Source of the DNA: a virus
IMG/VR virus record: IMGVR_UViG_3300009147_000104
Span: 1-26,405 of that record
Direction: 5' to 3' (one strand)
Length of the DNA stretch: 26,405 nt
Position numbers and translations under genes: made by a program. This document shows positions 1 to 26,405 of the stretch, piece by piece; within the stretch, counting starts at the first letter, position 1, and the number at the start of each line of letters is the position of its first letter. Below the pieces are notes generated by a model. That model was not told the origin of the DNA. It made no database searches and saw nothing but the letters and a program-made list of their open reading frames with translations.

Positions 1-1577
1 AGGTTCTCAGCGAATTGCTTATCCAATATGTATGTGATGGCGTAGTCTTCCCGATGCCTTACTGCCCGTCCTGCCATCTGAATGATGGTACGGATGGCAT
101 GCATGGCGTACCAGTTACCGCCACCAGGAGCGTACAGCCTAGCACCTACCCGCTTATCACCCTTGTTGGGCCACGGTACCTTAGCGATCACCTGCACTCT
201 GCAAAGATCGTTAGGAAGATCAACTCCCCTATCCATACTAGCAGCGATAAGTACAGCACCAGGGTAAGCTTTATATTCTTCAAGGGCGGCATCTTTAGCC
301 CTAGAATTAGTGTAGGTAACAAGACGCCGCCGACTATGATCGTCAATACCGCTACCGGGAACATGATGGCGGAGTACTTCATAAAGATACAGAGCAAGTT
401 CGTAAGAGACAGTGTGGATAAGAATACGCTCATCGGGATGCCTCTTTAGCACTCCATTGATAGCTCTAGCCAACTTGGGCCGCTCTGTATCTTTGTTGGT
501 ATTCGTCACATCAGCTAGAGGTACCACGTGGACAGGACGATTCTCTGCCGGGAAGTTACTCGGGACATCTAGCAAATCGTATGCCCTACCAGTGAGGGTT
601 AGCCCCAACTCATCCGCCATCACATCACCAGTGAGGATAGTAGCGGACATAACAAGGAACTTACGCCCGTTCTGCCAGAGCAACTCTTCCCCGTGTTCCC
701 TCACGAATACTGGTCTAAAGATGACGTCCCCTCTGTGCTGGTACCCGTCATACACCCACTTGCCTCTCGGGATAGCTAGCCTGACTCGCCGCATCTGAGC
801 CACAAGATCACCCATATACTTAATCTCACGGATGGTCTGGCGGTCAGTAGCTTCCTCTAGTATGGGCAGTGTATCAAGGTATTCCTGAGACTTCGGCAAT
901 GCTTCATCATTGATCCACATCGCCCATGTGTCGTCTTTAGTCTTATACTTAGGAGGGGAGATATGTAGCCGTTCCATCCGACGATTAGTCAGGTGTAGTT
1001 CTGTGTGATTGAGTAGCTCTGACTCTAGTACGTCAGCCTCGTCCAGCACGTACAAATCTCTATTACTAAAGCGGCGAGGCCCTCCACTATCCGTGAGCAG
1101 ATATGAAGAGTTAAGGACAGCCAGTCTCGCTGAAGTTGCAGCCCCTCTAGCCCTGATGTATGGACAATGGTTTCTGTTGTCACACCAGCCACAGATCCCT
1201 GTCTCGTAATTGAACGTGCAATCATGGGCGGTCACAGCCTCATCAATACTATCCACCTCTTCTCCCATCTCACCAACCATGCCCATAGTAGTGAGATAGT
1301 TTCTACGACCCTTTAGCACCTTGGCATACGGGAAGTCCCTAACGAACTGGTCCTGTAGTGCCTTGGTGGTACAGCTATAGATGGTCTTCGCTCCCAACTT
1401 CCGAGCTATCAACTCGGCAATCAGCGTCTTACCAACCCCTGTAGGAGCCTGTAGGAATACCACGTCGTTAATAGGGTGACCATTCCTCCCCCGGAACCGA
1501 TCAACAACATCACTAACGATATGCTGCTGTGATTCCAGTCGGGTAGGGTCCACCCATGCGGGGAGAGGCTCAACCAT
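1..1577 (-). CDS. DinG/XPD-like superfamily 2 DNA helicase (3' end outside window)
   Basis: ATP-dependent DNA helicase, probably used in phage replication or repair. Seen in the translation: Walker A APTGVGKT at residues 44-51; a four-cysteine cluster at C120, C129, C132 and C138 placed between Walker A and the DEAD box, as in the iron-sulfur domain of XPD/DinG helicases; DEAD at 179-182; a later SAT motif; and QMAGRAVR near residue 500, matching motif VI. 525 codons are present and the C-terminus is cut by the window edge. The ATG at 1577 overlaps the end of the upstream 67-aa gene (stop at 1570), so the two are translationally coupled. The family assignment rests on motif order. The iron-sulfur cluster is inferred from cysteine spacing. 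Confidence 0.9.
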   Translation of the reverse strand, partial: MVEPLPAWVDPTRLESQQHIVSDVVDRFRGRNGHPINDVVFLQAPTGVGKTLIAELIARKLGAKTIYSCTTKALQDQFVRDFPYAKVLKGRRNYLTTMGMVGEMGEEVDSIDEAVTAHDCTFNYETGICGWCDNRNHCPYIRARGAATSARLAVLNSSYLLTDSGGPRRFSNRDLYVLDEADVLESELLNHTELHLTNRRMERLHISPPKYKTKDDTWAMWINDEALPKSQEYLDTLPILEEATDRQTIREIKYMGDLVAQMRRVRLAIPRGKWVYDGYQHRGDVIFRPVFVREHGEELLWQNGRKFLVMSATILTGDVMADELGLTLTGRAYDLLDVPSNFPAENRPVHVVPLADVTNTNKDTERPKLARAINGVLKRHPDERILIHTVSYELALYLYEVLRHHVPGSGIDDHSRRRLVTYTNSRAKDAALEEYKAYPGAVLIAASMDRGVDLPNDLCRVQVIAKVPWPNKGDKRVGARLYAPGGGNWYAMHAIRTIIQMAGRAVRHREDYAITYILDKQFAEN

Positions 1578-1773
1578 CTAGATAATCCTTGGTCATATGC
1601 TTTACCACAGCCCTTATACCATCTAGTTTGGCTATCATCACAGCGTTGTCCGACATCAAGTCGCCCAACCTGCTCACGATGTTATAGACGACCCTACGTT
1701 CTATGTAGTCAGTGTTTCCCTTAACGTAGTTAGCAGCCTTCTCTAGATCCTCTTGGGTTACTAGCTCAGCCAT
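1570..1773 (-). CDS. Small hypothetical protein, 67 aa
   Basis: Not recognised. It is a helical, charged protein beginning MAELVTQEDLEKAANYVKG, with no cysteine cluster or membrane segment. I chose the ATG at 1773 because GGGAG lies 6 bases upstream, and because it overlaps the end of the preceding 183-aa gene by 8 bases. A longer in-frame start at 1818 has no clear ribosome site. The gene overlaps the helicase start by 8 bases, so the three genes form one coupled unit. Its place between a possible DNA-binding protein and a helicase suggests a role in DNA metabolism, but nothing in the sequence proves it. Confidence 0.7.
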   Translation of the reverse strand: MAELVTQEDLEKAANYVKGNTDYIERRVVYNIVSRLGDLMSDNAVMIAKLDGIRAVVKHMTKDYLDG

Positions 1774-2317
1774 AGATAGCTCCCAGCCGTTCCACAAGAA
1801 CCTCAGCCCACTGAGCATAGTCTTCAGGGTTATTCTCTGCCCACTTGTCGAGATACTTATTGATATCCTCTTCCTTATACCTAACAGGCTTAGGCCCGGG
1901 AGGGAGAGGCATATCCATACCGATAGACGGTGCTGGTCCCCTTGCCGGGTACTGATGGGCTTCAGCTATGTAGTTCTCAGTAGGCCGTTCAATCATCCTG
2001 GGTGTGTGTCCGTTCAGGTTCACATCATCCTTGAACTTGAACATGGTGAAATGAGAGCCTGCCTTAATAGGAGCAACCTCAGCGTACCCTTCCTTGACCA
2101 GCCGCATCATAGCGTTTCGCAACTGGCGACTTCCGCCATACGTGGCAGTGTCCATCAGTTCCACGCCATGTTCACACAGGTACTCCCAAATAGCAACTAC
2201 AACGTTCTCGTCATCCTTCCAGGGGTTGCGGCCCCGTCGATTGGTTGCCCATGCTAGAGCATCAACATTCTGTCGGGTAGTCTTATACACCTTGCCCTTC
2301 AGCTTGATATCTCTCAC
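1766..2317 (-). CDS. Hypothetical protein with possible winged-helix domain, 183 aa
   Basis: Starts with GTG, preceded by AGGAGAG at 5 bases. Residues about 30-100 look like a winged-helix fold: a helix (VVVAIWEYLCEHG), a second helical stretch with GGSRQLRNAMMRLVKEGY resembling a recognition helix, then a short beta-like AEVAPIKAGSHFTMFKF. The middle (about 105-140) is Pro-rich and probably flexible. The C-terminus is an acidic helix. It is the first gene downstream of the structured 380-base leader and is coupled to the 67-aa and helicase genes. A DNA-binding replication or regulatory role is inferred from fold impression and context only. Confidence 0.75.
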   Translation of the reverse strand: MRDIKLKGKVYKTTRQNVDALAWATNRRGRNPWKDDENVVVAIWEYLCEHGVELMDTATYGGSRQLRNAMMRLVKEGYAEVAPIKAGSHFTMFKFKDDVNLNGHTPRMIERPTENYIAEAHQYPARGPAPSIGMDMPLPPGPKPVRYKEEDINKYLDKWAENNPEDYAQWAEVLVERLGAIYG

Positions 2318-2361
2318 CGTACTCTCCTATCGTCACTTTGTGTATAGGGTCGACAAATAGC

Positions 2362-2435
2362 GAAGGGGAGCACTAAGGATCCAGCCACGTACCGGGGGCT
2401 ATATAGTACGTAGGATCGACTTAGCACTCCCCTTC
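2362..2435 (-). terminator. Large nested hairpin, terminator-like
   Basis: Outer arms GAAGGGGAGCACTAAG (2362-2377) and CTTAGCACTCCCCTTC (2420-2435) match at 14 of 16 positions in DNA. In minus-strand RNA both mismatches become G-U wobbles, giving 16 unbroken pairs; in plus-strand RNA they stay C-A mismatches. Inside it, ACGTAC (2387-2392) and GTACGT (2406-2411) form a second perfect stem. There is no good U-run after the stem, so it may be an attenuator or RNA stability element and not a plain terminator. It sits 45 bases before the GTG of the 183-aa gene. Confidence 0.55.
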
Positions 2436-2472
2436 AACTAGACCATCTTAAAGATGCTATCCCGGTTAGCAT
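2434..2472 (-). CDS. Possible 12-codon leader peptide
   Basis: A short frame, ATG to TGA, encoding MLTGIASLRWSS. Upstream is an AGGTAGGTAGGTAG run that could serve as a weak ribosome site. The start lies inside an 8-bp hairpin (2452-2459 with 2467-2474). Codons 8-12 cover the segment (2438-2451) that can pair with two alternative upstream partners. The stop codon overlaps the first base of the 2362-2435 hairpin. This is the layout of a translation-controlled attenuator, but translation is unproven and the ribosome site is not ideal. Confidence 0.3.
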   Translation of the reverse strand: MLTGIASLRWSS

Positions 2473-2530
2473 CTACCTACCTACCTGGGAGGGTTATAGT
2501 GATGGTCTAGATATACCACTTAAGATGGTC
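2438..2530 (-). promoter_or_regulatory. Mutually exclusive pairing elements (attenuator or operator candidate)
   Basis: Segment 2438-2451 pairs perfectly with 2501-2510 (CTAGACCATC with GATGGTCTAG, 10 bp) or with 2520-2530 (GACCATCTTAA with TTAAGATGGTC, 11 bp). The two pairings share seven bases and cannot coexist. The heptamer GACCATC therefore occurs three times, once inverted relative to the other two. It could be an RNA switch in the helicase-operon leader or a three-site protein operator. The sequence alone does not decide. Confidence 0.45.
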
Positions 2531-2697
2531 CCCCGGGAACAGCTAGTACGTGGGCCAAAGAGTAGCTGCGCCTCAGGCTACTGCTACAGCCTCTCTAACC
2601 GCTCCCAGGGGGTATGACCACCATGTTACACGCCCGTGCGACACATGCCAACCTGCGATCGCCGGCGGACGAAATTACCCTGCTCTCATACCCCCTC

Positions 2698-3018
2698 TCA
2701 TACTTGCTCTCGACGCATGATCGTTTCTATAGCTGTATACTGAGCGGCTAACCATCGTGCTGCCAGTAGACGACGTGGGGGCTTATCTATTAACCAATCT
2801 GCCCACTGCTGATATGGCAGACCGGATAGGTACAAGAAAGCCGCTCGTACTTCTATTGGCTCTATAGTCAAATCTATGTCGGTGGATGATGCAGTCAAGT
2901 CCACAGGCTGATTCCCTGGTGATATATCTGTATGTTCGTACTGCCGACTGTACGCAGGTGGTCCATATAAGGGTCTTGTATCGGGCGAGGGTATTCCGGA
3001 GTCCATCGGGGAAGTCAT
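2698..3018 (-). CDS. Hypothetical protein, 106 aa
   Basis: Not recognised. The translation begins MTSPMDSGIPSPDTRPLYG, has a Pro/Ser-rich first third, an acidic middle, and a basic helical C-terminus with WADWLIDKPPRRLL. I chose the ATG at 3018 because GGGAG lies 7 bases upstream. A further in-frame ATG at 3042 has no good site. The frame overlaps a second plausible one (2783-3124) by 236 bases. This one looks protein-like through its C-terminus, while the other does so only in its first 40-odd residues. A frameshift joining the two is possible. It ends just before the structured leader of the helicase operon. Confidence 0.55.
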   Translation of the reverse strand: MTSPMDSGIPSPDTRPLYGPPAYSRQYEHTDISPGNQPVDLTASSTDIDLTIEPIEVRAAFLYLSGLPYQQWADWLIDKPPRRLLAARWLAAQYTAIETIMRREQV

Positions 3019-3124
3019 ACTTAGTCTCCCAGAAATCGTCATCTCGTCTAACTCTTGACGTCACGATCTTCATTCCTACGCTCGCCTTGCCCATCTTCAT
3101 TGGTGGGCGAATCTGTAAGTCCAT
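2783..3124 (-). CDS. Possible overlapping hypothetical protein, 113 aa
   Basis: The first part of the translation (MDLQIRPPMKMGKASVGMKI and on through DDDFWETKYDFPDGL) reads like a genuine protein. After about residue 45 it becomes Arg/Ser/Ile-rich and looks like an out-of-frame shadow of the 106-aa gene. CGAGGA lies about 11 bases upstream of the ATG. Options are a short true gene with an extreme overlap, the 5' part of a single gene joined to the 2698-3018 frame by a programmed or accidental frameshift, or pure chance. I give it low confidence as an independent gene. Confidence 0.3.
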   Translation of the reverse strand: MDLQIRPPMKMGKASVGMKIVTSRVRRDDDFWETKYDFPDGLRNTLARYKTLIWTTCVQSAVRTYRYITRESACGLDCIIHRHRFDYRANRSTSGFLVPIRSAISAVGRLVNR

Positions 3125-3168
3125 GTTGTAGGGGTCCTCGTTTCCGATGATTGGGATTCAAACACCAT

Positions 3169-3183
3169 TCATTCACGCACCAT
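3169..3183 (-). other. Four-codon mini-ORF with ideal ribosome site
   Basis: ATG GTG CGT GAA TGA, preceded by AGGAGAGG at 6 bases, which is one of the best Shine-Dalgarno matches in the left arm. The stop is followed at once by another in-frame ATG whose frame (about 23 codons) goes nowhere. The site lies just downstream of the 3208-3251 hairpin and upstream of the overlapping 113-aa and 106-aa frames. It could be a regulatory minigene, a re-initiation device, or the remains of a broken gene start. Confidence 0.3.
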
Positions 3184-3207
3184 AACGAACCTCTCCTGAA
3201 AACGCAC

Positions 3208-3251
3208 CAAGGCTCCCCATCCGGTGCGAATAACACACTAGATGGGGAGCC
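3208..3251 (-). terminator. Hairpin after the DUF932-like gene
   Basis: GGCTCCCCATC (3212-3222) and GATGGGGAGCC (3241-3251) form a perfect 11-bp stem. A further CCAA/TTGG pairing is possible past a one-base bulge. The loop is 18 bases and holds no gene. In the minus direction it is followed by TTGGTGCGTTTTC, a weak U-tract. It probably reduces read-through from the 338-aa gene, which ends 65 bases upstream, or protects its 3' end. Confidence 0.55.
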
Positions 3252-3315
3252 ATTGGTTTGTGAGTCGTCGGGATTATGAGTAGGGATTGATAGTCCTGTT
3301 CTAGATGTGGCTGTT

Positions 3316-4332
3316 CTAGCTGCTAGCCATCTCCAACACGATCTGGCTGGCCCTGACCTTCATGTCAACGAACCGACCTGGCATGACTGCCCTATCGGCC
3401 CGCTGTAGACCAGCCTTATCGACCTGCCTACCAACCTTCACGCCCGACGCATGGTCGATGTACTCCGTGAAAGCATTGTAGGCGGCCCACCCGTTGTCAC
3501 CAGCCAAGCGCACGTTAGTATTGCCCTCGCCCTGGTACATGATTCTGATATCGCCACGTTCCCGGTTGCGACGTGTCTTGGCAATGTCGGAAAGCTTGAT
3601 GTCGTTTACAGGGTAGAAGTGGTCAAGGATCTTAGTAAGAGCCTTGTCTCCATCCACACTGAGCATCGCCTCTGCGTTGGCAATGGTGGCTTTCTCGACT
3701 GCACCTAGGTACTGCTGTGCAACCGCTGCGACCTCCATACGCTCATCGGCATTGCGAGTGTGCTTCGCCTTGATAATCTGGCTAGCACCCTTCATCGCCA
3801 TCTGGACTGCGTTAAAGCACGCAACCCTGACGTTGCTATACCCGATGAAGTTGGGGAGAGTCCCGTCGAAACTGGTAGCGACAAAGAGACCACGCTCAAT
3901 AGTGTCAGCAATCCCTTCCGGATCGATGACAAGATCGGGAACCCTCACGTAAGCGAAGAACTTCCGCCAGTTAGGAGAGTTACCGACAACCTCAACATGC
4001 GATCCATCGGGATCCAGACCAGTGAAGTCGTAAGCCATCTCAAGAATCTCACGACGCTGTTTGATCTGGAAACCGGGAGAGTGAACACCTAGTGTTCCAT
4101 AGCGATCACTCTTCACAGCCTGCCAATCCTGCAACTCTTCAAACGTACCGTCTTCGTTACGTGTGTAGAGCATGGAGGGGATAACAGTGTCGTCGCTACC
4201 CGTAACCTTGAGAGCCTCGCTCAAGCTTGCATTGACAGGAACAATCTCGCCAAGCGTATGCCAAGGGTGGCCACGGGTGATGTTGGCAGCCATGAGAACC
4301 GGACCGTCACTAACGTCCAAGAGAGCAGGCAT
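3316..4332 (-). CDS. DUF932 (TIGR03299-like) phage/plasmid protein, 338 aa
   Basis: Resembles the DUF932 / phage-plasmid-like family, widespread on phages and plasmids but of unknown biochemistry. Support: the N-terminal HPWHTLGEIVPVNASLSEAL stretch (family members have a WHGLG-type motif followed by an AL-rich helix), the SDRYGTLGV region, the central FVATSFDGTLPNF and VRVACFNAVQMA (CxN), and a length in the family range. I chose the ATG at 4332 because AAAGGA lies 9 bases upstream. An in-frame ATG at 4365 lacks one. It stands alone, with a 374-base upstream region holding repeats and a candidate promoter and a hairpin downstream, so it is probably expressed separately. Confidence 0.75.
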   Translation of the reverse strand: MPALLDVSDGPVLMAANITRGHPWHTLGEIVPVNASLSEALKVTGSDDTVIPSMLYTRNEDGTFEELQDWQAVKSDRYGTLGVHSPGFQIKQRREILEMAYDFTGLDPDGSHVEVVGNSPNWRKFFAYVRVPDLVIDPEGIADTIERGLFVATSFDGTLPNFIGYSNVRVACFNAVQMAMKGASQIIKAKHTRNADERMEVAAVAQQYLGAVEKATIANAEAMLSVDGDKALTKILDHFYPVNDIKLSDIAKTRRNRERGDIRIMYQGEGNTNVRLAGDNGWAAYNAFTEYIDHASGVKVGRQVDKAGLQRADRAVMPGRFVDMKVRASQIVLEMASS

Positions 4333-4706
4333 GATACCTGTTCCTTTCGTGGGTAGGGGTTCCATGAGTGCCCAATGACCCTATTCAGTTGTCAATCGGG
4401 GGCCGGATACTTGATGGGCACCCGATGACAGCCTACCCCGTAGAGATCCGTTCTACAACCTAACTTCCGAATTCCCTGGTCAGCAGGTTGGGGGCCGGAT
4501 ACAGAGGGTCATGCGGAGGGGGATGGTCAGGGGTACGGAGGGGGATGGAGAGCATGGATCGAGAGCCGAGTCCCTAGCTGGGGGTCACACTGGTATCTGC
4601 CCCTCCATGCCATTCCATGCTGTAGGCCCGTAACGCTCTGACCAGGGGAAACGTCAAACAGCCTGTCCAGGTCCCGTTATACAGCTATTTACAGGTCGGG
4701 ATACGG
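4333..4706 (-). other. Non-coding region with two direct-repeat pairs
   Basis: No gene in 374 bases. GGGGGCCGGATAC occurs at 4398-4410 and 4490-4502. GGAGGGGGATGG occurs at 4515-4526 and 4537-4548, 22 bases (two helical turns) apart. CCCTGGTCAG (4474-4483) is the exact inverse of CTGACCAGGG (4638-4647). The first repeat pair straddles the candidate promoter at 4430-4458. Likely the control region of the DUF932-like gene. Confidence 0.5.
4430..4458 (-). promoter_or_regulatory. Candidate promoter for the DUF932-like gene
   Basis: On the minus strand, TTGTAG (4458-4453) and TAGGCT (4435-4430) are separated by exactly 17 bases. This fits a sigma-70/HrdB-type promoter with three mismatches in total. 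The predicted start is near 4423, about 90 bases before the ATG. It is the best pair in this gap. Confidence 0.35.
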
Positions 4707-5327
4707 TCAACTTGCTTTCTTAGCTTTGACCTCATCTAGCGCAGTAAACATGCGCCGCTCAAAGACAGTAGGATCCTCAGGAACATCACCTGGCTTGTGT
4801 CCCCACCTGTCATTCATGATGGTCCACATGCTGTCGATCGTCTTTGGTGATGCAGTGAACTTGCCCCTAAATCTCCCAGGGAACTTTAGCTCCCAATCGG
4901 CTGTCATTCGCTTAGGCCGTAACTCTTCACACCATTGCTGGTAAACCCTTAGCGCTTCCTCTACCTCTACCTCTCGCAATGCCCCTTCACTGTTAGGGAG
5001 CATGTTGCAAGTAGCCAACATCGCAACCTCGTCTGTATGGCTAAAGGTAGAGAGCATGTTGGCAACGAGAATGTCAGGCCGGTCCTTGTTCCTCTCTTTG
5101 AACTTCCTGGCTGTCACTCTCTGTTGTGGAGAGATAATGCCTATCCATACCTTACTCATACCCACCTTGTTTAGGTATAAGCGAGTGGCCCATATGCGTC
5201 TGATGATCAAGGTTCTCCAACACCTTTGACATGTAGGCTTCATGCACTGGTAAGGGACATCTAGATAGGTACCATCTTCATGTTCACCAAAGAGTCTGAG
5301 ATTAGCTACGTCACAGCTAATTGTCAC
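4707..5327 (-). CDS. Hypothetical protein with CxxxxCxxC motif, 206 aa
   Basis: Not recognised. Starts with GTG, with GGAG 5 bases upstream. Near the N-terminus, C28, C33 and C36 (CMKPTCQRCW) look like three ligands of a zinc site. A hydrophobic strand follows (VWIGIIS), then a helical region with an acidic stretch (EGALREVEVEEALRVYQQW) and a Lys-rich C-terminus. An N-terminal Cys motif followed by such a strand recalls some plasmid Rep proteins, but there is no HUH motif, so I do not call it one. Three copies of CTGTGACA lie upstream. It is a single-gene unit between two long non-coding gaps. Confidence 0.65.
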   Translation of the reverse strand: MTISCDVANLRLFGEHEDGTYLDVPYQCMKPTCQRCWRTLIIRRIWATRLYLNKVGMSKVWIGIISPQQRVTARKFKERNKDRPDILVANMLSTFSHTDEVAMLATCNMLPNSEGALREVEVEEALRVYQQWCEELRPKRMTADWELKFPGRFRGKFTASPKTIDSMWTIMNDRWGHKPGDVPEDPTVFERRMFTALDEVKAKKAS

Positions 5328-5373
5328 CTGTGCTCCGGGGGTGCCCTCGGCCGAAAACGAACAGACGTTCCCA

Positions 5374-5424
5374 TGTCACAGAAACCGGTGTAGTAGTTAT
5401 CTAGTATCTCCGGTATCTGTGACA
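5374..5424. repeat. Inverted repeat TGTCACAGA/TCTGTGACA, with a third copy nearby
   Basis: TGTCACAGA (5374-5382) and TCTGTGACA (5416-5424) are perfect inverses. Both are followed inward, past one mismatch, by ACCGG/CCGGT, giving 14 of 15 pairs. A third CTGTGACA is at 5454-5461, 37 bases from the second. This resembles repressor or activator sites controlling the leftward 206-aa gene. Confidence 0.5.
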
Positions 5425-5470
5425 CTCGGCGGAAGCCAGATTACACCCTGTAGCTGTGACAATCCAGGCC

Positions 5471-5498
5471 TTGACCTGTAAATATCAGCATGTACAGT
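5471..5498 (+). promoter_or_regulatory. Promoter-like sequence facing the nested hairpin
   Basis: TTGACC (5471-5476), a 16-base spacer, then TACAGT (5493-5498) on the plus strand. The only thing immediately downstream is the 5502-5570 hairpin, with no plus-strand gene after it. A transcript starting near 5504 would be a short structured RNA of about 70-80 bases. It could also be chance. Confidence 0.25.
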
Positions 5499-5501
5499 AA
5501 G

Positions 5502-5570
5502 AAAGCCCCGGAGAATGAGTGCTCGATACGTCCGTCACTACGTATCTAGAAGCACCGTCTCCGGGGCTTT
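5502..5570 (-). terminator. Nested bidirectional terminator-like hairpin
   Basis: AAAGCCCCGGAG (5502-5513) and CTCCGGGGCTTT (5559-5570) form a perfect 12-bp stem. Inside are GTGCT/AGCAC (5519-5523, 5551-5555) and ATACGT/ACGTAT (5526-5531, 5540-5545), so almost the whole element pairs. In the minus direction it is followed by TTTCTTACT and sits 17 bases after the last gene of the HTH-to-membrane-peptide operon. It is an efficient terminator candidate in both directions. Confidence 0.75.
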
Positions 5571-5587
5571 ACTTATGATGTGTGTGA

Positions 5588-5749
5588 TTAGCTCTTCCTG
5601 GTGATCTTGTGGCGGGTATATGAGACTGCCCTATACGCATGGTTAACAACACCAATTACCAGCCACATCAGCACGATTGTCCACCACATCAGCATCAACC
5701 ACTCACCCAATGAGAACTGCTGAGTGAGCACTCCTACAATTTCCAACAT
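5588..5749 (-). CDS. Small membrane protein, 53 aa
   Basis: Translation begins MLEIVGVLTQQFSLGEWLML, continues with a strongly hydrophobic Trp/Met/Leu/Val segment (residues about 17-35) and ends in a basic tail (YRAVSYTRHKITRKS). This is one membrane span with a positive C-terminus, so the tail probably faces the cytoplasm. AGG lies about 9 bases upstream of the ATG. It is the last gene of the operon, just before the terminator hairpin, and starts 6 bases after the 47-aa gene. Phage one-span proteins can be holin-like, superinfection-exclusion or host-takeover factors; nothing here decides between them. Confidence 0.65.
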   Translation of the reverse strand: MLEIVGVLTQQFSLGEWLMLMWWTIVLMWLVIGVVNHAYRAVSYTRHKITRKS

Positions 5750-5754
5750 CTTGA

Positions 5755-5898
5755 TCAACCTGCCTTTCTCGGGTTCTGACTTCCCGGCTTGCGTAGTCCC
5801 TTACCGTGATGCTTACCACGCTTCAGGGATTCGTTGTACCTATAGGTCCGATCAGCTAGCTTTACCTTCATCCTTCTAACATACTTTGACTCTGCCAT
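5755..5898 (-). CDS. Small very basic protein, 47 aa
   Basis: Translation begins MAESKYVRRMKVKLADRTYR. About a third of the residues are Lys or Arg, with a GKHHGKGLRKPG-type tail and no cysteine. AGG lies 6 bases before the ATG. It sits between the 63-aa gene and the membrane peptide in the same transcription unit. Nucleic-acid binding is suggested by charge alone. Confidence 0.6.
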   Translation of the reverse strand: MAESKYVRRMKVKLADRTYRYNESLKRGKHHGKGLRKPGSQNPRKAG

Positions 5899-5909
5899 TA
5901 TGAACCTGC

Positions 5910-6101
5910 TTACGGGGCCTTCCTGATGTCTGCATAACGGGTAATCACTAGCACATGCTCCCCATTATGCTGGACGATTACCTCGTCTAGCCCTGTTTCT
6001 TGGCAGTAGTGAACGGCTCGGTTAAGGGTATAGAGCGTGAGATGTTCACCAGCATCCCATACCTTGCACTTGATCTTTCCCTTATAGCTAGGCTTAGGCA
6101 T
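5910..6101 (-). CDS. Hypothetical protein, 63 aa
   Basis: Not recognised. It has a basic N-terminus (MPKPSYKGKIKCKVWDAGEH), a helical middle with one Cys, and a beta-like end (EVIVQHNGEHVLVITRYAD). The ATG overlaps the last codons of the preceding 71-aa gene by 8 bases, with GAGG about 7 bases upstream, so translation is coupled. It is a compact single domain with no membrane segment. Confidence 0.65.
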   Translation of the reverse strand: MPKPSYKGKIKCKVWDAGEHLTLYTLNRAVHYCQETGLDEVIVQHNGEHVLVITRYADIRKAP

Positions 6102-6309
6102 TACTCACCCTCGACTTCCTAGCCTCCATGATGACCTCTCGCCTATCGTTAGCTGCTGTCTTCAATAGCTCTGCCAGGTGATCGGTAACATCAGGATCAG
6201 AGACAGAAATACTCACTGCCCAATTGTCCATCGTGATCATAGGAGTGTTCCCACTTGTAATCCGATGGATCTTTGTCTCCTCTGTCAGTCCAATACTAAT
6301 ACTATGCAT
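6094..6309 (-). CDS. Hypothetical protein, 71 aa
   Basis: Not recognised. The first half is beta-rich (SISIGLTEETKIHRITSG, then MITMDNWAVSISVSD); the second half is a charged helix ending KSRVSNA. The ATG at 6309 has AGGAG 6 bases upstream; a GTG directly before it is a less likely start. It begins 9 bases after the HNH gene stop and overlaps the 63-aa gene. A mixed beta-helix layout of this size would fit a small partner-binding protein, but no function can be assigned. Confidence 0.6.
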   Translation of the reverse strand: MHSISIGLTEETKIHRITSGNTPMITMDNWAVSISVSDPDVTDHLAELLKTAANDRREVIMEARKSRVSNA

Positions 6310-6318
6310 CACTCACTC

Positions 6319-6696
6319 CTAGTCTCTATCGTGGTCAGCTAGAGGATTAATATCATCAACTAACGGCCACACGTCACTTAGTGGTTGTTCTAGCCTGCTC
6401 TCTTCCGCTGTACGGAACTGCACATCCTCTGCCTTAACATTCCTAGTATTCATCTTGTATCGGTAGTATTCCTCGGGGGTCATGTTCCCCTTATCTTGGT
6501 TACATGGATCACAAGCGAGAGCGAGGTTCAGTATGTTATCGCTACCACCTCTACTCTTGGGTATCTTGTGCTCTAGCTGTAGATCCTCTTCCATGAATAT
6601 CTCGCCACATAGGTAGCACCTAGGTCCGTCCATTATGATCAACCTGCGGCGCTTTCTCCTGTTGGCGCTACTACTACCGGGTCTACTCTTACTCAC
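6319..6696 (-). CDS. HNH endonuclease, 125 aa
   Basis: Metal-dependent DNA-cutting enzyme of the HNH family with a treble-clef zinc site. Visible motifs: C27xxC30 (CYLCG), E42-H43 followed by KIPKSRGGSDNILNL (the central H and N), and C62xxC65 followed by N66 and K69 (CDPCNQDKG). The N-terminus is Arg/Lys-rich, the C-terminus acidic and probably flexible. Starts with GTG at 6696, with AAGGA 9 bases upstream; an in-frame ATG at 6633, just before the domain, is a possible alternative. Free-standing HNH enzymes in phages either help terminase or act as homing-type nucleases. This one lies far from terminase, in the early operon. Confidence 0.88.
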   Translation of the reverse strand: MSKSRPGSSSANRRKRRRLIIMDGPRCYLCGEIFMEEDLQLEHKIPKSRGGSDNILNLALACDPCNQDKGNMTPEEYYRYKMNTRNVKAEDVQFRTAEESRLEQPLSDVWPLVDDINPLADHDRD

Positions 6697-6700
6697 CTCC

Positions 6701-6937
6701 CTAGATCCTTCCGTTTAGAATGTCCCTTGCCCTTCTACAACTAGAGCGTTTACAGACCCCCAAAGGGCCTGCGTGGAACCGAGTATGATACAGGTTACGT
6801 TGGTGATGTAGCTCCGCTTTAGTTGCATCGAGTAACCGGGAGAGCCTCTCTATCTCTATCTTCTGCGCATCCTGTACAACATCTAGTGCTATGAACTCTC
6901 CGGTATCTGGCCCACGACCAGCAGAAATGTCGCTCAC
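6701..6937 (-). CDS. Small coiled-coil hypothetical protein, 78 aa
   Basis: Not recognised. Residues about 20-50 (VVQDAQKIEIERLSRLLDAT and on) form a likely coiled coil. The C-terminus is basic with two cysteines (VCKRSSCRRARD). Starts with a GTG that overlaps the TGA of the HTH gene (GTGA), with GGAG 7 bases upstream. It is only 4 bases ahead of the HNH gene start, so the three are coupled. Confidence 0.65.
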   Translation of the reverse strand: MSDISAGRGPDTGEFIALDVVQDAQKIEIERLSRLLDATKAELHHQRNLYHTRFHAGPLGVCKRSSCRRARDILNGRI

Positions 6938-7188
6938 TCTGGCTCTCCACCTTCCTTGTCATGTATCGGATATCTACTGTTTGAGTAGATGGTAGACAAG
7001 GGAACGTCAGTCAACTCACTGATTGTCTTAGGTGTAACTCCCCGTTGTCTGAGTTTGTTTACCAACACTTGTATTGGGGAGTTAAGCTTGTTGACCTGAC
7101 CTAGTAACCGCTTACGTTTAGCTTGTAGGGTTGCTAGTTCCATTAGTAGCTGTAGGCGTTCCCTGTCTGTCTCTGACAGGTCTGGCAT
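6934..7188 (-). CDS. Small helix-turn-helix protein, 84 aa
   Basis: Probable DNA-binding regulator. After a helical N-terminal half (RERLQLLMELATLQAKRKRL), residues about 50-72 read LRQRGVTPKTISELTDVPLS followed by TIYSNSRYP. This is a helix-turn-helix of the resolvase or sigma-like type, with ISELTDVP as the first helix and STIYSNSRYP as the recognition helix. No ribosome site precedes either the ATG at 7188 or a TTG at 7197. A TACACT lies 8 bases upstream of the ATG, so the mRNA may be leaderless, as is common in actinobacteria. It is the first gene of a seven-gene unit. A perfect 14-bp palindrome lies upstream and may be its own operator. Confidence 0.72.
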   Translation of the reverse strand: MPDLSETDRERLQLLMELATLQAKRKRLLGQVNKLNSPIQVLVNKLRQRGVTPKTISELTDVPLSTIYSNSRYPIHDKEGGEPE

Positions 7189-7196
7189 AGGGATCA

Positions 7197-7225
7197 AGTG
7201 TACAGGCTCGGGCCGGAATTCCGGC
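7197..7225 (-). promoter_or_regulatory. Possible -10 and perfect 14-bp palindromic operator
   Basis: GCCGGAATTCCGGC at 7212-7225 is a perfect palindrome. TACACT on the minus strand (7202-7197) is a fair -10 element that would start transcription within a few bases of the HTH gene ATG. The -35 position shows no consensus. The palindrome would fall between -35 and -10, the classic place for a repressor site. Confidence 0.35.
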
Positions 7226-7305
7226 GGCTCACCAGGATCTAGGCAGGGGTGCGGTGTCCGCTCGCTCCGGGCCGTCCAGAGCCTCAGAGAGATCCCTTAA
7301 ACGCA

Positions 7306-7339
7306 GAAACCCCCTAGCCCGATTGGACTAGGGGGTTTC
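7306..7339 (-). terminator. Rho-independent terminator
   Basis: GAAACCCCCTAG (7306-7317) and CTAGGGGGTTTC (7328-7339) form a perfect 12-bp stem with a 10-base loop. In the minus direction it is followed by a T-containing tail (TTTCTGCGTTT). It lies 13 bases after the 74-aa gene stop and closes that operon. The stem is symmetric enough to act on plus-strand transcripts too. Confidence 0.85.
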
Positions 7340-7351
7340 TTATGCGTATGG

Positions 7352-7576
7352 CTATGTAGTGGTGTCTCTATGGCTTACCACTGGCTCATCGGAACGGTAT
7401 CTAGGTTCGTTCCTCATCCGTTCCACCCATTGCACAAAGTCAGGGTTCAAACGGTCAGCATCAATGACCATAGACCGTTCCTGCCTAGCTAGGTACTCAG
7501 CTAGACCTATGGGATTGGTTGATGTGCGAGGGTGAAGGTGTGACCACTTCATAGCTCGTCGGTTCTCACCCTTCAT
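7352..7576 (-). CDS. Hypothetical protein, 74 aa
   Basis: Not recognised. The protein is basic and Arg-rich (MKGENRRAMKWSHLHPRTST at the N-terminus; WVERMRNEPRYRSDEPVVSH near the end), with a central helix LAEYLARQERSMVIDADRL. The ATG overlaps the TGA of the preceding 63-aa gene (ATGA), with AGGG about 8 bases upstream. It ends 13 bases before a strong terminator, so the two genes form a short operon. Confidence 0.65.
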   Translation of the reverse strand: MKGENRRAMKWSHLHPRTSTNPIGLAEYLARQERSMVIDADRLNPDFVQWVERMRNEPRYRSDEPVVSHRDTTT

Positions 7577-7764
7577 GACTTCATCCCTGTCATGGCGTCA
7601 GCTTCCCGACCTTTCATGATGAGTAGCAAAGCCTCATCGCTAACAGTCCATCCGAGAGTCTTGACTTCAGTGTGCGTCATTTGCCATCTACCGTCATGCT
7701 CTCGGTAGTAGACATCAAACGTCTCGCCATTCTTCAGCGTCACGGTATGGATGGGTGTATCCAC
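7573..7764 (-). CDS. Hypothetical protein, 63 aa
   Basis: Not recognised. The N-terminal half is beta-like (IHTVTLKNGETFDVYYREHD), followed by WQMTHTEVKTLGW and a short helix (SDEALLLIMKGREADAM). Starts with GTG; AAAGGA lies 9 bases upstream. It is the first gene of a two-gene operon between hairpins 7802-7843 and 7306-7339. Confidence 0.65.
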   Translation of the reverse strand: MDTPIHTVTLKNGETFDVYYREHDGRWQMTHTEVKTLGWTVSDEALLLIMKGREADAMTGMKS

Positions 7765-7801
7765 TGTTCATCATCCTTTCTTAGTAGCTAGTTGCTACTG
7801 A

Positions 7802-7843
7802 GACACCCAACCACCTAGCAACGTTGGTAAGTGGTTAGGTGTC
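7802..7843 (-). terminator. Terminator-like hairpin between units
   Basis: GACACCCAACCAC (7802-7814) pairs with GTGGTTAGGTGTC (7831-7843). The single DNA mismatch (C opposite A) becomes a U-G wobble in minus-strand RNA, giving 13 unbroken pairs on that strand only. It follows the 155-aa gene by 10 bases. There is no U-run, so it may be a processing or stability hairpin. Confidence 0.6.
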
Positions 7844-7852
7844 AGATTCCAA

Positions 7853-8320
7853 CTAGCCCATCATGTAGTGCGGTAGGGATTCGTTATCCATCAGTCCGAC
7901 ATGATGTGTGTCTGCCCAATTCTTACGGCCACGCTTGCCTAGATCCTCCTCGTGATCACTGAAGTGATGAGGATGGAACGGAGCGGGGAAGTCATAAGTG
8001 GTAGTGGTCCTGAAGAATTCCCTAGCGTCATGGCAGATCATCTCTGCCTCTAGGTTGATGACTTCCTCAAGGATGCGACGCATCATGGTCAACTCTGTCC
8101 AATCATCACCTAGCCTGAAGTGGACAGTACGATCAAACACACTACGTCCAGCATCACTCAGTGAGCGGGTATAGCCAGGGAATGAGTCACTATCGACAGC
8201 ATCCCAAAGGATTTGGACGTAACAGTGATCGCTACTAACGCTGTAGCTTGCAAGTTGGAACGTCCAACCTGGCTTATAGATGAGCCGAGACACCAGTTCC
8301 CTCGCATCATCCGTATTCAT
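7853..8320 (-). CDS. Hypothetical protein, 155 aa
   Basis: Not recognised by function. It is a soluble acidic protein: an N-terminal helix (MNTDDARELVSRLIYKPGWT), beta strands (FQLASYSVSSDHCYVQILWD), a helical middle (WTELTMMRRILEEVINLEAE) and a His-rich C-terminus (FPAPFHPHHFSDHEED). GGGAGG lies 7 bases before the ATG; the same CTGGGAGGG string precedes the 168-aa gene. It is monocistronic between two hairpins. The His-rich end might bind metal, but there is no defined motif. Confidence 0.7.
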   Translation of the reverse strand: MNTDDARELVSRLIYKPGWTFQLASYSVSSDHCYVQILWDAVDSDSFPGYTRSLSDAGRSVFDRTVHFRLGDDWTELTMMRRILEEVINLEAEMICHDAREFFRTTTTYDFPAPFHPHHFSDHEEDLGKRGRKNWADTHHVGLMDNESLPHYMMG

Positions 8321-8370
8321 GTTTCACCCTCCCAGGTGTGTTAGCAGTCACCGTTGCAGTAACTACTAGG

Positions 8371-8407
8371 AAGCGCTCAGAACCCTCTAGATCGGCCCTG
8401 AGCGCTT
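8371..8407 (-). terminator. Terminator-like hairpin
   Basis: AAGCGCTCAG (8371-8380) and CTGAGCGCTT (8398-8407) form a perfect 10-bp stem with a 17-base loop, 5 bases after the 29-aa gene stop. In the minus direction the stem ends CGCTTCC, with no long U-run. Confidence 0.65.
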
Positions 8408-8411
8408 CTAA

Positions 8412-8501
8412 CTAGCGACTACTGGTGTTGACGTACCTAGCGAGCCACATGACCGCTAGAACGCTTAGAGATGCCCATACAAGTGCGTAGACGACAGGCA
8501 T
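8412..8501 (-). CDS. Tiny membrane peptide, 29 aa
   Basis: Encodes MPVVYALVWASLSVLAVMWL followed by ARYVNTSSR: one membrane span of about 20 residues with a short, positively charged tail. The ATG overlaps the TGA of the 101-aa gene (TGATG), which supports coupled translation. A hairpin follows directly. Placed at the end of a transcription unit like the 53-aa membrane protein. The role is unknown. Confidence 0.5.
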   Translation of the reverse strand: MPVVYALVWASLSVLAVMWLARYVNTSSR

Positions 8502-8806
8502 CACTCTGTCCCCACGATGGTCAGATACTCAGCACCACCCTGCCGGCTGTAGTAGTAGGGCAGTCTTAGTTCCCTGAGTATCTGATTCATGCCACCTTGA
8601 TCACTCACGCTTCCCCATCCAACACTCAGATAGAGAGTGCTTAGGTCAGGGGAACCGTCATCTTTGAACGTCACGCTCAACATGTTGTGTCCGTCATGCC
8701 AGACGTCCAGAGTCTTTCGGCCGTTGGTATCTGTGCTGTGATAGCTGACCCAACTGTTACCACTTCCTGCGTTGCCTGCTTTGTGTGCTAGCTGTGAGAT
8801 CCTCAT
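8501..8806 (-). CDS. Hypothetical protein, 101 aa
   Basis: Not recognised. After MRISQLAHKAGNAGSGNSWV it looks beta-rich (WVSYHSTDTNGRKTLDVWHD, then LSVTFKDDG and LSTLYLSVGWG), ending with a Tyr-rich LPYYYSRQGGAEYLTIVG. I chose the ATG at 8806 because it overlaps the previous stop (ATGA). An upstream in-frame ATG at 8821 has no ribosome site. Middle gene of a three-gene unit. Confidence 0.68.
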   Translation of the reverse strand: MRISQLAHKAGNAGSGNSWVSYHSTDTNGRKTLDVWHDGHNMLSVTFKDDGSPDLSTLYLSVGWGSVSDQGGMNQILRELRLPYYYSRQGGAEYLTIVGTE

Positions 8807-9309
8807 GAGTGGAACGACCATGTGCCAGGCATGGGAGCATCAACCGGAATGTTCCACTCGTGCCTATCCCATGTCACCTTAGCTGTAACATCACGCTTGT
8901 TTGTCCCGTGATGTGTGTAGGTGACTGTTGCACAAGACTTGATTGCCTCAGCCTTATCATTATCACTGAGATAGTATTCATAGCCTTGTGTGCTTCCACA
9001 CTTCTCGCACTTCCTACGATCCTCATGCCAGATGAGTCCATAGACAAAGCCAGCGTTACCGCTCTGTCGACGTTCACTGTCCGCATACTCTGCGACGAAC
9101 AGGCTCAACTCGCCATCCTTTGACACAACAGCATGTGAACCAAAGAAACGGTTATTGAGTGCGATGAGATTGTGGAACAGGGAATCCATAGCCTTTATGA
9201 CCTTATCGTCACTCTGGCCGTAGTAGCTTCCCAACTGCCACACTCTCTCTCGCATCGCAGTGATTGTGTCGACAGCAGCATCTGTCAACTCAACTACTCG
9301 GGTATCCAT
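8803..9309 (-). CDS. Hypothetical protein with CxxC, 168 aa
   Basis: Not recognised. Begins MDTRVVELTDAAVDTITAMR with an N-terminal helical part, then a beta-rich region. CEKCGSTQGYEYY near the middle is a zinc-knuckle-like CxxC, and one further Cys follows. The ATG at 9309 has GGGAGG 7 bases upstream, so the longer frame from 9381 is unlikely. It is the first gene after the leftward promoter, with a leader of about 230 bases containing a hairpin at 9366-9397. First-expressed phage genes often target host functions, but nothing in the sequence says which. Confidence 0.7.
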   Translation of the reverse strand: MDTRVVELTDAAVDTITAMRERVWQLGSYYGQSDDKVIKAMDSLFHNLIALNNRFFGSHAVVSKDGELSLFVAEYADSERRQSGNAGFVYGLIWHEDRRKCEKCGSTQGYEYYLSDNDKAEAIKSCATVTYTHHGTNKRDVTAKVTWDRHEWNIPVDAPMPGTWSFHS

Positions 9310-9365
9310 AGCTTTCCCTCCCAGGGATTGACTACTCTTCAGGCTGTATCCGTCACGACACAGCG

Positions 9366-9397
9366 ACAGGCCCAACACCATCTCGGAGCGGGCCTGT
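9366..9397 (-). promoter_or_regulatory. Leader hairpin ahead of the 168-aa gene
   Basis: ACAGGCCC (9366-9373) and GGGCCTGT (9390-9397) form a perfect 8-bp stem with a 16-base loop, inside the predicted leftward leader and about 55 bases before the ribosome site. Possible attenuator. In the plus direction it is followed by TTCGTATCT, so it could also block rightward read-through. Confidence 0.4.
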
Positions 9398-9423
9398 TTC
9401 GTATCTCCACATGGGAGGAAAGG

Positions 9424-9510
9424 ATGAGGAATAACTACAACCTACAGCCTGTCATCACGACGGTTGGTGGGGCGCTCGTTATTCCGTTGTCAAGGTGCTG
9501 TGATCCCTAG
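9424..9510 (+). CDS. Possible 28-aa peptide with strong ribosome site
   Basis: Plus-strand frame beginning MRNNYNLQPVITTVGGALVI, with GGGAGGAAAGG directly upstream (GGGAGG, spacing about 5). It lies opposite the leftward leader and has no recognisable partner or promoter. The ribosome site is better than for most genes here, which is why it is listed. It may be chance, since GGGAGG-like strings recur in this genome. Confidence 0.22.
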   Translation: MRNNYNLQPVITTVGGALVIPLSRCCDP

Positions 9511-9546
9511 CCGTTCTGTCCGGATCACTATCAAGAAACCGTCTCC

Positions 9547-9575
9547 ATCCTACCACGGTCCCTACACACTTGCAA
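9547..9575 (-). promoter_or_regulatory. Leftward early promoter candidate
   Basis: Minus strand: TTGCAA (9575-9570), a 17-base spacer, TAGGAT (9552-9547). This is the best -35/-10 pair in the window. The predicted start is near 9540 and would serve the 168-aa, 101-aa and 29-aa genes. The -35 overlaps the first 13-bp repeat, so a protein bound to the repeats could repress or activate it. Confidence 0.6.
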
Positions 9576-9636
9576 CACACCCTTGCAATACACCCTAATG
9601 TGGCACGTGTCACACCCTGAGACTGCAACACACCCT
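9571..9636. repeat. 13-bp iterons TGCAAYACACCCT
   Basis: TGCAACACACCCT (9571-9583) and TGCAATACACCCT (9584-9596) are directly tandem, with another exact TGCAACACACCCT at 9624-9636. A degenerate copy at 9606-9618 keeps CACACCCT. CCACACCCT also appears, inverted, inside the DnaA-box pair. Iteron-like binding sites for an initiator or regulator. Confidence 0.65.
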
Positions 9637-9652
9637 GTACGTACTCTCATGC

Positions 9653-9674
9653 TTATCCACAAGGGTGTGGATAA
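9653..9674. promoter_or_regulatory. Inverted pair of perfect DnaA boxes
   Basis: TTATCCACA at 9653-9661 and its exact inverse TGTGGATAA at 9666-9674, 4 bases apart. Both match the classical DnaA-box consensus TTATNCACA. A third site, TTATCCACC (one mismatch), is at 9935-9943. An AT-rich tract follows immediately. This indicates host DnaA (or a phage mimic) binding. Confidence 0.65.
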
Positions 9675-9708
9675 CAACTATTTATGCTTAATAGAGCACT
9701 ATCTCGCC

Positions 9709-9757
9709 CATATCACATCATAATCGCCCCATATCCACTACATATCGCGTCCATATC
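9709..9757. repeat. Helically phased CATATC sites
   Basis: CATATC at 9709-9714, 9730-9735, 9741-9746 and 9752-9757. Spacings are 21, 11 and 11 bases, so all lie on the same face of the helix. They sit in the G-poor tract just right of the DnaA boxes. Confidence 0.45.
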
Positions 9758-9893
9758 TAATACATACCTATATTACTATCTATCATCATCATCATTTGAT
9801 CACATCACAACACAGCACACACAACACACCAGCTCACTCACTCATCATTCCAACATTCATTTACCCATTCGACATCACATCACATAGTCTGTT

Positions 9894-9905
9894 TGACCCG
9901 GGTCA
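9894..9905. promoter_or_regulatory. 12-bp palindrome followed by G-rich run
   Basis: TGACCCGGGTCA (9894-9905) is a perfect palindrome. At 9913-9930 follow G runs of 6, 7 and 3 separated by single A residues, which could form a G-quadruplex. Lying about 100 bases before the first late gene, it could be an operator or part of a packaging or cos region. Confidence 0.35.
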
Positions 9906-10002
9906 GCCCCTCGGGGGGAGGGGGGGAGGGAGTGTTATCCACCTGTAGACAGGTTTATGAAAGGGACATACGGTATGGTCATGCCCAAGGAGATGGCTGC
10001 CT

Positions 10003-10209
10003 ATGTCCACCCCATATGTATGCCAACAATGTAGATGCAATAGGTTCATAACTGACTGTCGATACTCATTCCACCCCCGACCGTTAACAGAAGCCAAAGA
10101 TCGTTGGCGAGAAACCGCCGACAGAGCAGGACTACCCACATGCCCGCCAGAACAGCAGCCACTCCCCAAGAGAAAGACAACTACAAGCAACTCCGAATCG
10201 GGGGAATGA
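10003..10209 (+). CDS. Small Cys-containing protein upstream of terminase, 68 aa
   Basis: Begins MSTPYVCQQCRCNRFITDCR; C7, C10, C12 and C19 could make a zinc site. The tail is hydrophilic (ETADRAGLPTCPPEQQPLPK and on). AAGGAG lies 10 bases before the ATG. It overlaps the terminase start by 70 bases, long but tolerable in phages. It could be a small terminase-associated or regulatory protein. It is too small and not homologous enough, by eye, to call a terminase small subunit, although that gene is otherwise missing here. Confidence 0.5.
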   Translation: MSTPYVCQQCRCNRFITDCRYSFHPRPLTEAKDRWRETADRAGLPTCPPEQQPLPKRKTTTSNSESGE

Positions 10210-12137
10210 CCCAAGCGGAAGCAGCAGACTTCGTTGGGAAGTCAAAGTCCTGGGGCAAGAAAATGGACGCCCAACTAGGACTACGAGACCAAGTCCGAGA
10301 AGCCCGCTACTACAATCCCGAAGGGGAAATACGTCCCCTAAAACGGTCTGAGCTATCCCCCGTAGCTCTGGACTGTCTAGAGGACTTCGGCCGGTTCCGT
10401 GCTCGGGAGTTTGGGCGCATCTCATCCCCTTGGCAGGAGGAAGCCGCTCAGATAGTCAGGGTTAAGCTAGCCACTCCCTACAAGGAATTCATCGTAGTTA
10501 ACGCTCCACCTGGCGGCGGCAAGTCCACCCTGTTCACCCATGACATTCCAGCCTGGTTGACAGCCCGATCCCGAACCCTACGAGGGTTCATTGGCTCGTC
10601 CACACAGAACATGGCTGGCAACTACACCTTCCGGCTACGTAACACCCTTGCCAGAACGGTTCCTGTAGAGGCCAAGTCTGAGGACCTCGCTTTAGGACTC
10701 GCCTATGATGCTGAGTCCACGATGACACGGGACTATGGGATCTTCCGTCCTGATCCTGCTATCGGTGCTCCCTGGTCCCGTAACTTCTTCACAGTCGCAC
10801 AGTTCGGTGAGATTAGTGTCGATGAGAAGGAATCAACCTGGGCTGCATTCGGTAAGGACTCAGGGTTCCTTGGCTACCGTGTCCACATCATTGTGTGGGA
10901 CGACTTGTTCCGGCGTGAGGACATGCTCGGCATCAACAAGGCCGAGAAGCTGGAGAAGTTCTACATGTGGTACGACGATGAGGCTGAGACTCGTCTGGAA
11001 CCAGGTGGTGCTCTCATCCTTCAGGGGCAGAGGTTGGGGGCTGACGACATCTACGCCTACAACCTGGACAAGCGTACCTACGCTGAAGATGATGAGGACA
11101 TTGAGCTATACGAACTCGGGGAGGAACAGGAGCCCACCGAGCGGAAGTACTTCCATGTCATCTTCAAGGCTCACTATGACGAACTTTGTGACGCCGCCAT
11201 AGACCCGCATGTCCATTCCCGTAAGGCCAAGCCATACGATCCTAAGAACCCATTGAACGAACGTGGGCATGCCCCTTGCCTACTGGATCCTGTTCGTCTT
11301 CCTTGGCGTGAACTGCGCTCCAAGATGAACCACCCAACCTCCAACTATAAGGTGGTTTATCAGCAGGAAGATGTTGACCCGGCTGATGCCCTTGTGCCCA
11401 AGTTCTTTATTGACGGTGGTACCTATGAGAACCAGGAGTATGACGGGTGCTGGGATGAGGACCGCGGGCCTAATCAGCTACCGAGACTCCTAGCCAAGCC
11501 ACCCAAGAATACACTCATCAAGTCCATCATTACAGCGGACCCATCCCCATCTAAGTTCTGGGCTGTTCAGTGGTGGCTATATGTCCAGCTTCCTACTCAC
11601 GAACACTTGATGGGCTACCGGTTCCTCATGAACCAGGTGTTCACACCAATGGGGGCCAATGCTTTACTCGATTACGATACGGATACCGGTGAGTGGGAGG
11701 GCCTGTTAGTTGAATGGAAGGATACAGCTAAGAAGCTTAAGGTCCCGGTAGACTTCTTCATCCTGGAAGTCAATGCTGCTCAGAAGTTTATGAAGCAGTA
11801 CAAGTTCTTCAAGAACTGGATGAAGGACAACCAGATTAAGCTGAAGTCACACCATACCCATATCAACAAGTTGGACTCCAAGATTGGTGTCACAACTATC
11901 CGTAGCCAGTACGAATATGGGCGTGTTAGGCTCCCCGGCAACCGAGACGGTCGTTACGTATCGGAACCTCTCTATAAGCAGGTAACTCACTATCCGGATG
12001 CCATATACGATGACTGTGTTATGGCCCACTGGTTCCTTGAGTATCAGCTTCAGTACATCGTCAAGAAGAAGCGTACAAGATCCATTCTGTCTAAGGACAT
12101 GCCATCTTGGCTTAATAGGGAGCCATCTTACGCATGA
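10140..12137 (+). CDS. terL: Terminase large subunit, 665 aa
   Basis: Packages DNA into proheads: an N-terminal ATPase and a C-terminal RNase H-like nuclease that cuts concatemers. Visible: an N-terminal helix-turn-helix-like MTQAEAADFVGKSKSWGKK; Walker A APPGGGKST with K128; Walker B IIVWDD (D254, D255); nuclease acidic residues at D467 (ITADPSPS), E543 (FILEVN) and D624-D625 (YPDAIYDDCVMA). I chose the ATG at 10140 with AGGA about 8 bases upstream; an upstream TTG at 10104 is unlikely. The N-terminal HTH suggests that part of the small-subunit role (DNA recognition) may be built in. Its stop overlaps the portal start (ATGA). Confidence 0.93.
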   Translation: MPARTAATPQEKDNYKQLRIGGMTQAEAADFVGKSKSWGKKMDAQLGLRDQVREARYYNPEGEIRPLKRSELSPVALDCLEDFGRFRAREFGRISSPWQEEAAQIVRVKLATPYKEFIVVNAPPGGGKSTLFTHDIPAWLTARSRTLRGFIGSSTQNMAGNYTFRLRNTLARTVPVEAKSEDLALGLAYDAESTMTRDYGIFRPDPAIGAPWSRNFFTVAQFGEISVDEKESTWAAFGKDSGFLGYRVHIIVWDDLFRREDMLGINKAEKLEKFYMWYDDEAETRLEPGGALILQGQRLGADDIYAYNLDKRTYAEDDEDIELYELGEEQEPTERKYFHVIFKAHYDELCDAAIDPHVHSRKAKPYDPKNPLNERGHAPCLLDPVRLPWRELRSKMNHPTSNYKVVYQQEDVDPADALVPKFFIDGGTYENQEYDGCWDEDRGPNQLPRLLAKPPKNTLIKSIITADPSPSKFWAVQWWLYVQLPTHEHLMGYRFLMNQVFTPMGANALLDYDTDTGEWEGLLVEWKDTAKKLKVPVDFFILEVNAAQKFMKQYKFFKNWMKDNQIKLKSHHTHINKLDSKIGVTTIRSQYEYGRVRLPGNRDGRYVSEPLYKQVTHYPDAIYDDCVMAHWFLEYQLQYIVKKKRTRSILSKDMPSWLNREPSYA

Positions 12138-13999
12138 AGTACAGCGTGAAAGAGCCTGAAGAGATCCTAGCTCTCTACAACGAACGGCAGCTTTACTACG
12201 GCAAAGACATCGCCCGCATGCGTAAGATGCAGCGGCTTATGAACAACGAGATGGACGTTCCTCTCCCTGAGCTTACGGAAGGGGAACAGAATCTCGTCGC
12301 CAACATTGCACTCCGGGCACAGGACAATCTTGCAGAGCGGATCGCTAGTGTTGATCCCACGATGCATTGGCCGAGCAAGAATCCTGGTACTGATGCTGCC
12401 GATAAGCGTGCAGTCAATCGTCGTCGTATCATGCAGGGTTGGCATGAAGAGAACGACATGTACGCCATCAGGTCTAAGCGGGCGAGACACTTCCTGTCAT
12501 GGGCCTGTAGTCCTGTCGTCGTCAAGCCTGACCCAGTAACTAGACGGCCGAAGTGGGACGTGCGTCGTCCCCTCGAAACCTTCCTGCCACCTGGCTCCTA
12601 TGACGAACTCATCCCTATGGACATCATCACCTGTGATGTCTACACCTATCAGCAGCTTCTTCAGTTCTTTGACCATGAAGCTATCGGTCAGGTAACCAAG
12701 CCGCCGAACTGGAACTGGGATGATGATATCCAGAACTACAGCATCGAGTTTGAGGTTCTAGAGTACATCGACTCTAACGAAATCTCCATGATCCTAGTGG
12801 GTCATGCTAACGATCCTCGGGCTTACCGTCGTGGAATGCCTGGCCTACGTGGCGCTGTACGTATCCAGTACGCTCCTAACCTTGCCCACCGTCCTCTCGC
12901 TGTTTGTCCCGGGCGTATCTGCCTAGATGAACAGCTTGGTCACTTTGACGGTATCGTTGGCATGTACCAGGCCCGTGCAGCTATGACAACCCTTGCTGTT
13001 ATCGGGCAGCGTAAGACTATCTGGCCGACTGTTTGGTTCCAGGGCTTCCCGAATGATCCCGAGGAACCCGATATCACTCAGGATCCCGATCCCTACCGTG
13101 GTATCCCTGGCGTTGTGGCTCACGGTCAGATGAATCAGCAGTCCCTTGATCCCTCTCTCCGTACCCTGGAATTCATCGACATGATGGAGGAAGGGGAACG
13201 TAAGGATGCCGGTATCCCTTCGGAGATGCTTGGCTCCCAACGTACACATATCTCAGGGCGACGTGGCGCTCAGGTTATGGGTGCCACTATCGACTTCTCG
13301 GTTGCTCAGGCTCAGCAGCGGTTTGCACGGTCATCTAAGGAAGAGAACAAGATCGCTGTCGCTCTCGACAAGGCGTTCTTCCCTAAGAAGAAGACGTTCT
13401 TCATCGAGACAAGGGGTTACATTGGTGATGTTACCTACACCCCTGCTGAGATATGGGAGACTGATGGTCACGTAGTCGAGTACCCTTTTATCGGGGCTGA
13501 TCTACAGAATCTCCCAGTTGAAGGTGGACAGCGAGTCCAGATGGAGTCTATGTCCATCGAAACCTTCATGACATACGATCCTATGATCAAGGACGTGCCA
13601 GCCGAGATTCAGCGGCTTGATCGTGAGGCTCTTAAGCGGGCATTCAAGGCTATGATATTGCAACTGGTTGCTAATCCCGATCCGAATTCAGGTATCCAGC
13701 CAATCCATCTTGCTAAGCTAGATCAGAAGGTCGAAAAGGGTAAGGAACTACTGAAGGCTTTCATAGAAGTTGATGAGGAAGTCCAGGAAGCGCAACAGGC
13801 AGCAGCAGAAGCAATGGCTGCCCAACAAGCAGGCCAGGGTGGTGGACCTGGGCCGCAACCGGGAACCTCTACTCCTGGTGCAGCCGGTACACCTGATGCA
13901 GCTTCCCCAATCCCGGCGCCACCGGACTCAATGGCGAGGTACACGCAACTTCTAGGTAGTCTTGGAACCGTCCAGCAAGCCCAAAAGTACAGGAGCTAA
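12134..13999 (+). CDS. Portal protein, 621 aa
   Basis: Forms the dodecameric ring at the head vertex through which DNA enters and leaves. Assigned from position directly after terL, size, and portal-like features: N-terminal helices (LALYNERQLYYGKDIARMRK), a mid-protein region with the loop GMYQARAAMTTLAVIGQRK, the GIPSEMLGSQ motif, and the long helix SVAQAQQRFARSSKEENKIA. From about residue 545 it is Gln/Ala-rich, then Gly/Pro-rich and disordered. ATG overlaps the terminase stop. The 83-aa gene begins 3 bases after its stop. Confidence 0.88.
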   Translation: MKYSVKEPEEILALYNERQLYYGKDIARMRKMQRLMNNEMDVPLPELTEGEQNLVANIALRAQDNLAERIASVDPTMHWPSKNPGTDAADKRAVNRRRIMQGWHEENDMYAIRSKRARHFLSWACSPVVVKPDPVTRRPKWDVRRPLETFLPPGSYDELIPMDIITCDVYTYQQLLQFFDHEAIGQVTKPPNWNWDDDIQNYSIEFEVLEYIDSNEISMILVGHANDPRAYRRGMPGLRGAVRIQYAPNLAHRPLAVCPGRICLDEQLGHFDGIVGMYQARAAMTTLAVIGQRKTIWPTVWFQGFPNDPEEPDITQDPDPYRGIPGVVAHGQMNQQSLDPSLRTLEFIDMMEEGERKDAGIPSEMLGSQRTHISGRRGAQVMGATIDFSVAQAQQRFARSSKEENKIAVALDKAFFPKKKTFFIETRGYIGDVTYTPAEIWETDGHVVEYPFIGADLQNLPVEGGQRVQMESMSIETFMTYDPMIKDVPAEIQRLDREALKRAFKAMILQLVANPDPNSGIQPIHLAKLDQKVEKGKELLKAFIEVDEEVQEAQQAAAEAMAAQQAGQGGGPGPQPGTSTPGAAGTPDAASPIPAPPDSMARYTQLLGSLGTVQQAQKYRS

Positions 14000-14001
14000 C
14001 G

Positions 14002-14253
14002 ATGGCTAATATTCCCAAGGGTAAGGGTAACAAGTGGGATACTGATCCTTATGGTGGTACGAACCCGGATGGCGAGACGCATACCAAGTCTCCTACCGGT
14101 AGCCGTCCTACCCCTGCTATCCCCCGTCCTACCTCTCAGCCTGCTGCTACTCCCGGTGCAGTCAAAGCACCCATCAAGCACACGTCCATGCCTGCTCCCA
14201 ACAAGAAGCGCCTCACTTCTGCGCCCAAGAATGAGGGTGGCGGCAGCTACTAG
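14002..14253 (+). CDS. Small disordered basic protein, 83 aa
   Basis: No recognised domain. It is Pro/Thr/Lys-rich (MANIPKGKGNKWDTDPYGGT at the start; KAPIKHTSMPAPNKKRLTSA near the end), basic and probably unfolded. AGGAG lies 6 bases upstream. Small disordered basic proteins between portal and inner head proteins are common in phage head operons and are often virion or assembly components, but no specific role can be read here. Confidence 0.7.
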   Translation: MANIPKGKGNKWDTDPYGGTNPDGETHTKSPTGSRPTPAIPRPTSQPAATPGAVKAPIKHTSMPAPNKKRLTSAPKNEGGGSY

Positions 14254-14266
14254 ATAGGAACAGACG

Positions 14267-14710
14267 ATGGGTGATAACCGTGGTGGTCCCCGTACAGGTT
14301 CGGTTGGCGGTCAGTACCCCAACCGGAAGGATATGCGTGCGCCAGGGGCACCTATAGGACCTTCTAACCTTCCTGCTTCTGCTCAGTATGGACAGGGTGT
14401 ACAGCAGGCTCAGGGTCTACGTGTCACGCCGGCAGGTCCTCCATCTAGCCCTCCATCCCCTCAGGGTGGAGGACAGGGACAGCCTATGTTGGCACCTGGT
14501 GATGTACCAGGCTTGGGTGACCCTACAGCTAACCCAAATGAGCCTGTGACTGCCGGTTTGCCTATCGGTCCCGGTGCAGGACCGGAAGCACTAGGCATCA
14601 TGACGCAGGATAGTCCCGAACTGGGTATCGCCCGTCGTCTCTTCCTTGAATACCCTAATCCTGACCTTCGTAACTACATCGCTTACCTGGAATCAACCCT
14701 ACAGTTCTGA
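14267..14710 (+). CDS. Gly/Pro-rich structural protein, 147 aa
   Basis: The first 110 residues are Gly/Pro/Gln-rich and disordered (for example AQYGQGVQQAQGLRVTPAGP). The last 35 form a short folded helix region (SPELGIARRLFLEYPNPDLR and on). A long flexible tether with a C-terminal docking helix fits a head-interior or connector protein. AGGA lies about 7 bases before the ATG. Its TGA overlaps the start of the 1568-aa gene (TGATG), so the two may be made in matched amounts. Confidence 0.7.
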   Translation: MGDNRGGPRTGSVGGQYPNRKDMRAPGAPIGPSNLPASAQYGQGVQQAQGLRVTPAGPPSSPPSPQGGGQGQPMLAPGDVPGLGDPTANPNEPVTAGLPIGPGAGPEALGIMTQDSPELGIARRLFLEYPNPDLRNYIAYLESTLQF

Positions 14711-17700
14711 TGCCGAGCGATCCCGCAAACACCAATCCATTCAACGAGATACGCAACATTGAAGCTGTCATGTTGCGTCGTCGTGGTATCGAGGCGCAGG
14801 TCAGTCAGTTCACCCCAACGTCTGCTGCTCTTTACGCCAACTATGCCCGTGACTACCCGTGGATGCAGCCGGGTGTGGTCCGTGCTGCTTCTATGGCTGG
14901 CTACTACCCGAATAACCCTGACATGGTTAGGGTTGCAGCTACTTCACTAGCAGAAGCAGTAGCCTCAGGGCGTATCAATACCGGCAGTCGTACCCGTGCA
15001 TCCGAGCTAAATCCTGGTCGTCTTGATCCCCAGCTTGAGGCATCGGGTTACTTGCCTAGCCGCCCTCCTCCTGAACTGGTTGATGACCCGCTTAAGGAGT
15101 ACAGAGCCAAGGGTTACATCGACGAGGACAACAACCTGGTCCGTCCCGCACGCCCTAAGTACTCTGGCCGGAGGAATGGTAAGCCGGTTTGGGAGTACGA
15201 GAGTGACGAGGATAGGCAGGCTGATAAGGAATTCAAGGACCTTCTCCGCCTGATTTCAGATAACGAGGGGTCCACTAAGCCTATTCCCTTTATGCAGGAC
15301 GGGGACTGGTACAACTTCCATCCTAAGACCGGCAACACTGAAGTCATCAAGAGGGGCGACATCAGGACTGCCCTACTCCAATCACCCATTAACCGTGCAG
15401 GATCAGTACCAGTACTGGGTGAGGCTATTCAGGGTGTCCAGAACGTCGTGGAGCCGGCCTATCAGGTTGTCCAGCCAGTTGCCCGTACTGCTGGCATGAT
15501 CGCCAATGCGCCTATCCAAGAAATCCAGACCACCGGTCGAGCACTTCATGATGCAGTAGGACGTGTACAGCGGGAAGGGTTCGCTGCTGGCCTTAAGAGT
15601 GTCGGTAGGGAAGCCATTACCGCTGATCTTTCTGAGACTGATATTGCTATTGCTACCGAGGGTCTACTGTCCGGTGAAGATATAGATACAGGATCAGGGT
15701 TCTTTGTGTCTCCTACTTCCGAAGTTGCCAAAGAGAGAATGAGACGGGAAGCGGAACATGGACAGATCGGTGGGCACAACATCACCTGGGGACGATGGAT
15801 TGCTTCCGCTGTTACAGAGCCCGACACTGTTCCGTTTGATGTCATGTCCGGTTTCGTGGACTTCTCTATCCAGCTTGCAGATCCAACTTCTGTTGGACTT
15901 GGGAAGGCTGGACAGATCCGGAAGGCTCGGGGACTCTTTGAAGCTGAAGCCTTAGATCCACATCTAGCTGCTGGCATCCTTGGCTCTCGTGGTCGTCGCC
16001 CGTTTGTCGATTTCACTACTGCTCAGAAGGTGTTCGATTCACCTCGTGGTGCCAGAGCGGTTGAAGACATCACTTCCACAACCTCCGCTTACCAAATCGC
16101 TAAGAAGCTGAACAGTGGTAAGCTAGAATTCAAGCATGATCCCGCTTTATACGATGATCTTGCACGTACTACTGAGTCATCGGAAACCCGAGCTATCCTC
16201 ACTGATGCTATTGATCGTGGCGAGATCCGTGAGGTAGCTGATGTAACATCATCGTGGGGCCACGGTATCGCTGCTCATGTGCGCCCGCATATGCCTCGTT
16301 CTCGTCTTATGGACAAGATGCCGGGTATCGGTACTCATCTCCGTAACCCGGTAGAGACTATGAACCAGGTTATGCGGTCCTTCCGTAACGTCAATGCTCC
16401 GGAAGAGGCGCTAGAGGAAGCCTTCAACAAACTCTCTACCGCCCGCACTAAGTCCGGCCGTCGTAACACCATCATGGAAATCTTCGGCTCCGGACCTAAC
16501 TCTCTCCTTGCTCAACATAACATCCCTCAAGATGTTGCTGATCAGATGATGAGGCTCTATAAGACCAGCTTTAATGAGATGTGGCGTGGCCTTGTAGATG
16601 AGATGGGTGTAGAGGTTCCTACCTGGGAGAAGATGCTTGCTAACGGGGAAGAGACTCTTATCCCCGGTCCCCATGCACTCATCGAACTGGTAGAGGATTG
16701 GATGCCGTTCCCTGATCCTCGTGCCTTACGGGAGATTACCCGCCGCTTCCCTACTCTTACTTCCAAGCTTCCGGAAGATGGTGCTCTCCGTACTGCCGTA
16801 GAGCTTCCCGGCGCCTTTGTGGACTATATGCTGCAAGAGGTTTGGAAGCCTCTAGCGCTTGCACGTGGCGCATGGTTGGTCCGTGTACTGGGTGAAGGTC
16901 AGATCCGTATTGCCGCTGATGGGCTTGACTCTCTGTTCTCGGGTCATCCTCTGGAAGCGCTCGGGTTCATGCTGTCCAAGAAGAAGATCCCTACCGGCAA
17001 GATCCCAGGTCTGAGAGACATCGCTCCCCGTATCCCTAAATCTATCCAAGGCGAGAAATGGGACGAGGTTCTAGAGTACGATAGCTCCCTGTCTAAGGTC
17101 CATAACTGGGCGCATCGTCCCGGGGCTGCCGAGACAACTACCCAAACAACCCTTTACGCTAAGGGTCGTCATGCTGATCAAGAGTATCTGCATGCGTGGG
17201 CTAGGCAGCTAATGAAGTTCAACTATGACCCTGTCTACTCCCGCTGGATCAACTCCAACTCTCTAGATGAGATGATGGATTGGATGCAGCATGGTGAAGG
17301 TAGAGGGTTCGTCAGAGAACTACAGGAAGCCTTCCCTGGCAACCTGGAAACTCCTGCCCAACTTCGCACTTACTTGGACCAGATTGATCAGCGGTTCCAG
17401 TTCCTTGCTAAGGGTAACACTGACATCTTTGACACCCTCCGCAGTGGGGAATGGACTGATGCTGCCGGTGAGACTCACTCCATCTACCGGTCTGGCTCAC
17501 TAGCAGATGGCAATCCTGAACTGAACCCTGAATTCACCAAGTATCTCTCTCAGTTCATGGACGACGGACCTAACGTGGTTGTCGGTCGTATGCAGCAGGC
17601 CCTACGTGGCAAGTCCGACTATCCGGCCCTTAAGCGTTACGCTGTACAGAACTTCCTGTATGGCGCTATGTCTAAGTCTGAGAACCTTCTGGCACGTGGC

Positions 17701-19416
17701 TCTGTGTTCCGTCAGCAGTATGGACGTGAGCTATCCGACTTTGTTCAGTTCGGTACCAAGGAAGCACGTGAGCAGCTTATCTCCAAGGCTCGCTCTCTCA
17801 ATGTCCCGAACCGCACTCTCAAGCATATGGAACATCTTGCCCGTACTAAGGTAGAGGGTAAGCTGAACCTTGATGAGATGGACATGCTCGCTAAGGGTCG
17901 GGCGATGGACAAGTCGCAGAAGCTTCTTTACTCCTACGCTGAGCGCCGGCAAATCTTTGACATCACCCGCAACTTCTTCCCATTCGGTGATGCATGGTTT
18001 GAGGTTATGTCTACCTGGGGCCGTCTTACCCGAGAGACTATGGGTAAGCCTGTGCGTCGTGGACAGCAGATTATCGAGGGGTCTATCAACAGCGGGTTCT
18101 TCCACGAGAACAGGTTTGGGGAACTGTCCTTTACCTACCCGTGGGTGGGAGCACTTACCTCTGCCATTACTGGAGCACCTATCGACATGGAAGGTAGGGT
18201 TCAAGGTCTGTCTATGTTCGGGGAAATCATGCCGGGTTTGGGACCTGTTGCCCAAATCCCTGCTGCATGGTTCCTTAAGGACAAGCCAGAACTAGAAGCC
18301 TTGGAAGAGGTACTACTCCCGTTCGGTGCTCCTGAGGGTGAAGAGATTACCGACTGGAAGACCTATGCTCCTGGTTGGCTTAAGACTGCTCTCTCTGCTG
18401 TTGGCATCAAGACTAACGATGACAAGCGGCTTTACGAGAACACTGTAGCCCAGCGGGCACAGCATCTTATGTCTACTGGTGAGTATGGCTATACGGCCGC
18501 AGAGCAGGCTCGGGTATGGCAGGATGCTAAGGCATCAGTTGACAAGGTCTATTGGATCCGCTCTATCGCCCAATTCTGGCTTCCGGCTGCTCCCTCTCTT
18601 GAGTGGTATGTAGAAGACAAGTCGGGTAAGCGGCTATCAGCCGTTGTTCTGGCTGAAGAGTTTCACAAGATGGATAGCGAGGACTTTGATACCTCTGTCG
18701 CCACGTTCGTAGAGAAGTATGGAGAGGACGCAATTGGAGCACTTGTCGCAGCATCAGCAACCGCCGTCCCTGGATTTCCAGATTCCAAAGAAGGACAGGC
18801 ATGGATTGATGATAACCCTGAACTTGCTGGCAAGTACCCCCTTGTGTATGCCCTCTTCGCTCCCTCCGGTGAATTCGACATAGACACCTATACCCGCCAG
18901 TTTGCCTCGGGAGATAGGCGCTCACTATCGGCCAAGCAACAGATCGCTATGTCTGCTGATTGGCTTAACCGGTACTGGCGTAGCAAGCTTATGGATAAGA
19001 TGGGTGTCAACTCATATGCTGATATGGATCAGGAACAGCGTAACGCCTGGGAAGAGCTATCAGCATTGGTTGATGAAGAGTATCCGTCTGCTGTCGTCGG
19101 TCGCATGGAGAAGCCAGAGATTGATGACATGATCAAGCAACTTGAAGTTGCAGGTCAAGATAAGGATATCCTTGCCACTCCTGCCGGGCCTGCGCTCACC
19201 GAGTACCTACAGTTACGTGTAGATGCTCAGGGGCTGGTTGACGCTCTGAAGGAACGTGGTGCAATTGATCAGAACATCAAGGGCTTCACTAAGGCCAAGG
19301 CGTTGCGACCTATCCGTGAGGCACTAAGGTCTGAGGCACAAGCCCTGATCGATAAGTACCCTGCATTCCAGCCGCTTTGGGAACAGGTCTTTAGTAGGGA
19401 ACTCATTAAGGAATAA
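14710..19416 (+). CDS. Giant virion-associated (inner or ejection) protein, 1568 aa
   Basis: The largest gene of the window. No enzyme motif could be seen by eye. Visible layout: an N-terminal helical part; a Val/Ala/Gln-rich amphipathic stretch at about 223-290 (QPVARTAGMIANAPIQEIQT and around); a long, mainly helical middle; an aromatic segment near 1085 (RNFFPFGDAWFEVMSTWGRL); a hydrophobic Gly/Pro-rich stretch at about 1140-1190 that might insert in a membrane; and a charged helical C-terminus. Size, helical content and position among head genes suggest an internal protein ejected with DNA, as gp16 is in T7. A tape-measure role is less likely because it precedes the capsid. Both are inference. 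Confidence 0.7.
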   Translation: MPSDPANTNPFNEIRNIEAVMLRRRGIEAQVSQFTPTSAALYANYARDYPWMQPGVVRAASMAGYYPNNPDMVRVAATSLAEAVASGRINTGSRTRASELNPGRLDPQLEASGYLPSRPPPELVDDPLKEYRAKGYIDEDNNLVRPARPKYSGRRNGKPVWEYESDEDRQADKEFKDLLRLISDNEGSTKPIPFMQDGDWYNFHPKTGNTEVIKRGDIRTALLQSPINRAGSVPVLGEAIQGVQNVVEPAYQVVQPVARTAGMIANAPIQEIQTTGRALHDAVGRVQREGFAAGLKSVGREAITADLSETDIAIATEGLLSGEDIDTGSGFFVSPTSEVAKERMRREAEHGQIGGHNITWGRWIASAVTEPDTVPFDVMSGFVDFSIQLADPTSVGLGKAGQIRKARGLFEAEALDPHLAAGILGSRGRRPFVDFTTAQKVFDSPRGARAVEDITSTTSAYQIAKKLNSGKLEFKHDPALYDDLARTTESSETRAILTDAIDRGEIREVADVTSSWGHGIAAHVRPHMPRSRLMDKMPGIGTHLRNPVETMNQVMRSFRNVNAPEEALEEAFNKLSTARTKSGRRNTIMEIFGSGPNSLLAQHNIPQDVADQMMRLYKTSFNEMWRGLVDEMGVEVPTWEKMLANGEETLIPGPHALIELVEDWMPFPDPRALREITRRFPTLTSKLPEDGALRTAVELPGAFVDYMLQEVWKPLALARGAWLVRVLGEGQIRIAADGLDSLFSGHPLEALGFMLSKKKIPTGKIPGLRDIAPRIPKSIQGEKWDEVLEYDSSLSKVHNWAHRPGAAETTTQTTLYAKGRHADQEYLHAWARQLMKFNYDPVYSRWINSNSLDEMMDWMQHGEGRGFVRELQEAFPGNLETPAQLRTYLDQIDQRFQFLAKGNTDIFDTLRSGEWTDAAGETHSIYRSGSLADGNPELNPEFTKYLSQFMDDGPNVVVGRMQQALRGKSDYPALKRYAVQNFLYGAMSKSENLLARGSVFRQQYGRELSDFVQFGTKEAREQLISKARSLNVPNRTLKHMEHLARTKVEGKLNLDEMDMLAKGRAMDKSQKLLYSYAERRQIFDITRNFFPFGDAWFEVMSTWGRLTRETMGKPVRRGQQIIEGSINSGFFHENRFGELSFTYPWVGALTSAITGAPIDMEGRVQGLSMFGEIMPGLGPVAQIPAAWFLKDKPELEALEEVLLPFGAPEGEEITDWKTYAPGWLKTALSAVGIKTNDDKRLYENTVAQRAQHLMSTGEYGYTAAEQARVWQDAKASVDKVYWIRSIAQFWLPAAPSLEWYVEDKSGKRLSAVVLAEEFHKMDSEDFDTSVATFVEKYGEDAIGALVAASATAVPGFPDSKEGQAWIDDNPELAGKYPLVYALFAPSGEFDIDTYTRQFASGDRRSLSAKQQIAMSADWLNRYWRSKLMDKMGVNSYADMDQEQRNAWEELSALVDEEYPSAVVGRMEKPEIDDMIKQLEVAGQDKDILATPAGPALTEYLQLRVDAQGLVDALKERGAIDQNIKGFTKAKALRPIREALRSEAQALIDKYPAFQPLWEQVFSRELIKE

Positions 19417-19418
19417 CG

Positions 19419-20339
19419 ATGCCTGTTGATTACGGTGGACGGTACTACAGACCTAGACAACCTGGCCCTACTACTGGTACCACTACGCCTACTAGTCTTG
19501 ATGATGCTGCTGATGAGATCCTTGGTGGCCTTGGTGGTGGTGCTAGTGGTGTTCCCCAGCCCATTGGCGTAAACGTTGGGTATCGTGCTGCTGCACCCGC
19601 TCATCTATCTCCACACTATTACCCGCACGGGTTCTCTTACACCAAGCGAGACATAGGTCCTGTTGCTCGCTCATCTTCACGTCAAGCGAACATCTCCCCT
19701 CGTTACTATGCTGACATGGAGTATGCGCCTGCTAACTTCACTAGTAACGTCATCCGGGATCTACAGTCAAAGCTAGCCTTTGTAGGTCTGTATGACCCTA
19801 ATGCCAACGTCATCTCGGGGGACTGGGGAGAGGAAACCGCTTCTGCATTCCGGCGCCTGTTGGCTTACGCAAACCAGCATGGCATGACGTGGCAGACAGC
19901 CCTTGGTCATCTACGTTCTCAGGTTGAAGGTAGTGGTCAAGCGGGCGGCAAGATGACCATTGATGAGTTTGGCAATATTGTTAGTGCTGAGGAAGCTGCT
20001 GGTCCTACACGGGCACCGCTAGTCACTCGTACCACTGACCCTCGTACCCTTGAATTAGTCCTGAGAGAGACGTCCATGAACCTACTTGGCCAGGCTCTTT
20101 CTCCTGATCAAGTTCAGATGATGACCAAAGCCTTTAACGACATGGAAGTTCAGCGTCAGCAGGAGGCATACGATAAGCAGTTGACGGGTGGCTCAGTGGT
20201 CGATATCCCGTCTCCTGAAGCGTATGCTCAGGCAGAGGTTGAGGCTAAGAATCCTCAGGGTGTTGCTAACTACCGTGGTCTACAGTACATGAACGAGGCT
20301 ATGCAGCTTCTAGCCTCTCCCGCTTGGGGGATTGGCTAA
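19419..20339 (+). CDS. Virion protein with peptidoglycan-binding-like domain, 306 aa
   Basis: The N-terminus is Gly/Pro/Tyr-rich and flexible. Residues about 108-148 (VIRDLQSKLAFVGLYDPNAN, then VISGDWGEETASAFRRLLAY) match the PG_binding_1 pattern: LQ..L..GL, then DG.WG..T..A. This suggests anchoring to cell-wall peptidoglycan. The C-terminal half is helical (TMNLLGQALSPDQVQMMTKA region). It begins 2 bases after the giant protein's stop and ends in a TAATG overlap with the lysin gene, so it probably works with that enzyme during wall penetration. The domain call is by eye. Confidence 0.68.
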   Translation: MPVDYGGRYYRPRQPGPTTGTTTPTSLDDAADEILGGLGGGASGVPQPIGVNVGYRAAAPAHLSPHYYPHGFSYTKRDIGPVARSSSRQANISPRYYADMEYAPANFTSNVIRDLQSKLAFVGLYDPNANVISGDWGEETASAFRRLLAYANQHGMTWQTALGHLRSQVEGSGQAGGKMTIDEFGNIVSAEEAAGPTRAPLVTRTTDPRTLELVLRETSMNLLGQALSPDQVQMMTKAFNDMEVQRQQEAYDKQLTGGSVVDIPSPEAYAQAEVEAKNPQGVANYRGLQYMNEAMQLLASPAWGIG

Positions 20340-21376
20340 TGCCTGGCTACGGTCCTGGTACACCTGCATACGATAACCTGAACCCCACCCTTCGGCAGAT
20401 CGCTAATATGATCATGATGGAGAGTGGTGGCCGGGTTTGGATCGGGTCAGGCTGGCGGTCAGGTCAACAGCAGGCTCATCTTTACAACGAATGGAAAGCT
20501 GGGCGGCATGATGTTCCTCGGGTAGCTCGACCTGGCACATCACGTCATGAACACGGTGCTGCTATTGACTTTGGTGGCGACTTGCGTCTGGCCCAGCAAC
20601 TTGGCCGTAAGTATGGCCTGGTGTTCCCGATGGACGACGAGCCTTGGCATGGCCAGCTAGGTGAAGGCGTACAGGCTAGTGGTGAACCTGACTTCAACAA
20701 CATGGGGATCCAATACAATCTGAACTACATCGGTGGCGGTCCTATGGCCCGTCCTGAGGACGTGCTCGCTAACCGTATGGCATCAGTTATGTCGGTTATT
20801 GGAGGGGACGAATTCACTTCCGGGGCCAACAAACTCCTTGATCCATTAGAGTCTGCTCAGCAGTTCATTCAGCCTACCTCTGAGAACGTTCAGGATATGG
20901 TTGATCCGACTGGCTCTATTAGCGGTCAAGTGCCTGAAGCTGGTGCCCACCAAACTGCACCTCTATCTCCCACTCAGTACTCACAGCCTGTAGTCAGTGG
21001 CACTAACCTCCAGAACACTGATGTCCAAATCCAACCGGCTGGGGATAAGGGTCAGCTAGGGGCTTACGCACAATCGCTATTCGGGCAGTACGGGTTCTCT
21101 CCGGAAGACTATCCTGCTCTAGTAGCACTCTGGAATAAGGAATCAGGGGACCCGGGAGCGGGTTCTAGCCGTGTCACATGGAACCCTCTGGCTCAGAATC
21201 CTCGTTCTACAGCGTTCGGTATCGCCCAGTTCCTTAACGGGACATGGGCCGGTACTGGCTTCCAGAAGTCCACTAATCCTCAGATTCAAATCCAAGCAGG
21301 GTTGACGTACATTAAGTCCAGGTACGGGAATCCTCGTAACGCCCTAGCATTCCACCTGCGGAACAACTGGTACTGA
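20339..21376 (+). CDS. Virion-associated lysin: M15 peptidase plus lytic transglycosylase, 345 aa
   Basis: Two peptidoglycan-cutting domains in one chain. N-terminal (about 10-115): VanY/M15 D,D-carboxypeptidase or endopeptidase with the signature SxHxxGxAxD as SRHEHGAAID (H70, D77) and EPWH (E101, H104), the expected zinc and catalytic residues. C-terminal (about 245-345): lytic-transglycosylase (SLT-like) domain with WNKESG (E268 catalytic), STAFGIAQFLNGTW and GLTYIKSRYGNP, ending NNWY. A flexible Gln/Pro linker joins them. The start is the ATG inside TAATG; an in-frame TTG at 20324 is unlikely. Location in the head operon argues for local wall digestion at entry and against host lysis. Confidence 0.9.
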   Translation: MPGYGPGTPAYDNLNPTLRQIANMIMMESGGRVWIGSGWRSGQQQAHLYNEWKAGRHDVPRVARPGTSRHEHGAAIDFGGDLRLAQQLGRKYGLVFPMDDEPWHGQLGEGVQASGEPDFNNMGIQYNLNYIGGGPMARPEDVLANRMASVMSVIGGDEFTSGANKLLDPLESAQQFIQPTSENVQDMVDPTGSISGQVPEAGAHQTAPLSPTQYSQPVVSGTNLQNTDVQIQPAGDKGQLGAYAQSLFGQYGFSPEDYPALVALWNKESGDPGAGSSRVTWNPLAQNPRSTAFGIAQFLNGTWAGTGFQKSTNPQIQIQAGLTYIKSRYGNPRNALAFHLRNNWY

Positions 21377-21378
21377 TC

Positions 21379-22266
21379 ATGGCATCTACCGCTGAAATGG
21401 TCGCAGAACAGTACCCATTCTTCCAGTTCCTTCTTGCTGATCCGGAAGTGGGTCCACTACTTACACGTGCAGTCGATCCTCTGACTCCCTATTCCCCTCT
21501 CAAGTTCCAGGCCGAGCTAATGAATACTGGCTGGTTTAGGACTCGATCGGCTAAGCGTCGTGAGTGGGAGATTCTACAGAACACCGATCCTGCCGAGGCT
21601 TGGCGTCGTCGTCAGGAATTCGGGTATCAGGTTAAGGATCTTACTACCAAGCTTGGTTTCGATATGACCAACGCAGAGTGGGACTGGATCACTAACTACA
21701 ACATCATGGAGGGGATCGAACCTGGCTCTGCGGAGTTTAACTTCTACCTGAGGAACCACCTGTACTCCACGTTCGGATCAGGGGTTAACAGGCTGGTTAA
21801 CGGTTCGATTCTTGGGGCTGCCAATCAGATTCACAACATGGCAAAGGGTGAGTACTTCACTCACCTACCCGAGAATGATGTGTATGGTAATGCTATCGAC
21901 CTGGCAATGGGTTACAAGGATGAGAATGCTATCCGCTACATGTTGCAGTGGCATGCACAGTCCCGTTACCCGTGGTTGCAGGAAGAGCTTGGTCGTGGCA
22001 AGACTATGCGGGACCTGTTCTCATCTCATCTGCAAACCATTGGTGATGAGTGGGAGGTAAGTCCCGACTCCATTGATCCTGAAGCCCACTTCATGCAGTC
22101 TATCATTGGCCGTAATGATCCGGGATCAGGTATCCGTCCAGCATCTCTGTACGAAACTAAGGTGCTTGCTAGGCGGGATGGCAACTTCTGGAAGACATCT
22201 AAGTCTAAGCAAATGGATGCCAGCGTTACTAACTTCCTCCTTAGCCAATTCGGGAAGCGTGCATAA
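21379..22266 (+). CDS. Probable inner virion protein, 295 aa
   Basis: No enzyme motif. The N-terminus (EQYPFFQFLLADPEVGPLLT, then LMNTGWFRTRSAKRREWEIL) is of a type I associate with actinophage internal proteins. The rest is helical with Trp/Tyr-rich patches. The ATG comes 2 bases after the lysin stop, and the gene is coupled to the next one through TAATG. Co-transcription with the lysin and giant protein suggests one ejection apparatus. Function is inferred from context. Confidence 0.62.
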   Translation: MASTAEMVAEQYPFFQFLLADPEVGPLLTRAVDPLTPYSPLKFQAELMNTGWFRTRSAKRREWEILQNTDPAEAWRRRQEFGYQVKDLTTKLGFDMTNAEWDWITNYNIMEGIEPGSAEFNFYLRNHLYSTFGSGVNRLVNGSILGAANQIHNMAKGEYFTHLPENDVYGNAIDLAMGYKDENAIRYMLQWHAQSRYPWLQEELGRGKTMRDLFSSHLQTIGDEWEVSPDSIDPEAHFMQSIIGRNDPGSGIRPASLYETKVLARRDGNFWKTSKSKQMDASVTNFLLSQFGKRA

Positions 22267-23084
22267 TGTCTGTGATGCCGGTAGATATGAGAGCCGTCTA
22301 CCTGACGGAAATCCTTAGACAGTATGGTCTGTCCTCACTAACTGATTGGGCTACTGAGGCCATCATTCAAGACTGGTCACAAGAGCAGATTATCCTTGAA
22401 CTCTACAAGCGGGAAGAGTTTAAGAAGCGGTTCGCTGGCATGTTCGCTCTTGAAGCTGCTAACCGTCCACCTATCTCTGTAGATGAATACATCGCCTACG
22501 AGAAGTTTGCTCATGCCAATGCTGCTATGTGGGGCATGACGTTAAGTAAAGAGGAAGTGGATAACCTGATTGCCAATGAGGTTTCCAATGTCGAACTACA
22601 GTCACGGTTCGACCTAACCGCTGAGGCTATCTTCCAGTCTGATGACGAGACTCTCAGCGAGCTAATGAGGATGAACCCGGCAGCAGATACCGGGAACCTC
22701 ATGCGGTACTTCATGAACCCGAAGGCTGAACTCGGGGCGCTACAGTCGCAGTTCCGTCAGGCACAGATAGCTGGTGCTGCACTCCGTACCGGCTGGGGAC
22801 AACTAACCCAAACTCAGGCACAACGGCTACAGGAAGTTGGCCTGACTCGGGAGCAGGCTCAGGTAGGGTTCACTGAGCTTGGCCGTATGGAAGAGCTATG
22901 GCACCCGTTCGGGTTCAATGAAGAGATCATCACGCAGGATGAGCAGATCGCTTTCCTTGCCGGTGATGTTGATGTAGCCACTAAGATCGAACGTCGACAG
23001 AGACAGCGTATGGCTGAGTTTGAGGGTTCGGGTAGCTTCGCCCAGGGACAGCAAGGTTTCGCTGTCGGTGCAGCAGAAAGCTAG
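22266..23084 (+). CDS. Probable inner virion protein, 272 aa
   Basis: No known enzyme motif. It begins MSVMPVDMRAVYLTEILRQY, then LYKREEFKKRFAGMFALEAA and PPISVDEYIAYEKFA, a pattern I recall in structural proteins of actinophages. It is helical throughout, with a Gln-rich middle (RTGWGQLTQTQAQRLQEVGL) and a Gly/Gln-rich end. The ATG overlaps the previous TAA. It is the last gene before the scaffold/capsid promoter. It may share ancestry with the 295-aa gene, but I cannot confirm this by eye. Confidence 0.62.
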   Translation: MSVMPVDMRAVYLTEILRQYGLSSLTDWATEAIIQDWSQEQIILELYKREEFKKRFAGMFALEAANRPPISVDEYIAYEKFAHANAAMWGMTLSKEEVDNLIANEVSNVELQSRFDLTAEAIFQSDDETLSELMRMNPAADTGNLMRYFMNPKAELGALQSQFRQAQIAGAALRTGWGQLTQTQAQRLQEVGLTREQAQVGFTELGRMEELWHPFGFNEEIITQDEQIAFLAGDVDVATKIERRQRQRMAEFEGSGSFAQGQQGFAVGAAES

Positions 23085-23157
23085 ACAACTACCCTCCCCA
23101 TACGGCATACTCCCCACAGCTACCTAGAGCTAGACACCCTCCGGTATCACATCTAGG

Positions 23158-23186
23158 TTGTCAGCAGTAAAGCCTCCACCTATAGC
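23158..23186 (+). promoter_or_regulatory. Promoter for scaffold and capsid genes
   Basis: TTGTCA (23158-23163), a 17-base spacer, TATAGC (23181-23186), in the only sizeable gap of the late operon (23085-23230). The predicted start is about 35-40 bases before the scaffold ATG. An extra promoter here would raise capsid and scaffold levels above those of the upstream proteins. Confidence 0.55.
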
Positions 23187-23230
23187 CTCCGTATTAGGTG
23201 AGTAAGGCACGACGGAGAGACAAAGGAATC

Positions 23231-23785
23231 ATGGCAGATACTCAGGGACAGAACGATCAAGACAATCCTGGCGATCTTCGTAAGCAACGGGATGAGCTAT
23301 CCAACGAGAACAAGGCTCTTAAGGATAGACTTACGGCTTTGGAGCAGGATGAGCAACTTAGGGATGCAGGTCTAGCGCATCTTAGTAAGCGTCAGCGGCG
23401 TACCATTCTTCGTGAGCTAGCTGAAGAGGGTACAGAATTCTCCGGTGATGCAGCTAAGGAAGTGGCTAAGGAACTTGGCTATAAGACCGAACCTGAACCC
23501 ACTACCACGACTACGACTACTTCATCTACTGATACCCCTAGTGGTGACTCATCCGGTAACGGACAGAGCACTACCACTACAGATGAAGGTGAAGACGTGG
23601 ATCCCGACGATGCTCTTGCTGCTTTGGCTGTAATGAATCGTGCTCGTGGACAGTCTAGTTCCACTCAGGTCAAGGGTGACTTTGAGCAGGAAATGAAGGG
23701 GACTAAGTCCAAGGAAGAGCTTACGTCATTGCTTAGGTCTAAGGGTCCCCGTCACGGGATGATCCATGAGTGGGATGTTCCCTGA
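23231..23785 (+). CDS. Capsid scaffolding protein, 184 aa
   Basis: Likely assembly scaffold for the capsid. Residues about 15-45 are a coiled coil (DLRKQRDELSNENKALKDRL), followed by a basic helix (HLSKRQRRTILRELAEEG), a Thr/Ser-rich acidic linker of about 45 residues, and a C-terminal helical tail (GTKSKEELTSLLRSKG) of the type that binds capsid. It is directly upstream of the major capsid gene. I chose the ATG at 23231 because AAAGGA lies just upstream; a GTG at 23198 has no site. Confidence 0.8.
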   Translation: MADTQGQNDQDNPGDLRKQRDELSNENKALKDRLTALEQDEQLRDAGLAHLSKRQRRTILRELAEEGTEFSGDAAKEVAKELGYKTEPEPTTTTTTTSSTDTPSGDSSGNGQSTTTTDEGEDVDPDDALAALAVMNRARGQSSSTQVKGDFEQEMKGTKSKEELTSLLRSKGPRHGMIHEWDVP

Positions 23786-23816
23786 GTTAGACAACCCATA
23801 ACCGGAGGGTAATCCA

Positions 23817-24812
23817 GTGGGTGACGTCCTTACGACCACCACTACACTAGCTAACCAGGTCACTACTGCTTACGAGCAGTACGCATACTTCGCACTTCGT
23901 GATGAGCTTTACTTTGATGCTTGTGCTTCCATTAAGCCGGTTGCACAGTCTCATCGTGGCTCCACGGTCCAGTTCAACATCTACAACGAGCTTGCACCTA
24001 AGGTTTCGGTCCTTTCTGAGACTGCTGATGTGGATGCCGTTGCAGTGTCCGACAGCATCGTCACTGTTGCTCTGAACGAGTACGGTAACGCTGCTCTTAC
24101 CACCGCACGTGTGCGTGGGCTTTCGTTCCTGATGGTGTCCGAAGATGTGGCTAACATTGTTGGCTACAATGCCGGCATCAGTTTCGACTGCCTTGCCCGT
24201 AACGTGCTTGTTGCTGGCTCTAACGTCTACTTCGGTAACGGTGGCGCTGGTCCTCGAAACTCCCTTGTTGCAGCCAACACGCTTAAGGCTGCTGATGTGC
24301 GTCGGCGAGTGGCTAACCTTTCGTCCGACAATGTTCAGCGAGTCATGAACGGGCACTACAAGGGTTTCGCTGCTCCTGAGGTTCTTGTTGACCTTAGGGA
24401 AGAGACGGGTACTGCCGCTTGGCGGGATCCGCATACGTACTCCCAGCCTGAGCAGATTTGGAACGGGGAGACGGGCCTGTTCGAGGGCGTTTCATGGATC
24501 GAAACCCCTCGTCTTTCTGCTGCCAACTTGGCTACTGGTCAGGGTGGTCCTGGTGGGTTCGTTGATGGTGGTGCTGCCGGTGGTGCTTCCGGCAACTTTG
24601 ACGTGTTCCCTGTGATCATCCTCGGCAACCAGGCGCTTGCTAAGACTTGGTCTTCGCTTGTGTCCGGCCCGATGCCTAACACGGTGCTGGGTGAGGTTAC
24701 GGATAAGCTGCGCCGGTTCGTGCCCGTTGGTTGGTACTGGCTTGGCGGGTTCGGTCGTTTCCGTGAGCAGGCCATCCGTCGCATCGAGGTTACTACCTCT
24801 ATGGTTAAGTGA
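23817..24812 (+). CDS. Major capsid protein, N4-gp56 family, 331 aa
   Basis: Main shell protein with an HK97-type fold, closest by eye to the N4-gp56 family. Supporting features: an N-terminal helix with AYEQYAYFALRDELYF; a VAQSHRGSTVQFNIYNELAP strand followed by a gated ADVDAVAVSDSIVTVALNEY segment (the P.L...T.....L.V..I...L.EYG pattern); LVDLREETGTAAWRDP; and a closing WLGGFGRFREQAIRRIEVTT. GTG start with GGAGG 8 bases upstream, a strong site that fits high output. It is preceded by the scaffold and followed by a hairpin that could stabilise its mRNA. Confidence 0.85.
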   Translation: MGDVLTTTTTLANQVTTAYEQYAYFALRDELYFDACASIKPVAQSHRGSTVQFNIYNELAPKVSVLSETADVDAVAVSDSIVTVALNEYGNAALTTARVRGLSFLMVSEDVANIVGYNAGISFDCLARNVLVAGSNVYFGNGGAGPRNSLVAANTLKAADVRRRVANLSSDNVQRVMNGHYKGFAAPEVLVDLREETGTAAWRDPHTYSQPEQIWNGETGLFEGVSWIETPRLSAANLATGQGGPGGFVDGGAAGGASGNFDVFPVIILGNQALAKTWSSLVSGPMPNTVLGEVTDKLRRFVPVGWYWLGGFGRFREQAIRRIEVTTSMVK

Positions 24813-24849
24813 TTCTTCCTTAACCTTCATATCGGTAAGGCTAGGCACA

Positions 24850-24880
24850 TGGGCCAGGATCACTCTGTGGTCCTGGCCCA
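24850..24880 (+). terminator. Hairpin after the capsid gene
   Basis: TGGGCCAGGA (24850-24859) and TCCTGGCCCA (24871-24880) form a perfect 10-bp stem with an 11-base loop. There is no U-run after it. It is probably a partial terminator or 3' stabiliser, lowering expression of the following genes relative to capsid. Confidence 0.6.
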
Positions 24881-24898
24881 CTTCCATAAGGAGTAACC

Positions 24899-25741
24899 TT
24901 GGGTAAAGTCCTTTCAACTATTCTGCAAGGTGGTCTACAGAAGCAGGTCATTGCTGATGATGATCTTATCTTCTGGCAGCATGATGTAAATGTAGCTATT
25001 CCTAATGCTACTTGGACTCCACTTCCCTGGAACCGTGCAGTCACCACCCTTGGCGAAGACGTACCTAGTAAGCGGTGGGGAGTATTTGCACGGCCAACTG
25101 ATGTTGTGCCGTCACCAGGTGTTGCTAACTTTGCAGCTACTACTATCGCTGCTGGATCCGATGCTGCTGCACTTCCTCAGGGTACTATCAACGTTGTCTC
25201 CACCAATGCTGATCCGGTAACTGGTACACCTGCATTCGCTACTGCTGGTTATCTTGTCATCCGTGCTACTACTCTTGGTGGTGCAGATACCGTAGTTAAG
25301 TACACCGGTAAGACTGCCACTTCCTTTACTGGTTGTACTCTCGGTACTGGTACCATGAATACCGGTAACATTGTCCGTCAGGCTAATGTTACCTTTGAGA
25401 AGGTCGGTAGTGGGCTTGCGGCTATTGCTGAGGTTGCATGGGCCAACAACGCTACTGGTCTTAGGGGTATCCGCTTCCGCTTCATGGATGGTGTCTTCAA
25501 CTTTGCGGGTGGGACTACAGTTGTTGGTGCAGTTGCTGCTGCTGATCCACTCATGCATATCCAGACAAGTGAGCAGCCGATCAATACTGGACAAGTACCC
25601 GGGGCTAATACTGGCGGCATTATTGAAGTCTACCAATCCTCAACTGGTGTGCTTAATAGTGTCTTCCTTAACACTGAACTCTCAGCACCACGTCTTGTTG
25701 CTGTAGACTTCTCCCCGGTTGATATCTCCACTATCTCATAA
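24899..25741 (+). CDS. Virion surface or head protein with inserted beta domain, 280 aa
   Basis: TTG start with AAGGAG 5 bases upstream. The outer parts (residues 1-75 and 155-280) form one beta-rich domain (VTFEKVGSGLAAIAEVAWAN, then GLRGIRFRFMDGVFN). Between them, at about 77-152, lies a module reading DAAALPQGTINVVSTNADPV and VVKYTGKTATSFTGCTLGTG, which matches by eye a repeat-type beta module (TIN.ASTAGFP...YTG...TSFTGC..GTG) seen in many phage tail and head proteins. Position after capsid suggests a capsid-decoration or tail-associated protein. TAATG overlap with the next gene. Confidence 0.72.
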   Translation: MGKVLSTILQGGLQKQVIADDDLIFWQHDVNVAIPNATWTPLPWNRAVTTLGEDVPSKRWGVFARPTDVVPSPGVANFAATTIAAGSDAAALPQGTINVVSTNADPVTGTPAFATAGYLVIRATTLGGADTVVKYTGKTATSFTGCTLGTGTMNTGNIVRQANVTFEKVGSGLAAIAEVAWANNATGLRGIRFRFMDGVFNFAGGTTVVGAVAAADPLMHIQTSEQPINTGQVPGANTGGIIEVYQSSTGVLNSVFLNTELSAPRLVAVDFSPVDISTIS

Positions 25742-26070
25742 TGCCTACCTTCACTCCACCCGTAGAAGTTGGTCCTGCATCAATTGGTGGCGATCAACAT
25801 CCTTTGTGGCCCCACTTTGGTAACTACGATGTGGGTGTAACTGTGTGGCGTGATCAGAATGGCAACTATCATCAGAGCCAGTTCCCGTATCAGGGTGGCT
25901 ATGTCAATCGACATTTCAACCATGATCAGGTTACGACTGATGTTGATGATGATGTGGAGTCCCTAGCTAACGCAGTAGAGGTTTACATGGGCGGGGGAGT
26001 ATACCCCATTACTCAACAGCAAGCAGATGATCTTACTGCTGCCGGATACGGAGCTAACATCACACCATGA
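25741..26070 (+). CDS. Hypothetical structural protein, 109 aa
   Basis: Begins MPTFTPPVEVGPASIGGDQH, then a GVTVWRDQNGNYHQSQFPYQ strand pair and a C-terminal acidic helix (DDDVESLANAVEVYMGGGVY) with a short hydrophobic end (ITQQQADDLTAAGYGANITP). Proteins with the VWR-x-GxxH core and an LTAAGY-type end are familiar from actinophage tail or connector regions. It is coupled to both neighbours (TAATG upstream, ATGA downstream). Exact role unknown. Confidence 0.65.
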   Translation: MPTFTPPVEVGPASIGGDQHPLWPHFGNYDVGVTVWRDQNGNYHQSQFPYQGGYVNRHFNHDQVTTDVDDDVESLANAVEVYMGGGVYPITQQQADDLTAAGYGANITP

Positions 26071-26405
26071 GACGAACCATTCTATCCATCATCGCTACGC
26101 TAGCTATCGTAGTTGGCGTTAATCTAGGATTCGTAGATCCTGCTCTTGGTCACTACCTGCCGCCCGGACAGTGGTACACGCAGAGCGACGCATGCACGCA
26201 CAGCGTCATCTACGGCAACTTCGGCGACGGCTTCGCTCAGCTGAAGTTGCTCAGCGACGGCTGCTCCATCTACACCACGGTTGAGGTAACTACGGCTCAT
26301 AGCGGACACACCCACGTCCAGCCGTGCAGTGTGGGGGCTGCCATCTTTAATCCGGCTCCACATTGCTTCCTAACTGGAGCCACCGACCATACCACTATCC
26401 AGGCG
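26067..26405 (+). CDS. Exported Cys-containing protein (3' end outside window)
   Basis: 113 codons are present and the frame is open at the window edge. It begins MRRTILSIIATLAIVVGVNL: a basic start and a 16-residue hydrophobic core, then LGFVDPALGHY, which fits a Sec signal peptide (ALG could be the cleavage site). The mature part has at least four cysteines (DACTH, DGCSI, QPCSV, PHCFL), suggesting disulfides outside the membrane. The ATG overlaps the preceding TGA. Codons in about 26145-26285 are strikingly G/C-ended (GGC, AGC, GAC, CTG), unlike the T-ended codons of the capsid genes, which suggests acquired DNA. Possibly a surface-modifying or exclusion protein; not identified. Confidence 0.62.
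   Translation, partial: MRRTILSIIATLAIVVGVNLGFVDPALGHYLPPGQWYTQSDACTHSVIYGNFGDGFAQLKLLSDGCSIYTTVEVTTAHSGHTHVQPCSVGAAIFNPAPHCFLTGATDHTTIQA

Follow-up and report, generated by a model that had tools for sequence, protein, structure and literature searches.

A structured leader RNA ahead of a phage helicase unit carries a loop complementary to early ribosome-binding sites, a candidate antisense RNA for early-gene shut-off

Most explanations of how phages shut off their early genes invoke proteins or polymerase switching. Bacterial trans-acting RNAs derived from 5' untranslated regions exist, for example those derived from riboswitches, where a leader acts on other mRNAs, and the phage RNAs sar and OOP each serve as antisense to a single gene, from the strand opposite to it. 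The sar RNA of P22 and the OOP RNA of lambda pair with phage mRNAs to lower their expression, and the C4 RNA of phages P1 and P7 is a structured antisense RNA which, with complementary stretches probably located in loops, pairs around a ribosome-binding site and so prevents a phage gene from being translated (PMC12197685). The locus described here is the leader of a phage replication operon, and it displays a promoter match, a predicted fold, complementarity to early ribosome-binding sites and a joint change of loop and target across three phages. It is fairly probable, judged from these features, that the leader serves as an antisense RNA shutting off the first early genes once the replication operon is turned on.

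The window, i.e. the whole stretch of DNA that was analysed, is a 26.4-kb phage record of IMG/VR (IMGVR_UViG_3300009147_000104) with a left minus-strand block facing a right plus-strand block, and the first gene of the right block encodes the terminase, which shows distant matches only, mostly to Streptomyces phages. The left block is of the early type and contains small unknown genes and genes for an HNH endonuclease, a DUF932 protein and a DinG/XPD-type helicase. The helicase had been named DinG-like in a preliminary description made from the sequence alone, and the matches to PF13307 (E 2.6e-22) and to phrog_2488, DNA helicase (E 1.4e-82), agree with this. The helicase unit has the order 183-aa gene, 82-aa gene and helicase, and the AlphaFold model of the 183-aa protein shows a helix-helix-helix-strand-strand pattern at low confidence (mean pLDDT 39.6). 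The leader region lies in the 380-nt gap between the 114-aa gene (2698-3042, minus strand) and the 183-aa gene (1766-2317, minus strand). All features are collected in the table.

When viral contigs were searched for further relatives two contigs only were found, phage A (L002, IMGVR_UViG_3300050500_000062) and phage B (L003, IMGVR_UViG_3300020020_000072), and the comparison set is thus these two genomes and the window, all from uncultured phages. Phages A and B have the same gene order around the leader as the window, with neighbouring proteins that are 46-71% identical. DNA and protein searches of annotated phages gave no relative of the leader or of the flanking genes and left the window without a near relative, and no relatives were found in prokaryote genomes. 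Contig L006, with a distant and here uninformative DUF932 match, and contigs L011 and L020, with chance pattern matches, were rejected as relatives.

Table. Features of the window that belong to the helicase leader and to the early genes.
Feature	Position	Strand	Remark
DinG/XPD-type helicase gene	3..1577	minus	extends past the record end; PF13307, phrog_2488
183-aa gene	1766..2317	minus	directly 3' of the leader; first gene of the helicase unit
Structured leader RNA of the 183-aa gene/helicase unit	2318..2616	minus	start predicted at about 2616; z -7.1 (sense) and -2.0 (antisense)
Leader hairpin 3 (GGGAG...CUCCC base)	2362..2435	minus	base stem covaries in three phages
12-codon frame MLTGIASLRWSS and stop	2434..2472	minus	not conserved
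Leader hairpin 2, closed by CTAGACCATC/GATGGTCTAG	2438..2510	minus	encloses the anti-SD loop; inner hairpin at 2473-2453
Anti-SD motif beta ACCCTCCCAGGT, 12 nt	2483..2494	minus	exact complement of early ribosome-binding sites
Alternative 5' strand GACCATCTTAA	2520..2530	minus	window-specific
Leader hairpin 1 (CCCCCUGGGAGCGGUUAG...CUAGCUGUUCCCGGGGG)	2530..2611	minus	in the MFE fold; at the 5' end
Conserved promoter (motif alpha), TTGGCA-17-TAACAT	2623..2651	minus	consensus match; aligned in both relatives
SD box GAAAGGATGA of gene 7573-7764	7771..7780	minus	complementary to the anti-SD of the first early leader
Target SD box ACCTGGGAGGGT of gene 7853-8320	8326..8337	minus	exactly complementary to beta over 12 nt
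Target SD box CCTGGGAGGG of gene 8803-9306	9316..9325	minus	exactly complementary to beta over 10 nt
Second anti-SD stretch TCATCCTTTCCTCCC	9413..9427	minus	part of the first early leader; matches the SD of gene 7573-7764 over 10 nt
Early promoter, same family as motif alpha, TTGCAA-17-TAGGAT	9547..9575	minus	conserved in both relatives

The strongest sequence match among the three gaps is about 40 nt long and holds a promoter-like site, motif alpha, which occurs once per genome. Its versions in A and B are TTGCGA-17-TAACGT and TTGCGG-17-TAACAT, respectively, with the place and the spacing seen in the window, and an initial reading of the motif as a conserved mini-protein was dropped because the fixed spacing fits a promoter. 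From the position of this promoter the leader RNA should start near 2616, giving predicted leaders of about 299 nt in the window, about 220 nt in A and 575 nt in B. The preliminary description had placed the region, as a folded leader, at the 5' end of the helicase unit, and this assignment is borne out by the conserved promoter upstream of the leader and by compensatory changes in the relatives, two checks that the description itself had set and that the region passes. Promoters of the same family, here TTGCAA/T-17-TAGKAT, head the minus-strand block in all three phages (at 9575 in the window, 8392 in A and 8458 in B). The early promoter of the window is overlapped by repeats GGGTGTATTGCAAGGGTGTGTTGCAAG (about 9600-9565, minus strand), which are possibly operator sites, and in phage A the conserved promoter is preceded by an extra, very long hairpin (L002 4520-4735) that is absent in the window and in B.

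RNA of the entire gap folds with unusual stability (z -4.9), as does that of the counterpart gaps in A and B. Folded from the predicted start and compared with shuffles, the sense strand gives z-scores of -7.1 in the window, -5.9 in A and -5.5 in B, and the antisense strand -2.0 in the window and in B, but -5.0 in A. The better folding of the sense strand in the window and in B favours a function of the minus-strand RNA, and a role at the DNA level, for example as an origin, is disfavoured for the same reason. The leader is predicted to form three hairpins, the first of which has a similar 5'-terminal counterpart in B. Hairpin 2 has the same plan in the window and in B, where six of the ten closing pairs are compensatory with both sides changed, and its counterpart in A is shorter, 7 bp. 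At the base of hairpin 3 all 13 pairs are kept in the three phages although 8 of the 13 positions differ among them, and 3' of this hairpin follow the SD and the start of the 183-aa gene. Hairpin 2 conserves its helix together with an inner sequence that can pair with the ribosome-binding sites of the earliest genes.

Long, strong hairpins are also present in many other minus-strand gaps (window 5320-5600, 7198-7360, 7765-7860 and 8310-8510), often two in tandem just 5' of the SD box, and the same is seen in both relatives. One of them, AGAAACCCCCTAGTCC...GGGCTAGGGGGTTTCT followed by GCGTTT (about 7340-7305, minus strand), is terminator-like, and similar AAAGAAACCCC hairpins are found near the matching place in A and B.

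The inner sequence, motif beta, is located in the loop region of hairpin 2, with several bases partly paired in the predicted ensemble, and in A and B it reads TCATCCTTTCCC in the same loop. In A, beta is exactly complementary to the box GGGAAAGGATGA of four early genes (13, 13, 13 and 12 nt) and in B to the same box of three early genes (13, 13 and 12 nt), so that loop and box pair as TCATCCTTTCCC/GGGAAAGGATGA in the relatives and as CCCTCCCAGG/CCTGGGAGGG in the window. The SD of window gene 7573-7764 is not matched by the helicase leader. The leader is encoded on the same strand as its targets, which are located upstream, about 6 kb away in the window. Duplexes of beta with the targets have predicted energies of -20 to -25 kcal/mol, whereas the 16S tail reaches about -11 kcal/mol at these sites. 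The possibility that beta is itself the SD box of a plus-strand gene was rejected, as no conserved plus-strand frame follows it. Since this leader stretch is exactly complementary to the ribosome-binding sites of the phage's own first genes, the leader RNA probably switches those genes off.

When each leader was compared with the whole minus strand of its own genome, the longest exact complements were the early-gene SD boxes in all three phages. In the reverse search, with the early SD regions against all minus-strand RNA, the loop was the only match of at least 10 nt to at least two genes in each genome, and the runners-up were shorter matches, the first early leader among them. The set of first early genes was delimited after the initial matches had been seen; the forward and reverse searches themselves scan all minus-strand RNA. 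Dinucleotide-shuffled leaders reached the observed match sum in 1, 0 and 0 of 5000 cases (window, A and B, respectively), and the SD regions of later minus-strand genes showed background matches of 5-9 nt. A 12-nt match is not rare at this genome size, and there is one to a late coding sequence at 16618 on the plus strand; the weight of the 12-nt match in the window comes from its location and recurrence, not from its length. The window leader matches its own boxes over 10-12 nt and the boxes of A and B over 5-8 nt, which is background and is what a joint change of loop and box would give. The loop and its target boxes changed together between the phages, by one independent change, that of the window, as A and B have an identical beta.

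The proposed antisense mechanism would begin with a leader RNA made from its own conserved promoter before the 183-aa gene and the helicase, in which the loop region of hairpin 2 should present the 12-nt complement of the early SD boxes. Once the replication operon is on, the leader would pair in trans with these boxes, and the pairing would block ribosomes, possibly accompanied by cleavage of the double strand, so that the early proteins are shut off. Transcription of the leader, pairing in trans, repression and timing are all predictions from the sequence. A wider proposal is more tentative, with a chance somewhat short of even: the phages may possess an RNA regulon, where the first early genes are recognised by an idiosyncratic SD box that they have in common, structured leaders with its exact complement silence the entire set together, and box and anti-box coevolve.

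The first early leader contains a second anti-SD stretch, which also folds imperfectly onto that leader's own SD, and shorter counterpart matches are found in A (8205) and B (8295). Together the two leaders cover the window SD boxes of genes 8803-9306, 7853-8320 and 7573-7764. All three phages conserve a motif TTGACAAY in this leader, 5' of the anti-SD (window about 9493-9486, minus strand).

The direction of control might also be the reverse, with the leader as a sensor, so that abundant early mRNAs bind the loop, refold the leader and switch on the 183-aa gene and the helicase, which would then be expressed only once early transcription has taken place. In phage A the loop region and the SD region of the leader itself can form a duplex (-23.4 kcal/mol), and do so in the MFE fold, which means that early mRNA could free this SD region there, and the window leader has two folds of near-equal energy. 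However, in the window (-7.2 kcal/mol) and in B (-8.7 kcal/mol) beta pairs only weakly with the SD of its own leader, this pairing is not conserved, and we regard this direction as unlikely. It is quite unlikely that the hairpins merely protect or process the mRNA and that pyrimidine-rich loops match the SD boxes by chance; many other intergenic stretches are indeed unusually folded in all three phages, but the shuffle, swap and reverse-search controls speak against coincidence, and the match goes past the bases required for ribosome binding.

The 3' strand that closes hairpin 2 can form two exact pairings, both noticed in the preliminary description, and as they share this strand they are mutually exclusive. 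The 11-bp pairing joins 2451-2441 (TTAAGATGGTC) with 2530-2520 (GACCATCTTAA) and the 10-bp pairing joins 2447-2438 (GATGGTCTAG) with 2510-2501 (CTAGACCATC), all on the minus strand, and such alternative stems occurred in 0 of 3000 dinucleotide shuffles, for the 97-nt segment or the 299-nt leader. In the window the RNA started at the promoter prefers the 2510-2501 pairing (p 0.91) and a short read-through RNA the 2530-2520 pairing (p 0.84-0.90), apparently because upstream GGGGGTATGA occupies the 5' end of the leader in the read-through RNA; this choice by start site is seen in the window only. These preferences bear on a long-range element in cis, where the loop and the SD boxes would pair inside one early read-through transcript. 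The targets are on the same strand as the leader and upstream of it, and the first early leader has a cis anti-SD beside its own SD, as such an element would suggest, but the conserved promoter directly precedes the leader, the promoter-started window leader mostly folds the conserved hairpin 2, and the short read-through transcripts tested prefer the other pairing, which makes an element of this kind decidedly improbable.

The preliminary description had looked to covariation in relatives, and this was found in part: hairpins 2 and 3 show compensatory changes, but the 2530-2520 pairing is without counterpart in A or B, where no second long partner for the shared strand was found. The 12-codon frame MLTGIASLRWSS is present at 2472-2437 (minus strand) with a stop at 2436-2434 that abuts hairpin 3, as described, and its length is in itself unremarkable; no SD-bearing counterpart is found in A, and B has an unrelated weak frame. 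The sequence 3' of hairpin 3 contains TTCGCTATTT, CTGTCCATTC and TTCGACCATT with no U-run terminator, and no intrinsic-terminator-like site of a stem and a U-run was found in the leader region. Classical attenuation, as first proposed for this leader, in which the position of the ribosome on the 12-codon peptide picks the pairing and so ends or continues transcription, is therefore scarcely credible, for although the alternative stems are real, exact and exclusive and hairpin 3 is where the frame stops, neither the peptide nor the second pairing is kept in the relatives, the region is without a terminator-like site, and the frame is without a run of regulatory codons.

If the antisense mechanism is true, one molecule would shut off early genes, coupled to the switching-on of the replication operon, making an unusual infection timer that consists of RNA only. 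It is predicted that paired changes of loop and box break and then restore repression, for which simple reporters suffice, and similar RNAs could be sought cheaply by scanning phage leaders for an exact complement of the phage's own SD boxes. Rfam 15, which includes phage antisense RNAs, gave no match at the gathering threshold, and a relaxed threshold gave unrelated matches at chance level; no description of one leader aimed at the shared SD box of several early genes was found in the open-access literature.

Compared with described systems, the leader resembles a trp-type attenuator in its two exclusive stems and short frame, but here the peptide and the second stem are not conserved and there is no U-run terminator. 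Like the RNAs derived from bacterial 5' untranslated regions it could act on other mRNAs, but no ligand-binding family was found in it. With sar and OOP it shares the complementarity of a phage RNA to phage mRNA, the repression being predicted here, but it and its targets share one strand, about 6 kb apart in the window, and it has several matches. The nearest known system is C4, likewise a structured phage RNA with complementarity around a ribosome-binding site; C4 targets the ant mRNA, whereas the present loop matches two to four early genes, and the present RNA is the leader of a downstream replication operon.
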